Below, one piece after another: positions 1-64,000 of a DNA stretch of 64,000 nucleotides; positions within the stretch are counted from its first letter, which is position 1; the number at the start of each line of letters is the position of its first letter. The notes below the pieces were generated by a model, which was given only the letters and a program-made list of their open reading frames with translations, was not told the origin of the DNA and ran no database searches. Made by a program: the position numbers and the translations under genes. The DNA comes from Streptomyces rubrogriseus (GTDB lineage: Bacteria; Actinomycetota; Actinomycetes; Streptomycetales; Streptomycetaceae). The stretch is from contig NZ_CP116256.1 in the NCBI RefSeq assembly GCF_027947575.1, positions 4,340,001 to 4,404,000 on the forward strand. The letters are read 5' to 3'.

Positions 1-1
1 C

Positions 2-1153
2 GCCGGTGTCACCGTCGGCGCCCTCCTCGCCCAGGACATGCTCGGCACCACCAGCCTCGCCGGACTGCCCAGCGCCCTGCTCACCGCCGGCTCCGCCCTC
101 ACCGCCGTCGCGGTCGGCCGCATCTCCCAGGCCCGCGGCCGCCGTCCCGGCCTCACCACCGGCTACCTCACCGGCGCCATCGGATCCGCCGGCGTCATCA
201 CCGCCGCCGTCCTCGACAACCCCGTCCTGCTGTTCATCGCCCTGTTCGTCTACGGCGCCGGCACCGCCACCAACCTCCAGGCCCGCTATGCCGGAGCCGA
301 CCTCGCCCCGCCCGGCCACCGCGCACGTGCCGTCTCCAGCGTCCTGGTCGCCACCACCCTCGGCGGCGTCGCCGGACCCAACCTCGCCGCCCCCGCCGGC
401 ACCCTCGCCGAACACCTCGGCATCCCCCACCTCGCCGGACTCTTCGTCATCTCCGGCGCCGCGTACGCGCTGGCCGCGCTCGTCCTCGCCCTCTGGCTGC
501 GCCCCGACCCGCTGCTCCTGGCCCGCGCCGTTGCCCAGGCCAAGGAGGCCGACGCCGCCGCGACCGACCCGGCCAGCGCCGAGACCGCGGGCACGGGCGA
601 GGGCCGCGGAGGTGTGGTCCTGGGCGCGCTGGTCATGATCCTCACTCAGCTCGTCATGGTCGCGATCATGACGATGACCCCGGTCCACATGCACGACCAC
701 GGCCACTCCACCGCCGCATCGGGCCTCGTCATCGGCATCCACATCGGTGCCATGTACCTGCCCTCGCCTCTGACCGGATGGCTCGTCGACCGCTACGGCC
801 AAATGAAGATTGCCGCAGCCTCCGGCATCACCCTGCTGGCCGCCGGAATCCTCGCTGCCGCAGCGCCCGGTGACTCGGTCTTCCTGCTCGCTCTCGCGCT
901 CGCTCTGCTGGGCCTCGGCTGGAACTTCGGCCTCGTCTCCGGCACCGCGATCATCACCGACACCGTCCCGCTCGCCACCCGCGCCAAGACGCAGGGCATG
1001 GTCGACGTCTCCATCGCCATCGCCGGCGCCACCGGCGGCATGGCCTCGGGCGTCATGGTCGCCGCCGCCAGCTACCCCGCCCTCGCCCTCACCGGCGGAG
1101 CGCTCTCCCTCGCGCTCCTGCCCGCCGTCGCCGCCACCGCCTACCGCCGATGA
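2..1153 (+). CDS. MFS transporter, 5' end outside the window
   Basis: This is the C-terminal 383 residues of a major facilitator superfamily membrane transporter, probably a drug or metabolite exporter. The frame is open to the left edge and the residues before the first internal Met (base 38) already fit a transmembrane loop, so the true start lies upstream. Many hydrophobic segments are visible. Basic cytoplasmic loops follow the MFS pattern: ISQARGRRPG near residue 45 and, in the second half, GWLVDRYGQMK near residue 258, a motif-A-like loop. A long hydrophilic central loop (about residues 165-200) divides the two halves. The stop overlaps the next start as ATGA, so it is coupled to the TusA-like gene. 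The substrate cannot be read from the sequence. Confidence 0.9.
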   Translation, partial: AGVTVGALLAQDMLGTTSLAGLPSALLTAGSALTAVAVGRISQARGRRPGLTTGYLTGAIGSAGVITAAVLDNPVLLFIALFVYGAGTATNLQARYAGADLAPPGHRARAVSSVLVATTLGGVAGPNLAAPAGTLAEHLGIPHLAGLFVISGAAYALAALVLALWLRPDPLLLARAVAQAKEADAAATDPASAETAGTGEGRGGVVLGALVMILTQLVMVAIMTMTPVHMHDHGHSTAASGLVIGIHIGAMYLPSPLTGWLVDRYGQMKIAAASGITLLAAGILAAAAPGDSVFLLALALALLGLGWNFGLVSGTAIITDTVPLATRAKTQGMVDVSIAIAGATGGMASGVMVAAASYPALALTGGALSLALLPAVAATAYRR

Positions 1154-1554
1154 GCCCCATGAACACCGAATTCCCCACGTCCGGCGTCACCGTCGACGGC
1201 ACCGGACTGCTCTGCGTCACCCCCCTGCTCCGCCTGCGCAAGGAGATCGACACCGCCGCACCGGGCACCATCGTCCATGTCATCGCCACCGACCCGGCCG
1301 CCCCGCTCGACCTGCGCGCCTGGTGCCACATGACCGGCCACCACTACCTCGGCCCCGTTCCTGAACCGGGCCGAGACGTCTACGCCCTTCGTCTCACGCC
1401 CCAGCCGATGGCGACCCGACCCCGTGCACCCTGGCGCCGGCTCGGCGTCAGTGGGGGGGTGTTGGGCGGCAGGAGGGGTTCGGTGGTCAGCGGCCGGCTC
1501 AGGTCGGGCGCAGGCAGAAGGGGTGTCCGGCCGGACTGGTGTAGACGCGGCTGA
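1150..1554 (+). CDS. TusA/SirA-like sulfurtransferase-family protein
   Basis: Residues about 12-80 resemble the small TusA/SirA fold: a beta strand, then GLLCVTPLLRLRKEI followed by a helix, and later the IVHVIATDPAAPLDL strand-turn typical of the family. TusA proteins carry sulfur as a persulfide on the Cys of a CPxP motif. Here the motif reads C-V-T-P, so the Cys and the last Pro remain but the first Pro is gone. The start overlaps the MFS stop (ATGA), which suggests co-expression and perhaps a transport-linked sulfur role, but that is inference. After about residue 80 the reading becomes Arg/Gly-rich and overlaps the end of the convergent VOC gene; that tail may be read-through or follow a frameshift. 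Confidence 0.65.
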   Translation: MSPMNTEFPTSGVTVDGTGLLCVTPLLRLRKEIDTAAPGTIVHVIATDPAAPLDLRAWCHMTGHHYLGPVPEPGRDVYALRLTPQPMATRPRAPWRRLGVSGGVLGGRRGSVVSGRLRSGAGRRGVRPDWCRRG

Positions 1555-1867
1555 CGGTGTGAATTTCTGCGGTGGCCTCGTCGGCGGGCCGCAGCCGAGT
1601 GGCGCCGGCGTCGGTGGCCGTGCGGTCGGCGGTTGTGAGGTCGTCGACGCCGAAGTCGAGGTGCATCTGCTGGGAGGTGCCGTCCGGCCAGTTCGGAGGG
1701 GTGTGGCCGGGAGCGGACTGGACGACGATCACCGGGAGGCCGGGGGCCTGGACGAAGTGGTGGGTCGGTGTGGGGGTGAGGGAGCCGCCGAGCAGCCGGT
1801 GCCAGAAGGAGCTCTCCTTCTCGATGTCGGCGGCGTCGATGATCACGGAGGTCAGGGTGATGGGCAT
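1499..1867 (-). CDS. VOC family (glyoxalase/bleomycin-resistance fold) protein
   Basis: A 122-residue protein with the vicinal oxygen chelate fold: the opening strand ITLTSVIIDAADIEKESSFW with a Trp-His pair (FWHRLLGG), the middle strand MHLDFGVDDL, and a closing strand ending in GHPFCLRP. Such proteins bind a metal or a small ligand and act as lyases, dioxygenases or antibiotic-binding proteins; the specific role is unknown. It lies just downstream of an SDR gene in the same direction with about 33 bases between them, so the two are probably one transcription unit controlled from the SDR/TetR promoter region. Its 3' end overlaps the tail of the convergent TusA-like reading frame. Confidence 0.85.
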   Translation of the reverse strand: MPITLTSVIIDAADIEKESSFWHRLLGGSLTPTPTHHFVQAPGLPVIVVQSAPGHTPPNWPDGTSQQMHLDFGVDDLTTADRTATDAGATRLRPADEATAEIHTVSRVYTSPAGHPFCLRPT

Positions 1868-1900
1868 GGAGGTGTCCTGTTCGTGCTGTCGGGGGGCTGC

Positions 1901-2674
1901 TCAGACGGTCGGGATGATGCCGCCGTCGACGCGGAACTGTGCTCCGGTGAGCCACTTCGCGCGGTGGGAGGCGAGGAAGGCGATCATTTCGGCGACGTCC
2001 TCGGGGTCTCCGGGGCGGCCCATGGGGACCTTCAGGTGGTCCACGATCTGCTGCGTGACTTCCTCGGTGGTCGCGTTTTGCGCCTGGGCCATGTGCCGGA
2101 GGTGGGCGGTGGCGCCTGCGGTGACGACGAAGCCGGGAAGAACGCAGACCACACGTACCCCGTGTTCGCCGACCTCGGTGGCCAGTTCACGGCTGTAGGT
2201 GTTGAGCGCGGCCTTGGCGGCGGCATAGGACGCCTCGGTGCGCTGAGGCAGGTGGCTGGCGATCGAGGAGACGTGCACGACGACGCCGGAGCCCCGCTCG
2301 GCCATTGCCGGCACCAGGGCCCGGTCCAGGCGCACGGCGCTGAGCAGGTTCATCTCCAGGTCCGCCTGCCAGGACTCGTCCGACCGGTTAAGGGTCGGCG
2401 CCGGGGCGCTCGCGGCGCCCGCGTTGTTCACGAGGACGTCCACTCCGCCCACCTGCTCGACGACTCGGCGGGCGAGTTCGGCCACGCCCTGCTGCGTGGC
2501 GAGGTCTGCCGCGAGGAAGGTGGCACCGCTGTCCTCTTCGGGCCGGCTGCGGGACGCCGTCAGTACGGTGGCACCCGCGGCGATGAAGCGGCGCACGGTC
2601 GCCGCGCCCAGGCCCCGGCTGCCGCCGGTGACCAGCACCCGCAGGCCGGCCAGGCCTTCGTCGATGTTCGGCAT
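1901..2674 (-). CDS. SDR family oxidoreductase
   Basis: A 257-residue classical short-chain dehydrogenase/reductase using NAD(P). It shows the cofactor motif TGGSRGLG near residue 17, NNAG, the catalytic Ser in VVHVSSIAS, the Y-x-x-x-K pair in SYAAAKAAL, and an end VDGGIIPTV typical of the family. The open frame runs further upstream, but the start at 2674 is chosen because it begins the Rossmann fold properly and has a strong GGAGGGG ribosome site a few bases before it. It is transcribed away from a TetR gene that starts 69 bases off, the usual layout for a repressor controlling an oxidoreductase. The downstream VOC gene is probably in the same operon. Confidence 0.92.
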   Translation of the reverse strand: MPNIDEGLAGLRVLVTGGSRGLGAATVRRFIAAGATVLTASRSRPEEDSGATFLAADLATQQGVAELARRVVEQVGGVDVLVNNAGAASAPAPTLNRSDESWQADLEMNLLSAVRLDRALVPAMAERGSGVVVHVSSIASHLPQRTEASYAAAKAALNTYSRELATEVGEHGVRVVCVLPGFVVTAGATAHLRHMAQAQNATTEEVTQQIVDHLKVPMGRPGDPEDVAEMIAFLASHRAKWLTGAQFRVDGGIIPTV

Positions 2675-2701
2675 GGGGGTTCCCCTCCGTAAGATGAACC
2701 T

Positions 2702-2738
2702 GACTCCGGAAACGGTACACGTAAACGGAACCAGACTC
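2702..2738. promoter_or_regulatory. Candidate TetR operator between divergent SDR and TetR genes
   Basis: The 69-base gap between the two divergent starts contains two copies of AAACGG (2710-2715 and 2723-2728) flanked by two copies of GACTC (2702-2706 and 2734-2738). The centre, GGTACACGTAAAC, is only a partial palindrome. Repeats of this sort in such a small divergent promoter are a plausible binding site for the adjacent TetR protein. No promoter elements were assigned. Confidence 0.35.
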
Positions 2739-2743
2739 ACCTT

Positions 2744-3334
2744 ATGGAGATTGCCTTGCCGTCCCCACGCCCCCGGCGCGCCGACGCCCGACACAACCGC
2801 GAGGCCCTGCTGTCCGCCGCCCGCCAGGCATTCCTCGACGGCGACACCGACGTGCACGTCAAGGACATCGCCCGCAGCGCCGGCGTTGCCATCGGAACGC
2901 TCTACCGCCACTTCGAAACCCGCGAAGCACTGATCGAGGAGGTCTACCGCAAAGAGGTCGACGACCTGTGCGCCGCACCCGGCGTCCTGCTGAACCAGCA
3001 CACACCCGAAGAGGCGCTACGCCGCTTCCTCTTCCTGCTCGTGGACCACGCGGCAGTGGGCAAGGGCATGTCCAGCGTGCTGGAGAGCATCATGGCGACA
3101 GACTCACCCGTCTTCGACGACGCACGCACCCGTATGGCAGACGCCCTCTCCCTGCTGCTCCAAGCCGGCCACGCGGCCGGCGCCGTCCGCGACGACGTCA
3201 CCGGCCCCACCCTGCTGCGCGCCCTGGGCGGCATCTGCGCAATGCGCGCCACAGAGGGCTGGTTGGCCGAGGCCCGGCAGATCACCACCCTCCTCTACGA
3301 CGGCCTGCGAAACGGCACCCCGCAGCCGTCTTGA
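2744..3334 (+). CDS. TetR/AcrR family transcriptional regulator
   Basis: A 196-residue protein with an N-terminal TetR helix-turn-helix: ADARHNREALLSAARQAF, then VHVKDIARSAGVAIGTLYRH and FETREALIEEVY. The C-terminal two thirds is helical, as expected for the ligand-binding and dimerisation domain (GKGMSSVLESI, ALSLLLQAGHAAGAVRDDV). The layout back to back with the SDR gene suggests that it represses the SDR-VOC unit and its own promoter and is released by a small ligand related to the SDR substrate. The ligand is unknown. Confidence 0.92.
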   Translation: MEIALPSPRPRRADARHNREALLSAARQAFLDGDTDVHVKDIARSAGVAIGTLYRHFETREALIEEVYRKEVDDLCAAPGVLLNQHTPEEALRRFLFLLVDHAAVGKGMSSVLESIMATDSPVFDDARTRMADALSLLLQAGHAAGAVRDDVTGPTLLRALGGICAMRATEGWLAEARQITTLLYDGLRNGTPQPS

Positions 3335-4010
3335 GCCGAGGGGCCACCCGTCACGGCCTCGACCAGGCCCTGCCCGTCACTCCTGACTCTCGTCCTCGTC
3401 CAGCGCATGCGAGTCAGGGGCGCCAAGGGCGCAGGGCGCCAGCGGTCGGAGAAGAGGCCGTGAAGCTGTAGTGACCGGGTGGGACGAGGTTGCGGTGCTT
3501 GGACACGCGAAGCCGGCGGGCGCCACGCGGCTGCGTCGGGCGCCCTCCACCGTCCCCTGCCGGCCGGCCGCGGTAGACCGCTGCTCGCCCTGCACGCAGG
3601 AGTACAGATGGCTCTCCCGCTATGACCTGGCCTGTTCTCCTCTTCCTTGATCACCTGATGTGTTGATGTGCTGACGCCTTGTCAGTGGGTGCTGTCAGCA
3701 CGTCCCGGCGTGGGGGAAGTTGTGACGAGGGGGAGGCTTGCATGCCCTGGGTACGGCCGTACGCACACTCCGGCGGGACACCGGTGCGTGGACATTCGTG
3801 ATGGGCGCCGGGCGCGAGGCGAGAAGCGATGATCTTCGCTGTGGTGGCCTTAGCCGTTGTGGGCATGGGCAACAGCAGCATCTGAGCAGGCGACGGGAAG
3901 ACTCTGCGGCCGCAGAGCACGGTGCAGTACCCGGTCCAGTTCGAGGGCGCCCCCGCTGAGCGGGCGCCGCGGCCTCGTCCCACGGTGTCGTACCCGATCC
4001 GGTCGTAGCG
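3335..4010. other. Intergenic stretch with no assignable gene
   Basis: Between the TetR gene and the Mrr remnant I see no convincing coding region. Open frames on both strands are Arg/Pro-rich and look like GC-bias shadows. A tiny hydrophobic frame (ATG at 3829, TGA ending 3885) could be the start of a lost membrane peptide but cannot be supported. Confidence 0.5.
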
Positions 4011-4615
4011 GTGACCCGCCGGCGACCGCCCGTCCGGCGACGCAACCGGCGCCCCTCCCGCAGGCAGCAGCAGCGCGGCGCCCAGCTGCTCGCCTTCGCC
4101 GTGGCGGCCGCGGCCGGCTTCGGGCTCGTGATGATGCGGGTCCACTGGCTGCTCACCCACTGGTGGATCCTCATCGTCGCCCTGGCGCTCGCCGTACTCG
4201 CGGGCGTGGGCTGGCTCTACCACCGGCAGTAGCGCGCGCAATTGGGAGGCAGTACGGGCTCGGGGCCTGCGCTACGGTCTGCCGCAGCTGGACGCGTTGC
4301 ACCGCAGCCGCTTCGGGGATGCGGTCCGAGAGCTGATGCACCGGGACGCCCAGCGGGTCGGTGGCCGCGGCGACCTGGGCACGGACGTGAAGGCCACCGA
4401 CCTCTGCGGGCGGCGCTGGTGATCCAGTGCAAGCACCGCCGCAACGGCGCCCAGGGCTCGCCGGACCTCCAGGTCATCAACGGCACGGCCCGCCAGGTCC
4501 ACGGCGCCGACGTCGCAGCCATCGTCACGAACGGCCGGGTGACCGGGCCAGCTGTGACCTTCGCCAGACAGTAGCGCCTGCACGTCGTCGAGCGACAGAC
4601 CCTGGCCGTCTAAGG
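4011..4615 (+). pseudogene. Mrr-type restriction endonuclease, decayed
   Basis: The remnant keeps the architecture of Streptomyces membrane-anchored Mrr-like nucleases: a basic N terminus, two hydrophobic segments (residues about 25-70), a helical region YGLPQLDALHRSRFGDAV, and the Mrr catalytic strand-turn-strand ending in VIQCKHRRNG (the Q-x-K of the nuclease motif) followed by PDLQVINGTARQVHGAD. At least four lesions kill it: TAG at 4230-4232, a one-base insertion near 4244, a one-base deletion near 4420, and TAG at 4572-4574. Both stops are consistent with CAG to TAG changes. The C terminus is missing and the reading ends against an IS-end-like motif at 4611. In life this would have been a type IV (methyl-directed) restriction enzyme. 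Confidence 0.8.
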
Positions 4616-4628
4616 GTTGTCCCGAAAT
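4611..4628. repeat. Solo IS-end-like motif
   Basis: TAAGGGTTGTCCCGAAAT matches 16 of 18 bases of the motif at 6669-6687 upstream of the first IS5-type transposase copy, in the same orientation. It marks the point where the Mrr remnant loses its C terminus, so it is probably the last trace of an insertion sequence. Confidence 0.5.
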
Positions 4629-4917
4629 CGTGTCTGACCTGGCAGAGCTGATCCGACGGGCAGCGGGGGGCTGGCTGGGTGGCCGGAAAGAACGAGACGA
4701 CGCTGTCTGCCGTACCTGCTCCCGGAACGGGTCGTGTGGTCACGGTGGCGTCCTGGGTGAGGGCTGCGTGAGAGGCGTGTGGCACGAGGCTCACGCACTG
4801 ACCGCCCGACCCGTGACACCGTGTCTTCGCTGCCGGCATGCCCCGTGATCCAGCTGACAGCTCCTGGACGGCCCGTTCACAGGTACGGAAAAGGGACGTG
4901 CGAGCACCTCAGACGGC
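4629..4917. other. Stretch without an assignable gene
   Basis: About 290 bases between the IS-end motif and the GNAT gene. No open frame on either strand has recognisable protein features. It probably contains the GNAT promoter, but I cannot assign -10 or -35 elements. Confidence 0.4.
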
Positions 4918-4935
4918 ATGCTGGGATGGATCATC

Positions 4936-5751
4936 ATGAACCCCATGCACATTCCGTCCGTCAATGAATTTGACCTTCCGCTCGCGATGGAGCTGAATCT
5001 CGCCGAACACGCCTGCCACCTGCACCGAAACCTCAAGGGCGCGTCCGTCACTGAGACAGACGACTTGCTGATCGCCGACAGCGGTCTCGACGACGACACC
5101 TTCAACATCGTTGCGAGGGCCCGCTTCACCCCGGGCACCGCCCCGGCCCGCGCCGCGGAGACGGCCCGGACCCTGGCCGCCACCGGGCGCCCCTTCTCCT
5201 GGTGGGTGGGCCCCGCCTCCACGCCGGGCAATCTCGCCGAGCATCTTCAGTCCGCCGGCCTGGAGGCGTCGGAAACGGAAGCAGGCATGTGGAAGGACCT
5301 GCGCGACCCCCTCCCCGACGCGCACGTCGACGGCCTGGCAATCCGCCGGGCCACCACCCCTCAACAGCTCGCCGACTACGCCACGGTCCTCGCCGCGAAC
5401 TGGGACCCGCCCGCCGCCACGGTGCGCCGGTTCTTCGCGGACACCGCCGACTGGGCGCTTGCCGAGGACTGCCCCGCCCGCTACCTGGTCGGCTACGTCG
5501 ACGGCCGGCCCGTCTGCTCGGCCGAGGTCTTCCTACATGCAGGCGTCGCCGGGATCTACAACATTGCCACCCTCGCCACCGTCCGCCGCCGCGGCTATGG
5601 CGGCGCCATCACCGCGGCCACTCTGTACACCGCCCGCGACGCGGGCTACGAGACGGCGGTGCTGCAGGCATCGGCCGACGGGGAACCCGTCTACCGCCGC
5701 CTCGGGTTCACCGTCAGCGGCCACTTCACCGAGTACGCCCTCACCCCCTGA
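4936..5751 (+). CDS. GNAT family N-acetyltransferase
   Basis: A protein of about 271 residues with a typical GNAT acetyl-CoA site in its C-terminal half: [20 protein letters not shown] (RxxGxG pyrophosphate loop), then [18 protein letters not shown] and [14 protein letters not shown]. The N-terminal half looks like a second, degenerate GNAT lobe ([20 protein letters not shown]), as in double-GNAT proteins. It would transfer an acetyl group from acetyl-CoA to an amine; the acceptor is unknown. I chose the start at 4936, preceded by GGGATGGA, over an upstream in-frame ATG at 4918 with no clear ribosome site. It stands alone between a dead restriction gene and IS remnants. Confidence 0.85.
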
Positions 5752-5901
5752 CCCGTCAGGGCAACCGCTCCGCTGCTCACCAACGCCTGGTAGTCCATCG
5801 GCAACGCTTCACGCCCGGGGCATCGCCTCGATGGGCTCCAGCTCCGGCCTCATGTCTGACCAGTGAAAACCACACAGGGAGGTCGGAGAGAGAACGCCCT
5901 C

Positions 5902-6666
5902 TCAGCCCACCACCAGGGCCAGGTTGTGCAGGCACGCGGCGCCGAGCATTGCGTGGTGCACGCCGTCGCCCCTGAGACGGCAGTCGCGCAGGATCTTCCA
6001 CCCCTTCATGCGGGCGAAGGCGCGCTCGACACGGGCCCTGACCTGTTTGTGGGAGCGGTTATGCTCTTGCTTCCAGCCCGGCAGTTCGGTTTGGCCGTTC
6101 GCGCGGCGGTGGGGAATCACCAGGCTGGTACCCCGATAGCCTCTGTCTGCGATGGTCATCGTGGCACCGACAGCGTCCTTCGCTCCGGATTCCGCCCACG
6201 CTCGTCAGTCCTTGCGGTTGCCGGGCAGTGATCGGCCGACCACCACCACGAGGCGGCTGTCGGCATCGATGAGGACCTGGTTGTCGGTCGAGTAATGGCA
6301 GTTCTTCGACTGCTCGGCCAGTGTGTGATCGCGGGTGGGCACGAGAGTGCCGTCCACGATGAGCACAGCGTCCTGGCGGAACCGCCTACGCGGCTGGAAG
6401 GCGAGCTTGGGGCCGAGGCGGTTGATAATCCGGTCGGCCGCCGGCTTTAAGACGCCGAAAAGTGGACCGAGCTGGCGCAGCGTCAAATTCGTGTGCCGGT
6501 ACGTAGCAACCAGCAACACTCGATCCTCCAAGGGAAGGCACCACGGCCGCCCATGCTGCGAGTCGCCCGCGATCCCGCGGTGCACGTGGGTCACCAAGTT
6601 GCCGAAGCAGCGTGGGCTCAGCCCAGTGAACGGGGCTGTCCAGGACCGCTCCGACGCCGTGATCAC
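5902..6666 (-). pseudogene. IS5-type (DDE_Tnp_4) transposase, copy A, in-frame stop
   Basis: The reading starts at GTG (VITASERSW) and shows the family pattern: TNLTLRQLGPLFGV (HTH), VLIVDGTLVPTRDH (first Asp), NCHYSTDNQVLIDAD, then IADRGYRGTSL (second Asp) and VRARVERAFARMKGWKILRD (Glu). A TGA at 6205-6207 interrupts it exactly where copy B has a Cys codon (NRNDCKAW), so a single base change probably inactivated it. The two halves are otherwise in one frame. Its upstream end carries the 6669-6687 motif. Confidence 0.88.
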
Positions 6667-6668
6667 AC

Positions 6669-6687
6669 TAAGGGCTGTCCCGTAAAT
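6669..6687. repeat. Probable IS terminal sequence upstream of copy A
   Basis: TAAGGGCTGTCCCGTAAAT lies directly upstream of the copy A transposase start and recurs, slightly changed, at 4611-4628. No matching inverted copy was found at the other end of copy A, so that end is probably lost or diverged. Confidence 0.5.
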
Positions 6688-6724
6688 GATCTATGGCATG
6701 CCGACTGACCAGCGACGCTGCCCC

Positions 6725-7487
6725 TCACCCTGTGAGGGTGAGGTTGTGGAGGCGGGCGATGCCGAGCATGGCGTGGTGGACGCCCTCGTCCTTGAGGCGG
6801 CAGTCGCGGAGGATCTTCCACGTCTTCATGCGTGCGAAGGCGTGCTCGACGCGGGCGCGGACCTTGCGGTGGGAGGCGTTGTGCTCCTCTTTCCAGGTCG
6901 GTAGTTCGCCCCGGTCGCGTTCCCGGCGGTGAGGGATGACCACGCCGGTGCCGCGGTAGCCGCCGTCAGCGATCACGGTTGTTCTGCCGACGGCGGCCTT
7001 CGAGCCGGACAGTTCCCATGCCTTGCAGTCGTTGCGGTTACCCGGCAGGGGCCGACCGACGGCGACGACGCGCCGGGTGTCGGCGTCGATGACGACCTGG
7101 TGGTTGGTGGAGTATCGGTAGTTCTTCGAACGCTCGGCGATGCTGTGGTCGCGGGTGGGGACCAAGGTGCCGTCCACGATCAGCACGGCATCTTTGCGAA
7201 ACCGCCGGCGCTGGCGCAGAGCGAGGGCGGGCCCGAGGTGGTCGATGATGCGGTCGGCGGCCGACTTCGATATCCCGAACACGAGCGCGAGCTGTCGTAG
7301 TGTCATGTTGGTCCGCCAGTACGCGATGACCAGTAGCACGCGGTCCTCCAGCGGGAGACCCCACGGCCGTCCCCCTGCGTACCGGGACCGCGCCTTCCTT
7401 GCGCAGAGCGGTGATGAGCGTGCCGAACTGCTGCGGGCTCAGCCCGGTGAACGGGCTTGTCCAGCGGGGCTCCGATGCCGTGATCAC
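6725..7487 (-). pseudogene. IS5-type (DDE_Tnp_4) transposase, copy B, frameshifted
   Basis: A second copy in tandem with copy A and in the same direction. Residues 1-40 are read from GTG at 7487 (VITASEPRWTSPF). The rest (RVLLVIAYWRTNMTLRQLAL, VLIVDGTLVPTRDH, VIADGGYRGTGVVIP, RARVEHAFARMKTWKI) continues in another frame, with the shift at a five-G run near 7370. The catalytic Asp, Asp and Glu are all present. Some IS5 groups use programmed frameshifting, but copy A has no shift at this point, so a mutation is more likely. The upstream end motif seen for copy A is absent here. Confidence 0.85.
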
Positions 7488-7958
7488 GGCGAGATCATCT
7501 CCCGGCCCCGAGGATCCGAGCTGAGCTACGGGATGTCGGGGTACTGAGGGCGCTTCCGCTTGAGCTTGGCCAGGTCACTGAGATCGATGCCCGTGGCCTT
7601 GGCATACTGCCTGGACCAGTCGGCGACGGCCTGCCGGAACAGGTAGTCGGGGCGGCGAGCCACCGGTTCTTCGCCGCGGTTCCGCAGCCAGGGCTGGACA
7701 ACCTCCACGCCCTACCCCCGCTGCTGCGGGCCGAGATCCAGTGGGGCCTGCACGCTCATGCCCAGTACGCGCAGCACTCCGAGTGGACCACCAACGGCAT
7801 CAGCAACCTCGTCACAGCTCAACGCGGCCAAGTTCGAGGTCACCGGCGCCTTCGAGTAGAGGTTGCCGGCGTACGCCTACTCCAAGGCGGAATGGGCGGC
7901 CCTCGGCGAGGGGCGCGAACTGCCGCTGACCCACGTCGAGCAGTGGGTGCCGCTTATT
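7488..7958. other. Fragments of unrecognised genes
   Basis: The minus-strand frame 7526-7708 reads like a real C terminus (QAVADWSRQYAKATGIDLSDL) but I do not recognise it. On the plus strand, from about 7706, PPLLRAEIQWGLHAHAQY looks like part of an actinobacterial integrase-type or phage-like protein that breaks after about 45 codons. Both appear to be debris next to the IS copies. Neither is called as a gene. Confidence 0.4.
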
Positions 7959-9134
7959 TCACTTTCGCCCACGTCGTCGCGTTCTGCGGTCTGGTGGTCT
8001 GACGTTCAGCCCGACCACTGTGCTGCCCAGCAGGGGCTGCTGCGGCAGCAGCGGGGAAGGGACAGGCGGCGGGGGAGGGGTGGTGACGACCGGTGCCGGC
8101 GGAGGGATCGTGTCCGGGGCAGCCTGCCGCTGCGGCAGAGCCGCCCACGCGCCCACTAACGCGTCGATGCGTTCGCGCACCAACCTGCGCATGGTCCAGA
8201 CGTGACGAATCCGCGGGACCGTGACGACGAACCAGTGCAGGCTCGGCTGCCACTGCTGGTCGAAGGTGACGAAGGCCCTGAGGGGCGACTGCCACTCACG
8301 CTTCGAGGCCGGGGGCCGCGCGGGACAGTCGGGCAGTCGTGGTAGCGGAGCCCAAATGCTGCCCGGCTCCTCGGACTTCCGGACGGCGTACTTCTCCACG
8401 ACAGCCGTACGGAAGGCGTCGTACTCCTCGGATCCGCAGCAGACCATGAGCACCAGCCGTTCCGGAGGCGTCGTTCGCAGTGCCTCGGTGAACTCCCACA
8501 CCGTTCCCGGGCCCGGCGCCACGGACATGAGGACGCAGTGAGCCCCCTGGATCAGCTCGCTCACGGTCCTCTCCCAGCCGTCGAGCGGCAGGTAGCCCCG
8601 CTGTGCGCCGAGCAGAGGCAGTTCTTCGCCGGGTTCCCCCACCGCGACGACCCTGCCGTGCCGGGTGAACTGGCGGACGAGGAAGTCCTCCATTGTGAGC
8701 CCGGGAAGCTCATACGGGGAGCGCATCCACCATCCTGGAGCCTCAGGAGGGGGCAGCGACATCCGGGCGTCGAGAGCGAAAGGCCGCAGATAAAGGATGT
8801 AGCGCTCACCCCGTAACTCCTCGAAGCCGGTGATGACGCGGACGCGGTGCCGTCTGCCCCGGACCACCACCCTGCGACTGGCGCGGAAGACGAGCCATCC
8901 GCCCTCCAGGACGCCCAGCATGATCAGCAGGCGCAGGACCCAGGGGATGTGACTGACCGGCGGTCCGGGCGCGATGACGAAGTGCTTCAGCAGCAGGGAC
9001 CCGCATCCGGTGGCCAGGGCGTACCCAAGAAATCGCAAGGCGCGGCCCGTCACGGTCAACGTGTTCCCGGAGGCACGCCGTTGATGGGGAAGGAACGGGG
9101 TCGTCCTCGGTTGCTGTTCTCGCTCAGCACTCAT
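7959..9134 (-). CDS. Membrane protein with YLRPF/TIR-like cytoplasmic region, unknown function
   Basis: A 391-residue protein starting at 9134, chosen because GGAGG lies five bases upstream; the open frame extends further but is not protein-like. Two hydrophobic segments (about residues 32-55 and 62-82) are followed by a basic stretch and a globular region with ILYLRPFALDARM, a phrase seen in actinobacterial proteins with TIR-like or nucleotide-binding folds. Then come GLTMEDFLVRQFTRHGRVVAVG, LPLDGWERTVSELIQGAHCVL and GTVWEFTEALR. The spacing of G-x-V-x-A-V-G, W...I..A and W-E-F suggests an alpha/beta sensor or NADase-like fold. The C terminus is proline-rich (PPPAPVVTTPPPPPVP) and then basic. 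The function is unknown. Confidence 0.75.
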   Translation of the reverse strand: MSAEREQQPRTTPFLPHQRRASGNTLTVTGRALRFLGYALATGCGSLLLKHFVIAPGPPVSHIPWVLRLLIMLGVLEGGWLVFRASRRVVVRGRRHRVRVITGFEELRGERYILYLRPFALDARMSLPPPEAPGWWMRSPYELPGLTMEDFLVRQFTRHGRVVAVGEPGEELPLLGAQRGYLPLDGWERTVSELIQGAHCVLMSVAPGPGTVWEFTEALRTTPPERLVLMVCCGSEEYDAFRTAVVEKYAVRKSEEPGSIWAPLPRLPDCPARPPASKREWQSPLRAFVTFDQQWQPSLHWFVVTVPRIRHVWTMRRLVRERIDALVGAWAALPQRQAAPDTIPPPAPVVTTPPPPPVPSPLLPQQPLLGSTVVGLNVRPPDRRTRRRGRK

Positions 9135-9564
9135 GTTGCCTCCGACGCCGTCGTGCACGATCGCAGCACTACTCCTGCCTATGCTGGCCCGCGCGCAGAA
9201 GGAGCGTGCCCGATTCGGCGCAACGCGACGCCGGCAGTCCTGTTCCGGCGATTTCGACGACGCCGTTGAGCGGTCTGCCGGATGTCTCCGGCACCAGCGG
9301 TCCGCCGCGCGGAGCCCACGTCCCGCAGCCCGGTCAGGATCAGCCCCGCACTTGACCCCCTCCGACCGGCGCAGACTGAAACTGATGACGGGGCACCACG
9401 GGCAAGTCCTGGTGGGCGTACGTCGAGGTGGCATCCGGCCCGCTACCCCGGATGCCCCCACTGCCGCCGTGGATGGGTGGCCGGCGACTACCTAGCCACC
9501 GGCCACCGGCACGGCGACTGACCGGCGCCACCGCCCCGGCTCACACGGGCCGGTGGTCCCCCGG
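9135..9564. other. Stretch without a supported gene
   Basis: About 430 bases between the membrane protein start and the helicase-associated gene stop. The only suggestive piece is a plus-strand frame ending at 9521 with a short Cys pair (YPGCPHCRRGW), which could be a remnant of a small zinc-binding protein, but it has no credible start. The rest shows only GC-bias open frames. Confidence 0.4.
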
Positions 9565-10875
9565 CTATCCCGCAGCTTGTGCGGCCGCCGCCCATTCGAG
9601 GCCCAGCCCAGCGAGTGCTGCCCGCTGCTCCTGGGAGAGCTTGTCCCGCCTCGCCCGAGTGTTCGATACCCATACACCCAGTTTCACGACTACCGGCTCC
9701 ATCTCGCTATCGACCACGATCTCTTCGCTGTGGCCGCGGGGAACAGACCGATGGCCTTCCCGCTCGACCCACTGTGTGAGGGCCGCGAGGCCTCGTTGGA
9801 AAGCCTGCTGCGCCTTGCTCGGGCCCTTCATTGCGCGACCGGCTGCCGGACCGGGCAACGGTGCCTCGGCGGGCTTGATGCCCAGTGTGGACAGCCTCTC
9901 CTGCTGCTCGCTCGACAGCAGCTTCCAGTTGCCCGGCTTCTTCTGCCGCTGAAGCCACCGCCCGATGTCATCGCCCTCGAACAGCACGCCCGGCGCGATG
10001 TAGGGCAGCACGCCGTCGGCGTCGACCAAATCCGCGAGGACGCTGTAGTGCCGTTGCCAGTTCAGCGGCCACGGGCAGTTCCAGTCCTCATCGATCGCCG
10101 CCAGCTGCTGCGCCCGCTCCGCCGCGCGCTTCGGATCCTTCCCAAGCCCGCCCTTCCGCCGGAGGTTGGCCACGTGCTGTCCGACCGGCACCACCATCGC
10201 CTCGCCCTCGCCCCACACCGCGTCCTGCCGCGGTGCGAGGTGCCCGGTCGCCCGCCGGAACGAGCGGAGCACGTCGAGCTTGTGCTCCCAGGCCTCCTCG
10301 CCGGGCTCCCAGAGCATCCCGGCCTCCGGCAACTCGAGCAGCGTCTTGCGGCGCTCCTCCAGCTCTCCGGCCCGCAGCGCCTTCCTCTGCTGGTGGACCC
10401 ATCGGCCAAGCGGAAACGCCTTCGTCGCCCCGACCTCGACCTCAACGTCATAAGGCACGGCGTAGACACCGGAAATCTGGTTCTCTGCCCGCCAGCGGAT
10501 CAGGGCTTGGTATCCCTCGAGCCACACCAGCCGCTCCGGCCGGTAGACCCGAGTGCGCAGGAAGGCGGCGATGGTCGCAGCGTCCCGGGGAGAAGAGAAA
10601 TGGAGCAAGGCCGACTCGGCAGCGGCGTTGGCGTCGTCCTGCTCCTGGTCCTCACCGTCACTCTCGCCGCCGGGGGCCCGACGATCCGCCCGTCTTCGTC
10701 CCGGTGCAACTTCGGCCGCCCAGCGAACGCCCGAGTCGCCATCGTACGGGACGCTTAGCAGGCCAGTGATCGTGAGCGACTGGGGCCGATCGACGCCCCA
10801 TCCTGCCTCCTCGTATCGTCGTATTTCGGACCAAGTGCAGCCAGGGTGATCGCCTCGGCCACAGCACCCCAGCAC
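9565..10875 (-). CDS. Helicase-associated-domain protein lacking the helicase core
   Basis: The 436-residue frame is made of repeated helicase-associated (HA) domains, each about 65-70 residues with a conserved G-x-W-V/L-x-x-x-R segment: LGRWVHQQRKALRAGEL, VGQHVANLRRKGGLG, DIGRWLQRQKKPGNW and LGVWVSNTRARRDKL. These domains normally sit at the C terminus of large actinobacterial SNF2/DEAD-type helicases. Here the N-terminal helicase motor (Walker A, DEAD box) is absent, and the reading starts just before GLLSVPYDGDSGVRWAAEV, which in full proteins joins motor to repeats. It is therefore probably a 5'-truncated gene. The first 30 or so residues may be non-native, and whether it is expressed is unknown. 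Confidence 0.7.
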   Translation of the reverse strand: MLGCCGRGDHPGCTWSEIRRYEEAGWGVDRPQSLTITGLLSVPYDGDSGVRWAAEVAPGRRRADRRAPGGESDGEDQEQDDANAAAESALLHFSSPRDAATIAAFLRTRVYRPERLVWLEGYQALIRWRAENQISGVYAVPYDVEVEVGATKAFPLGRWVHQQRKALRAGELEERRKTLLELPEAGMLWEPGEEAWEHKLDVLRSFRRATGHLAPRQDAVWGEGEAMVVPVGQHVANLRRKGGLGKDPKRAAERAQQLAAIDEDWNCPWPLNWQRHYSVLADLVDADGVLPYIAPGVLFEGDDIGRWLQRQKKPGNWKLLSSEQQERLSTLGIKPAEAPLPGPAAGRAMKGPSKAQQAFQRGLAALTQWVEREGHRSVPRGHSEEIVVDSEMEPVVVKLGVWVSNTRARRDKLSQEQRAALAGLGLEWAAAAQAAG

Positions 10876-10920
10876 GAAACCCAGGAAAGCATCCCCGGTC
10901 GTCCACGGAGTCGAGAACGC

Positions 10921-11907
10921 CTACCAGCGCCATGTTGCTTCGTCGTACACCACTGCCCATGGCCGGGGCGGCGCTGTCTCCGCGGGCGCGCCGTCGTCGC
11001 GGTGCAGGGTCGCCGTACGGTCGCGGGCGAGTACGTCGGCTGCGAGCTCGGCGAAGTGAGGGGCGGCCGGGTGGGAGGATCGGGCGGCGGACCAGACCGC
11101 GCTGGTCCGCTGGATGAGAGGGCGGCCTGACAGTGGCCGCCAGACGACGCGCGGCTCCTTGCCGGCCACCGCCTCCTGATCGAAGGCGATGCCGTGCCCC
11201 GCGCTGACCAGGGCCAACAGAAGCTCGGGGCGTGAGGCATGCCGCAGTCTGGTGGGAACGAAGCCCCCAGCCCGACAGGTGTCCAGAATCCGGTCGTACC
11301 AGCCAGGGGCCTGCTCACGGGGAAGGAGTACGAGGTCGTGTCCCGCCAGGTGGGCAAGTGGGACCTCCGGGAGCTGGGCCAGCGGTGAGATGCGGGGCAG
11401 GACGACGCCGAGTTCCACGGACACCTCCGGACCCATGCGGAGCTCTGTGATGTCCACGGGCTGGTGGACGAGGCCGACATCGAGCTCGCCGGAGGCGATC
11501 AGCCGCAGTTGCTCGTCGGTGGTGATCTCCTGAAGATCGACGGACATGCCCGGATAGTGTTCCGCACATGCGCCGAGCAACAGCGACAGCGTGGCAACCA
11601 TCGTGCCGGGGGGTATGCCCGCGCGCAGGGTCCCCAGTTCGCCATTCCCGGCGCGGCGGGCCAGCGTCCGCAGCCGCTTTTCGCCGGTCAGCAGTGCACG
11701 GGCCTCATCCAGCAACACGGCGCCTGTGGGCGTCAGTTTGACCTGCCGGCGCGACCGGTCGAACAGTTCGGCGCCGAGCTCCGTCTCCAGCCTGCGCACC
11801 GCCTGGCTCAGAGGTGGCTGGGCCATGCCAAGCTGGTCGGCGGCCCGGCTGAAGTGCAGCTCTTCGGCAACGGCGACAAAGATGCGCAGGTGGCGCAAGA
11901 GATCCAC
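10921..11907 (-). CDS. LysR family transcriptional regulator
   Basis: A protein of about 328 residues with the LysR winged helix at the N terminus (LLRHLRIFVAVAEELHFSRA, MAQPPLSQAVRRLETELGAE, LFDRSRRQVKLTPTG) and the periplasmic-binding-like effector domain (LRAGIPPGTMVATLSLLL, DVGLVHQPVDI, LPREQAPGW, GHGIAFDQEAVAG). The GTG at 11907 fits the family start; an ATG at 11958 would add 17 residues and overlap the divergent gene. It is transcribed away from a beta-lactamase-like gene whose start is only 30 bases off, the classic ampR/blaA-like arrangement, so it probably activates that gene. The effector is unknown. Confidence 0.9.
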   Translation of the reverse strand: MDLLRHLRIFVAVAEELHFSRAADQLGMAQPPLSQAVRRLETELGAELFDRSRRQVKLTPTGAVLLDEARALLTGEKRLRTLARRAGNGELGTLRAGIPPGTMVATLSLLLGACAEHYPGMSVDLQEITTDEQLRLIASGELDVGLVHQPVDITELRMGPEVSVELGVVLPRISPLAQLPEVPLAHLAGHDLVLLPREQAPGWYDRILDTCRAGGFVPTRLRHASRPELLLALVSAGHGIAFDQEAVAGKEPRVVWRPLSGRPLIQRTSAVWSAARSSHPAAPHFAELAADVLARDRTATLHRDDGAPAETAPPRPWAVVYDEATWRW

Positions 11908-11937
11908 AGCCAGCGAGCTTACGTGAGGGGCGAAGCG

Positions 11938-12897
11938 ATGGTCGAGGACCGGATACATGAGGCCTTCGCGAAGGCGGGAGCCGAAGGGTTGTTGCACGCG
12001 GTTCCCATCGCCGGGAAGCCGGGCTGTGATGAGATGACGGTCGGCAGGTGTTCGGCGGGCGACACGGCGGCCGTGGGTGAGCGGGCGGCAGCCGACGAGG
12101 TCGCTGTTGGCGCTGACGAGCCCGTCGTGATCGCCTCGATCTTCAAGGTGTTGCTGGTCCTGGAGTTCGCGCGCCAGGTCGCCGCCGGGCAACTCGACCC
12201 CCGTGCACGGGTCCGGGTCACGGCCGGCGACCGGCTCGGTGGCTGGGGTACGGCCGGTTGTGCGGACGATGTCGAACTGTCCCTGCGCGACCTGGCCCTC
12301 TTCGCGATCTCGGTGAGCGACAACTCGGCGGCGGACCTGCTGCTGGCGCAGATCGGTCTGGACACGGTACGGCTCCTGGTCAAAGAGCTCCGCCTCGAAC
12401 GGACCCGGATCTTGGGCGGTCCTCGCGATGTGCTGCATTCGATGCTCAGCGAGGTCGGCGCACGCGACGAGAGCGAGTTCGCCCTCCGCTACCCGGCGCT
12501 CCCGGAGGCCCGCAAAAGACGGATGAGCGTGTTGGACCCCTCGCGGACCAACGCCAGCACGCCCCGTGAGATCACCCGGCTGCTACGCCTCATCTGGTGC
12601 GACGAGGCGGGCCCACCGCAAGCCTGCGCGTGGGTACGGGAACTGATGTCCCGGCAGGTATTCCGGCACAGGCTGGTGTCGGGATTCCCTGACGAGGTGA
12701 CAGTCGCGGCGAAGACCGGAACCCTTCCCGGCCTTCACATGGAGGCGGGAGTCGTCCGGTATCCCGACGGAAGCCGCTACGCGGTCTCCGTCTTCGCCCG
12801 CACGCGGGAACTCGCCTCATCACGTACGGCCGTCGACGCGGCGATCGGCACAGCGGCGCGAATCGCTGTCGACTTCCTCCACCGTCGCGGCAGCTGA
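11938..12897 (+). CDS. Class A beta-lactamase-like serine hydrolase
   Basis: A protein of about 319 residues with the three active-site motifs of serine penicillin-recognising enzymes in the right order and spacing: S67-I-F-K70, S127-D-N129 and K259-T-G. These sit in ASIFKVLLVLEFARQV, ISVSDNSAADLLL and VAAKTGTLP. I do not see a clear E-x-x-L-N omega-loop motif, so hydrolysis may be slow or of another substrate. No signal peptide is evident, unusual for a secreted beta-lactamase; it may be a cytoplasmic homologue. The ATG at 11938 is chosen for the GAGGGG just upstream. LysR control from the neighbouring gene is likely. Confidence 0.87.
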   Translation: MVEDRIHEAFAKAGAEGLLHAVPIAGKPGCDEMTVGRCSAGDTAAVGERAAADEVAVGADEPVVIASIFKVLLVLEFARQVAAGQLDPRARVRVTAGDRLGGWGTAGCADDVELSLRDLALFAISVSDNSAADLLLAQIGLDTVRLLVKELRLERTRILGGPRDVLHSMLSEVGARDESEFALRYPALPEARKRRMSVLDPSRTNASTPREITRLLRLIWCDEAGPPQACAWVRELMSRQVFRHRLVSGFPDEVTVAAKTGTLPGLHMEAGVVRYPDGSRYAVSVFARTRELASSRTAVDAAIGTAARIAVDFLHRRGS

Positions 12898-12905
12898 CCT
12901 GGTCC

Positions 12906-12926
12906 CATATGAGTATGCATATGAGA
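12906..12926. promoter_or_regulatory. CATATGAG direct repeat upstream of the Tat-exported hydrolase
   Basis: CATATGAG occurs at 12906-12913 and 12919-12926, 13 bases apart, in the 83-base gap between the beta-lactamase-like gene and the metallo-hydrolase. AT-rich words are rare here, so this may be a promoter or operator element. Confidence 0.3.
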
Positions 12927-12980
12927 GCGTGTACATCTCGATCTTGGACCGTAGCGGGGGTCTCCTGATCTCCTGGCCGC

Positions 12981-14030
12981 ATGAGCGACGACACAGACGC
13001 ACCCCGCCCGAAGCGGCGCATCCAGGATCTCGGCCGGCGCACGGTGCTGCGCGGCGCCGCGTTCGGCGCGGCCGCCCCGCTTCTCGCCTCCCCCGCTCAC
13101 GCCATCGCCAGCGACACTGCCACGACGCGCGGGGCCTCCCTGGCTGGTTCGCCGTCCTTCCGCTGGCTGGGCACGTCCGGCTGGCGCATCGACGTCGAGG
13201 AGCGGACAGTACTCTTCGACCCGTACATCACCCGGTTCAAGACCGGCCTGTTTGACGGGAACTTCAAACCAGGGACGAAGCTGAGGTCCGATCCTGAGCG
13301 GGTGCGGGAGCATGTCGGCCGCCCTGAAATCGTCCTGGTCAGTCACTCCCACTGGGACCACATCGCCGACGTGCCGTACATAGCCAAGACCACCGGTGCG
13401 CGGATCGTAGGCACCGAGACCACGTTCCACCTGCTGGTCGCGTTCGGCGTCGACCCCGGGCAGATCTCGGTGGTCAAGGGCGGTGAGGTGCTGGACTTCG
13501 ACGGGATCACGGTCGAGGTCGTATCGAGCCTGCACAGCCGCAACAAGCGGCACACCTACTTCGCGCCGGGAACGTTGAACGCGCCACCGCCGACGGCCCC
13601 CCGTATCATCTCCGACCTGCCGGAGGGCGACACACTCGCCTACCAGGTGACGACCGGCAGCGGCGGACCCTCAGCCTTCCTGATGGGCGCCAGCGACTTC
13701 TCCGAACGAGCCGTCCAGGGACTGAGCCCCGACCTCGCGATGATCGCGGTGCCGTCCAGCGCCTCGACGTCCCGCTACGTGCCCCGGCTGCTGAGAGCAC
13801 TCGGACAGCCCGGCGTCGTCGTACCCGTCCACTGGGACAACTTCGAGGAGCCCTTGAGCGAAACACCGCGCCGGGACCCCGCGATGGACCTGGACGCCTT
13901 CGTCGCACTGGTGCACCAGGAGACCCCGATGAGCCGGATCGTTGTCCCGGACTACCACACCACCTACGGCGGAGACATGCGGCCGAAGCCGCGCCCCGTT
14001 CCGAGGAACGGAGACCACCGGCTGCCGTGA
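12981..14030 (+). CDS. Tat-exported MBL-fold metallo-hydrolase
   Basis: A 349-residue protein with a twin-arginine signal (GRRTVLRGAAFGAAAPLLA, cleavage probably near AHA about residue 45), so it folds in the cytoplasm and is exported. The metal site H122-S-H124-W-D126-H127 is the signature of the metallo-beta-lactamase superfamily; further candidate ligands are the Asp of GASDFSE and the His of VVPVHWDNF. It resembles the UlaG/L-ascorbate-lactonase-like branch (FRWLGTSGWRIDVEERTVLFDP) rather than true beta-lactamases. It follows the beta-lactamase-like gene by 83 bases in the same direction. A strong hairpin at 14185 probably terminates the transcript. Confidence 0.9.
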   Translation: MSDDTDAPRPKRRIQDLGRRTVLRGAAFGAAAPLLASPAHAIASDTATTRGASLAGSPSFRWLGTSGWRIDVEERTVLFDPYITRFKTGLFDGNFKPGTKLRSDPERVREHVGRPEIVLVSHSHWDHIADVPYIAKTTGARIVGTETTFHLLVAFGVDPGQISVVKGGEVLDFDGITVEVVSSLHSRNKRHTYFAPGTLNAPPPTAPRIISDLPEGDTLAYQVTTGSGGPSAFLMGASDFSERAVQGLSPDLAMIAVPSSASTSRYVPRLLRALGQPGVVVPVHWDNFEEPLSETPRRDPAMDLDAFVALVHQETPMSRIVVPDYHTTYGGDMRPKPRPVPRNGDHRLP

Positions 14031-14184
14031 AACGACTTCCCCTGTGGCATGCGGTCCGATGCGGCCAGGCAAGGGCGGTATGCAAACTAGTCGGCCAGCA
14101 CACGGTCAGCGAAGCCGCTTCAAGCTGTACGTGATGTACGCCCGCCCCCTCGACTGACACGCCGAACAGCCCAGAAGCCAGGCC

Positions 14185-14221
14185 CCTGACGGTCCTGGGC
14201 CACGGGCCCAGGACCGTCAGG
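14185..14221. terminator. Perfect 17-bp hairpin, probable bidirectional terminator
   Basis: Bases 14185-14201 pair perfectly with 14205-14221 around a 3-base loop (ACG); the stem begins CCTGACGG. It has no U-run, as is common in Streptomyces terminators. It lies 155 bases after the metallo-hydrolase stop. Confidence 0.85.
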
Positions 14222-14245
14222 CGGAGGCGGAAGTGTTCGAGGGGA

Positions 14246-14470
14246 CGCCCTTACTGCGCCGCCCGTTCCGGGCAGCCGCCCGTATCTCTGATACATGCAT
14301 AGGTCTGGAGAAGGACGGATTCCGTGCGCAGCTCGCCCGCTACGCCGACTGCCGGGTCCTGCTGCGCTCCCGCTCGCGCATGGATATGACCGCCGCGTTC
14401 CCGAAGATCCAAGACGCCGCCCCACCCAGTTGCCCGACGACACCACCGTGTTCCTGGACGAAGTTATGTG
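14246..14470 (+). pseudogene. ATP-dependent DNA ligase, N-terminal fragment
   Basis: The frame reads like the nucleotidyltransferase start of actinobacterial ATP-dependent ligases: EKDGFRAQLARYADCRVLL (the KxDG adenylation region, with the usual Trp missing) and RSRSRMDMTAAFPKIQDAA. A frameshift then leads to QLPDDTTVFLDE, where homologues continue into DGELVV. The reading stops at TGA about 14470. The rest of the ligase resumes about 1.1 kb downstream, after an intact ADP-ribosylglycohydrolase gene. The start is missing. Confidence 0.65.
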
Positions 14471-14594
14471 AGCTGTACGGGTGTCTCAGGCGCTGCCCCT
14501 CTGTAGACGAGTCGCGTTAGCCTCCGACGTCTCGCGGATCCAGGGGAGGCATGGGGGCGTGTGGCCGCTGGCGCGGCGCGGATAGATTGCGCGA

Positions 14595-15536
14595 ATGGAG
14601 TGGATTCAGCGGGCGGCTGGCGCGGTCGTCGGCTCGGCGGTGGGTGACGCTCTGGGTGCCCCCTTCGAGTTTGGCCCCGAGGGAGCGTTCTCTGCGCGGT
14701 TTCCCGCGCCCGGTGCGGGTGGTGAGATGTGCGGAGGTGGTGGCTGGGACCCCGGCGAGGCCACCGACGACACGCAGATGGCCGTCCTGGTCGCGGAGTC
14801 GCTGCTGGAGCGGTGCGGGCTGGATCTCCGGGACATCTTTGCCCGCTTCCAGCGGTGGGCGGCATCAGAGCCGAAGGACATCGGCTTGCAGACCGAAGAC
14901 GTCCTGACCAGCGGCGCGCCTTGGGACCTCGCCGCAGCGATCCATTTCCAGGTCAACCAACGAGCAGCGGGAAACGGCTCCTTGATGCGGGCGTCGACCT
15001 CCGCGGTCCACTTCGCGGCCGCCGGCCAGGAAGCCACTATGGAGGCGGCCCGCCGTATCGCTGCCCTCACCCACGGGGACCGTGCGGCCTGGGAAGGCAC
15101 TGCGATCTTCCACGAGCTCATCCGCCTCACGTTCGAGGACATTGACCCCTTCGCCGCGCTCCCGGACGTCCTGGCTCTTGTCCACCCCGACCACCGCGGC
15201 CGCTACGCCACCGTCCTCGCGCCCGACTGGCACCCCGAGCAGGCGACCGAGTTCAACGGTGCCGTCTGGTTCTGTCTGGGCTCGGCCGTCTGGGCCCTGC
15301 GCACCACGACCGGCTTCGAGCACGCGATACGCGCGGCGATCGACCTCGGCGGTGACACGGACACCGTCGCCGCGGTGACCGGAGGCCTCGCGGGGGCCCG
15401 CTACGGGCTGGACGCAATTCCCGCCCGCTGGATCCAACCGCTCCATGTCCCCCTCCCAGGATTCGACGGACGGGTGCTGTACCCGACAGATCTGCTCCAC
15501 CTTGCACACCGCCTCCTCGGGGAGGGCAGGCGATGA
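14595..15536 (+). CDS. ADP-ribosylglycohydrolase family protein
   Basis: A 313-residue protein of the ADP-ribosyl-glycohydrolase (DraG/ARH) family, which removes ADP-ribose from proteins, nucleic acids or small molecules using two Mg2+ ions. Metal-binding motifs are intact: T57-D-D59 in EATDDTQMAVL and D250...D254-T-D256 in DLGGDTDTVAAVTGGLAGA. The family opening GSAVGDALGAPFE is at residues 13-25. GNGSLMRAS in the centre is also typical. It lies between the two halves of a broken DNA ligase, in the same direction, with no transposase beside it. Its biological target is unknown; a role in DNA or stress repair, or in counteracting ADP-ribosyl toxins, is possible. Confidence 0.93.
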   Translation: MEWIQRAAGAVVGSAVGDALGAPFEFGPEGAFSARFPAPGAGGEMCGGGGWDPGEATDDTQMAVLVAESLLERCGLDLRDIFARFQRWAASEPKDIGLQTEDVLTSGAPWDLAAAIHFQVNQRAAGNGSLMRASTSAVHFAAAGQEATMEAARRIAALTHGDRAAWEGTAIFHELIRLTFEDIDPFAALPDVLALVHPDHRGRYATVLAPDWHPEQATEFNGAVWFCLGSAVWALRTTTGFEHAIRAAIDLGGDTDTVAAVTGGLAGARYGLDAIPARWIQPLHVPLPGFDGRVLYPTDLLHLAHRLLGEGRR

Positions 15537-15931
15537 GGAACACGTGGTAGTTCACATAGACGGCGAACTGGTGGTGCGGGAGGGCGCGCGGCTGGCGTTC
15601 GAGAGGTTGCAGCAGCGGATGGCCCGCCGTCGCGGCGCTGGCGCGCTCACGGCTGCCCGTACCTGGCCTGCGTACCTGGTCGTGTTCGACGTCCTGAGCT
15701 TGGAGGGCGCCAACCTCACCCTGTGGCCCTACACCCGGCGCGGACCGCTCCGGAGACCCTGTTCGCGGACACGCCCTGACCGCGCCGTTCACGCTCCGCC
15801 CGTCGACCACCGGCCCCGCCACCGGAACGCGCGACATCCACGAAGCCTTCCTCGGCCTCGCCACCTGCCTCATCACCCATCGCCACGTCCAACGCCTTTG
15901 TGAGGAGTCCAAAAGAGACGGAGGGGCGTAA
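15537..15931 (+). pseudogene. ATP-dependent DNA ligase, middle fragment
   Basis: Resumes the ligase with HIDGELVVREGARLAFERLQ, QRMARRRGAGALTAARTWPA and YLVVFDVLSLEG, the region after the adenylation motif. A frameshift near 15745 leads to ALTAPFTLRPSTTGPAT, and the C-terminal (OB-fold) domain is lost before the stop at 15931. It has no start of its own and begins exactly where the upstream fragment (ending about 14470) breaks off. Confidence 0.75.
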
Positions 15932-15976
15932 CCATTGGCGGATGTGAGGGTGCTGGCGGGCGGCGAGGCTGCTGGC

Positions 15977-16789
15977 ATGTCCCTACACCACACGCCCGCC
16001 CCCGAGGGCGGCGCGCAAGAAGAAACTGTCCGGCTCCCGCGCGGAATCTGGTTTCCCGGACGCTTCATCGGTGGGACGGCTTGCATCCTTGCTCCTGTCG
16101 TCTGGTGCGTCGGGCTGCTCCTGCGCTACCTAGCCGTGCGCACGGCGGGTTTCACGCCGGAGCAGTTGGCGTGGTACGAGAGCCAGCCGTTCCCCGCCTA
16201 CGGCCAGCTCGCTGTCTTCCAGGCCAGCCCCGGCCTGACCACCGCAGGCTACGGATGCTTCGCCGCAGGCGCCGTCCTGCTGTGTATCGCCTTCGTCGCC
16301 CTCGCCGCGATCGTCGCCGTGCGCGCCCCGAGACTCGCCTGCACCGGCGGCACGCTCGTCGTGATCGGCCTGTTCTGCCGCCTGTACTGGGCCGGGGTGG
16401 ACCACACCGCCTTCCAGCTGATCGAACCGCTGGGGCTGGAGCGGGCCACCCAGTTGGTGATGGCCGACTACACGGACATCTCCTACGGGCCCCTGCGGGT
16501 GCCCATCACAGCCGCTTTCGCCCTGTACGCCGGCACGGCGGTGCTCGCCATCGGGGCTTTCCGGTCGGGAACCTTCGGTACGGGGCGGCTGGTGCTGTTC
16601 CTCCTCGGGGGATCGCTGTGGACCGGCGCGCTCAAGGAGAGCGGGCTTCTCGACGTCGTCCTGTCCGCCGGTCTGTGCGCGGTGTTCGTCCCTCTCGGTA
16701 TCCGAGTGCTCCGGGACACCGTGCCTGAGCTGCGCAGCCGGGGGGTGCTCGCGCCCGGGCGCAGGCCGTTGAGGATCCTGAGCTGGTGA
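15977..16789 (+). CDS. Multi-pass membrane protein coupled to a two-component system
   Basis: A protein of about 270 residues with roughly six transmembrane segments, for example GGTACILAPVVWCVGLLLRY, GAVLLCIAFVALAAIVAV, GGTLVVIGLFCRLYW and LVLFLLGGSLWTGAL. Loops are mostly short; YLAVRTAGFTPEQLAWYESQ lies between the first two. I do not recognise the family. Its stop overlaps the start of a histidine kinase (GTGA), which overlaps a response regulator, so the three form one operon and this protein may feed a membrane signal to the kinase or be its output. The start at 15977 is the first with a credible G-rich stretch upstream; TTG at 15935 is an alternative. Confidence 0.8.
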   Translation: MSLHHTPAPEGGAQEETVRLPRGIWFPGRFIGGTACILAPVVWCVGLLLRYLAVRTAGFTPEQLAWYESQPFPAYGQLAVFQASPGLTTAGYGCFAAGAVLLCIAFVALAAIVAVRAPRLACTGGTLVVIGLFCRLYWAGVDHTAFQLIEPLGLERATQLVMADYTDISYGPLRVPITAAFALYAGTAVLAIGAFRSGTFGTGRLVLFLLGGSLWTGALKESGLLDVVLSAGLCAVFVPLGIRVLRDTVPELRSRGVLAPGRRPLRILSW

Positions 16790-17946
16790 CACAACCATCA
16801 TGCGTGGCAGGGGCGTTGGCGAGGCAGAGTAGTCCGGTCCGTCGTCGGCTGCGGGCCTGGTCGCTTCCCGTCGTCGCGTTCGGCGGCGCGTTCTTTCCGG
16901 CCGCACTGCCCGGTGCGTACGTGCCCGCATGGCCGGTGCTCGCCTCGGTGCCCGGCCCGGTCGTGGCCGCGGTAGCGGGGCTGCTGGCGGCGGTGGCAGT
17001 CCGGACCGCGTCGGAGCGGCCGTGGCTGCTGTTTCTGCTCGCAGGCGTCGACTCCGTGGTCAGGCCGCCGGGGCTGCTGGTATCGGTGGCCTCCTATGTG
17101 GCCGCGACCTCGTACCGACGGCCTCGTCACCTGGTGTTCTTCACGGTGGTCGCGAGCCTGCTGGTGGCGGTGCCCCGGCCGGGAGTGGAGGCGGTGTCGG
17201 CGCTTGGCGGTGTGGCGCTGTTCGTCTGGCTGCCCGTCGTGGGCGGGTTGTGGCGGGGTGCCCGGGCGCTGGTGGTGGCCGAGCTGCGCGAGCGGGCTGA
17301 ACGGCTGGAGCGGGAGCAGGCCGTACGGACCGAGCAGGCCCGCGCGCAGGAACGTGCCCGCATCGCCCGAGACATGCACGACGTCGTGGCCCACCGCGTC
17401 TCCCTGATGGTGCTGCGCGCCGGAGCCCTGGAGATCAGCACCACCGACGAGAGGGCCGCGCAGGAGGCGGAGCTCATTCGCACCACGGGAAGGGAGGCGC
17501 TCGCTCAACTCCGCTCAGTTCTAGGTGTCTTGACGGAAGCAGAGGCAGCCGACTCGTTCCTGCCGCAGCCGACGCTCGCCGACCTCGAACGGCTGCTGGA
17601 GCAGTCCAGGTCGGCGGGTATCCCCGTCGAGCGGCAGGACGAGGGCACTGTGCGCGACGTCCCCGCCATGGTCGAGCACACCGCCTACCGGGTCGTTCAG
17701 GAAGCGCTCACCAATGTCCACAAGCACGCCGTCCGGCCCACGGTCCGGGTGGCGGTACGGCACCTGCCGTCGGCGTTGGAGGTCAAAGTAACGAATACCA
17801 CAGTGCACGTTCCCGCTCCTCCGCTGCCCGGCAGCGGCCTGGGGCTCGTGGGGCTGCGGGAGCGCGTCGAACTCCTCGGCGGGCAGTTCGCGGCTGCCCC
17901 CGAACCCGCCGGAGGGTTCGCTGTCACTGCGAGACTGCCGACATGA
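16786..17946 (+). CDS. Sensor histidine kinase (NarL-type, HisKA_3)
   Basis: A 386-residue kinase starting at GTG. The N-terminal half has four or five hydrophobic segments (WPVLASVPGPVVAAVAGLLA, LVFFTVVASLLVAV), so it is a membrane sensor with little extracellular domain. Then follows a coiled-coil linker (ELRERAERLEREQ), the phospho-acceptor His198 in RIARDMHDVVAHRVS, and an ATPase domain with the N box VVQEALTNVHKHA and the G box GSGLGLVGLRERVELLGG. Partner of the adjoining response regulator (ATGA overlap at 17943). The signal is unknown. Confidence 0.94.
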   Translation: MTQPSCVAGALARQSSPVRRRLRAWSLPVVAFGGAFFPAALPGAYVPAWPVLASVPGPVVAAVAGLLAAVAVRTASERPWLLFLLAGVDSVVRPPGLLVSVASYVAATSYRRPRHLVFFTVVASLLVAVPRPGVEAVSALGGVALFVWLPVVGGLWRGARALVVAELRERAERLEREQAVRTEQARAQERARIARDMHDVVAHRVSLMVLRAGALEISTTDERAAQEAELIRTTGREALAQLRSVLGVLTEAEAADSFLPQPTLADLERLLEQSRSAGIPVERQDEGTVRDVPAMVEHTAYRVVQEALTNVHKHAVRPTVRVAVRHLPSALEVKVTNTTVHVPAPPLPGSGLGLVGLRERVELLGGQFAAAPEPAGGFAVTARLPT

Positions 17947-18626
17947 CCCGGACCTCCCGCCCCATCCGCACTCTGGTAGTCGACGACGAAGCCCTCGTCC
18001 GGACCGGCCTGCGCATGATCCTCGAAGCCGCCGGGAACATCGAGGTGGTCGCCGAGGCCGACTCCGGAACCGCTGCCGTCGACGCGGTCGCGCGCCACCG
18101 GCCGCACGTCGTCCTGATGGATGTACGTATGCCCGGCATCGACGGCGTGGGCGCACTAACGGAGATCAACCGGCTGCCCGACCCGCCGGCCGTGATCATG
18201 CTGACGACGTTCGACCGCGACGAGTACGTCCACGGCGCCCTGCGCGCAAGGGCCGCTGGGTTCCTGTTGAAGGACACCGCACCGCGCGACCTCATCGCCG
18301 CCGTCCGTGCGGTCGCCGAGGGCAGCGCGATGCTCGCGCCGACGGTCACGAGGCGTCTGATCGATGCCTACGCCGGACAGCGTTCCGCCGACTTCGTCGC
18401 AGCCAGGCAGCGTCTGTCGGTCCTGACTGACCGCGAGCGAAGGGTAGTCAGCGCTGTTGCCCGCGGGCTGGCCAACGCGGAGGTTGCCCGTGAGCTGGGG
18501 ATGGCGGAGACCACCGTCAAAGTCCATGTGAGCCGGTCGCTCACCAAACTCGGCCTGTCCAACCGGGTGCAGATCGCCCTCCTCGTCCGCGACGCGGGTG
18601 GTCCGGGGGCTGAGTCTCGGGGTTGA
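17943..18626 (+). CDS. NarL/LuxR-type response regulator
   Basis: A 227-residue protein with a receiver domain (LVVDDEALVRTGLRMIL; phospho-acceptor D60 in VVLMDVRMPGIDG; Thr in IMLTTFD; Lys in FLLKDTAP) and a C-terminal LuxR helix-turn-helix (LTDRERRVVSAVARGLANAE, ELGMAETTVKVHVSRSLTKL). Coupled to the kinase by ATGA overlap. It probably regulates its own operon, including the upstream membrane protein. Confidence 0.95.
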   Translation: MTRTSRPIRTLVVDDEALVRTGLRMILEAAGNIEVVAEADSGTAAVDAVARHRPHVVLMDVRMPGIDGVGALTEINRLPDPPAVIMLTTFDRDEYVHGALRARAAGFLLKDTAPRDLIAAVRAVAEGSAMLAPTVTRRLIDAYAGQRSADFVAARQRLSVLTDRERRVVSAVARGLANAEVARELGMAETTVKVHVSRSLTKLGLSNRVQIALLVRDAGGPGAESRG

Positions 18627-18659
18627 GGGGCGAGTTTCCCACTTTCTCACGCCCGGACC

Positions 18660-19580
18660 TACGAGCACCCGGACGATCGCTGCCGATCGCGCGTCTTTGC
18701 TGGTGAAGTCTTGGGCGTAGGACAGTTCTTCGGCCGGGATGCGCTGGTAGCGTTCCACCTTCCCGTTGTGGCGGGGTGTGTAGGGCTTGGTCTTCTGGTG
18801 GCGGGTCTGGTTGCCGACGGTCCGGGCGAAGCCGCCGGATCAGTAGCAGGCGCCGTTATCGGTGACGATCGATCCTGTTGATGTGGTTGATGCCGTGGGT
18901 GGCAGCCAAAGCCTCGCACGGGCGAGGAACGCCGCCGCGGTGGAACCCTTCTCGTCGTGCAGGGGTTCGGAGTAGGCGAGCAGGGAGTGGCGTCGACGAC
19001 GGAGTGCAGGTAGATGTAGCCGTGCTCCGCGCCGGCCGTCTTCGCCCGTGCCATCACCTTGGCCTGGTCGCTGTTTCGGCCGTGAACCCGCCAGCCTCCG
19101 CCGTCGGGGATCCGGCCGACCCTCTTCACGTCCAGGTGGACGATGTGCCCGGGCCGGCAGGCAATGATCTTTCCTGGCTTGTGGTTGGTGCCGCCGCTGG
19201 GGGCGATGAACCGTCGTCGACCCAGCCCGAGCCGGCTCAGGTGGCGGATGACCGTGCGTCGGTCGACGACGATGCCCAGTCGGCGAGTTCGTCGGTGATC
19301 CGTCGGGCGGTCCGCTTGTGCTCACGCCGCTTTGCCTCGGCCTGTTGGATCACCTCGGGCGGTGTCTCGGTCGGGCTGCTGTGCGGCGTCGAAGGGCGGC
19401 CCTGAAGACCGGCTTCGCCGTATCGCCGTCATCGGTTCACCCTCACTTGGACGCGCACGCACGCGAGATTCCCATCTCGGCTGCTACGTGAGCGATCGGT
19501 CGGATGCGACACCGAGCGATCAGGCGGCGCCGCCCCTCGGGACTGAGCGGGGCGTTGCGATGCACCATGAGCACATCCAT
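18660..19580 (-). pseudogene. IS481 family transposase, decayed
   Basis: Pieces in several frames match one IS481 transposase: the N-terminal HTH (HRNAPLSPEGRRRLIARCR, HVAAEMGISRACASK) from about 19580, then RLGLGRRRFIAPSGGTNHKP, HIVHLDVKRVGRIPDGGGWR (first Asp), YIYLHSVVDA, IVTDNGACY (second Asp) and KPYTPRHNGKVERYQRI (Glu). At least three frameshifts or stops separate them, and the C-terminal YHRPH region is missing. It lies between the two-component operon and an SDR gene. Confidence 0.85.
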
Positions 19581-19597
19581 GCTCGTCGGTGACAGCG

Positions 19598-20506
19598 TTA
19601 CGCCGTGGTCGGACGGTTGCGCTGCCTCTCGCACAGCTCCCAGATGGTGTTGCGGGTGGTGTCGTCCAGGACGGCATCGGGCCACGGGGTTCGCTTGGCC
19701 TTGCTGTTGAAGTAGGCGCCGTTCGTTTTGCGCTCCTCGGGGCTGGAGGCGAGGTACACGCTGGAGCGCGTGGCCCTCAGCAGCGCCCGGCGGCCGTAGA
19801 CGACCGGCATCGTCAGCCGCAGCAACGGGACGATCGGGCGAGCCAGTGGCGGATAGGTGCCGACGGTGAGGTTCTTGTTCATCGAGGTGTAGGCGTGTCC
19901 GGGGTAGGCGACGTTCAGCGTTACCGGTGTGGCCGCAAGTTCCTGGGCGAAGCGGTAGCTCATCGCCATCTGCGCCAGCTTGGTCTGGTTGTAGAACGAC
20001 AGGCCGACATAGGACTTCTCGCCCTGCAGGTTGTTGAGGTCGATGTGCCCCCGGGGGATGCCGCCGGTGATGTTGATGACCCGGGCCTGCCCGGACGCGG
20101 TCAGGGCCGGCATCAGCCAGTGGGTGAGGCAGAACGGCGCGACCACGTTGACCGCGAACGCGGTCTCGATGCCGTCCTCGGTCACCTCGCGGTGGGATCG
20201 GGTTGCTCCGGCGTTGTTGATCAGCACGTCCACGCCGCCGGTCCGGCCGGTGGCCTCCTGGGCGAGGCGACGGACGTCGCGCAGCCGGGACATGTCGGCC
20301 GTGATCGCCGTGACGTCGTCGTTCCCGCTGGTGTGACGAAGATCCGCCACAGCAGCGTCGGCGCGGTACTTGTCCCGTCCGACGAGTATCACGCTCGCGC
20401 CGAGCGCGGCCAACTGTCGCGCGGTCTCCTTGCCGATGCCACCCGTGCTGCCGGTCACCAGGACGGTCTTGCCTTCCACTGCCACCACCTCACTCGCATC
20501 TGTCAC
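19598..20506 (-). CDS. SDR family oxidoreductase
   Basis: A 302-residue protein like the retinol-dehydrogenase/protochlorophyllide-type SDRs: cofactor motif TGSTGGIGKETARQL, NNAGATRS, VINITGG, the Y-x-x-x-K pair in SFYNQTKLAQMAM, and PG in NVAYPGHAYT. The start is taken at GTG 20506, but it lies inside a perfect palindrome; a start slightly downstream near VVAVEGKTVLVTG is possible. Divergent from a TetR gene 45 bases away, which probably represses it. The substrate is unknown. Confidence 0.9.
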   Translation of the reverse strand: MTDASEVVAVEGKTVLVTGSTGGIGKETARQLAALGASVILVGRDKYRADAAVADLRHTSGNDDVTAITADMSRLRDVRRLAQEATGRTGGVDVLINNAGATRSHREVTEDGIETAFAVNVVAPFCLTHWLMPALTASGQARVINITGGIPRGHIDLNNLQGEKSYVGLSFYNQTKLAQMAMSYRFAQELAATPVTLNVAYPGHAYTSMNKNLTVGTYPPLARPIVPLLRLTMPVVYGRRALLRATRSSVYLASSPEERKTNGAYFNSKAKRTPWPDAVLDDTTRNTIWELCERQRNRPTTA

Positions 20507-20516
20507 TTGGTGACAT
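20502..20516. promoter_or_regulatory. Palindromic operator between SDR and TetR genes
   Basis: TGTCAC-TTG-GTGACA is a perfect inverted repeat with a 3-base spacer at the start of the SDR gene and 36 bases before the TetR start. Position and symmetry fit the binding site of the adjacent TetR protein. Confidence 0.6.
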
Positions 20517-20551
20517 GATAGTCATCGAATGATGCAAAGTAGACTGGGCGC

Positions 20552-21145
20552 ATGAAAGAGGGACTGCGCGAACGCACCCGCCGAGCAGTGCGGGCGGAGC
20601 TCGCCAAGGTGGCCATCGACCTTTTCGCCCGCCAGGGCTTCGACGAGACGACCGTCGAGGACATCGCCCGAGTGGCCGGCATGACCAAGCGCAGCTTCTT
20701 CCGTTACTTCCCGACCAAGGAAGACGTCGTCTTCGACGGCATTGACCTCACCGGAGAGAGCGTCGTCGCCGACATCGCAATGCGACCAGCGGGCGAAGGG
20801 CCGTGGGAGTGCCTGCGCCAGGTCCTGCAGGCTTGGCAGGAAGAGATCCACGCCAGTGAGCAGGCGCTCGCAACCATCCGCCTGATCGAGGCAACGCCCG
20901 CACTGGCCGGGCGACTCCACCAACGCAGAACCGAATGGCGCAGGCGAGTCAGCGACGCGCTCCGAGATCGGCCAGGGACCGACCTCGACCCGTACACCGC
21001 GGATCTGCTCACCAACGCCGCCACGGCTGTACTCGACGCTGTATCCAGCCAGTGGGCCCGATCAGACGGGAACGCGGACCGCCCAGCCCTGCTGGACCAG
21101 GGGTTCAATCAGGTCCACGTTGATCTCAGCCCGCGGCAGGTGTGA
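20552..21145 (+). CDS. TetR family transcriptional regulator
   Basis: A 197-residue regulator with the TetR DNA-binding region RRAVRAELAKVAIDLFARQ, TTVEDIARVAGMTKRSFFRY and FPTKEDVVF, followed by a helical ligand domain (LRQVLQAWQEEIHASEQALA, TADLLTNAATAVLDAVSSQW). The helix MTKRSFFRYFPTKED is typical of the subgroup that controls SDR or efflux genes. It is divergent from the SDR gene and the palindrome between them is the expected target. Confidence 0.93.
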   Translation: MKEGLRERTRRAVRAELAKVAIDLFARQGFDETTVEDIARVAGMTKRSFFRYFPTKEDVVFDGIDLTGESVVADIAMRPAGEGPWECLRQVLQAWQEEIHASEQALATIRLIEATPALAGRLHQRRTEWRRRVSDALRDRPGTDLDPYTADLLTNAATAVLDAVSSQWARSDGNADRPALLDQGFNQVHVDLSPRQV

Positions 21146-21183
21146 CGCGCCCCCCCCGTCACCAACGTCCTGCCCCACAACAG

Positions 21184-21790
21184 CTAGGCGGTTTCGTTTG
21201 GATCACCGGACGGACCAGAGGAGGATGCCTGCGATGTGGAGGCCGGCCAGGTAGATGGTGGCAGTCTTCTCGTAGCGGGCGGCGATTCCTCGCCACTACT
21301 TCAATCGGTTGATGCACCGCTCGACGGTGTTGCGTTGCTTGTAAATCTCGCGATCGAAGGCCGGTGGCCTGCCTCCTCGGCTGCCTCGACGTGAGACCGC
21401 CGCGGGAGCGGCCGATGGCATGGTCGCCGGGTTCGCCGACCGGGACCCGCTTTTTCGGGCCCCGGCCGCGTGCTGATGGGCCCGCACGACCGTGGAGTCG
21501 ACCGAGAGGGCCCAGTTGAGGTCCTCGTCCGCTCGGCCTGGGCCACCAGGGCGGTGAACACCCGCTCCCAGGTACCGTCGATGGCCCACATGCGCAGCCG
21601 GTTGTAGACACCTCGCCAGTTGCCGTACTTCTCCGGCAGGTGAACCCATTGCGTGCCGGTCTGGAACTTCTAGGCGATCGCCTCGATTTTCGGTGTCCGG
21701 TCCGGAAGCAACGGCTCGATCCGCGCCCACTGCGCATCAGTCGACGGCACAAGCAGACCAACGACCGACTGATCCAAACGAACTGCCCAG
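21184..21790 (-). pseudogene. IS5 family insertion sequence copy 1 (degenerate)
   Basis: Bounded by ends CTAGGCGGTTTCGTTTGGAT at 21184 and TGATCCAAACGAACTGCC at 21770-21790. Inside, the transposase is in pieces: NWALSVDSTVVRAHQHAAGA (first Asp), DREIYKQRNTVERCINRLK then a stop, and RYEKTATIYLAGLHIAGI. Compared with the full-length copy at 23.8-24.75 kb it has lost the central segment with the second Asp and has several shifts, so it is dead. Confidence 0.88.
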
Positions 21791-21808
21791 GTCCACAGCC
21801 TTTGACAG

Positions 21809-22486
21809 TTACGCGATGGGCAGGGTCACCACGAAAGCCGGCTCCCCGGACGGGTCATTCGTCCCGTAGTAACTGACCGTCCCGCCCTTCGCGGCGACGT
21901 CGAGGACGAGCACCCCTATGACGGACTGGCCAGGCACATATGTCCTGTCTAGCGCCGGACCACCGACGCTTTCCAGCGTCGTGGCGTCCTGCGCTGCGTG
22001 GTTGGCGTCCTGCCACTTCATCATGCCGTAAGTTGTAATTTTCGCTGGAGCATCGCCGACGTTCTCCAGCATGAGCGTCAGTGTGAGGTACTGACCGTGC
22101 TCCGGCTCGTTCGTCTTGTCAAATTCCGCCAGTGTCAGGGCTTTCGCATCATCGAGCTCCGTCGGTGTCATGTACTTCACATCGAGGACTCTGACGCTCA
22201 TCTTCGTCGTTACCTTGTAGTTCTCCCCGTACTCATCGGTTTCCCCGACGCTGAACGTCCTGTGTCCGCTAGCGAGGCCCAAGCTTGGCCCAGGGGTGGG
22301 CGTATGCCCCTCTTCCGACGGCTCCTGAGCGGGCTCGTCGACGGCAGCTTCCGCTGCGGAGGACTTCTGCGGAGCGGCCCCCTCGTCGGAGTCGCTTACT
22401 CCACAGCCCGTCAGCAGAACTACGGACAGGACGACGGCTGGTACCACGGCACGGCGAATGTAGGCGCGCACAGCGCATCCCCCCAT
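21809..22486 (-). CDS. Secreted lipoprotein, DUF4352-like
   Basis: A 225-residue protein with a lipoprotein signal: charged start, hydrophobic VVPAVVLSVVLLTGCG with the lipobox L-T-G-C, so it is lipidated on the Cys and anchored outside the membrane. A Ser/Glu/Pro-rich linker (to about residue 70) leads to a beta-rich domain with YLTLTLMLENVGDAPAKIT, the hallmark of DUF4352/telokin-like immunoglobulin folds, ending VSYYGTNDPSGEPAFVVTLP. The function is unknown. A GTG about 15 bases downstream, preceded by a G-run, is an alternative start. It sits between two IS5 remnants of the same family. Confidence 0.83.
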   Translation of the reverse strand: MGGCAVRAYIRRAVVPAVVLSVVLLTGCGVSDSDEGAAPQKSSAAEAAVDEPAQEPSEEGHTPTPGPSLGLASGHRTFSVGETDEYGENYKVTTKMSVRVLDVKYMTPTELDDAKALTLAEFDKTNEPEHGQYLTLTLMLENVGDAPAKITTYGMMKWQDANHAAQDATTLESVGGPALDRTYVPGQSVIGVLVLDVAAKGGTVSYYGTNDPSGEPAFVVTLPIA

Positions 22487-22619
22487 GACTCAGTGGCCCT
22501 TCCTGGCCACACAAAGACCACAGCGTAAGGCAAAGGTGTAGGACGAGGAGGGGCTATGTCGTGGCAAGGAAGCACACGTAGCAGCCTACTTCCGAAGAAC
22601 TGGCCCTTCGACGCCGTGT

Positions 22620-22882
22620 CCTGCAGAGCGGTAAACACTCGCGCCCAGGTGTCGTCAGCCGGTCGTAGACACCTCGCCAGTTGCCGTACTCCGCCAGGTG
22701 AACCCATTGCGTGCCGGTCTGGAACTTCTAGGCGATCGCCTCGCTCACCACACGATAATCGCGCCAGCGGCCACCCCGCTTCGGTGTCCGGTCCGAGAGC
22801 AACAGCTCGATCCGCGCCCACTGCGCATCAGCCAACGGCACACCCAGACTAACGATCGACTGATCCAAACGAAAGGCCCTAG
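22620..22882 (-). pseudogene. IS5 family insertion sequence copy 2, 5' fragment only
   Basis: Only the transposase N-terminal quarter and its upstream end remain. The DNA from about 22623 matches the corresponding part of copy 1, with small deletions and a stop, and ends at 22861-22882 with TGATCCAAACGAAAGGCC, the right-end sequence of this family. Confidence 0.8.
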
Positions 22883-23079
22883 ACGTCAGCCAGAGGCGTC
22901 TTGTGCGGCGGCCCGGGCTCGGGTGAGGGCCGGGCGGTAGGATCCGGTCCCCGTTCTGGATGAGGTTGCCGCCGCAGCGTCGGCGGCCTGTTCTGTCACC
23001 TCGCGGTGGCGTCTGCACGTAGCCATGGCATTTCTCCCTCGACGGCAAAGTGGTCGGCCGGCCGCCTCGACCGCAGCAA

Positions 23080-23100
23080 CTAGGCCGTTTCGTTTGGATC
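23080..23100. repeat. Solo left end of the IS5 family element
   Basis: CTAGGCCGTTTCGTTTGGAT matches the left end of copy 1 at 21184 with one change. Its inner side faces right, towards the gene at 23126 and the transposase at 23.83-24.75 kb, whose own normal left end is missing. Confidence 0.75.
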
Positions 23101-23125
23101 TTGCAGGGCTTGTCATACTTCCCGA

Positions 23126-23878
23126 GTGGAGATGCAAGCCGAGGAGGCAGCGCGGCGTTGGCTGGCTGATCAGGGTGTCAGTCAGGTGCGCGACGGGTGG
23201 GTGAGCGACGAGAAGCCGGACGCGTTGCTCACCACCAACGAGGTAGCGCACTCCTGGGCCGGTGATGTGTTCACCGAAGACCTGGATGCAGCCGGCCAGG
23301 TGAGGTTGGCTTTCGGGCTGCTGGACCTCCTCGACGAGTACTGGGTCACGCGCGAGATCCGGTTCGCGAACGAGGGTGCGGAGGGTCCCCTGCCGGCCGA
23401 CGTGATGTGGGACGGCTACCGTCAGCGACTGGAGGCGGACCGGGACTCTGAGGCCGTCACCTACTCGCTGTGGGTGGACTGGTTCGAGGACCACGCCACT
23501 TCCGCGACGGCCTTCGCCGAGGTTCTCGGCAACGACATCGACCGGATAGTGGCCGAGCGATCGGAGGCCCTGCTCCGCCGAGCCCGTCGGGTTCTGGAGT
23601 GTTCGGGCCCGGTGCGCTGGACGGTGAAGGAGCTGACGTACCGCACCGCCATGCGACTTCCTGCCCTGCACTCGGCCGTCTTCCGCGGCCTCCTGGCGAG
23701 CTTCCACGACGTCTACGGCGACCTGGAGCCGACTGTCGCACTGACCTTCCTCGGCCAGCTGGATCTCCCCACGAACACCCAGCACCTTGCCGAACTGCGC
23801 CACGTACTTGCCGCCGGGCACAAGAACCACTACCGCAGCCCTGGCGCCTGGGACGATGCGCTTCGCTCCTGCTCCTGA
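23126..23878 (+). CDS. Hypothetical protein, possible IS cargo
   Basis: A 250-residue acidic protein starting at GTG, 25 bases inside an IS left end. I do not recognise it. It is mostly helical (EEAARRWLADQGVSQV, AGQVRLAFGLLDLLDEYW, VDWFEDHATSATAFAEVLGN) and has no membrane segments or signal peptide. Its last 16 codons overlap the 3' end of the antisense transposase, so the gene ends exactly at the IS junction. Between the ends at 23080 and 24767 there are just this gene and the transposase, so it may travel with the element. Confidence 0.65.
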   Translation: MEMQAEEAARRWLADQGVSQVRDGWVSDEKPDALLTTNEVAHSWAGDVFTEDLDAAGQVRLAFGLLDLLDEYWVTREIRFANEGAEGPLPADVMWDGYRQRLEADRDSEAVTYSLWVDWFEDHATSATAFAEVLGNDIDRIVAERSEALLRRARRVLECSGPVRWTVKELTYRTAMRLPALHSAVFRGLLASFHDVYGDLEPTVALTFLGQLDLPTNTQHLAELRHVLAAGHKNHYRSPGAWDDALRSCS

Positions 23879-24753
23879 GCCGTTGGCCTGGCAGACCAAA
23901 GAAAGATGCCAGCGACGTAGAGTCCGGCCAGGTAGATGGTTGCGGTCTTCTCGTAGCGGGTGGCTATGCCCCGAAACTGCTTCAAGCGGTTGATGCAGCG
24001 TTCGACGGTGTTGCGCTGCTTGTACGCCTCGCGGTCGAAGGCGGGTGGCCTACCGCCCTGGCTGCCGCGCCGCAGCCGGTGGCCGCGTTGATCGGCCGGA
24101 ACGGGGATGACCGCCCGGATTTTGCGCTTGCGCAGGTGCTCGCGGATCGCGCGTGAAGAGTACGCCTTATCGGCCAGGACCACGTCCGGCCTGGTACGGG
24201 GACGTCCTCGCTGCCGAGGGACGCGGAGGCGGGCCATGACATGAGCGAAGACGGGCGCGTCACCGGCCTGTCCGGCGGTGAGCACGAAGGCCAGTGGCCG
24301 ACAGTGAGCATCAGAGGCGAGGTGGATTTTCGTGGTCAGTCCACCACGAGACCGGCCGATGGCATTGTCATCGGGCTCGCCGGCCGGGCCCTTTTTGCGG
24401 GCCCCGGCTGCGTGCTGGTGCGCGCGCACGACAGTGGAGTCGACCGAGACGGTCCACCTGAGGTCTTCCTCGGCATCGGCCTGCGCGATGAGCGCGGTGA
24501 ACACCCGCTCCCAGCTGCCGTCGATGGCCCACATCCGCAGCCTGTTGTAGACGCCCCTCCAGTTCCCGTACTTCTCGGGCAGGTGGACCCACTGTGATCC
24601 AGTCTGGAACTTCCAGGCGATCGCATCGATCACCTCACGGCGATCCCGCCACCGGCCACCCCGCTTCGGAGTCCCATCGGGGAGTAACGGCTCGATCCGC
24701 GCCCACTGCGCGTCGGTCAACGGCACACCCGGATCAACGATCGGCTGATCCAA
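23830..24753 (-). CDS. IS5 family transposase, apparently full length
   Basis: A 307-residue transposase starting at TTG inside the right terminal repeat. It has the N-terminal domain (LTDAQWARIEPLLPDGTPKR, GGRWRDRREVIDAIAWKFQT) and a DDE catalytic domain: first Asp in WTVSVDSTVVRAHQHAAG, second in DVVLADKAYSSRAI, Glu in NTVERCINRLKQFRGIATRY. Copies of this family normally stop at the terminal repeat just after LWSAR or LWSVR. Here the frame runs on for about 20 residues into the antisense strand of the gene at 23126, because the normal left end has been replaced. The core looks intact, so it may still be active. Confidence 0.9.
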   Translation of the reverse strand: MDQPIVDPGVPLTDAQWARIEPLLPDGTPKRGGRWRDRREVIDAIAWKFQTGSQWVHLPEKYGNWRGVYNRLRMWAIDGSWERVFTALIAQADAEEDLRWTVSVDSTVVRAHQHAAGARKKGPAGEPDDNAIGRSRGGLTTKIHLASDAHCRPLAFVLTAGQAGDAPVFAHVMARLRVPRQRGRPRTRPDVVLADKAYSSRAIREHLRKRKIRAVIPVPADQRGHRLRRGSQGGRPPAFDREAYKQRNTVERCINRLKQFRGIATRYEKTATIYLAGLYVAGIFLWSARPTAQEQERSASSQAPGLR

Positions 24754-24767
24754 ACGAAACCGCCTAG
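24746..24767. repeat. Right terminal repeat of the full-length IS5 element
   Basis: TGATCCAAACGAAACCGCCT at 24746 continues to 24767 and is the exact reverse complement of the left end of copy 1 (21184-21205). It overlaps the transposase start codon. Confidence 0.85.
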
Positions 24768-24769
24768 TC

Positions 24770-25083
24770 GAGGGCTGGGACCGACGGCAGCGGCCGGTTG
24801 TCGGGCGGCAGAGGAGCCGGGCTCCGTTCGGTCAGGAACGTCACACTCGCCTGGTCCGGCTCCGAATCTGCCGTCGTGGCAGGCGCATCGGCGGCCTCGG
24901 GGCCTTGTGGGCTTCCAGTGCGACCGCGTCCGCGGTCAGGGCACCGGCCCGGAGGGCGGGGGCGAGCCCGGTCACCAGGCACTCGTGATGAAGATGCCGT
25001 CCCAGCAGCAGGACCTCGATCAGAGCGCGGGTGCCGTCCCGGTCACCATGACGTCTTGCAGGCAGCCGCCCACCAGGCGTCAT
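24770..25083 (-). pseudogene. IS21 family transposase (IstA), C-terminal remnant
   Basis: Two frames carry the end of an IS21 IstA protein: GTRALIEVLLLGRHLHHECL and GLAPALRAGALTADAVALEA, then after a shift VTFLTERSPAPLPPDNRPLP ending SVPALD. Everything upstream, including the integrase core, is missing, as is the IstB partner. Confidence 0.75.
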
Positions 25084-25617
25084 GGAGGGGCCAACTTGCC
25101 TGCAGAGCGGGTCTGTTCCAGCGCGGACGCACCGGGAAAGGCGCCAGGCGTGGGGACCAGTGCCTCCAGGCCGGACGACTCATACATGCCTCCGCTGTTC
25201 CGCTGTTCGCTGCTTGCCCGAACTGGCAGCCGAGGTGCCCCCCGAACGGCGCGAGACGCTGCTCTTCAACGTCGACAGAGCCAGGCGCGTCCGATGAAGA
25301 TCTTGGGCCAGCCGCCCAACGACTCGTTGGGTGGCGATGGCGACACGCCCCCCTGCCGAGCCGCCTCCGCATTCCGGCTCACACCCGTTTTTGTATGCAA
25401 GTTCACCTCCGGCAAAAACTGGCAGAACGCCGTCAAGTCGATGGTCGTCACGGACGGTGAAGGACGCGTGCTGTGGTGCAGCCCAGCACGGCCCGCAAGC
25501 TGCGCGGACCTCACTCACGCCCGCCGGTCAGGGCTGGTCAGGCTCTTGGCCGGCGGGCTCGCGGGGAGTCACGATCAAGGTGTCGGCCGGAGGCTGTGAA
25601 GCCGGATGAATCGTGGG
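25084..25617. other. Debris with a transposase-like scrap (about 25417-25600, + strand)
   Basis: The plus strand at 25417-25560 reads NWQNAVKSMVVTDGEGRVLW and SCADLTHARRSGLVRLLAGG, which fits the central part of an IS5-type (DDE_Tnp_4) transposase, broken on both sides. The remaining 330 bases show nothing I can assign. Confidence 0.55.
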
Positions 25618-26253
25618 TTACTGGCCGTCCACCGCGCCGTCCCCCGGAGGCGAAGCCGCAGCGCTCGCGTCGGGTTGCCCGCGCTTGATGGCCGCGTCCA
25701 CCGCCGCACCGATGCGGCGCAGTGCCGCCAGCTCCTGAGGACCGAGATCATCGATCAGGTACTCGCGGACTGCGGCGACGTGTCCCGGCGCCGCCGCCAC
25801 CACTACGTCGCAACCGGCCTCGGTCAGCGTCGCGGTGGTGCGCCTTCCGGAACCGGGGATCCGCTTCCGTGCGAGCAGTTCGCGCTTCTCGAGCCGACCG
25901 ACGACATGGGACAGCCTCGACAGCGACGCCGCCGTTCGCGCGGCCAGGGCGCTCATCTGCATGGTGCGATCCGGCTGCTCGGAGAGGACCGAGAGCACCA
26001 TGTACTCGAAGAAGGTCAGCTGAGCCTCGCGCTGCATGCGCGCATCCAGCGCGGCCGGCAGGCTGATCATGATCGCGGAGTTGGCCAGCCACGCCGCCAG
26101 CTCGTCGCCGTTCAGCCATCGCGTCCCGGCAACCGGACCGGTGGACGCCCCCGAGCCGGAGCCTTCGTCGGCACGAGCCGTCGCCTCGGATGTCGGTTCG
26201 TTCCGTGGACGCCGACGGCGCCGGCCGTTCGTGTCATCTGCCGTCCTCGCCAT
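25618..26253 (-). CDS. MarR family transcriptional regulator
   Basis: A 211-residue winged-helix regulator. After a long basic, low-complexity N terminus (to about residue 45) comes the MarR core: LTFFEYMVLSVLSEQPDRTM, MSALAARTAASLSRLSHVVG (recognition helix), RLEKRELLARKRIPGSGRRT (wing) and ATLTEAGCDVVVAAAPGHV. It is divergent from the aldo/keto reductase gene, and two palindromes with a common 12-bp core lie between them. It most likely represses both itself and the downstream metabolic genes until a small aromatic or oxidised ligand binds. Confidence 0.93.
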   Translation of the reverse strand: MARTADDTNGRRRRRPRNEPTSEATARADEGSGSGASTGPVAGTRWLNGDELAAWLANSAIMISLPAALDARMQREAQLTFFEYMVLSVLSEQPDRTMQMSALAARTAASLSRLSHVVGRLEKRELLARKRIPGSGRRTTATLTEAGCDVVVAAAPGHVAAVREYLIDDLGPQELAALRRIGAAVDAAIKRGQPDASAAASPPGDGAVDGQ

Positions 26254-26275
26254 GAGGCCATCCTAGACCCACTTA

Positions 26276-26320
26276 TTGACGCGTCAAGTTCGGAGGAGTA
26301 GAACTTGACGCGTCAAGTTC
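26276..26320. promoter_or_regulatory. Double MarR operator
   Basis: TTGACGCGTCAA occurs at 26276-26287 and again at 26305-26316; the second is the core of a perfect 20-bp palindrome (26301-26320). Their centres are 29 bases apart, close to three turns of the helix, so two dimers could bind the same face. The pair lies between the divergent MarR and aldo/keto reductase genes. Confidence 0.88.
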
Positions 26321-26363
26321 GCTCTGCGGCGCTGAGGCCCGCCCCACACGGAATGGACAACAG

Positions 26364-27335
26364 ATGCAGTCCACGTCGCTCGGCAGGCTCGATGTCCCGC
26401 GCATCGGCCTGGGTGTCATGGGGATGTCGGCCTTTTACACCGGCGCCGGCCGGGACGAAGCCGAGTCGATCCGCACCATTCGTCGCGCCGTCGACCTCGG
26501 TGTCACCCATCTGGACACCGCCGAGGTGTACGGCCCCTACATCAACGAGGAACTGCTGGGTCGCGCGATCAAGGGCCGCCGGGACGAAGTCGTCCTCGCC
26601 ACCAAGTTCGGCCTCGTCTCCCACACCGGCCGGCCGGGCCCGGACAGCACCCCCGCCAACGTTCACACGGCTGTCGACGGCTCACTGCGGCGGCTCGGAA
26701 CCGACCGCATCGACCTCTACTACCAGCACCGGGTCGACCCCAATACTCCCGTCGAGGAGACGGTGGGGGCGCTGAGCGAGCTGGTGGAGGCGGGCAAGGT
26801 CCTCCACATCGGGCTGTCGGAGGCGGCAGCGGCGACCGTCCGCCGGGCCCATGCCGTCCATCCCGTGGCCGCCGTCCAGAGCGAGTACTCGCTGTGGACG
26901 CGGGACCCGGAGGCCGAGGTGCTGCCAACACTGCGTGAGCTCGGCATCGGACTGGTTCCCTACGCACCGCTGGGACACGGCTTTCTCACCGGTGACATCC
27001 GCACCCTGGACGGCCTGGACGCCGCCGACTGGCGTCGCTCCAATCCCCGGTTCACCGGCGACAACCTCACGCGCAACCTGCGCATCGTCGACGAGGTACG
27101 CGAGGTCGCCGACGAGGTCGGGGCCACGCCCGCGCAGGTCGCTCTGGCCTGGCTGCTCGCGCAAGGAGACGGCATCGCGCCCATTCCGGGGACGACACGC
27201 ATCGACCGCCTCAAGGAGAACAGCGCCGCCGACGGCATCCGACTCACCCCGGGCCAGATCGCCCGCCTGAACAACCTCACACCGGCGTCCGGCGAACGCC
27301 ATGCCGAGCCCGACATGGCCGCCGTCGACCAGTGA
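26364..27335 (+). CDS. Aldo/keto reductase
   Basis: A 323-residue NADPH-dependent aldo/keto reductase with the complete catalytic tetrad: D51 and Y56 in [12 protein letters not shown]81 in VLATKFG, H122 in YYQHRVD. The barrel strands and the C-terminal cofactor loop ([16 protein letters not shown]) are typical of the AKR13-like branch. First gene of the MarR-controlled cluster. It would interconvert an aldehyde or ketone and an alcohol; the substrate is unknown. Confidence 0.95.
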
Positions 27336-27412
27336 GTCAAGCGCGCACGTACCGATTTGCCCCGCGCACCACACCACGTCCTGCTTCAGCGAAAGAAACG
27401 GAACACCACATC

Positions 27413-28504
27413 ATGTCAAGCAATCTCATCCGGGTCGGCATCATCGGCGCGGACACGAAGGCGAGCTGGGCGGGCGCCTCGCACATACCAGCGCTGGCGG
27501 CCCAGCCCGACTTCCACCTGGCCGGTGTGGCGACGCGCCACGAGGAGAGCGCGCGCGGCGCTGCCGAGGCGTTCGGCGCCGAGCGTTGGTTCGCGGACCC
27601 CTACGCGCTCATCGGTGACCCTTCGATCGACCTCGTCACCGTCGCGGTGAAGGTCCCGGCTCACCGCGAGCTCGTCCTGGCGGCCCTCGCGGCGAACAAG
27701 GCCGTGTACGCGGAGTCGCCGCTGGGCGCGACCGTCGCGCAGACGGAAGAGATGGCTGAGGCGGCCGGCTCACTGCACACCGCGATCGGCCTGCAGGGCC
27801 GGCTCAACCCCTCGGTACGCCGCGCGTCGGAGATCATCGCCGAGGGCCGGCTCGGGCGGCTGCTCTCGGCGCGAGTCGCCGCGACGACCTTCGGCAACGG
27901 CCCGGAGTCGGTGAGCGCGTACGAGTACTTCGACAAGGCAGCGTCCGGAGCCGGTTTCCTCACCATCGCCGCGGGCCACGTCCTGGATGTGGTCGAGGCC
28001 GTTCTCGGCGACATCACCGAGATCGACGCCCGCACCGAACTCCTCTGGCCCCAGGTGAAGTTGGTCGACACCGGCGCGATGTCCGTCCGCGAGGTCCCGG
28101 ATCACCTCGACGCCATCGCCAAGACCTCTTCGGGGGCGCCGGTCGGGGTGCAGATCCTGGCGGGCGTGCCCGCACCCGACGCCCACTTCAGTCTGGAGGT
28201 ACGCGGATCGGAGGGCTGGCTGAAGCTGACGGGCGACCACCCCGCGGGCGTTCAGGTCGGCGACCTCACCCTCTCGTCGAGCGTCGACTTCACCGCGCCC
28301 GACCGCCCGGTCGCCACCGGCGCGGGACCCACCGCCGCCGACATCTGGACGGGCGCTTCCATCAACGTCGGCGAGGTCTACGCCAGCCTGGCCCGCGACA
28401 TCACGAACGGCACCCACCACACCCCGGGATTCCAGCACGCCGCCCACAACAGCCGTCTCATCGCCCGAGTCGAACAAGCCGCCCGGACCGGCGTCCGGCA
28501 GTGA
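27413..28504 (+). CDS. Gfo/Idh/MocA family oxidoreductase (first copy)
   Basis: A 363-residue protein with an N-terminal Rossmann domain (RVGIIGADTKASWAGASHIP), the NAD-handling strand VTVAVKVPAHRELVLAALAA, and YAESPLG, where most relatives have the catalytic Lys of an E-K-P motif; here the Lys is replaced. The C-terminal alpha/beta domain carries ASGAGFLTIAAGHVLDVVEA. Resembles fungal and bacterial GAL80-like members, some of which bind rather than oxidise sugars. It follows the aldo/keto reductase by 77 bases and is paralogous to the gene at 32834. Confidence 0.92.
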   Translation: MSSNLIRVGIIGADTKASWAGASHIPALAAQPDFHLAGVATRHEESARGAAEAFGAERWFADPYALIGDPSIDLVTVAVKVPAHRELVLAALAANKAVYAESPLGATVAQTEEMAEAAGSLHTAIGLQGRLNPSVRRASEIIAEGRLGRLLSARVAATTFGNGPESVSAYEYFDKAASGAGFLTIAAGHVLDVVEAVLGDITEIDARTELLWPQVKLVDTGAMSVREVPDHLDAIAKTSSGAPVGVQILAGVPAPDAHFSLEVRGSEGWLKLTGDHPAGVQVGDLTLSSSVDFTAPDRPVATGAGPTAADIWTGASINVGEVYASLARDITNGTHHTPGFQHAAHNSRLIARVEQAARTGVRQ

Positions 28505-28703
28505 CCCGCCGCACCTCGCGACACCGTGCCTCACTGCCGTGACGGATACGGCGACCGATCCGCGGGCACGGGCGGCCGACATAGGTTCGGACTCGCTGAA
28601 GGGTTCCTGAGGCCCACCCCCCGATCAGAGAGTCGCTGATGATGTCAGTCCCTCGTCCTCGTCACCATGGCCCTCGCGGCGCTTCGCGGCAGGCTCACGG
28701 CGT

Positions 28704-29819
28704 ATGACCACCTCCGCGCGCGCCGCTGTTCTCGAAGCGCAGGACGGGCCCTTCGAGTTCCGCGACATTGAGATCGAGGACCCGCGGTCCGACGAGGTAC
28801 TCGTTCGCATGGTCGCGACCGGAATATGCGCGACCGACGCTCACGTGCGGGCACAGCGCATGGCAACGCCGCTGCCGGTGGTGCTGGGGCACGAGGGAGG
28901 AGGAGTCGTCGAACGCGTGGGGGCCGCTGTCACCACCGTCGAGCCCGGTGACCACGTCGTCCTCTCCTATCACTCGTGCGGCCGCTGCAAGCCGTGCTTG
29001 TCCTCGCACGCGGCCTACTGCGACAACGTCTGGGCGGCCAACTTCGCAGGTGCCCGCCTGGACGGCTCGAACGGTCTCCACGTCGCCCACGGTGCTGAGC
29101 CGCACGGTCACTTCTTCGGCCAGTCCTCGTTCGCCACCCACGCCCTGACGCACCAACGGAACACGATCAAGGTCCCCCGCGATCTGCCCCTCGACGTCAT
29201 GGCTCCGCTGGGGTGCGGGCTGCAGACGGGCGCGGGGGCCGTACTCAAGGCCCTCGCCGTGCCGGCGGGAGCGTCCTTCGCGGTCTTCGGTGTGGGAGCG
29301 GTGGGCCTGGCGGCGGTCATGGCGGCACATGTCGCGGGTGCCACCACCATCGTCGCCGTCGACGTCGACGCCGGCCGCCTCGATCTGGCCCGCGATCTCG
29401 GAGCGACGCACCTCGTGGACCCCGGCCGGGTCGAGGATCTGACCGGCGCGCTCCGCGCCGTCGACGAACGCGGTCTGGAGTACGTGCTCGACACCAGCGG
29501 CCGCGCGGAGAACCTCGACGCCGGGGTCGGCGCCCTGGCCCCGATGGGACGATTCGGCTTCGTGGCGTTCCACGAAGGAGCGGGCGCCGTGCTCGACGCC
29601 GGCCGGCTCACGCTCGGCCAGTCGCTTCAGGGCATCATCCAAGGCGACGCCGTCTCGTCGCTCGTGATCAACGACCTTGCCCAGCTCTATCGAGCGGGCC
29701 GGTTCCCCATCGACCGACTGCTGTCCTTCTACGACTTCGCCGATATCAACACCGCGTTCGAGGACGCGGGCTCAGGCCGCGTCACCAAGGCGGTCCTTCG
29801 ATTCACGTCACCGGGATAG
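28704..29819 (+). CDS. Zinc-dependent alcohol dehydrogenase (MDR family)
   Basis: A 371-residue medium-chain dehydrogenase close to aryl-alcohol/S-hydroxymethyl-type enzymes. Catalytic zinc ligands lie in GICATDAH and GHEGGGVVERVG and in LGCGLQTGAGAVL; the structural zinc is held by four Cys in SCGRCKPCLSSHAAYC. The NAD-binding fold follows (FAVFGVGAVGLAAVMAA). A 199-base gap precedes it, so it may have its own promoter. It likely oxidises an alcohol to an aldehyde or ketone within the MarR-controlled pathway. Confidence 0.94.
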   Translation: MTTSARAAVLEAQDGPFEFRDIEIEDPRSDEVLVRMVATGICATDAHVRAQRMATPLPVVLGHEGGGVVERVGAAVTTVEPGDHVVLSYHSCGRCKPCLSSHAAYCDNVWAANFAGARLDGSNGLHVAHGAEPHGHFFGQSSFATHALTHQRNTIKVPRDLPLDVMAPLGCGLQTGAGAVLKALAVPAGASFAVFGVGAVGLAAVMAAHVAGATTIVAVDVDAGRLDLARDLGATHLVDPGRVEDLTGALRAVDERGLEYVLDTSGRAENLDAGVGALAPMGRFGFVAFHEGAGAVLDAGRLTLGQSLQGIIQGDAVSSLVINDLAQLYRAGRFPIDRLLSFYDFADINTAFEDAGSGRVTKAVLRFTSPG

Positions 29820-29866
29820 CCCACCCGTTCCACAGCTTCCCAAGAACACAGAAAGGCGTCCCGTCG

Positions 29867-30949
29867 ATGTGCCAGAGCAGTCAGAAACCCATCAGGGTCG
29901 AAGAAACCCCGAGCTTCTACGGGATCGAACCTTATGGGTTCCCCCGCGCGGGGGCGGACGACCCGTTGGACCCCGCGGACTATTACCCCCCGTATTTCCA
30001 GAGCGAGCACTTCCAGAAGTACGGCTACCACGTGGAAGAACTGCGCGGCGGCTTCTACTGGGTCACCAGTGCCGGCTACGACGCCGCGTTCGTGGTGACC
30101 GAGGAGGGCGTGGTCGCGATCGACGCGCCCCCGACGCTGGGCGAGAACATGCTGGCGGCGATCGAGGACGTCACCGACCGACCGGTGACCCACGTCATCT
30201 ACAGCCACTGGCACGCCGATCACATCGGCGCGGCCTCCGTGTTCGGTCCCGACGTCGAGATCGTCGCCCACCGCATCACCAAGGAACTCCTGGAGCGCTT
30301 CCCCGACCCGAAGCGTCCCCTGCCGACGAGGACGTTCGACGACGAACTCGTCCTCGAAGTGGGCGGCGTGAGCCTGCAGCTCTCCTACAAGGGGGAGAAC
30401 CACTGCCCCGGCAACATCTTCATCTACGCACCGCGGCAGAAGGTGCTCACGGCCGTGGACATCGTCAGTCCGGGAAGCGTCACGTTCATGCACTGCGACG
30501 CCTCGCAGAACATCTCCGGCTGGTACGAGGCTCAGTCCCGGATCCTCGAATACGACTTCGACTACTTCGTCGGCGGGCACCACATGCATTACGGCACCTA
30601 CGAGCAGGTGAAGCTGTGCGTGGAGTACTTCGCCGACGTGCTCGAGGGGGCGACTGCGGCGGTCGAGCGGTTCAGCCGCTCGGATGCGCTCGTCGACATA
30701 GTGACCGGCACCGGCTGGGACAGGATCTTCGTCGGTACCGAGAACTGGATCAGCTCCATGGCGAACTACACCACCCGCCACGTCCTCGAGAAGGAGACGA
30801 GCGACGGCCGGCTCTGGTGGGAACGGCTGGCAGGAGCCACCACCCAGACCAAGTACCACGCGTACACCGTGCTGGAATCGATCCGCCTCGAACGGCCCCG
30901 GCCCGACTACCGCCTGCGGGGCGAGAATCCTCCGGTCTTCCTGACCTGA
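29867..30949 (+). CDS. MBL-fold metallo-hydrolase
   Basis: A 360-residue metallo-beta-lactamase-fold protein with H114-W-H116-A-D118-H119 in YSHWHADHIGAA; further candidate ligands are the His of GENHCPGN, the Asp of VLTAVDIVS and the His of FVGGHHMHYG. It has no signal peptide, so it acts in the cytoplasm. The long C-terminal region (from about residue 235) is helical. The start at 29867 is preceded by GAAAGG. Related enzymes hydrolyse lactones, thioesters or alkyl sulfates; the substrate is probably an intermediate made by the neighbouring dehydrogenases. Confidence 0.93.
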   Translation: MCQSSQKPIRVEETPSFYGIEPYGFPRAGADDPLDPADYYPPYFQSEHFQKYGYHVEELRGGFYWVTSAGYDAAFVVTEEGVVAIDAPPTLGENMLAAIEDVTDRPVTHVIYSHWHADHIGAASVFGPDVEIVAHRITKELLERFPDPKRPLPTRTFDDELVLEVGGVSLQLSYKGENHCPGNIFIYAPRQKVLTAVDIVSPGSVTFMHCDASQNISGWYEAQSRILEYDFDYFVGGHHMHYGTYEQVKLCVEYFADVLEGATAAVERFSRSDALVDIVTGTGWDRIFVGTENWISSMANYTTRHVLEKETSDGRLWWERLAGATTQTKYHAYTVLESIRLERPRPDYRLRGENPPVFLT

Positions 30950-30997
30950 CACCGTTCTGAACGGTGCGAGCAAACCTTGTATACGAGAAGGATCATC

Positions 30998-31903
30998 ATG
31001 AAAGCCGTCGTCATCACCTCGTTCGGCGAACCCTCCGTGTTGCGGGTTGCGGAGGCTCCGCGACCGGTGCCGGGTCGGGGTCAGGTACTGGTGCGGGTTC
31101 ACGCCGCCGGGGTGAACCCCGCGGAGATCCAGGCACGCGCCGGAGCGTTCGGCCTGCGTGCTCCCGCCATCCTCGGATTCGAGTTCGCCGGCGTCGTCGA
31201 GGCGGTCGGCCCGGGCGTCGACGAGGACGTGGTCGGCAACCGCGTCGCGGGCTGGCCGGACTCCGCCACCCAGGGCTCCTACGCCGAGTACACGGTCAGC
31301 AGCAACTTCGCGACGATCCCCGACGGCGTTTCCTTCGAGGAGGCCGCGGCCACTGTCATCGGCGCCGACAACGCGGCGAGGGCTCTCGGCCTTCTGAACA
31401 TTCGCCCGGGTGAAACGCTCGTGGTCACCGGCGCGAGCGGTGCTCTGGGCAGCGCAGCCGTGCAGTTCGCGCGACAGCGCGGTGTGACGGCGATCGGCGT
31501 CGCCGGGACTGCCAACGCCGACTTCGTCAGGAGTCTCGGGGCGACCCCTGTCGCCCACGGCCCGGGCCTGGTCGATGGCATCCGTGCCGCCGCTCCGGGC
31601 GGGGTCGATGCCGCGCTCGACACCGTCGGCAACGGGCTCGTTCCCGCCCTCGTCGATCTTCTCGGCGGCCCCGGCCGGATCGTGACGCTCGCCGACCCCG
31701 ATGCCGCACAACACGGCGTCGTATTCAGCCCCGGAGGCAGCTGGAACCGCGACCGCGGCCCTGTCCAGGAAGCCCTGAATCTGATCGCCGCCGGCGCATG
31801 GACCGCACGCATCGGCCGGAGCTTCCCACTCGACGAGGCCGCCGACGCTCATCGCCTCGTCGCCACGGGCCACACCCACGGCAAAGTCATCCTCCTTCCC
31901 TGA
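30998..31903 (+). CDS. Quinone oxidoreductase-like, zinc-free MDR protein
   Basis: A 301-residue NADPH-dependent MDR protein of the quinone oxidoreductase type: MKAVVITSFGEPSVLRV, HAAGVNPAEIQARAGAFG, the nucleotide motif VVTGASGALGSAAVQFARQR, and the end DAHRLVATGHTHGKVILLP. No zinc ligands are present. A clear GAGAAGGA ribosome site precedes the start. It would reduce an enone or quinone intermediate. It lies 48 bases after the MBL gene in the same run. Confidence 0.93.
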   Translation: MKAVVITSFGEPSVLRVAEAPRPVPGRGQVLVRVHAAGVNPAEIQARAGAFGLRAPAILGFEFAGVVEAVGPGVDEDVVGNRVAGWPDSATQGSYAEYTVSSNFATIPDGVSFEEAAATVIGADNAARALGLLNIRPGETLVVTGASGALGSAAVQFARQRGVTAIGVAGTANADFVRSLGATPVAHGPGLVDGIRAAAPGGVDAALDTVGNGLVPALVDLLGGPGRIVTLADPDAAQHGVVFSPGGSWNRDRGPVQEALNLIAAGAWTARIGRSFPLDEAADAHRLVATGHTHGKVILLP

Positions 31904-31955
31904 CTCGGCCGACCGACCATTTCAACCACGACAACAAACAACTGGAGAATCCGAA

Positions 31956-32678
31956 ATGCCTGCAGTCCTCGTCCATGGTGTACCTGATACCCACCGGCTT
32001 TGGGACACCGTCCGTTCCCATCTTCAGCGCGAAGATGTTTTGACGATCGATCTCCCCGGGTTTGGCGTACCCCTGCCAGAGGGATTCACGTCGACGAAGG
32101 AAGAGTATCTCGATTGGCTCATTGAGAGGATCGAGGAAATCGGCGAACCCGTCGACCTGGTCGGTCATGACTGGGGGTCTCTACTCACGGGCCGTCTCGC
32201 GTCTGTCCGACCGGAACTGGTGCGGACATGGACAGGCATCAGCGGTCCCATCGATCCGGAGTATCCGTGGCACTATCTTGCCAAGATCTGGCAGACGCCG
32301 GGCGAGGGCGAGCAGTGGATGGCGGACCTCGACCTCGAGGAGTTCGCGGCAAGCCTCAACGAGGCGCAGATGCCGCGCGACGCGGCAGACGAAGCGGTCC
32401 GGCACATCGATGCCACGATGAAGGCAAGCATTCTCGCCCTTTACCGTTCGGCGATCGAGGTCGGGGCGGAGTGGAAGCCGGGTCTGAGCAAGGTGACCGC
32501 ACCAGCGCTAGTGATCTGGGGCCTGGACGATCCGTTCCTTCCTCACCGCTTCGCCGACGAGCTCGGTAATGCCACACGCGCACGTGCCGTCTTCAAGCTG
32601 CGCAGCTCGCACTGGCCGATGATAGAGCGTCCGGCCGATGTCGCGCGCGAACTTGAGGCCCACTGGGCTCACGTGTAA
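31956..32678 (+). CDS. Alpha/beta hydrolase with Asp nucleophile
   Basis: A 240-residue alpha/beta hydrolase of the haloalkane dehalogenase/epoxide hydrolase group. The oxyanion motif H-G-V-P is at residues 7-10, the nucleophile elbow is G-H-D72-W-G-S, the acid is probably the Asp of IWGLDDPF and the His is in LRSSHWPMIERP. An Asp nucleophile rather than Ser favours dehalogenase or epoxide hydrolase chemistry. GGAG precedes the start. Its codon use is less GC-extreme than its neighbours', a possible sign of more recent transfer. A strong hairpin follows it. Confidence 0.92.
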   Translation: MPAVLVHGVPDTHRLWDTVRSHLQREDVLTIDLPGFGVPLPEGFTSTKEEYLDWLIERIEEIGEPVDLVGHDWGSLLTGRLASVRPELVRTWTGISGPIDPEYPWHYLAKIWQTPGEGEQWMADLDLEEFAASLNEAQMPRDAADEAVRHIDATMKASILALYRSAIEVGAEWKPGLSKVTAPALVIWGLDDPFLPHRFADELGNATRARAVFKLRSSHWPMIERPADVARELEAHWAHV

Positions 32679-32690
32679 AACCTGCGCTTG

Positions 32691-32756
32691 GGTCACTCGG
32701 GCTCACCATGGCGAACGGCAGTAATTGCTCGCTCGCCGTGGTGAGCCCGAGTGACC
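32691..32756. terminator. 24-bp hairpin after the hydrolase gene
   Basis: Bases 32691-32714 pair with 32733-32756 with one mismatch (possible G-U) and an 18-base loop; the stem starts GGTCACTCGGGC. It lies 13 bases after the hydrolase stop, so it should end the first transcript and separate the last Gfo/Idh/MocA gene. Confidence 0.87.
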
Positions 32757-32833
32757 ACGCATGTGTCCGCAAGCGATTCTTCGTGACGCAGCCCGGAGAG
32801 CGTTGCCGGGCTGCACAAGGCAGGAGCATCCTG

Positions 32834-33961
32834 ATGACGAATTCAGCACATACCCGGATCGGCGTCGGCCTTGTCGGGGCCAGTACCGATTGGGGTTGGG
32901 GCGCAATTGCTCACGTCCCGGCGCTGCAGGCGCTCGACGCGTTCCAGATCCGCGCCGTCAGTACGACTCGTATGGAGAGCGCGAACGCGACCGCTCGTCG
33001 GCTGGGCGTCGATCTCGCCTTCGACACACATGAGGCTCTGGTCGAGCGACCGGAGGTCGACCTGGTGGTGGTTGCGGTCAAGGTGCCGGAGCACAAGCGG
33101 ATTGTTTCCGACGCGCTGGCCGCGGGCAAGATGGTTTATTGCGAATGGCCGCTCGCAAGAAACCTGTCGGAGGCCGAAGCGCTGGAGGGGTTTGCCCGCG
33201 AGCGGGGGCTGCGGACGGTTGTCGGGTTGCAGGGCGGCCTGCATCCGCCGATCCTCTTCCTTCGCGACCTCATCGCGCAGGGCGTGATCGGCAAGCCGCT
33301 CAGCACGAGCATCCGAGCGCATTTGTCCGACGCCATGTGGGTCGGCCGGTATGACCCGCCGGTCGAGTACATGGCTGACGCAAAGCATGGCGCCACGCTT
33401 CTGAGCATCATGCTCGGCCACGGGCTCGAACCGCTCGCCCGCGTGCTCGGCACGTTCGAGAGTCTGTCCGCCGTCGTCGCCAATCAGCGCGGTGACGGCG
33501 TCCGCCTCTCCGATGGCGCGTCGCTGCCGAAGGACACGCCGGATGAGATCGTCGTCGCCGGCGTTCTCGAAGGCGGGATCGTCACTTCGCTGCACTACAG
33601 TGCCGGGCAGTCCGCCGGCTCGGCGATGGTATGGGAGATCCAGGGCACCGAGGGCAGTGTGCGTGTGGAGTCGGCGTCGGGCTACATCCATTTCACCGAT
33701 CTCACCATCACGCTGCGCCGCGGCAGCGAGCCCGTCCGAGTGCTACAGGTCGCCCCCGCCTATGCGGCTCCCGACCTGCAACTCGACGCACCCGCAGCGG
33801 GGGTCGCCCGCCTCTACGCCCAGTTCGCCGCCGACCTCCGCGACGGAACCGCCGATGCGCCGGATTTCGCGGTCGCACTCGATCGCCACCGGGTGCTCGA
33901 GGCGATCACACGGGCCGCTGAAACAGGTCATCGGCAGCATCTGTCCCGCCCGACCGAATGA
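32834..33961 (+). CDS. Gfo/Idh/MocA family oxidoreductase (second copy)
   Basis: A 375-residue paralogue of the gene at 27413: Rossmann start VGLVGASTDWGWGAIAHVPA, VVVAVKVPEHKRIVSDALAA, YCEWPLARNL where the usual E-K-P Lys is replaced by Trp, and GATLLSIMLGHGLEPLARVL. An AGGAG site lies seven bases before the start. As in the first copy, loss of the catalytic Lys suggests a GAL80-like sensor or an unusual enzyme. It comes after a terminator, so it probably has its own promoter in 32757-32833. Confidence 0.92.
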   Translation: MTNSAHTRIGVGLVGASTDWGWGAIAHVPALQALDAFQIRAVSTTRMESANATARRLGVDLAFDTHEALVERPEVDLVVVAVKVPEHKRIVSDALAAGKMVYCEWPLARNLSEAEALEGFARERGLRTVVGLQGGLHPPILFLRDLIAQGVIGKPLSTSIRAHLSDAMWVGRYDPPVEYMADAKHGATLLSIMLGHGLEPLARVLGTFESLSAVVANQRGDGVRLSDGASLPKDTPDEIVVAGVLEGGIVTSLHYSAGQSAGSAMVWEIQGTEGSVRVESASGYIHFTDLTITLRRGSEPVRVLQVAPAYAAPDLQLDAPAAGVARLYAQFAADLRDGTADAPDFAVALDRHRVLEAITRAAETGHRQHLSRPTE

Positions 33962-34052
33962 ACTCCAGTCTTTGAACCCGGGAGGGGCACTGCCGCAGGA
34001 CCCGAGGAGATGGCGATCCGCGAGCTAAGAGCTCGTACAGATAGGCGTGTGC

Positions 34053-34778
34053 TCATGGGCGGCGGTTCGGGCGGTTGTCCCAGCGGTGGGTCGTCCATGA
34101 CCGGCGGATCAGGATACGGAGGGTGATGATCGTGTCTGCAAGGTCGAAGAAGGCGTCGATGATCGTGGCTCGCCGTTCGTAGCAGCGGGCGAGCCGGCGG
34201 AAGGCGTTCTGCCAGGCTGGGTGTGCTCGACGTGCCACCGCTGGCTGGCCTGGATCGGCGCCGTCTCGCCTCTGTGCGCGATGCGGCCTCGCAGGCCGCG
34301 GGCGGCGAGTTCGGTACGGGTCTGGTCCGAGTTGTAGCCGGCGTCCAGGTGCACGGTGATGTCGTCGGGCAGCGGCCCCGGGTCCTTGAGGCGGTTCAGA
34401 GTCGGAGCGAGAAGCGGGGAGTCGTGTCGGTTCGCTCCGTCTAGGACCCTGTCGAGCGGTATTCCGTATCCATCCGTCATGTCCGAGCGTTTGAGGCCTT
34501 GTTTGCCGCGGTCGACAGGTGAGCGGTCGGCGATCTCCCCGCTGCCGGGGGGGCTTTGGTGATGGAGCCGTCGATGGCGATCTGGTCGAGCAGCAGCCCG
34601 ACGATCCGGTCGAGCCGAACCGGAGCAGTTGCAGCAGTTTGTCGAAGATGATCCGGTCGCTGATGCGGCGGAGATGGCAGTCCAGTGGATGGGTCGGATC
34701 GACCATCGGGCGCTCGGGCAGCAGCGCCGCGAACTGGTCCCAGAGAGGGTTGGTCAGCCAAGATGGCAGGACGGGCAA
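34053..34778 (-). pseudogene. IS5 family transposase, decayed
   Basis: Starts like an intact IS5 transposase (LTNPLWDQFAALLPERPMVD, PTHPLDCHLRRISDRIIFDK), then a deletion and shifts follow. Later pieces in other frames are DGSITKAPP (first Asp region), YGIPLDRVLDGANRHDSPLL, LNRLKDPGPLPDDITVHLDA and QRWHVEHT. The element cannot be active. Confidence 0.82.
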
Positions 34779-35079
34779 CGGTCTCCCCAGTGGTCACGAA
34801 GCGTCACAGCCATGATCACTGAGGCTTGTGCACGGCCCTACTGTGAGAGCTTCGCACGCCGCCGATCTGTGCTGGCTGCGAGCGGCCAAACGAATCTCCT
34901 ACGTCGCATCGGTGAAACCGCCCCCTATGCTGTGCGAGTGCGTGTTTATGCCCGGAGTTCGCTCGCCCCTGCACGCAACCGGCATGAAGGACAGGCGCGT
35001 TCGGGCCCAGTCGAACGGATCACGTGGCACACACTGGCCCGTGGCGCCCTTACAGCATCCGGCTCGAAGGGAATCCGTC

Positions 35080-35851
35080 TTGCCTAAGACCGTTGTCATC
35101 ACTGGTGCGAGCGATGGAACCGGAGCCGCCGCGGCGCGCCTACTGGTATGTGATGGACACCGTGTGGTCGCCGTGGGCAGGTCCGCGGCCAAGACCAAGG
35201 CGGTTGCGGACGAGCTCGGCGTGCACCATTTCGTCGCCGACTTCGCCGACTTGCACCAGGTGCGCACCTTGGCGGCACAGCTCGCCGATCACTGCCCGCG
35301 CATCGACGTACTGGCCAACAACGCCGGGGCGATCCTCGGGGGCCCGCCATGTCACAGCAGACGGTTTTGAGGAGACGTTCCAGGTCAACTATCTCGCGCC
35401 GTTCCTGCTGACCAACCTGCTGCTGGACACCCTGCTGGCTTCTCAGGCCCTCGTCGTGCAGACCTCAAGCAACGCCGCACGAGTGTCAGCACGCGTCGAC
35501 CTGGACGACCTCGACAATGCGCGGAACTACTCACCCGTACGCGCCTACGGCAACGCCAAGCTGGAACTCGTCCTCTTCACCCGGGAACTGCACGACCGAT
35601 ACCACGAGCAGGGCCTGTCCGCTGTGGCCTTCCATCCCGGCGGTGTCGCGTCGAACTTCGCCCAGACCAGCCGAAGCCCTGTGGGCACACTGTTCCGGAC
35701 ACCCGTGCCTCGCCTGCTCTTCCAGTCCCCGCAGAAGGCGGCACGACAGCTGCTGCGGTTCGTCACCCGCACACCCGAGGAATGCGTCGTGTCCGGTGCG
35801 CCGCAGCTGTGGGAGGCCACTACAGCATCGCTCGACCTGAACAAGAGGTGA
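35080..35851 (+). pseudogene. SDR family oxidoreductase with a frameshift
   Basis: Reads from TTG with GAAGGG upstream: KTVVITGASDGTGAAAARLL, VADFADLHQVRTLAAQLADH, NNAGAILG, then a one-base gain in a five-G run near 35340 shifts the frame. In the next frame it continues smoothly: RHVTADGFEETFQVNYLAPF, VQTSSNAARVS, the Y-x-x-x-K pair in VRAYGNAKLELVLF, and AFHPGGVASNFAQTS. All catalytic parts are present, so a sequencing error in the G-run would restore a normal protein of about 257 residues. The family resembles WW-domain oxidoreductase-like SDRs. Confidence 0.8.
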
Positions 35852-36242
35852 CGAGCCACAGATCTGGTGCGGACGAGTTGGTCAGGTGCAACGGCCCCCG
35901 CCGCGCACAGAGCGTCGACCATTATGGGAGCCCAGGCACAGGTCCCCAGTGATCACAGAGCGTCATAGCTGCATGGTCACAAGGGCTTGTGCCCGTTCTG
36001 TTGCCAAGGCCCCCAACGGCGCCTATCTTCGCGACCTCTAACCCGGCTCTTCGCAGATGAGGGTGTAGTCGTCGTCTGACGGCCGGGCGGCGTGGCGGTC
36101 GTGGTGACGAGGTCGAGGCCCTTCGATGATGGAAGTTCTCATACCCACCATCCGAAAGAGGGGGTCCGCTGTCGGAACAGGTGACAGGTGACAGGTGACA
36201 GGTGACATCTGAACTGCGGTGTCTGAAGGCATCACTGGAAGG
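35852..36242. other. Gap with a short tandem repeat
   Basis: No gene seen. The stretch holds a heptamer array at 36180-36207, just before the IS3-type fragment. Minus-strand open frames here are low-complexity and not supported. Confidence 0.45.
36180..36207. repeat. Four tandem copies of GGTGACA
   Basis: A perfect 4 x 7-bp array 36 bases upstream of the IS3-type OrfA start. It may belong to the element end or be a slippage-prone microsatellite. Confidence 0.85.
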
Positions 36243-36690
36243 ATGATCATCATGCACAAGCCCTACCCGCGCGAGTTCCGCGATGACGTCGTCCGCGTCG
36301 CTGAGAACTGCGAGCCCGGGGTTCCGTTGCGTCAGATCGCGGCGGACTTCGGAATCAGTGAGACATGTCTGCAGCACTGGATGCGTCGGGCCGCCGTCGA
36401 GGCGGGAGCCAAGCTCGGTGTGACGAAAGCCGAGTCGGACGAGGCCCCGCGAGCTGCGCAAGCGCGTCCGGTTGCTGGAGCAGGAGAACGACGGAGTTCG
36501 GGCACCGGTTCCTTGCCGACGAGGCCCGCGCCGCCGGTCAGGCAGTGTCGGACCGGGCCGCGTGGGGGATCGCCTCGAGCAACGGCTGGTGGTCGGTGTT
36601 CGGGAAGAAGTCGCGCGGAAGAGCAAGAAGGCAGGCCCTCCCGTTCATGACGACCGCGTGCAGCGTGTTGTCGCCGCTTCGTGAAAACTG
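36243..36690 (+). pseudogene. IS3 family transposase (OrfA and start of OrfB), decayed
   Basis: OrfA begins well: MHKPYPREFRDDVVRVAENC, VPLRQIAADFGISETCLQHW (HTH of IS3 OrfA), then shifts into PRELRKRVRLLEQEND, its leucine-zipper end. OrfB follows only as HRFLADEARAAGQAVSD and WSVFGKK before it is cut off at about 36690, where an IS21 element starts. The integrase core is absent. Confidence 0.8.
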
Positions 36691-36745
36691 TCCCCCAGGC
36701 GCTCTCCGAAAGTTGACCCCTCCTGACTCTTGGAGGGTGCTGAAA

Positions 36746-37262
36746 GTGGAGGACTGGGCAGAGATACGCCGTCTGCATCGAGCGGAGGGCGTGCCCTCGC
36801 TCGGCGGCTGGGGGTGGCCCGGTACGCGGTGCGGGCCGCGTTGAACTCGGACCGGCCGCCGAAGTACGAACGGGCGCCACGCGGGTCGGTGGCGGACGCC
36901 TATGAGACGCAGATCCGGTTCCTGCTGAACGAGTGGCCCAGGATGCCGGCCCCGGTGATCGACGAGCGGATCGGCTGGCCGCACTCGATGTCTCCGCTGA
37001 AGAAGAAGCTGGCCCAGATCCGGCCTGAGTACGTGGGCATCGACCCGGTCGACCGGATGACCTACGAACCGGGCGAGATCACCCAGTGAGACCTGTGGTT
37101 CCCGGAACCGAAAGTGCCGGTCGCACCGGGGCAGGAGCGGATCCTGCCGGTGCTGGTGATGACGTTCGGCTTCTCCCGGTTCATGACGGCGGTGATGATC
37201 CCCTCGCGGCAGGGCGGCGACATCCTGTCGGGCATGTGGGAGCTGATCAGCGGCATCGGCCG
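36746..37262 (+). pseudogene. IS21 family transposase IstA, N-terminal part
   Basis: Starts at GTG after TTGGAGGG: VEDWAEIRRLHRAEG, then shifts to LARRLGVARYAVRAALNSDR, PPKYERAPRGSV, WPRMPAPVIDERIGWPHSMS and MTYEPGEITQ, where a TGA (37087) replaces the usual Cys before DLWFP. It continues with ERILPVLVMTFGFSRFMTAV up to about 37262. There the match ends, before the second catalytic Asp. It differs from the C-terminal IstA remnant at 24.8 kb only in which part survives. Confidence 0.82.
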
Positions 37263-37632
37263 GGTCGACGTGCTGGAAGCCGTGTGGACCACCGAGCCCG
37301 TCGCGCGACACGAGGGCAGGCACCACACCTTCCTCGCCGCGCACATCGGGCCCAAGCCGCTCCAGCGCCCCCCGGCCACCGATCTACCTGTCCGGCTTCG
37401 CCCCGCCTCCCGACGCCGGATGACCCGCCGCGCGGACGGCGTACCTCCCGTCGCGGTGCTCGTCCGGGGTTCCGCATTCGACCCCGCCACCGAGTCAACC
37501 GTGCCGGGGATCGCGGACATCATCTTCCGTACGGGAGACGAGACGGATGTCGACCACGTCTTCGTCGACTTCGTCCACCTGGCCGACCGCGGCGCGGACC
37601 AGACCCTGGAACTGCTGCGTCAGACGATGTAA
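37263..37632 (+). other. Unrecognised coding-like tail fused in frame to the IstA remnant
   Basis: The frame of the IS21 remnant runs on for about 120 residues that are not IstA. The last part (ADIIFRTGDETDVDHVFVDF and HLADRGADQTLELLRQTM) looks like a true protein C terminus, with a mix of acidic and hydrophobic residues. I do not recognise it. It is probably the end of a gene whose front was replaced by the IS21 fragment. Confidence 0.45.
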
Positions 37633-37687
37633 CTGTCCCGCTGAAGGCCGAGCCGCGAGACGGCGCGGTCCGCCCCCGGGGGCCGCG

Positions 37688-38278
37688 TCATCGCGTCGGT
37701 CCCTCGCGGGCGGTCGAGGTGGCGGCATAGAGCCAACGGCGCAGGACGAGGGTCACAGCCGGCATCATCAGATACGTCATCAACGTACTGAACAGCAGCG
37801 CGAGCATCAGCACCCGCGCCACAAGCGGCCAGGCACGGAGCGCCGGCCCCAACAGACCGTTGCCGATCAGGGAGATCGGGAGTACGGCCGCGAAGGCGGC
37901 GAGCGCCATCTTCCACCGAGGCGGCGCCGTCGTGGGCGTGTCGTGCGCAGTGGTGAACAGGGTCTCCATTCCGGTGAGTTCGCGACGCGCCACCTCGCTC
38001 TGATGATGGCCCTCGCAGTGGTCGAACAGTGCGGCCCGCTCAGGTGACGTCGTCCAGTGCCGCGCGGACTCCTGGTCGCGGAACCGGTGGATCAGAACCC
38101 ATGGCCCGGCGGCCGTGGCAGGCCGGAACAACCCGTCCCCCAGGTGTCCGGGAAACGCTGAGGCGGTGTCTGTCACCCGCCCGAACCACTCCCGGAAGTC
38201 CTGCTCGTAGCCGGGTTCCACAGCGCGCGCGGTCAGCAGGGTGACGTCGGCCGGGCCGACGTCGTCCGTCTCGGTCAT
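37688..38278 (-). CDS. ABM-domain protein with C-terminal membrane helices
   Basis: A 196-residue protein. Residues about 10-105 form an antibiotic biosynthesis monooxygenase-type dimeric barrel (LLTARAVEPGYEQDFREWFG, WVLIHRFRDQESARHWTTSP), a small cofactor-free oxidase or heme-binding fold. After a linker come two or three hydrophobic helices (MALAAFAAVLPISLIGNGLL, VLMLALLFSTLMTYLMMPAV). This membrane-anchored ABM arrangement is known in actinobacteria but its function is not. It follows an aldehyde dehydrogenase gene by 27 bases, so they are probably one operon. Confidence 0.87.
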   Translation of the reverse strand: MTETDDVGPADVTLLTARAVEPGYEQDFREWFGRVTDTASAFPGHLGDGLFRPATAAGPWVLIHRFRDQESARHWTTSPERAALFDHCEGHHQSEVARRELTGMETLFTTAHDTPTTAPPRWKMALAAFAAVLPISLIGNGLLGPALRAWPLVARVLMLALLFSTLMTYLMMPAVTLVLRRWLYAATSTAREGPTR

Positions 38279-38305
38279 CGATTCTCACTCCGCCGTCGAG
38301 AGCTG

Positions 38306-39745
38306 TCAGAGCTGCGGTGCCACATGCACGAGGTGCTTGGTCTCCTGGAATTCCTCGATCCCGCGGATGCCGTTCAGGCGGCCCACTCCCGACTGCTTGA
38401 AGCCGCCCTCCTCGAACTGGTCGTGGATCATGGCCCAGGTGTTGGTCCAGACGGTCCCGGTCTGCAGTTCGCGGCCGACGCGCAGGGGGCGGTCGACATC
38501 ACGGGTCCAGATGCTCGCGGCCAGGCCGAACTCGGTGGCGTTGGCACGCGCGACGGCGTCGGCCTCGGAGTCGAACACCTCGAAGGTGGCGACCGGACCG
38601 AACACTTCGCGCTGCACGATCGGCGAGGACACGTCGGCGACCTCGATCAGGGACGGGCCGAGGAGCGCCCGGTCCCGCTTGCCCCGCACGAGGACGGTGG
38701 CGTAGTCGGCCGCGGCGGCCACGGTCTGTTCGACCCGTTGGGCGTTTCCTTCGTCGATCATGGCGCCCATCTCGCTGGCGGGGTCGTCGCCGGGCCCGAC
38801 CCGGACCGTCTCGAGGGCGGCGACGAGCCGCCGCCGGAGTTCGTCGGCCACGCCGCTCTGGACCAGTATCCGGCTGCCCGTCATGCAGAACTGGCCCGCG
38901 AACATGGTGACGGCCTTGGTGAGCACGGGCACGACGGCGTCCAGGTCGGCGTCGTCGAAGACGAGCATCGGCGTCTTTCCGCCCAGCTCCATGGACAGCG
39001 TTTTCAGCGTCGGGGCGGCCTGTTCCATGATCACGCGGCCGACCGCGGTGGAGCCGGTGTAGCTGAGCACGTCGACGTCCGGGGAGGAGACCAGCTCCGG
39101 AGCCCCGGCGTTGCCGCTCTCGGTGAAGACGTTGAACACGCCCGGGTCCAGGCTCGGCGTGTCGGCGATGATCTCGCTCAGCACTCCGTTGACCAGGCCG
39201 GTCTGCGCCGGCATCTTCATGACCACGGTGCAGCCGGCCGCCAGGGCGGGTGCGAAGGAACGCGCCGAGAGGATGACCGGTGAGTTCCACGGCACGATCA
39301 CCGCGGCGACGCCCGCCGCTTCGCGCAGGGTCATCGAGTACATGCCGGGCCGTACTTCGCCGGCCCTGCCGTGGTCGGTGAGGGCCAGCGCCGCGTGGTA
39401 GCGGAGCTTGGGGATGGTGCCTTCGACTTCGATGGCCGCCTCGGAAAGCACCTTCCCGTTCTCCCGCGCCAGGAGGGTGATCAGTTCGTCCTTGCGCTGC
39501 TCGAGCCGGTCGGCCAGTTCGTGCAGCGCTGCCGCACGCCGGTGACGGTCGCGGGACCAGGCGGTGGTGTTGAAGGCCCTTCGGGCCGCGGCCACGGCGG
39601 CCCTCGCCTCCCGCGCACCGCCGTCGGCGAAGGTGCCGAGCAGGCCGTTCGTCGCGGGGCTGCGGGACTCGCCGCGGGAGCCGGAGTCCTGCCACTGCCC
39701 GTCGATGTAGTGGCGCGCGTGCGGCAGGGTTTCGGACTTGGGCAT
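38306..39745 (-). CDS. Aldehyde dehydrogenase, NAD(P)-dependent
   Basis: A 479-residue aldehyde dehydrogenase oxidising an aldehyde to the acid. Diagnostic parts: VIVPWNSPVILSARSFAPAL, CTVVMKMP, SYTGSTAVGRVIMEQ (cofactor), ELGGKTPM with the general-base Glu (about residue 255), FAGQFCMTGSR with the catalytic Cys (about 290), and EVFGPVATFEVF. GxGRLNGIRGIEEFQETKH at the end is normal. The start at 39745 is preceded by AGAGGT. Operon with the ABM protein downstream; together they may detoxify or produce an aromatic or aliphatic acid. Confidence 0.95.
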   Translation of the reverse strand: MPKSETLPHARHYIDGQWQDSGSRGESRSPATNGLLGTFADGGAREARAAVAAARRAFNTTAWSRDRHRRAAALHELADRLEQRKDELITLLARENGKVLSEAAIEVEGTIPKLRYHAALALTDHGRAGEVRPGMYSMTLREAAGVAAVIVPWNSPVILSARSFAPALAAGCTVVMKMPAQTGLVNGVLSEIIADTPSLDPGVFNVFTESGNAGAPELVSSPDVDVLSYTGSTAVGRVIMEQAAPTLKTLSMELGGKTPMLVFDDADLDAVVPVLTKAVTMFAGQFCMTGSRILVQSGVADELRRRLVAALETVRVGPGDDPASEMGAMIDEGNAQRVEQTVAAAADYATVLVRGKRDRALLGPSLIEVADVSSPIVQREVFGPVATFEVFDSEADAVARANATEFGLAASIWTRDVDRPLRVGRELQTGTVWTNTWAMIHDQFEEGGFKQSGVGRLNGIRGIEEFQETKHLVHVAPQL

Positions 39746-41986
39746 GAGGTGACCTCTCGTCATGCGTCGCACGGCGTTTCGCCGCGGGTACGCGGGACAA
39801 CGTCAGCGACGCTACAAATGAGGGCCGGTGAGCGAATCGGGCGGGCAATCCGTCACTTCCGCCGGAGGCGTCGCGCGCCCGCTCCGCCGCGGCCTCCCTG
39901 TGCTCACGGTGGCTCACAACCGGCGTGAAGGTGGCTCAGCTCGGTTCGGGTGTTGATGCCGAGCTTGGCGAACACGTTCCCGAGGTGGTGGCCCACGGTG
40001 CGGTGGCTGATCCGCAGCTGTACGCCGATCTCGCGATTCGTCAGCTGTTCGGCGGCCAGTTCGGCGACTCGCTGTTCCTGGGCGGTGAGCTGGTTCATCG
40101 CCCTGGTGTCCGAGCTTCCCCGGCGGCCCGGCGCTCCGGTGAGGTCCTGCTCGCGCTGCGCGCGTTGGCGCAGCGGCTCGGCACCGAGCCGCTCGAACGC
40201 CTCCAAGGCAGCGCCGATCCGGACGCGCGCATCGGTCCGCCGGCGGCCCCGTCGCAACCACTCGCCGTAGGACAACTGAGCGCGCGCGTAGAGCAGCGCA
40301 TGGGATCGGGCACCCGGCACGTCGAGTGCGGCCCGGAAGGCACCCTCGGCCCGGGCGCCGCCGAGGAGCCCGCGCGTGACGTGCGCGGCACAGCGGGCCC
40401 ACGGCGCTCCCGTGTGTCGCGCCCAGGCTTCGAGCACCCGTACCCGTTCGTCCGCGAGGTCGCTCCTGCCGACGCGCACGGCCGCCTCGGCCGTGTCGAG
40501 AGCGGTCAGGAGCGCGAAGGTCGGGTGTTCCGCGCCATGGCCCGGCTCGGTCAGGCGCACCAGGATGTCCAGTGCTTCCTCGGGGCGCTCGCGAAACAGC
40601 GAGGCCATGCCGCGGTTCCAGTACGCGGCGGCGCTCAGCGCGCGGACGCCCTGCGGGAGTGACGTCTCCAGAGTCCTGGCGGTGGCCTCCGCGACGGCGC
40701 GTTCGTCACCACGCGCCGCGGCGAGCCAGCCCAGGCTGGTGCGGCAGTGGGAGGCGATGTGGTCGGCACCTAGGTCCTGGGCCAGCCGCAGTCCCTCCGC
40801 GGCCGAGGACTCCGCTTGCGGCCAGCGGCCGGCAGCGTTGTCCAGCATCGCGGTCTGGGCCAGGGCGGCGGCGAGCCGAGCGCGCTCGCTGCGCCGCCGC
40901 AGGCGCGGCAACCGGCGGCGCAGCGCATCCGCCATCGGCTCGTCGATCCCCCAGGCCAGGGCGAGGGGTGTCGGCGGCAGCAACGGCAGGATGGTCGTAC
41001 GGACCCGCGCGGCGGCATCACCGAGGTCGGGGATGTCCGCCGGCGCCGCGTCGGCGGACACGTCGTCGCTCCACCAGGCAAGCGTGCCGGGTAATCCGGT
41101 CCGGCCCGCGACGTCGTCTTCGAGCAGCAGCTCCAGCGCTCTGTCCCGCAGGTCGCCGCGTCCGACGGACCAGGCGGCGCGCATGGCCAGCGTGCCCAGT
41201 TCCAGCGCCGTTCCCGGTTCCGGGACGCGCTTCATGTCGGTGATCAGGAAGTGGTGCGCCATCTCGGGCATGCCCCGGGCGAACTCCATGATCCCCCGCA
41301 GGCCCCGGCTCCGCCGGGCGACGTGAGCACCGGGGGCCAGCCGTTCCGCGTCATCGAGCAGGCGCTGCGCCGTGGCTGCCCACCCGGCGTCCCAGGAAGC
41401 CCTGGCCGCCTCGGCAAGGCGTTGTGAGGCGTCGATCGGTACGGCCGACAGTTCGGCGGCCCGCCACCACGCCCGTGCCGCCGTGTTCGTGGCCCCGCGG
41501 AGCCGGGAGCGGACGGCGGTCCGTTCGAGGAGCCGCGCGACGTCCTCATCGCGTCCGTGGACCAGGGCGGCGAGATGCCATGCGCGCTCCTCCGCCTCGT
41601 CCGGCATCGTGGCGGCCAGGGCGCGGTGAGCCCGGCGCCTCGTCGCGGCACCGCAGCCCTCGTAGACGGCTCTGCTCACGACCGGGTGCCGGAAACCGAC
41701 GCGGTTGCCCGCCACGTGGAGCAGGCCCGCGTTGGTCACTTCCTCCCAGACGGCGTCACCGGCACCCGACGCACGTCCGGCCCGCTGCACCGTGAGCCGG
41801 TCGCCGTGCTCCTCGGCCGCCGCGAGCACGGTCAGCAACTGCGCCGGAGGGCTCAGGGCCTCGATCCTGGCACGGAAAGCCCGCTGCAGGCACGGCCCGA
41901 CGGGCGGTCGTCCTCGCTTCCGGCGATGCTCGGCGTCGTCGAGGTCGCCCCCGAGCGTGGCCAGTTCGTGCAGCGCCAAGGGGTTG

Positions 41987-41992
41987 CCCCCC
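41987..41992. repeat. Run of six C (six G in coding strand), second slip site
   Basis: In the LAL regulator the peptide MVREAGG is in one frame and NPLALHEL in the next; the switch lies at this homopolymer, where five G would keep them together. It adds a second frame change 20 bases past the octamer array. Confidence 0.7.
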
Positions 41993-42011
41993 GGCCTCCC
42001 GGACCATGCTC

Positions 42012-42091
42012 CGCCTCGTCGCCTCGTCGCCTCGTCGCCTCGTCGCCTCGTCGCCTCGTCGCCTCGTCGCCTCGTCGCCTCGTCGCCTCGT
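42012..42091. repeat. Ten tandem copies of the octamer CGCCTCGT
   Basis: A perfect 80-bp array (coding strand ACGAGGCG) inside the ATPase domain of the LAL regulator. Three units make 24 bases, so each frame stays open and encodes a T-R-R-R-G-D-E-A cycle, while adding or losing one unit changes the frame. This is the structure of phase-variable contingency loci. Confidence 0.97.
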
Positions 42092-42739
42092 CGGTGAGCG
42101 GCGCCACGGCCGCCACAAGCTGCTGCGCGCTCTCGTCGCTCAGGCCGTCGACCCGCACGTCGGCCACGCCTTCCCAGGGCCGGGCGGCCGGATCGCTGTG
42201 ATCGGCGAGCACGACGACCACGGGATGCGCTCCCACGCGTCGGGCGACGAACCCCAGGCACAGCGCGGTGGCCTCGTCGAGCCACTGCCCGTCGTCCACC
42301 ACGACGAGCACGGGCTGCCGCTCGGCGAGTCCGCGGAGCAGCGACAGCACGGCCGCCCCGACCACCAGGCGGTCCGTCGGCTCACCGCTCAGCCCGAGCG
42401 CCGTACGCACAGCGGCGGCCTGGGCCGTCGCCAGCAGCTCGACACGATCGGCCAGCGGTCGCAGCAGCCCGTGCAGCCCCGCGAAAGCCAGGTCCGACTC
42501 GGGCCGGGTGGCCGAGTGGCTCAGCCGGACGAAGCCCGCGGCCTGGCCATGCACGTGGCGAAGCAGAGCTGACTTGCCGATACCCGGCTCGCCCCACACC
42601 ACGAGCGCGCCACCGCTCCCGCCGCGGGCCTGCGTAAGCAGCCCGTCGAGAACCGCGGTCTCCTCGCGGCGTCCGAACAGCTCCGTCGGCGCTGCCCCTG
42701 TCGCAGCTTGGTCACCGGGCCCGCCACGCGCGCACCGCA

Positions 42740-43642
42740 TCACGTCACGCGTTCGGACTGGACGAGTTCGCGGGCGCGCGGCGCGACCTCGTGACCGAAG
42801 AGGTTCAGGTCGGCAGGATCGTCCGAGGCGAGGATGAACCCGGACACGCCGTACTGCAGGGCGAGGTCGGCGATTTGTTCGGCCCAGTCGCCGGGAGTCC
42901 CCTGCAACAGGCCGCCGCCGGCGCCGGACGTGAATCGGCCGCTCAGGTTGAGCAGGCGGCTGACCGCCGCGGGCTCCCGACCGGCGGCGGAGGCGGCCTC
43001 GTCGATCTGCTCGTTCATCGCGCGCAGCGATGCCGGGCCCTCGGGCAGGAAACCCAGGGAGGGCAGCCAACCGTCGGCGATCCTGCCCGTCAGCCGGAGC
43101 ATGCGCGGCTTGTAGGCACCGATGCGGATCGGGATGCGATGGGCGGGTGCCGGGCCGCGCTTGGCGCCGTTCACGGTGTAGAACTCCCCGGTGACACGGA
43201 GGGGACCGGTCTCGTCGGTGGCCCACAGCCCCCGGATCACGCCCACGGCCTCCTCCACCGCCCGCACGGCCTGGGCCGGTTCGAGCCGGCGGCCTCCCAT
43301 CGCGACGATGCCGTCCCAGAACGCGCCCGCGCCGATGCCCAGTTCGACTCGCCCGCCGGTCAGCCGGTCCAGGCTCGCGGCGGCGCGGGCCAGCACGGCC
43401 GGGGGCCGCAGCGGAAGGCTCAGCACGTTGCCGCTGATCCGGATCCGTTCGGTGCGTGCGGCGACGTACGACATCAGGGTCCAGGTGTCCTGGAACGCCG
43501 ACTGGTAGGGGTGGTCCTGGAAGCTGACCAGGTCGAGGCCGGCCCTCTCGGAGGTCTGGGCCAGCTCGACCGGCGCCTGAGGCGGGTGGGCGGTGGGGGT
43601 GATGAAGCTGCCGAACCACAGTTCGTGGCCGTAGTCGCTCAT
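42740..43642 (-). CDS. LLM-class (luciferase-like) flavin-dependent monooxygenase
   Basis: A 300-residue TIM-barrel protein of the bacterial luciferase-like family using reduced FMN or F420. Typical parts are WFGSFITPTAHPPQAPVELA, GLDLVSFQDHPYQSAFQD, VLSLPLRPPAVLARAAASLD, GGRVELGIGAGAFWDGIVAM and IPIRIGAYKPRMLRLTG, with the end ILASDDPADLNLFGHEVAP. The stop overlaps the LAL regulator start; its own start overlaps the stop of the upstream fusion gene (ATGA). All three are therefore one coupled operon, with regulator dosage tied to enzyme translation. Confidence 0.94.
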   Translation of the reverse strand: MSDYGHELWFGSFITPTAHPPQAPVELAQTSERAGLDLVSFQDHPYQSAFQDTWTLMSYVAARTERIRISGNVLSLPLRPPAVLARAAASLDRLTGGRVELGIGAGAFWDGIVAMGGRRLEPAQAVRAVEEAVGVIRGLWATDETGPLRVTGEFYTVNGAKRGPAPAHRIPIRIGAYKPRMLRLTGRIADGWLPSLGFLPEGPASLRAMNEQIDEAASAAGREPAAVSRLLNLSGRFTSGAGGGLLQGTPGDWAEQIADLALQYGVSGFILASDDPADLNLFGHEVAPRARELVQSERVT

Positions 43643-45879
43643 GGGGTGCTTCCTCCGGGGTGGTTCGCGGCGGGTGTGAGGGCGAAGTTGTCGCCGAACA
43701 CGCCCTCGGGGTCGTAGACGCTCTTCAGCTCACGCAGACGCGTGAGGGTCCGTGGGGGCCATGCCGCGGTGATCCGCTCGGGCCGGAGGCTGGACTCGAA
43801 GCTGATGTAGAGGCCGTCGAGGAAAGGGCTCAGCCGGGCCCAGGCCAGGTCGACCACCTCGTCGTCACCGCCCATCACCACCAGCGAGAAGTTCGCGTCG
43901 CGGTGGGCGTAGGCCGTGGCGTCCGCGGGGACATCGGCGACGGCGCCCCCGACCGAGCGGAGCTGGAACCATCCGATCGCGCCGCTGCGGATCATCTGAG
44001 CCGCCGCCGCAGCGAACTGCGGGGTCACGTGCCGGAGCAGTCCGCTGCGTGAGACCGGTTCACCCTGGGAGACCGGTGGGTCGTCGCTCGCGTTGTCCAT
44101 CACGGCCGCGTAGGAGGTGATGACGATGTCCTGGGCATAGATCGCGGAGATCGCGGCCAGTGGCTTCAGCCGGGCGCGCACGGTCTCCGGGTCCGAGGAG
44201 TCGACCATGGTGTGGCTCACCGCGAGCGCCGGACGTCCGCCGCGCGGGGGCGGCACGATGAGGAAGCTGGTGAGGTCCCGCGGTGAGTCCTCCACCGCCC
44301 GGCCCCACTCGACGAGGTAGCGCTCGAGGTCGCTCGCGTCCTGGGTGAGCCGGGCGAAGGCGACCGCGCCCACGTCGTCGGCCTCGAACTCGAAGGCAGT
44401 GACGATCCCGAAGTTCGCGCCCGCCCCTCGCACGGCCCAGAAGAGATCGGGGTTCTCCGCATCGTCGGCCCGCACGACGGAGCCGTCCGCGAGCACCATC
44501 TCCACGGCCCGCAGGCGGTCGATGGTCAGTCCGTGCCCGCGCGCGAGGTACCCGATGCCCCCCGCCGTGGCGAGGCCGCCCACCCCGACGCCCCCGTAGT
44601 CGCCCGAACTCAACGCCCAGCCGTAGGGCTCCAGTGCGGCCGCCACCTCGGCCCAGCGCGCACCCGGGCCGATGCGCACCCGGCGTGTCTTCCTGTCGAG
44701 CACCTCGATCGCATTCATCAGTGACACGTCGATGACGATCCCGCCGTCATTGGTGGAGCGGCCGGAGACCCCGTGTCCGGCGCTTCGCCGAGACAGGGCC
44801 ACGCCGGGATGCCGGCGGGCGAACGCGAGCGCCTGGGTCACCTGCTCGTTCGTCGCCGCCCGCAGGATGATGCCGGGCGCACCACCGCGCAGGTATCCGG
44901 ACCGCAGTCGGGCGTAGGCCGGATCACCGGGCTCGACGACCTCGGCCATCTCCGGCGGAGCGCCCTCGTAGTCGATCCCCGGTCGGCGCCTGGCGCGCAC
45001 GGCGGACCGCCGGACCCGCGCGCCCGACCATCCGCGCAAAAGCACCGCGTCCACGGCCGCCCGCAGGGCCGGGGCGACCTCGCTCGCGAAGCCTGCCGCG
45101 ACGTCTCGCTCCACGGTGTCCAGCACGATGGTGCCCACCCCGTGCTCGACGACGAGTGGCAGCAGGTCGTTCACCCAGTCCGCGGCGGTCCCGGTGAACC
45201 TGCCTGTCCGCTCGCCGAAGCCACCGCGGATCGTGACCCGTCTGCGGATCTCGCGGGGATCGCGGCCTGCCCCTCGCGCCGCCTCGTCGACTGCGCGGTT
45301 GCCCTGCGTCAGCGTGGCGGCGTCGCACCCCGTCGACCACTCGTCAGCCCGCAGCCCGACCAGCCGGAGCAGGTCTTGGTCCTGGCCGTCCACGGAGATC
45401 GGCACGTCGTGCGCGGGCGCGGCCTTCTCAGCTCCCGCGAGACGGTGGAAGCGGCCGGTGAACCGGCCGAGGCCACGGTCGAGGACATTCCAGAGCTCGC
45501 GGACGACGGCGATCGCCTCACCCAGTGCCGCGACCGAATCGGCTGTCCCGGACGCGGCGGCTGACGGGCCCGCCCGGAAAGCCAGTTCGACCCTGCCTTC
45601 GGTGAGCCGGTCCAGGCCCGCGACGGCTCGCGCGAGCATCGCCGGATGGAGGGTGTCGGGGCGTGCCTCCAGCACCAGTCCGAGAGAGACCGTCGCCGCG
45701 GCGATCCAGGCCGCCACAGTCGAGGGTTCGAGATCGTCGCCGGCGGTTCCGGCCGGGACGACCAGCAAGTCCAGCCCCCACTGCTCGGCCAGGCCCGCCA
45801 CTTCGACCAACCGGCCGGGTCCGCAGTCGGCGTCGGAGGGCAGGTGCAGCCCGAATCTCAGCGCGTGCCCGTAGTTCAT
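43639..45879 (-). CDS. Fusion of LLM-like domain and FAD-binding (BBE-type) oxidoreductase
   Basis: A 746-residue protein with two enzymes in one chain. Residues 1 to about 285 are luciferase-like (MNYGHALRFGLHLPSDADCG, MLARAVAGLDRLTEGRVELA, TIVLDTVERDVAAGFASEVA), paralogous to the next gene. From about residue 310 it is a p-cresol-methylhydroxylase-type FAD oxidase: ILRAATNEQVTQALAFARRH, SRRSAGHGVSGRSTNDGGIV (the His position used for covalent FAD in berberine-bridge enzymes), YGGVGVGGLATAGGIGYLAR and AVRGAGANFGIVTAFEFEAD, with the BBE end LKSVYDPEGVFGDNFAL. I chose 45879 by similarity to the next gene start; 45918 is an alternative. The divergent HxlR gene probably controls it. Confidence 0.88.
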   Translation of the reverse strand: MNYGHALRFGLHLPSDADCGPGRLVEVAGLAEQWGLDLLVVPAGTAGDDLEPSTVAAWIAAATVSLGLVLEARPDTLHPAMLARAVAGLDRLTEGRVELAFRAGPSAAASGTADSVAALGEAIAVVRELWNVLDRGLGRFTGRFHRLAGAEKAAPAHDVPISVDGQDQDLLRLVGLRADEWSTGCDAATLTQGNRAVDEAARGAGRDPREIRRRVTIRGGFGERTGRFTGTAADWVNDLLPLVVEHGVGTIVLDTVERDVAAGFASEVAPALRAAVDAVLLRGWSGARVRRSAVRARRRPGIDYEGAPPEMAEVVEPGDPAYARLRSGYLRGGAPGIILRAATNEQVTQALAFARRHPGVALSRRSAGHGVSGRSTNDGGIVIDVSLMNAIEVLDRKTRRVRIGPGARWAEVAAALEPYGWALSSGDYGGVGVGGLATAGGIGYLARGHGLTIDRLRAVEMVLADGSVVRADDAENPDLFWAVRGAGANFGIVTAFEFEADDVGAVAFARLTQDASDLERYLVEWGRAVEDSPRDLTSFLIVPPPRGGRPALAVSHTMVDSSDPETVRARLKPLAAISAIYAQDIVITSYAAVMDNASDDPPVSQGEPVSRSGLLRHVTPQFAAAAAQMIRSGAIGWFQLRSVGGAVADVPADATAYAHRDANFSLVVMGGDDEVVDLAWARLSPFLDGLYISFESSLRPERITAAWPPRTLTRLRELKSVYDPEGVFGDNFALTPAANHPGGSTP

Positions 45880-45954
45880 AGCGCGTGGTGACAGGCCGAG
45901 TGTGCGTTCATGGGCCAAGGCTGCACGGCGATGATCACAGGCGACAAGCGGGAC

Positions 45955-45967
45955 ATGACCAGGTCAT
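45955..45967. promoter_or_regulatory. Candidate HxlR operator
   Basis: ATGACC-A-GGTCAT is a perfect inverted repeat in the 119-base gap between the divergent fusion-oxidase and HxlR genes, 32 bases before the HxlR start. Confidence 0.5.
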
Positions 45968-45998
45968 CAAAAGTGACACGCTCCAGTATCGTGACCGT

Positions 45999-46391
45999 AT
46001 GACCGGTCCTCGACAGCCCGATGATTCCTCCGCCACTGCGGGCCAGAGCCGCCCGGAAGCAGGCTACGAACACATCGACGACGACGTGTGCCGCAGTTTT
46101 CAGCGCTCGGTCGAGATCGTGGGCAAGAAGTGGAGCGCCGCGGTGCTCCTGGCGGCGATGCGGGGCGCGCGCCGATTCGTCGACTACCGAGCGCGGATCC
46201 CCGGAATCTCGAACCAACTTCTGTCCCAGCGTCTGCGTGAGCTCGAGGGCCACCGACTCATTGAGCGGCTCGTGGTACCGACGACGCCGGTCCAGATCAC
46301 GTACCGGCCCACCGAACAAGGCGCCAGCCTGATGCGCGTCCTGCATCCGCTGATCGAATGGAGCGCCAGGAACCAGGACATGGACACCTGA
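45999..46391 (+). CDS. HxlR family transcriptional regulator
   Basis: A 130-residue winged-helix protein. The HxlR core is clear: CRSFQRSVEIVGKKWSAAVL, LAAMRGARRFVDYRARIPGI, SNQLLSQRLRELEGHRLIER (recognition helix and wing) and YRPTEQGASLMRVLHPLIEW. The conserved N-terminal Cys (DDDVC), used for redox or aldehyde sensing in several relatives, is present. Divergent from the flavoenzyme operon and probably its switch. Confidence 0.92.
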   Translation: MTGPRQPDDSSATAGQSRPEAGYEHIDDDVCRSFQRSVEIVGKKWSAAVLLAAMRGARRFVDYRARIPGISNQLLSQRLRELEGHRLIERLVVPTTPVQITYRPTEQGASLMRVLHPLIEWSARNQDMDT

Positions 46392-46500
46392 CGAACTGGT
46401 CGCAGGCCGCCCACGCACTCGATCCGTCGCGTACCGGGACCGGTGGTCGCGCTGGCGGCCGCTCGCGGTGTGGCTTCAGCAATGCGGGGACAGGAACGGG

Positions 46501-47454
46501 TTACGGGACCAGGACGATCTTTCCCGTGGTGTGGCCGGCCATGATCTCGCGGTGGGCGGTGGCGGCCTCGCGCAGGGGGTGGCTGTCCGCGATCACAATG
46601 CGCAGGCGGCCTGCTGTCGCGGCCTCCGTGAGCTGCAGTCGGGCGGCTTCCCGGACCTCGGTGCCGGGATCCGCGCCCGGCACACCACCCAGGAGCTTGA
46701 TTCCCGCGCGAGCCCCGCGCTCGTGGCCCGCGATGGTGGCGATACGCAGGCGGTCCGGCACGAGCTCCACGGAGACGGCCACCGCCTCCTCGGTGCCCAC
46801 GAGATCGGCGGCCGCGTGCACGCCCTCCGGCGCCACCGCGCGCACCCTGTCCGCCAGCCCCGGCCCGTACACGACCGGGATCGCTCCCAGCTCTCGCAGG
46901 AGGTCGTGCTTGGCCCGGCTCGCCGTGGCCACTACCGTCGCGCCGCGTGCCACCGCGAGCTGCACGGCCACGAGGCCGACGCCTCCCGCGGCACCGTGGA
47001 TCAGCACCGTCTCGCCCTTGCCAAGGCCGACCGCCTCAAGCGCGTGTACGGCGGTGACCCCGGCGGCCAGCAGCCCGCCGGCCTGCTCCCAGGACAGGGC
47101 GACGGGCTTCGGCACCACGGACGAGGCTGGCACGACGATTTCGGCGGCGTAGGCACCCGGCGCGGTGTAGGTGATCACTTCGTCACCCACCGCGATCGGG
47201 CCCGCGGGGCCGATCGCGTCGGCACCGACCGCTGTCACCACGCCCGCCGCCTCGACACCGAGCCGCACCGGCAGTCTCTCCGGATCGACACCGAAGGCGC
47301 CGCTGTACGACTTGTAGTCGAAGGGATTGACGCCGGCCGCGCGGACCGTGATCCGTACCTCGTTCGGCCTCGGCTCCGGGACGGCGACATCGATCACCGA
47401 CAGGACCTCGGGACCCCCATACGCGCCCGCCACTACCGCAGTTGTTTCGCTCAT
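46501..47454 (-). CDS. Zinc-free MDR oxidoreductase (quinone reductase-like)
   Basis: A 317-residue NADPH-dependent MDR protein: AAGVNPFDYKSYSGAFGVDP, GVEAAGVVTAVGADA, the cofactor motif VLIHGAAGGVGLVAVQLAVA, and a normal end REIMAGHTTGKIVLVP. No zinc-binding Cys. The start at 47454 sits on a CTCATATGAG palindrome (47450-47459). It is the second gene after the QOR at 47491 (36 bases between), so both form an operon controlled by the ArsR gene. Probably reduces quinones or enones. Confidence 0.93.
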   Translation of the reverse strand: MSETTAVVAGAYGGPEVLSVIDVAVPEPRPNEVRITVRAAGVNPFDYKSYSGAFGVDPERLPVRLGVEAAGVVTAVGADAIGPAGPIAVGDEVITYTAPGAYAAEIVVPASSVVPKPVALSWEQAGGLLAAGVTAVHALEAVGLGKGETVLIHGAAGGVGLVAVQLAVARGATVVATASRAKHDLLRELGAIPVVYGPGLADRVRAVAPEGVHAAADLVGTEEAVAVSVELVPDRLRIATIAGHERGARAGIKLLGGVPGADPGTEVREAARLQLTEAATAGRLRIVIADSHPLREAATAHREIMAGHTTGKIVLVP

Positions 47455-47490
47455 ATGAGAGGACAACGGGTGCGCGAGGCGCCCCATTCC

Positions 47491-48510
47491 TCAGGTCCGG
47501 GCCGCCGCCGCGTGCGGGGTCTCGTCCACGGGACGCACGGCGAGAGCGATCTTGCCGCGCGGGCGTTGGCGTCCTTCGTCGGCGGAGCCGCCTTCCAAGA
47601 GACTGTGGGCGTGGGCGACGTCGGCCAGCGGCAGCACGGCGCCGATCACCGGCCGGAGTTCGCCCTGGTCGACCAGGCGGCCGAGGGCCTCGAGTTTTGC
47701 CCGGCCGGGACTGACGAAGAGGAAATGGTAGGTCGCGTTCACGCCCCAAGCGGCGAGGAGGTTCTGCGGCTCGGGGATGTCCACGATCGACACCACGCGG
47801 CCTCGGTCGGCCAGAGCCAGCGGACTGCGGGTGAGGGTGTCCTGGCCCACCGTGTCCAACACGACGTCCACCCCGCCCAGGGCCTGCACCTGCGGCACAT
47901 AGTCACCGGCCGAGAAGTCGATCGAAACGTCCGCTCCCAGCCGGGTGACGAAGTCGTGATCCCTCGCCCGCGCGGTGGTGACCACCTCGGCCCCCAGCGC
48001 ACGTGCGACCTGGATGGCGACCGAACCGACCCCGCCCGCGCCGCCGTGCACCAGGACCCGCTCCCCGGTCCGCACTCCGGCCCGTTCGACCAGCGCCTCC
48101 CACGCCGTAACCCCCACGAGAGCGAGACCGGCGGCCTCGACATGCGACAAGCGGGAGGGCTTGCGGGCGACCAGGGCCTGGTCGACCACGTGGAACTCGG
48201 CATAGGTCCCCTGACCGGTGAACACCGGCGCCAAGTACCAGACCTCGTCGCCCGGCCGGTAGTCGCCCGCCCCCGTGCCGGTCTCGACCACCACGCCGGA
48301 CACGTCGTTGCCGATCACCGCCGGCAGCGCCACCTGGTCGCGGTAGTCGCCGCGGCGGGTCTGCAGGTCCAGGGGATTCACGGAGGTGGCCATGACCTTC
48401 ACCAGCAGCTGGCCGGGCCCAGGGCTGGGCATGGGCCGTTCCCGTGCCGCGAACGCGGTGTCCGCACCACCGAAACGGACGAGTTCCATCACACGCATCG
48501 AAGAGGACAT
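47491..48510 (-). CDS. Quinone oxidoreductase-like MDR protein
   Basis: A 339-residue MDR oxidoreductase: MATSVNPLDLQTRRGDYRDQ, VIGNDVSGVVVETG, the cofactor loop VLVHGGAGGVGSVAIQVARA, VDVVLDTVGQDTLTRSPLAL, and the end GGSADEGRQRPRGKIALAV. Zinc ligands are absent. First gene of an operon whose promoter faces an ArsR gene 37 bases away. Start at 48510; an internal ATG at 48498 is possible. It may protect against electrophiles or quinones sensed by the ArsR protein. Confidence 0.92.
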   Translation of the reverse strand: MSSSMRVMELVRFGGADTAFAARERPMPSPGPGQLLVKVMATSVNPLDLQTRRGDYRDQVALPAVIGNDVSGVVVETGTGAGDYRPGDEVWYLAPVFTGQGTYAEFHVVDQALVARKPSRLSHVEAAGLALVGVTAWEALVERAGVRTGERVLVHGGAGGVGSVAIQVARALGAEVVTTARARDHDFVTRLGADVSIDFSAGDYVPQVQALGGVDVVLDTVGQDTLTRSPLALADRGRVVSIVDIPEPQNLLAAWGVNATYHFLFVSPGRAKLEALGRLVDQGELRPVIGAVLPLADVAHAHSLLEGGSADEGRQRPRGKIALAVRPVDETPHAAAART

Positions 48511-48522
48511 ACGGCGAAGATA

Positions 48523-48544
48523 AATCGTCGTATCGCGAATCGTC
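48523..48544. promoter_or_regulatory. Direct repeat in the QOR/ArsR intergenic region
   Basis: AATCGTC occurs at 48523-48529 and 48538-48544 in the 37-base divergent gap; the AT-rich surroundings also suit overlapping promoters. Candidate ArsR binding site. Confidence 0.35.
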
Positions 48545-48547
48545 AAT

Positions 48548-48880
48548 ATGAGAATGGGTTATGATCACGCCGTGTTCTCGGAAGAGCAGTTGCTGTCCGT
48601 ATTCCGGGCCCTGTCCAACCCCGCCCGCCGCCAGATGCTGGTGTGGCTCAAGGACCCCATGAGCTTCCCCGGCCAGAAGGCCGAGGACGTCGAGATCGGC
48701 GTCTGCGTGACCGACATCCAGCGGCGCATGGGCCTGGGACAGTCCACCACCTCCCAGTACCTCACCATGCTGCGGCAGGCAGGGCTGGTGGTCGCCACCC
48801 GACGCGGCAAGTGGACCTACTACCGCCGCGACGAGGCGAACATCGCCCGCCTCTTGGAGACCCTGCGCGACGTGTTCTAG
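48548..48880 (+). CDS. ArsR family transcriptional regulator
   Basis: A 110-residue winged-helix protein: LLSVFRALSNPARRQMLVWL, VCVTDIQRRMGLGQSTTSQY (recognition helix), LTMLRQAGLVVATRRGKWTY (wing) and RRDEANIARLLETLRDV. Metal-binding Cys pairs of classical ArsR are absent apart from one Cys in EIGVCVTD, so a redox or organic signal is more likely. Divergent from the QOR operon. Start at 48548 or ATG 48554/48560. Confidence 0.9.
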   Translation: MRMGYDHAVFSEEQLLSVFRALSNPARRQMLVWLKDPMSFPGQKAEDVEIGVCVTDIQRRMGLGQSTTSQYLTMLRQAGLVVATRRGKWTYYRRDEANIARLLETLRDVF

Positions 48881-48917
48881 CGCCTGACCCCGGTACGGCG
48901 CCCCGGTGCGGCCGGTC

Positions 48918-49500
48918 TCAGCGGAACGCGGTGACGTTGCGGGCGGCCCAGTCGGCGAAGGGGCGCGGGGCGCGGCCGAGGACCCGCTCGACGTCCGGGC
49001 TGACGCGCTGTTCGGCCGGGCTCGGGTTGCCGAGGATGCCCAGGGTGTCGTCGGCCAGCTCCGCCGGCATGCTCCGTGCCATGGCGGCCCTGGCCTCGTC
49101 GCGGGTCAGCTCGTGGAAGGCCACGGGTGAGCCCAGCGCGGCGGCGACGGCCTCTGTCTGCCCGCACGGAGTGATCACCTCCGGGCCGGTCAGCTCGTAC
49201 GCGCCGCCGGTGTGCCGGTCCTCCAGGAGACAGGCCGCCGCCACCGCGGCGATGTCCGCGGGGTCGACGACCGGCACTCCGACATCGCCGAAGGGCGCGG
49301 CGACGACCCGCCGCTCCCGGACGGACTCGGCCCACCACAGGGCGTTGGAGGCGAAGCCGCCGGGCCGCAGCACGGCCCATTCCAGGCCGGATTCCCGCAC
49401 CGTGTCCTCCAGCTCCCGCATCGCGATCCGCGTCGCCCCGAAGGGCCTGGTCACCACGCCGAGCGTGGAGAGCAGGACGATGCGGCGGACCCGCTGCCGG
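48918..49500 (-). pseudogene. NmrA-like NAD(P)-binding protein, 5' truncated
   Basis: The C-terminal two thirds of an NmrA/atypical SDR protein: IVLLSTLGVVTRPFGATRIA, LEDTVRESGLEWAVLRPGGF, VVDPADIAAVAAACLLEDRH, GAYELTGPEVITP and a normal end FADWAARNVTAFR. The N-terminal GxxGxxG cofactor strand is missing; upstream of about 49500 the reading becomes unrelated basic sequence. The gene was probably cut by rearrangement with the nearby IS. Confidence 0.78.
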
Positions 49501-49544
49501 CGGCTTCTTCGCCGATGCACCGAACTCGTGCTGCCCCGGCACAC

Positions 49545-49894
49545 GATCTGCTGCAGCTTCTGCCCCTCCTGGTCGATCAGTCTGCGTACACGACAGGCTC
49601 AGCCACCGCGCCTCCAGCGATCGAATGGACGTCACCGCACATCCAACCGTCGCGACCGCCAACCCCGCGAACCTTGGCGGTCAAAGCACTGGGTAGCGTC
49701 TTGTCGATCACGTCTCGAGCCAGATGAGCGTGCTGGCCTGGGTGACAGCGGCGAGGTAGCGGCCTGGCTGCGGTGTCAGCAGTTGGCCGTGGCCCTGGGC
49801 CTGGAAGCAGTGCCGGCGAAGGTCGAGGGGCTGCGGTCGAAGGCGAAACGCCTGGTGGAACGGGGTTGGATCCTGCAGGTGCGGCCGGGGGTGT
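49545..49894. other. Stretch with a possible transposon-associated scrap
   Basis: The plus strand from about 49750 to 49923 reads VAAWLRCQQLAVALGLEAVP and VEGLRSKAKRLVERGWILQV, ending FSALAAPTG. This resembles the C terminus of a small HTH-like protein often found beside actinobacterial transposases, but it has no start. Nothing else is recognised. Confidence 0.4.
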
Positions 49895-50740
49895 TCAGCG
49901 CGCTCGCGGCGCCGACCGGCTGAAGCCGCTGGGGTGGCGTCCGGCCAGGCGGCAGCTCATGAGCATGGTCATGGACCACAGCACCATGGCCTCGTGCATG
50001 GCGGGCAGCGTCTCGTAGTCACGCACCAGACGACGCGAACGCATCAGCCAGCTCAGCGTTCTCTCCACCACCCACCGGCGCGGCAGCACCACGAATCCCG
50101 CCGTCTCGTCACAGCGTTTGACGATCTGAAGGGTGCGCCGGCACTTTTCGGTCGCCCAGTCCACCAGTCGGCCCGCATAGCCGCCGTCCGCCCAGACCAG
50201 GCGGATGGAGAAGTACATCGCGCGTAGTCGCTCCAGCAGCGCCACCCCCGCGTCGCGGTCCTGCACGCTCACCGCGGTGACCGCGACCGCCAGAACCAGG
50301 CCGAGACAGTCCACCACCAGGTGCCGCTTGCGACCTCCCACCTTCTTCCCGCCGCCCCAGCCGGACGTGGAGCGCGGGATATCCGCTGCCGCCCGCACCG
50401 ACTGCGATTCCACGATCGCGGCCGTCGGGTCCAGCGAGCGGTCCTCCCTCTGGCGGACCTTGACGCGCAGCCGGTCGTCGAGCTCGGCAAGCAGGCCGGT
50501 GGCCTGCCAGCGGCGGGCGAAGGCGTGCACCCGCCGATACGGCGGGAAGTCCGCAGGCAGGTTGGCCCACTTAACTCCGTTGTCCACGACGTAGCGGACA
50601 GCATCGAGCATCACGCGGTGGCAGTAGCCCTCTGGCCGCCCGCCCCGCCCCGCCCCTGAAGCCAAGCAGGCACCGGCAGCAACGGCCGGACGAACTGCCA
50701 CTCCGCCTCCGTCAGGTCGGAGCGGAAACACCGGACACGC
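49895..50740 (-). pseudogene. IS5 family transposase, frameshifted near the start
   Basis: From about 50635 the transposase reads cleanly: EGYCHRVMLDAVRYVVDNGV, ADFPPYRRVHAFARRW, DPTAAIVESQSVRAAADIPR (first Asp), KKVGGRKRHLVVDCLGLVLA, VWADGGYAGRLVDW (second Asp) and PRRWVVERTLSWLMRSRRLV (Glu). The first 30 residues (CFRSDLTEAEWQFVRPLLPV and PAWLQGRGG) are in another frame, the shift lying in a G-rich stretch near 50645. A sequencing error there would restore the gene. The C-terminal extension past about 49925 may be read-through. Confidence 0.82.
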
Positions 50741-50844
50741 TGCGGGCCGTCCGCCGCGTTGCCGAACCTGTGCGCGAGGCAGTCACACGCTGGTGACGGC
50801 GCGTTGGATTCCGCGAACGCAAGCACGAAAGACTGCGGCACAGG

Positions 50845-50898
50845 GGGCCTCCTGGTGCTGCTCGGTTGGGATCTCAACCCCGAGCTACCAGGAGGCCC
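50845..50898. repeat. Hairpin near the IS5 copy
   Basis: GGGCCTCCTGGT (50845-50856) pairs with ACCAGGAGGCCC (50887-50898); the loop also has partial self-complementarity. Likely an IS end structure or terminator. Confidence 0.65.
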
Positions 50899-50928
50899 TG
50901 CCGTTATGCCCAGGCTGCCCAGAGATCA

Positions 50929-50985
50929 CCCGAACAGGAACCATGTTCGACTGATCAAGTCTGTCGAACGGTAAGCGGGGGGCTT
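50929..50985. repeat. 57-nt direct repeat, left copy
   Basis: Matches 52792-52848 at 51 of 57 positions in the same orientation (starts CCCGAACAGGAA, ends AAGCGG then GGCTT). It brackets the hydrolase/PPOX module together with the right copy. Confidence 0.85.
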
Positions 50986-50999
50986 CGCAGTGTCGTTAC

Positions 51000-52091
51000 T
51001 CAAGCATGTGGGTTGATCTCGGCTGTGGTCAGGTCTGCGAGTCGTTGTGCGGTGTTGAAGTCGGGGGTGAGACGGGTCTTGGTCATAGCGAAGGAGGTGC
51101 CGGTGGCGGTGTCTGCATAGACGTAGCTGCCGCCACCACCGACCCAGCCGAACGTGGTGGCTGTCTCGTCCGCCCGAGTACCGATGCGGCCGAGCGGATA
51201 GCCCAAGGCCAGCCGCGCATGGTTGCCGAAGACTTGATCGGTGCCTTCGAAGGCCACCGCCGTCAACTCCTCAAGCTGGTGCGAGTCAATGAGCCGACCG
51301 TCGAGGACCGCGGCATTCATGGCAGCGATTGCCCGCGCGGTGAAGGTGCCGACCGACGGGATGTCCGCTTGCAGGATCTCCCGGCTGTTGCCCATGGCCG
51401 CGGTCGGTTGCAGTTCCCAAGGCGCGAGGATGGCATCGCCGCCAGGTGGGGCGACAGGGCGCGGTGCGGCGTCTTCCAGTCGTGCCAGCCGGGCCAGGTC
51501 GGTTCGGGGCACACCGAAGTACAGGTCACCGTCGACGCCCAGGGGCACGGTGACCCACTCGTGCAAGAGTTGCCGCATCGGTTTGCCTGTGGCCCGGCGT
51601 GCGACCTCGCCGACGAGGAAGCCGAAGGTGAACGAGTGGTACCCCGTCTCGGTCCCGGGCCGCCACCGCGGTTCGGCGTCGGCGATCGCGGTGCAGACCC
51701 GCGACCAGTCAGTCAGGTCGGCAGGGCCGATGTCGCGAGGCATGGCCGGCACGCCGACCGAGTGTGTCAGCACGTGCCGAAGAGTCGCGGACGCCTTGCC
51801 GTGGGCACCGAACTCCGGCCACAGGTCGACCACTGGTGTGTCGTATCCGACAGCACCGGTCCTGACGAGCAGGTGAGCGATCAGCGACGTCATGACCTTG
51901 CCGGCAGAGAAGCCGAAGAACAGGGTCTCTGCGGTCGCCCTGCGCCCGGTCTGGCCGTCGGCGACGCCGGCGACGGCGTCGACAACAAGAACACCGTGGT
52001 GGTAAACGGCAACCTGCAAGCCGGTTTCGGCTCCGGTATCAACGAGTTCGTCGAGGACGCTTTGGGTCTTTTGCTGCAGTGAGGGCATCAT
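51000..52091 (-). CDS. Serine hydrolase, CubicO/class C beta-lactamase type
   Basis: A cytoplasmic serine beta-lactamase-fold hydrolase of about 363 residues (EstB/CubicO group). The nucleophile motif S-x-x-K is in FFGFSAGKVMTSLIAHLL, the Tyr motif is probably Y-H-S in ETGYHSFTFGFLVGEVAR, and GWVGGGGSYVYADTATG near the end matches the third (H/K-x-G-like) region. No signal peptide. I chose the ATG at 52091, which lies just after the frame-corrected PPOX stop, over GTG 52109. Likely an esterase or peptidase; co-transcribed with the PPOX gene. Confidence 0.9.
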   Translation of the reverse strand: MMPSLQQKTQSVLDELVDTGAETGLQVAVYHHGVLVVDAVAGVADGQTGRRATAETLFFGFSAGKVMTSLIAHLLVRTGAVGYDTPVVDLWPEFGAHGKASATLRHVLTHSVGVPAMPRDIGPADLTDWSRVCTAIADAEPRWRPGTETGYHSFTFGFLVGEVARRATGKPMRQLLHEWVTVPLGVDGDLYFGVPRTDLARLARLEDAAPRPVAPPGGDAILAPWELQPTAAMGNSREILQADIPSVGTFTARAIAAMNAAVLDGRLIDSHQLEELTAVAFEGTDQVFGNHARLALGYPLGRIGTRADETATTFGWVGGGGSYVYADTATGTSFAMTKTRLTPDFNTAQRLADLTTAEINPHA

Positions 52092-52614
52092 CGTCACCGG
52101 CTCGGCCACGTGTAGCGAGTCTGGCTGGATGTCGGTAGCTTGCCGAAAGCGAATCCGACCGTCGGCGCGAGCGATACAGCCTGATGTCGCCGGCGATGAC
52201 GGACTCGCCGAACCGATACCAGGAACCCTCGGGGCTGGTCAGATGCGTGCCGTACTTCCGCTCGAAGTCCGCGGCAGCCTGTTCACGCTCGGAGCGCTCA
52301 TCCACCACGGATGCGACACCTTCGATGACGACGTCCACACCGGTCAAGGCATTCGTGCCAGTCGTCAGCGCACAGCGGGGATTATGCTCAAGGTTTCGCG
52401 CCTTGCGCTCCTGACCACCCGTGGTAAAGCACATGCCACCCAGACTCCAAGCCGCCAACAGTGGCGTCACGTGTGGTCGCCCGTCCGGCCGCACCGTGGA
52501 AAGCCAGAACACCTCCGCCTCACCGAGGACCGCCAACGCCGATGCCCACGGCGTCGCTTGCGCGTCCGGAGACGAAAACGGTCCCAGCGCAGCTTCCGGT
52601 TCGCTGTCCAACAT
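52039..52614 (-). CDS. Pyridoxamine 5'-phosphate oxidase-like flavin/F420-binding protein, 3' frameshift
   Basis: A split-barrel PPOX-family protein: VFWLSTVRPDGRPHVTPLLA, GMCFTTGGQERKARNLEHNP, VDVVIEGVASVVDERSE and YGTHLTSPEGSWYRFGESV. As read, the last 40 residues are basic and foreign. A one-base loss near 52172 explains this: the next frame gives LAPTVGFAFGK and QTRYTW, the normal family ending, with a stop at 52094. The intact gene would thus abut the hydrolase start. Such proteins reduce or bind small molecules with FMN or F420. Could be a sequencing error. Confidence 0.78.
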   Translation of the reverse strand: MLDSEPEAALGPFSSPDAQATPWASALAVLGEAEVFWLSTVRPDGRPHVTPLLAAWSLGGMCFTTGGQERKARNLEHNPRCALTTGTNALTGVDVVIEGVASVVDERSEREQAAADFERKYGTHLTSPEGSWYRFGESVIAGDIRLYRSRRRSDSLSASYRHPARLATRGRAGDDDALTAAKDPKRPRRTR

Positions 52615-53218
52615 GTCACATCCTCAATGAGGCATGGTCAGCCAACCGGCACTGGTGAAGCAGCGACAGCAAGCCGAACCATCATGCCCTCCGGTAGGGG
52701 ATACGTGCCGTCTTGATGATGACCTGAACTCGCCGAGAAACTCATCGGCCTGCGCCCGTTTGCCGCGTAACCCACTTGCTCGCGGTCAAGGCCCGAACAG
52801 GAATCATGTTCGACTGTTCAAGCCTGCCGAACGGTAAGCGGAAGGCTTGTCAGGGCTGATTGCACCCCGACTGCACTTGTGCAGTCAGCATGAGACCCAC
52901 TGTTCAGCATCGACGCCCATTCGAGTGACGGCACCAGATAAGCGCTCGCCCCGCGTCAGTCGGACGTGCTGAGCGCCGCTGCTCCGTGGCGAACCTTTCA
53001 CCGGCGCAAGGGCAGTGGCGTTACTCCGGCGCGTACTGGTCGTCCTACGAAGTGTGGGATGCGCTGCCGCCCGCAGAACTGGAGAACATGTGCATCCTGG
53101 CTGGATACCGAGGCCCGTGGCTGTTCGAGGCCGGTCCGGAGGTATCCGGCCATGGGCCTGGAGCTTTCCCACCGGCGACATGGCCCACCTGCCCGCCGTC
53201 GGCGCCAGTCTCTTCGGG
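52615..53218. other. Gap holding the right 57-nt repeat and an unsupported small frame
   Basis: No firm gene. A plus-strand GTG frame at 52986 begins like protein (QWRYSGAYWSSYEVWDALPP, ELENMCILAGYRGPWLFEAG) for about 55 residues and then degenerates; it may be the start of a lost gene. The direct repeat lies at 52792-52848. Confidence 0.45.
52792..52848. repeat. 57-nt direct repeat, right copy
   Basis: Partner of 50929-50985 with six mismatches. The two copies are about 1.86 kb apart and enclose exactly the hydrolase and PPOX genes. Confidence 0.85.
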
Positions 53219-53872
53219 TCAACGGTCCTGGAACGTGTCCAGGGCCACGGCCTGGGCGACGGCCAGGCGGGGGTCCGTTCCGGGGGTGAGGATGTCGACC
53301 ACGTAACGGTCCCGCAGACCCCACTTCCTGTCCACCTTCAGCACCTGCTTGCCTCCCGTCTCGAAGTCGAAGTGGTACGGCCACAGGAACGGCAGGTCCA
53401 GCGGCAGGAAGTCCCAGGCGCGGCGGAGCACAGCCACGAACCGGTTACGCTCCCGGCCGACGGCGGCCGGGAATCCGGGCTGGTCCAGCACCCAGGTCGA
53501 ACGCACCAGGGAGGCGACGTCCTTCTCCTCGAAACCGCCGACAAGGTTGCCCTCCGCGTCCCACACGTCGTAGCCATCACCGGCGCCGCGAAGGCCGCGC
53601 TCCTCGATGGTGAACAGCACGCGGGTCCCGGACAGGCCGGTGTGGAAGGTGATCTTCTCCTTGAGCGAGAATCGCTTCACCTCGGCGCAGGCCAGGACCT
53701 CGCCCTCCGAGCCGTCCGGCATCAGCTCGCTCACGGTGTAACGGCCGGCCTTGAGACGGTTCTCCTGCCGGACGGTGAAACGTCTGCCGGTCCACTGTCC
53801 CGCACTGTCCACTGTTCCGCTCCCGAAGCCGTCGTTCCCTGTGCCGCCGCTGAGTGCGTCCGGCCGAGCCAT
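53219..53872 (-). CDS. Hypothetical protein, possibly LURP-one/Tubby-like
   Basis: A 217-residue protein rich in beta strands: RRFTVRQENRLKAGRYTVSE, VKRFSLKEKITFHTGLSGTR, VLFTIEERGLRGAGDGYDVW, GNLVGGFEEKDVASLVRSTW and PYHFDFETGGKQVLKVDRKW then GLRDRYVVDI. The pattern of core strands, a D-x-x-G-x-x-V-G-x-F-x-x-K turn and K-V-D-R-K-W-G fits the LURP-one-related/phospholipid scramblase-like barrel, but I hold that loosely. No signal peptide or membrane segment. Start at 53872; divergent from the histidine kinase at 54031. Confidence 0.75.
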   Translation of the reverse strand: MARPDALSGGTGNDGFGSGTVDSAGQWTGRRFTVRQENRLKAGRYTVSELMPDGSEGEVLACAEVKRFSLKEKITFHTGLSGTRVLFTIEERGLRGAGDGYDVWDAEGNLVGGFEEKDVASLVRSTWVLDQPGFPAAVGRERNRFVAVLRRAWDFLPLDLPFLWPYHFDFETGGKQVLKVDRKWGLRDRYVVDILTPGTDPRLAVAQAVALDTFQDR

Positions 53873-54030
53873 CGTCACCGGACCGCCCGCCCTGCGGCAG
53901 TCTCCATAAGTCGTCACCCGTAACGACCAAAGAGGGCAGGAATCACTGGAATCGAGGACGCCCTTCGTCGCGCGCGACCGCACCGAAGGAAGGATGCGGG
54001 CGTCAGAGGGCAGCCGTCTATCGTCTGCAC

Positions 54031-55749
54031 GTGGATGCTGCAGAAACTCCCCGTACCGGACCGTCGTTCCGCCTCCGTCTCGCCGCCGCCTCCCCCTGGC
54101 CCCGGCGGCGGATCATCGGCGAGGCCGTGCTCACGCCAGTGCTCTCCGGGATCGCAGGCATCCTTCGCACGGCGGAGACCGGCTCCCTGGTACAGGGCGG
54201 GGCACTGGCCCTGGTCGTCGCCGTACTGTCCCTGGCGCGTCGCGCCCTGCCGGCGTCGGTACTGCTGGCCGCGTCAGCCCTGGCCGGCACCTTTCTCGGT
54301 ACGTTCGTCCTGCTGGTCTGCGCCGGATGGTCCGCCGGCAGCCGCATCGAGCGCCCGGCGCGGGCACTGGCCGCGTTCACGGCCGGTTTCGTGCTCCACC
54401 TTGTCGCCGGCGTGGCCAGCGCACCAGATGAAGACCTCGGACTGTCGGTGCTGGTGACCGTCGCACTGACCGGGGGCCCGTTCCTGGTGCTGGCGGTGGT
54501 GCCCGGTTTCGCCGCCCGGTACCGTGCCCAGCGGCACGCCCTGCTGGACGCCCTGCGGCGGCACAACGCCCAACTGGTGCGCGAACGGGCGATGGTGGCG
54601 CGCCAGGCCCGGCTGCTGGAGCGGCAGCGCATCGCCCAGGACATGCACGACAGCCTTGGCCACCAACTTGCCCTGATCGCCGTGCACACGGGGGCGCTGG
54701 AGGTGGACCCGGAGCTCAACGGCCGCCAGCGGGAAGGTGTGGGCGTCCTGCGGGAGGCATCCAGATCGGCGATGATGGAGCTGCGCGAAGCCGTGGGCAT
54801 CCTGCGCAACGACGCGGAGATGTCCGGGCCCGGTTCGCAAGGAGCCGGGCCCTCCTCGGACCGTGCCGAGGTTTCTGTCGAAGGACTGGTCGCGTCGTCG
54901 CGGGCGGCGGGCGCGACGGTGGAACTGCACCGCTCCGGCGCCCAGCGGACCCTCACCCCCGCTGTCGACCGGGCGGCGTACCGCATCGTTCAGGAGGGAC
55001 TGACCAATGCACACAAGCACGCGTCGGGCGCCCCGATCACGGTCGCGCTGCGCTACGAACCGGACAGCCTTGTAGTCGAGGTGGCAAACGGCCCAGTACC
55101 GACCGGGGTTCCGGCCGCACTCCCCGCGATCAGCGGCCAACAGGGGCTGACGGGCCTGCGGGAGCGGGCCCGGCTGGTCGGCGGCATGGTGCACACCGGC
55201 CTCACCCCCGGCGGGGGCTTCCGCCTCGCCGGTGTGCTGCCGTACGCCGGTGACGAGCGGCAGTTCCCTCCGGACGGCGCGACTTCGGTGGCTGCGGACG
55301 ACGACTTCCGAGGGCAGATCGGCGGGGCCTCGGCGGGAAATGGTGGTGGCGTCCTCGAACGCGCCGTACCGCACAAGGAGTTCACCGCCATCATGAGCAG
55401 CAAGAAGAACGCCGCCCTGGGATGCGCCGCCACCGCCGTGGTCCTCGTCGTGGGCGTCGGCGCCCTTCTGGTGTGGGGGGTGTCGAAAGGAATCGACGAG
55501 TTGGAGAAGGGGGCCATACCGGCGAGAGTGTACGAGTCGGCTCGAGTCGGCGAGGCCGAGGCGGACCTGCGCGGGAAGTTCCCGGAAGGCGGCTCGTTGC
55601 TCACCGACGGCGTGGAGAAGCAGGGGCCTGCGCTGCCCGATGACGCGGCCTGCGAACACTTCGTGGACGACGAGAAGGACATCGTCTACCGATTCTGCTT
55701 CCGCGACGGCAAGCTCACCTCCAAAGTGTCCTACCCGTACAGCCCCTGA
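54031..55749 (+). CDS. Histidine kinase fused to a second membrane-anchored domain
   Basis: A 572-residue protein from GTG. N-terminal half: four or five transmembrane segments, then RRHNAQLVRERAMVARQARL, the HisKA_3 His206 in RIAQDMHDSLGHQL, the N box IVQEGLTNAHKHA and the G region GQQGLTGLRERARLVGG. Kinases of this type end near GGGFRLAGVLPY. Here the frame continues about 150 more residues: a linker, MSSKKNAALGCAATAVVLVV as a transmembrane segment, then a small domain with a Cys pair (DDAACEHFVDDEKDIVYRFC). An ATG at 55393 with AAGGAG 12 bases before could also start that part separately. Paired with the next response regulator. Confidence 0.88.
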   Translation: MDAAETPRTGPSFRLRLAAASPWPRRRIIGEAVLTPVLSGIAGILRTAETGSLVQGGALALVVAVLSLARRALPASVLLAASALAGTFLGTFVLLVCAGWSAGSRIERPARALAAFTAGFVLHLVAGVASAPDEDLGLSVLVTVALTGGPFLVLAVVPGFAARYRAQRHALLDALRRHNAQLVRERAMVARQARLLERQRIAQDMHDSLGHQLALIAVHTGALEVDPELNGRQREGVGVLREASRSAMMELREAVGILRNDAEMSGPGSQGAGPSSDRAEVSVEGLVASSRAAGATVELHRSGAQRTLTPAVDRAAYRIVQEGLTNAHKHASGAPITVALRYEPDSLVVEVANGPVPTGVPAALPAISGQQGLTGLRERARLVGGMVHTGLTPGGGFRLAGVLPYAGDERQFPPDGATSVAADDDFRGQIGGASAGNGGGVLERAVPHKEFTAIMSSKKNAALGCAATAVVLVVGVGALLVWGVSKGIDELEKGAIPARVYESARVGEAEADLRGKFPEGGSLLTDGVEKQGPALPDDAACEHFVDDEKDIVYRFCFRDGKLTSKVSYPYSP

Positions 55750-55840
55750 CCCGAGGTCTGTGACCACGCTCCCGGCTGGATCGGGCATCATGAGGTGGGC
55801 TGTTGTCCGCCTGTCACACCGATCCCGCGCAGGAGATCGC

Positions 55841-56503
55841 ATGATCCGGGTTCTCATCGCCGACGACGAGCCGCTCATCAGAGCAGGCATCAGAATGATC
55901 CTCACCTCCGCCGGCGACATCGAGGTCGTCGCCGAGGCACGGGACGGCCGGGAGGCGGTGGACACCGCCCGGAGCACCGCGGTCGACGTGGCCCTGCTGG
56001 ACATCCAGATGCCCGTGATGGACGGGCTGACCGCGCTGGCCGAACTGGGCCGTGCCGCGCCGGGGGTACGGGTGCTGATCCTGACGACGTTCGGGGAACG
56101 CGACAACGTCCTACGGGCGCTCGGCCACGGCAGTGCGGGCTTCCTGCTGAAGGACACCGCCCCGCAGGAGCTGATCCACGCAGTCCGCGCGGCGGCGGCC
56201 GGCAACGCTTACCTGTCCCCGGCCGCCACCCGCCACGTGGTGGACACCCTCGCTTCCCCCGCCGCCACCGTGCGTGGCGAGGAGGCGCGCCGCCGCCTGG
56301 CCGGGCTGACTGGTCGCGAACGCGAGGTGCTGGCCCTGCTCGGCGAAGGACTGTCCAACGCGGCCGCCGGCGCCCGCCTGCATATGAGCGAGGCGACGGT
56401 GAAGACCTACGTCAGCCGCGTCCTCACCAAGCTCGACTGCGACAACCGGGTCCAAGCGGCGCTCCTGGCCCGCGACGCGGGCCTGGAGCCGTGCGCAGAG
56501 TGA
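55841..56503 (+). CDS. NarL/LuxR-type response regulator
   Basis: A 220-residue regulator: receiver domain (VLIADDEPLIRAGIRMILTS; D54 in VALLDIQMPVMDG; LILTTFGERDNVLRA; FLLKDTAPQELI) and LuxR HTH (LTGREREVLALLGEGLSNAA, LHMSEATVKTYVSRVLTKLD). A perfect AGGAG lies five bases before the ATG. Partner of the fused kinase 91 bases upstream. Confidence 0.95.
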   Translation: MIRVLIADDEPLIRAGIRMILTSAGDIEVVAEARDGREAVDTARSTAVDVALLDIQMPVMDGLTALAELGRAAPGVRVLILTTFGERDNVLRALGHGSAGFLLKDTAPQELIHAVRAAAAGNAYLSPAATRHVVDTLASPAATVRGEEARRRLAGLTGREREVLALLGEGLSNAAAGARLHMSEATVKTYVSRVLTKLDCDNRVQAALLARDAGLEPCAE

Positions 56504-56899
56504 ACCTCAGCGCTCCGGCAAACCGTACGTGGAACAGCTCTCCGAACTCACCCTCAGAGATGAGCCCCGTGAACCGGACTATCCGGATTCCGAGGTCCTG
56601 CTCACCATCGTCAATGCGGTACGCCATTGCCGACCGGTCCCGGTCCACTACGGCGACCGCGACGGACGCCGTACCGGCGCGGAGCACCTATTCCGGTGCC
56701 GTCGTATTCCTGCGGGCAGCTCGCGACGCTTCTTTGCACTACAGACGGTGATGAGCCGTGGCTGCGTCCGGCGATGGAGAGGATTCCGACACGACCTTGA
56801 GACTGACCGCCTCAGACATGGCTTGAGACACCCGCCGAGCCCGAGGTCACAGCAGCGTCGTATGACACGAATCGCGAGAACCTACAGTTCTCCCGACGG
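56504..56899. other. Gap with a possible WYL-domain scrap
   Basis: The plus strand from 56529 reads LLTIVNAVRHCRPVPVHYGD and RDGRRTGAEHL, which looks like the first strands of a WYL-domain regulator, but it breaks after about 60 codons. No complete gene. Confidence 0.4.
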
Positions 56900-58112
56900 T
56901 CAGGATGTCTGCGCCTCTGCGGGCGTCGGGTCCAAGGAGTCGAGGAGTTCCCGGAAGGTGATCTTCTCGCCGTCGTAGTCGAAGGTCATGGCAGCGGCGA
57001 GTGCCTCCCACCGGTCGGTGCTGCGCCCGCAGCGGTCCAGCAGGATCGTCAGGGCGACGTCGGGTTCGTGGTTGGCGAGGGCCTCGTCGGCGGGGATCTG
57101 GCGTAGGTGCTCCAGGGTGCGGTAGCGGGACTTTGCGACGGCGCGGTAGACCTCGGAGCGGGAGAGGATCTCCCCGGTGGCGGGGGAGTCGAGCCAGGAC
57201 GGCAGGACGGCCGCGGGGCCGGGGTGCTTGCCGAGTTCGTCGTCGTCCACCAGCCGCACCACACCGTCGTCCTCGTCTTCCGGAACCGGGATGGCGGCCG
57301 CCGCGGCCAGGAACCAGTCGGGGCCGTCGGCCTTCTCGGCGGTCCAGGCCAGTACGGCAGGGTGCAGCCCGCCCAAGACGCCCATGACAGCTGCGTGCGG
57401 GGTGTGCGGGTTGGCTGGCGAGGACGGTCAGAGTCTGGACGCGGCGGTGCTCGTAGTGGCGTTCCAGGAGCCGGGCCGGGCGGTCGGGGTCGGTATTGTC
57501 GAGGACGCGGATCGGAGTCCGGCTCGGCTTGGGGGAGACGACGGCCGGCTGATCCAGCCGGGCGAGCTGGGCGCAGGCCCCGGCGAGGTGGTCGGGGGTG
57601 GCGCTGAGGAGGGCCGGGTCCTCGGCGAGACGCAGGACGCGGCCGTCGAACTCGTGATCGTCTTCCTGCCTGTCGGACCAGGTGAGCAGCTGGCCGCGGG
57701 TGACGAGAGCGTCGGCGGCCGAGTGCAGCTGGTCGGCGGCGAGGTCGGCCAGGCGCGGGTTGCTGCGGACGCGGTTGGCGATGTGGTGCAGGGTCCGGCG
57801 GGCGGTCACCTGCGGGTTGGGCAGGCCGGCCAGCTCAGGCAGGCACAGGGCCGGCAGGCAGGCGCGCAGCAGGTTCTCGCTGAGAGCGGGCGCCGGATCG
57901 GCGGGGAGTTCCGCGCCGTCGGGGTCGGTGGCGCGGAGGCGGGAGTCCTCGAGGGCCTGGGTCTCGGCCTGGTCTAGCAGCAGGTGCTGGACGGCCGCAC
58001 CGAGTGTGGGGTGAGTGGCGAGCTCCGACCACCGCTCGGGACACCGGGCCAGCATCGCCCAGCCGCTGTGGCCGGCCAAATCCAGGGACCAGTCCTTTGA
58101 GAAATCGGACAC
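56900..58112 (-). pseudogene. Unrecognised actinobacterial protein, frameshifted
   Basis: Two frames join to one protein of about 404 residues. N-terminal part: KDWSLDLAGHSGWAMLARCP, AAVQHLLLDQAETQALEDSR, ARRTLHHIANRVRSNPRLAD and HYEHRRVQTLTVLA. After a one-base gain near 57410 it goes on as VLGGLHPAVLAWTAEKADGP, YRAVAKSRYRTLEHLRQIPA, NHEPDVALTILLDRCGRSTD and MTFDYDGEKITFRELLDSLD. It is helical, repeat-like (HEAT or leucine-rich-variant style), with no signal or membrane segment. I do not recognise the family. Could be one sequencing error from intact. A truncated gene lies just upstream in the same direction. Confidence 0.65.
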
Positions 58113-58165
58113 GGCCTCCCAGCCCTCTTCGGGCTCCGAGTGGAGAAGGTACGCGGCGAGCGGAG

Positions 58166-58335
58166 TCAGGCAGGCTTAGCGATAGCGGCCTCGACCTGCC
58201 CAGGGTGCCGTGCAAGGGCGGAGACCAGCCCGGCCCAGGCCCTTCGGTGCCGCAGGATGGCGAGCGCATCGGCGGCAGTCACCGTGCCTGCGGCGGCCAG
58301 GGCGGCCAGCGTCTTGTCGTCGGCGTGCGTCAAGG
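58166..58335 (-). pseudogene. C-terminal fragment of an unknown protein
   Basis: About 50 residues (ADDKTLAALAAAGTVTAADA, LAILRHRRAWAGLVSALARH) ending 53 bases before the frameshifted gene at 58112. Upstream of about 58335 the DNA belongs to the oppositely oriented Tap-like remnant, so the front of this gene was lost at that junction. Confidence 0.45.
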
Positions 58336-59128
58336 CCCCCGCGTTCGACGCGAAGCTGCCCGGCTCCTGGCTGGTCGACCTGTCCCACGGCGATCTGTCC
58401 CGCGTGAAGGTCGGCAAGGAGTGGGTGGAGCTGGACGGCTCGCTGCTGCCCTCTCCGTTCACGCCGAAGGGCGAGCGCCTGACTGGCCCGGCCTGGTACG
58501 CGACGCCCACCGTCGCTTACGCGGCGGAGCTCGGCTACGAGGTGCGGCCGATTGAGGCGTGGGTCCGGTACGAGCAGGCCGGTACCTGGACGGCTGGTAC
58601 AACCGGCTCCGTGACGCCTACCTCGCCACGATGGCCGACCTCGGCGTCGACGCCGACCTCGCCCCGGCGGACTTCCTTGCGGCGATGGACGGCTACAAGG
58701 GCCATGACCCGGAACTGGCGATCGTTGTCACGGCGGTCAAGGCGACGGTGAAGGGAGGTCTGGGCAAGCTCCGCGAGCGGCCCCGCGGCGAGGGCTGGAG
58801 ACCGGGCGAGCCGTGGCGTGCGCTGTCCCGCCCGACGTGGCGGCCGGACATCCGGGCGGCGGTCATCTCCCGCACCCGGATCAACCTGCACCGCAAGATC
58901 GTTAAGCACGCCGCCTTCACCGGGCGGTACCCCATCGCGATCCTGTCCGACTGCGTCGTCTACGCGGCAGGCGGGCCCTCGCCGCTGGACTTCCTGCCCT
59001 ACCGGGAAGGCAAGCCGCTGCCCGGCGGCTTCAAGCTCGGCATCAACCCCGGCCTGGTCAAGCACGAGGGCACCCAGGACCTGATGTGGGGCGAGGAAAT
59101 AGTGCGCACCGGGCCAGAAATGAGCTGA
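58335..59128 (+). pseudogene. Telomere-associated (Tap-like) protein, C-terminal remnant
   Basis: Reads LPGSWLVDLSHGDLS, LLPSPFTPKGERLTGPAWYA, TPTVAYAAELGYEVRPIEAW, then after a shift near 58575 RYLDGWYNRLRDAYLATMAD, AIVVTAVKATVKGGLGKLRE, RPTWRPDIRAAVISRTRINL, YPIAILSDCVVYAAGGPSPL and GINPGLVKHEGTQDLMW. I recognise this order from proteins commonly annotated as telomere-associated in Streptomyces, which help replicate linear ends. The N-terminal HTH half is missing and the C terminus deviates after about 59090. The assignment is from memory, not from a search. Confidence 0.6.
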
Positions 59129-59439
59129 AGCACGATGGGTTGCCCTAGTTGTCACCGTTGTGGCGCTGACCGGGGCGCGTTCCCCTCGCCCCGACACTGG
59201 GCGATTTCCATACGGCAGCCGCGGCCCCGCCGGACACGACTGGGAAGCCCGGATGCGCACCATCACCGAGCTGCAGCCGAACATCACCAAGTGGCTCGAC
59301 CGCGACGTATGGACTCGTGCCGTCAGCGACGCAGGTTACGCCGTCACCCGCCGCTGACCTGCCAGCTCTAAGAGAGCATCTGATCAACGTTCACACCGTT
59401 CTGGCGTGCATGTCCGTTTCGGTTCGCCACGTTGGCGTA
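59129..59439. other. Gap with a small unassigned frame
   Basis: A short plus-strand frame (about 59253-59357; MRTITELQPNITKWLDRDVW) looks protein-like but is too short to place. Nothing else is seen. Confidence 0.35.
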
Positions 59440-59880
59440 GATTCTCCCGTGAGCTCGCGGGACATTTTGTTAGCCATCGCACGATGGATCATCGCCCGGG
59501 ACCTCTGCGGGAGGGCTTCGTAGTCCCGTGCCAGGCGACGGTGCTGCATCAGTCAGCCGAAGATCCGCTCGATCACCCACCGTTTCGGCAGCGGTTCGAA
59601 CCCTTCGTCCGCCGCTGCACGACTTCCACATCGATACCCAGTCCGGCGCCGTGGTTGAGGATGCTGCTCTGGTAGCCGCCGTCGGCCCAGACCTTCGAAA
59701 CGGTGGCGTGGGCCGCGGCCAGGTCGTCGAGCAGGAGCTTGCCGCCGGTGGTGTCGTGCACGGACGCGGCGGTGACCAAGACGGCCAGGACCAGGCCGAG
59801 GGCGTCGGTGATGACGTGCCGCTTGCGTCCTTTGATCTTCTTGCCGGCGTCGATGCCCTGACTGGTCTCGGCCACTCACG
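59440..59880 (-). pseudogene. IS5 family transposase, C-terminal fragment
   Basis: Begins inside the catalytic domain: ETSQGIDAGKKIKGRKRHVI, TDALGLVLAVLVTAASVHDT, KVWADGGYQSSILNH (second Asp), then in another frame FEPLPKRWVIERIFG (Glu), a stop, and LARDYEALPQRSRAMIHRAM-like sequence. The N-terminal half is absent. A relative of, but not identical to, the copy at 49.9-50.7 kb. Confidence 0.8.
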
Positions 59881-60004
59881 CCCCGCCCAACGACCGCCAA
59901 CACCGGTAGTCACAAGATCCTCCCTAACTACCAACTACATAGATCAGATGCCCTCTAACGAGCTCGTGCACGGTAGGCGGTGAGGCGTCGCGACCGAGCC
60001 GGGA

Positions 60005-62704
60005 TCATCTCCGTCCGGAGATGCCGGTGGCCGCCAAGTCGCGCCGTGAGCAGAGCCCCAGCTTGGCGAACACGTTGGATAGGTGATGCCCGACGGTGCG
60101 GTCGCTGATCCGCAGACGAGCCCCGATCTCCCGGTTGGTCAGATCGCCGGCGGCAAGCTGGGCCACCCGGCGTTCCTGTGCCGTCAGCGTTGCCATGCCC
60201 GTGCCGGCGGCAGTGTTACGGCGTGCGGGTGCCATGATCAGACGCTGCTCACGCCGGGCCCGCTCGAGCATCGGGTGCGCTCCCAGTGCGTGGAACGTCT
60301 CGGCAGCGGCGTCGAGCTGCTGGCGGGCGTCTCGGCGCCGCCGCTGTCGCCGCAACCACTCGCCGTAGAGCAGCCGGGCCCGTGCGTGGTCGAACGGGCG
60401 CCGGGACGCACCGGGCACGTCCAGCGCCGCCCGGTAGGACCGTTCGGCGGCGGGTTCGTCCAGCAGTGCGCGTGCCAGGTGTGCTGTGAATCTCGCCCAG
60501 TGCGCGCCGGTGCGCCGTACCCAGGCGTCGAGCGCCTCGGCGCGGCGCTGGCCGATCTCCGGCCGCCGCGCGTGCACGGCGGCCTCGATCGTGTCCAGGC
60601 TTGCCAGCAGAGCGACGATCGGATGTGCTGCCTCGTGCCCGTGCTCGTCCAAGCGGGCGAGCAGGTCGAGTGCAGCATCGGCGCGACCGGCCGCCAGAGC
60701 GGCCATTCCACGGTTCCAGTGGGCCGAGGCGCTGACCGCACGGTCGCGGCGCGGCCCGGCCAGCTGCAGGGTCCGAACGGTCAGATTGTCGACGCTGCGG
60801 CCGTCACCGCGGGCGGCGGCGAGCCATCCGAGGCAGTTCCGGCACTCCGCAGCGATGTGCTCGGCACCGATCCGCTCGGCCGACGCGAGCCCCTCGGCCG
60901 CGGCGTCCTCCGCAGCGCCCCACCGGCCCGCGGCGATGTCGAGTCGCGCGATCCGAGCCAGCGCCGCAGCAAGCGAGGTGCCATCGGCGTGACGGCGGTG
61001 CCTGCGGACAAGGGCGTGCACGGCATCGGCGAGTGGCTCGTCGAGGCCCCACACCAGTCCGAGCGGCGACGCTGGGAGCAGCTGCGACTCCACCCGGGAG
61101 ATGTGCGCCATGACGTCACCGAGTTCTGCCGACGACGCTGCCTGTGCCGGGTCCGTCGCCGGCCCCCACCACGTCCGGACGATCGGGAGGACGTCGGGCA
61201 GCCCAGGGGTCGTCAGCCCCGCGAGACGAGTGAGGGTCTCGCCGACGAGGTCGTCGCGGGCCGCGGACCATCCCGCGTGCAGGGCAGCGGCGCCGAGCTC
61301 CACTCTCATGCGCGGATCGTCGAACGCGGCGATGTCGCGACTGATCGATCGGTGGGCTCGTTCCAGAGACCCCTCGGCGAGTTCGAGTACCCCGCGCAGG
61401 CCGCGGCTGGCGCGGGTGGTCAGGACCTCGTCGGTCAGGCTCCGGGCATCGGCCAGCAGCCGACGCGCCATCGTGGCGTCGCCGCCGTGCCAGGCGGCCA
61501 CGGCCGCGCGGGCGAGCCTGCGGGTCGCAGCGGCCGGGTCGGCGGACAGTTCGGCGGCCCGCCGCAGGATCGGTACCGCGCCGGCGCCCGAGGGCACCGT
61601 CTGCTCGAGCAGCCCGGCGATCTCCTCGTCGACGTCGTGAACGGTCGCGGCCCGGTGCCAGACATGCCCGCGACTGCCCGGGGGAAGAGCGGCGGCCAGG
61701 GTCCGGTGGGCGTTCCTGCGTTCAGACGGGGAGGCGCTCGCGTAGACAGCGGCCCGGACCACCGGGTGCCGTAGCGCAGGCCGGTCGGGCGTCCCGGCGA
61801 GCAGGCCCGACCAGGTCGTCTCCTCCCAGACCGGCTCCTCGGCGTCGCGGGAACGTGCTGACCGTGCGAGCGTGAGCTGGTCACCGTCGGCACGAGCCGC
61901 GGCCATGAGCACGACGAACTCGCGTGCCGGGGTCGGCATGGTCTGCAGGCGCTCGGCGAAGGCCTTACGCAGCCGGGGCCCCACGGGCACCGTGTCGGCG
62001 GCAAGATCGTCGATTGGTATAGGCAGCTCGTGCAGTGCCAGCGGGTTGCCCCCACCTGCTTTCACCGCGCGGGTGATCTCGGGGCCGTCGAGGCCGGGGT
62101 GAGCGGCGGCGACCAGTTGGGCGGCGTGGTCGTCAGCGAGAGGACTCACCGCGAGCGGATCGACCCCCTCCCACGATCCGTCGGCGGGCACGTCGTGGCC
62201 GGCGACGAGGACCACCACCGGATCGGTCCCCACCCGCCGGGCGACGAATCCGAGCACGAACTCGGTCTCCGCGTCGAGCCGGTGTGCGTCGTCCACGACG
62301 ATCAGGAGCGGGCGGTCGACTGCCAGCGTCGACAACAGGGACAGGACCGCCACGGCGGTGAGTGACCGGCCCGCTCCGGTGACCTCGCCCGCGAGCACGC
62401 CTCGCAACGCTGCCGCCTGGGACACCGGAAGAGTCGCGATCAGGTGCTCGACCGGCCGGAGTAGCGTGTCCAGGCCGGCGAAGGGGGTCCCGGACTCGCA
62501 CCGTGCGGGCTGTACCGCCAGCGGGGCGAAATCGGGAGACGCCGCGGTGACGTGGTCGAGAAGTGCGGTCTTGCCGATGCCCGGCTCACCCCAGAGCACC
62601 AGGGCGCCACCGGAGCCACGGCGGGCTCGGTCGAGCACCTCGGTCACGGCAGCGATCTCTGCCTGTCGTCCGACGAGCGGAGCCGGAGCACCGGTTGCCC
62701 TCAT
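60005..62704 (-). CDS. LAL-type (MalT-like) LuxR family regulator
   Basis: A full-length 899-residue STAND regulator. Walker A GEPGIGKT at residues 39-46, Walker B LLIVVDDAH near 135, GGGNPLALHELPIPIDDL near 218, a long helical TPR-like sensor region (RDIAAFDDPRMRVELGAAAL, AAGRWGAAEDAAAEGLASAE, HWNRGMAALAAGRADAALDL), and a C-terminal LuxR HTH (LTAQERRVAQLAAGDLTNRE, LRISDRTVGHHLSNVFAKLG). It is a clear paralogue of the repeat-disrupted gene at 39904. The ATG overlaps the TGA of a truncated LLM gene, just as in that operon. It probably activates a secondary-metabolic or flavoenzyme operon on binding ATP and an inducer. Confidence 0.95.
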   Translation of the reverse strand: MRATGAPAPLVGRQAEIAAVTEVLDRARRGSGGALVLWGEPGIGKTALLDHVTAASPDFAPLAVQPARCESGTPFAGLDTLLRPVEHLIATLPVSQAAALRGVLAGEVTGAGRSLTAVAVLSLLSTLAVDRPLLIVVDDAHRLDAETEFVLGFVARRVGTDPVVVLVAGHDVPADGSWEGVDPLAVSPLADDHAAQLVAAAHPGLDGPEITRAVKAGGGNPLALHELPIPIDDLAADTVPVGPRLRKAFAERLQTMPTPAREFVVLMAAARADGDQLTLARSARSRDAEEPVWEETTWSGLLAGTPDRPALRHPVVRAAVYASASPSERRNAHRTLAAALPPGSRGHVWHRAATVHDVDEEIAGLLEQTVPSGAGAVPILRRAAELSADPAAATRRLARAAVAAWHGGDATMARRLLADARSLTDEVLTTRASRGLRGVLELAEGSLERAHRSISRDIAAFDDPRMRVELGAAALHAGWSAARDDLVGETLTRLAGLTTPGLPDVLPIVRTWWGPATDPAQAASSAELGDVMAHISRVESQLLPASPLGLVWGLDEPLADAVHALVRRHRRHADGTSLAAALARIARLDIAAGRWGAAEDAAAEGLASAERIGAEHIAAECRNCLGWLAAARGDGRSVDNLTVRTLQLAGPRRDRAVSASAHWNRGMAALAAGRADAALDLLARLDEHGHEAAHPIVALLASLDTIEAAVHARRPEIGQRRAEALDAWVRRTGAHWARFTAHLARALLDEPAAERSYRAALDVPGASRRPFDHARARLLYGEWLRRQRRRRDARQQLDAAAETFHALGAHPMLERARREQRLIMAPARRNTAAGTGMATLTAQERRVAQLAAGDLTNREIGARLRISDRTVGHHLSNVFAKLGLCSRRDLAATGISGRR

Positions 62705-62860
62705 CGCGTCCTCTCAGCCGTGACCATCTTCCGGCCCCAGAGGTCCGTGCCGTACCGTCCGAGGTCGGCGGGATCGTCCGACGCCCCGACGAGGACGCCG
62801 ACCCCGTGCACGAGCGCGATGCCGGTGAGCCCCGCTCGGATCCTGATGAGCGCATCCTCG
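62701..62860 (-). pseudogene. LLM-class monooxygenase, C-terminal fragment
   Basis: The last 40-50 residues (IALVHGVGVLVGASDDPADL, GRYGTDLWGRKMVTAERTR) align with the end of the luciferase-like gene at 42740 (ASDDPADLNLFG). Upstream the similarity stops. The TGA overlaps the LAL start (ATGA), so a coupled LLM-LAL pair once existed here. Confidence 0.7.
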
Positions 62861-63173
62861 GGCCGCTGCTGTGGCAGTGCCACCCCACCGAGCCGGGTCC
62901 CGTTCGGTGGTGCCGACCTGACCGTGAATGGTGTGCGCATGCTCAGCGGCCTGCCGCAGGTGCTTCTAGGCCCGCAGACCACGGGCCCGATTACCTTGAC
63001 CGATGGCCCCGCTGCCGCGGGTAGGGTCGGGTCCCGTTCGTCGTTCGTCGATGACGAGCTTGCGCATCGAGCACGCCGAACCGCTGCCAGGGCACGGGCA
63101 GCGTATGGACGAGGCGCTCGCCGCGGGCGCACGCCGAGGTCGGCGCGGCGGGGCGAGGCGCCGGTGGCCGTGG
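62861..63173. other. Stretch without an assignable gene
   Basis: Between the LLM fragment and the hydrolase stop the frames are Arg/Ala-rich on both strands. No domain is recognised; it probably replaced the front of the LLM gene. Confidence 0.4.

Positions 63174-64000
<827 letters not shown>

Follow-up and report, generated by a model that had tools for sequence, protein, structure and literature searches.

A frame-disrupting octamer expansion in a LuxR regulator gene of Streptomyces rubrogriseus

The LuxR gene and its neighbouring cluster

The window analysed here, a stretch of 64,000 nucleotides from the S. rubrogriseus genome (contig NZ_CP116256.1, positions 4,340,001 to 4,404,000), carries on its minus strand a small cluster of enzyme genes around a gene for a LAL-type LuxR regulator with AAA_16 and GerE domains. 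The gene starts at the ATG at 42740, and from there the N-terminal frame (41853..42740, minus strand) runs for 295 residues to a stop at 41853, as the first-pass annotation had it; this frame includes the AAA_16 domain and has no helix-turn-helix. The C-terminal frame (39904..41988, minus strand) is read from GNPLALHEL onward and continues without interruption to the GerE helix-turn-helix. Upstream, the gene for an LLM-class flavoenzyme (Bac_luciferase; 42740..43642, minus strand) has a stop codon that overlaps the LuxR start (TGATG), and further upstream lies that for a fusion enzyme combining Bac_luciferase and FAD_binding_4 (43639..45879, minus strand). Downstream are the genes for an aldehyde dehydrogenase (38306..39745, minus strand) and an ABM-domain protein (37688..38278, minus strand). 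These four other cluster genes are open, and each could be aligned end to end with three or more relatives.

An intact orthologue from S. ureilyticus (L039/L046) encodes 923 residues, with the Pfam domains AAA_16 at 20-177 and GerE at 862-915, such that a P-loop ATPase and a LuxR helix-turn-helix reside in one protein. The arrangement of an N-terminal AAA_16 and a C-terminal GerE domain is likewise that of LAL-type LuxR regulators, whereas the S. rubrogriseus copy is interrupted and carries its ATPase and helix-turn-helix domains in different frames. When the LuxR protein was compared with NCBIfam, no match above cut-off was obtained. The window also contains a paralogue, at 60005-62599, which is an open frame and has at the corresponding site the same short spacing that two octamer units would give, in agreement with the first-pass annotation.

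The octamer array

Ten perfect contiguous units of CGCCTCGT occupy 42012-42091 (minus strand); on the coding strand the unit reads GACGAGGC, and the array begins at codon 217 of the LuxR gene. The count of ten reported earlier is confirmed, and a chance origin of the repeat is ruled out, given that 100 dinucleotide-shuffled versions of the window yielded not even a two-unit match. As the unit length of eight is not a multiple of three, the array shifts the reading frame of the coding gene in which it lies, a property of phase-variable loci; none of the three minus-strand frames across it contains a stop, as had been stated from the first inspection.

A three-unit probe gives a single match in the whole 8.41 Mb one-contig genome, namely the array itself, and a four-unit probe, (GACGAGGC)4, matched one of the 392 genomes of a genus sample, which is that of S. 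rubrogriseus. With 82 bases of perfect repeat, it is the longest array of non-triplet period in the window and 2.0 Mb of evenly spaced stretches of the same genome, where the next two measure 47 and 46 bases; on these lengths, we rejected the notion that genes of this genome commonly carry such arrays. One array with a 15-base period in the same sample is 83 bases long, one base longer than the octamer array, and the longest non-triplet array in 65 other loci (0.97 Mb) has 62 bases. Seven other non-triplet arrays were inspected, some of them at or past gene ends as judged by GC3 alone.

A few other arrays deserve mention. At the 3' end of a high-GC3 open reading frame elsewhere in the S. rubrogriseus genome (~3862853; L156:2853-2898) stands an octamer array of 5.8 copies of GGTGACGA, the unit of which resembles that of the LuxR array, and an array of six copies of CAACCCGG is present in Catellatospora paridis (L085:11003). 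The window itself holds a perfect heptamer array, ACAGGTG (4.4 copies, 36177-36207), just upstream of the start, at ~36250, of what we take by eye from its first residues to be a possible transposase.

A second frame lesion and the effect of unit number

The first-pass annotation had treated the array as the single lesion of the frame. Past the array, however, REAGG and GGNPLALHEL stand in successive frames of the coding strand, because a run of G (41987..41992, minus strand; C6 on the plus strand) counts six bases in the window and five in the closest relatives. The extra base lies 20-25 bases beyond the array, and with the closest relative as reference the net changes are +64 and +1, that is, two frame lesions; a model in which the array alone breaks the frame was therefore rejected. 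Runs of six G also occur in the MP131-18 and S. acidicola orthologues, but no base has been added in these two, as the alanine codon before the run is GCG.

The consequences of unit number were followed by translating 1-12 units in silico with the window's own flanks. Ten units yield the 295-residue product. With 2, 5 or 8 units the REAGG stretch is restored and the frame is then lost at the extra G, with a stop at 306-322 residues, while 3, 6, 9 or 12 units give open frames of 926, 934, 942 and 950 residues. The stretch before GGNPLAL in these open frames is RRRGGAWSGRP at 3, 6 and 9 units (the same frame at 12), as against TTRNMVREA in the orthologue. Hence the earlier proposal that nine units would give a full-length protein holds for the open frame, of 942 residues, but not for its product, which exceeds the 923 residues of the orthologue by 19, has a rewritten helix and is not the native protein. 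The native protein is restored by none of the unit numbers from 1 to 12.

The rewritten segment falls on a predicted helix. In an AlphaFold2 model of orthologue residues 1-360 (mean pLDDT 74.8, pTM 0.58), residues 218-228 form a helix directly before GGNP, and the start of the array at codon 217 coincides with it. Among 25 homologues, the fourth residue before the GGNPLAL motif is V in 24 and I in one, and the last is A in 21 and G in four; this count draws on 26 of 62 loci of a named scan that were read at the site, minus S. tendae, whose gene is frameshifted. V225 and A228 do not vary in an alignment of 19 homologues that omits L069-L072 (a stop codon is reported in L069), and the frames at 3, 6, 9 and 12 units lose those helix residues. 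Changes in unit number do not reach the native protein, and any working full-length form would have to tolerate the rewritten helix.

Comparison with relatives

The comparison with orthologues that had been suggested as a check was carried out on 12 of them, all from other species. A DNA-level search of 392 Streptomyces genomes (that of S. rubrogriseus included) gave six other genomes with the array site, the named scan added at least six more species, and a search of 248 genomes labelled as relatives returned two orthologues, both already in the set. All 12 have the two-unit length at the array site, and neither extra units nor variation in unit number was found among them, by which a switch conserved across species is rejected. 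The two units of the closest relative are imperfect, reading GACGAGGC GACGACGC, and others among the orthologues carry substitutions. Ten of the 12 are free of frameshifts across essentially the whole protein. The S. tendae orthologue is split over three frames and that of S. acidicola over about six pieces, in both cases by frameshifts unrelated to the array. In S. tendae JCM 4610 (L052, 4445-5002), the LuxR gene is broken by single-base deletions, one of them at most 10 bases from the site of the extra G in the window; the LLM and aldehyde dehydrogenase genes of this strain, by contrast, can be aligned over their full length.

Over the cluster as a whole (window 37688-46500), identity is ~92-98% in ten of the 12 relatives and ~84-88% in the other two. 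Such near identity across many species may reflect horizontal spread. Pieces of the cluster are absent in some relatives; for example, there is no LLM match at the S. sedi locus.

Origin of the array, repair background and selection

An expansion from about two to ten units in the S. rubrogriseus lineage, as first proposed from the paralogue, is well supported on comparative grounds. The ancestral two-unit length stands; what the proposal had not foreseen is that the ancestral units are imperfect, so that a substitution is needed as well. Relative to the closest relative, a C-to-G change makes the two ancestral octamers perfect. We infer that this change perfected two adjacent imperfect octamers, and that replication slippage would then have grown them to ten. 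The one-base gain in the G run would be a separate event, which may have come before or after the expansion.

The repair background was surveyed by protein matches. The S. rubrogriseus genome has a NucS match (controls matched in 7 of 14) and no MutS_V match (controls matched in 11 of 14). Mycobacteria are described, in the accessible part of one report, as lacking MutS/L and as having a NucS said to correct substitutions, not frameshifts (PMC10159617). NucS in S. rubrogriseus may likewise leave frameshifts uncorrected, and the array probably continues to be prone to changes in length.

Selection on the two parts of the gene was compared in nine of the 12 relatives, leaving out S. tendae and S. 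acidicola as broken and MP131-18 for its 79% protein identity. In the comparison with the closest relative, the parts before and after the array have dN/dS values of 0.57 and 0.58, respectively; with the eight others, the ranges are 0.40-1.04 before and 0.30-0.52 after. No further stops occur after the array. The part behind the break has thus not decayed faster, which implies that the break is recent or that the frame is still read at times. The dN/dS values fit both alike, and they are the main result that leaves a switch open.

Inactivation and its alternatives

The reading that we consider probable is that slippage expansion together with a second indel inactivated a LAL regulator in the S. 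rubrogriseus lineage, and that the gene is an incipient pseudogene, not an evolved switch. The frame is disrupted relative to intact orthologues, as in a pseudogene, and the gene in its present form specifies an ATPase fragment of 295 residues that lacks the DNA-binding domain, beside enzyme genes that are open at full length. Because changes in unit number alone cannot restore the native protein, the array acts as an inactivating mutation. Two observations pull the other way: the C-terminal part shows no extra decay, which fits a frame that is sometimes read, and the extra G has the sign that yields a full-length frame at 3, 6, 9 and 12 units, like a frameshift scar.

The first-pass annotation had proposed a stochastic on/off switch; on the frames found here, the gene would be OFF at ten units and ON at nine (or 3, 6 or 12). 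For such a switch to work, the extra G would have to act as a frame correction, and the inserted peptide repeats and altered helix would have to be tolerated. The array is indeed perfect, long and frame-changing, it lies in a genome without a MutS_V match, and both the full-length frames at 3, 6, 9 and 12 units and the lack of extra decay after it speak for switching. Slippage switching also exists in Streptomyces, where phase variation of the Pgl system of S. coelicolor is attributed, in the part of the account available to us, to a G tract in pglX (PMC4365076). Nevertheless, the restored forms lose the conserved V and A of the helix before GGNPLAL, none of the 12 orthologues has extra units, and two are simply broken by other frameshifts. 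The proposal thus did not find support, and a phase-variable switch appears unlikely. A similarly unlikely, more specific version is a two-site slippage switch, in which the ON phase falls on multiples of three owing to the added G, the ATPase domain accommodates TRRRGDEA repeats, and a LAL regulator beside the flavoenzyme cluster is toggled while NucS leaves slippage uncorrected.

A further possibility is that the array length, the extra G, or both result from faulty sequencing or assembly. A span of ~30 bases contains two private substitutions and two indels, for which P is ~4e-4 under a random spread of 33 private events, a value computed post hoc; for the two substitutions alone, P is 0.044. 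The clustering could stem from an error-prone local event as well as from an assembly error. Indel noise, however, is low: apart from the extra G, the alignment to the closest relative over 37601-44600 shows a single one-base gap. The invention of eight perfect extra units was judged improbable, so that we hold an artefact to be quite unlikely. It is very unlikely that the broken gene still acts, whether through a C-terminal helix-turn-helix protein made by re-initiation or a ribosomal frame shift, or through some role of the fragment: although the C-terminal frame has 694 open codons and, in the same frame, an open reading frame of 793 codons (39904-42285, GTG start) spans the array, the ATPase domain would be absent or out of frame.

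Relation to known systems

The first-pass annotation knew of no phase variation by octamers established in Streptomyces. In the open-access literature searched, octamer-driven repeat switching was found in neither Streptomyces nor other actinobacteria, which is no proof of absence; the statement holds for octamers only, given the pglX case. The likeness to pglX lies in the genus and in a frame change that follows from a change of repeat length inside a coding gene. The difference is that pglX has a homopolymeric G tract, for which the part of the account at hand gives switching frequencies and a phage-resistance phenotype (PMC4365076), whereas S. rubrogriseus has an octamer and a second lesion.

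Among the simple sequence repeats of Haemophilus influenzae, octanucleotide arrays are listed as possible mediators, and tetranucleotide arrays lie at or just after the start codon with two exceptions, according to the sections available of one survey (PMC2651432). The same sections describe a heptamer array, with a frameshift, that lies 3.5 kb into an open reading frame of 7.3 kb (PMC2651432), and for this reason the mid-gene position of the S. rubrogriseus array (codon 217 of 923) does not by itself exclude a switch. Both systems have non-triplet units in multiple copies, one of the H. influenzae loci being this heptamer deep in an open reading frame. In contrast, as far as those sections go, the H. 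influenzae arrays vary between strains and the octamers stand upstream of or between genes (PMC2651432), while the S. rubrogriseus array lies mid-domain at a site of invariant length in 12 orthologues of other species.

A further parallel may be sought in Mycobacterium tuberculosis, in which frameshift scars have been described (PMC8339072); judging from the excerpt available, these are likewise actinobacterial and consist of two nearby indels that together could restore a frame. The S. rubrogriseus allele differs in being out of frame, its restored state being hypothetical.

Significance

If the expansion has done nothing but inactivate the LuxR gene, the locus offers a clean case of octamer growth from two to ten units within a gene, in a NucS-positive genome without a MutS match, and would be useful for studies of slippage with this repair machinery. 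If the array should be variable in length and the variation be accompanied by a phenotype, it would represent an octamer-driven regulator switch in Streptomyces, to be set beside the known G tract of pglX.
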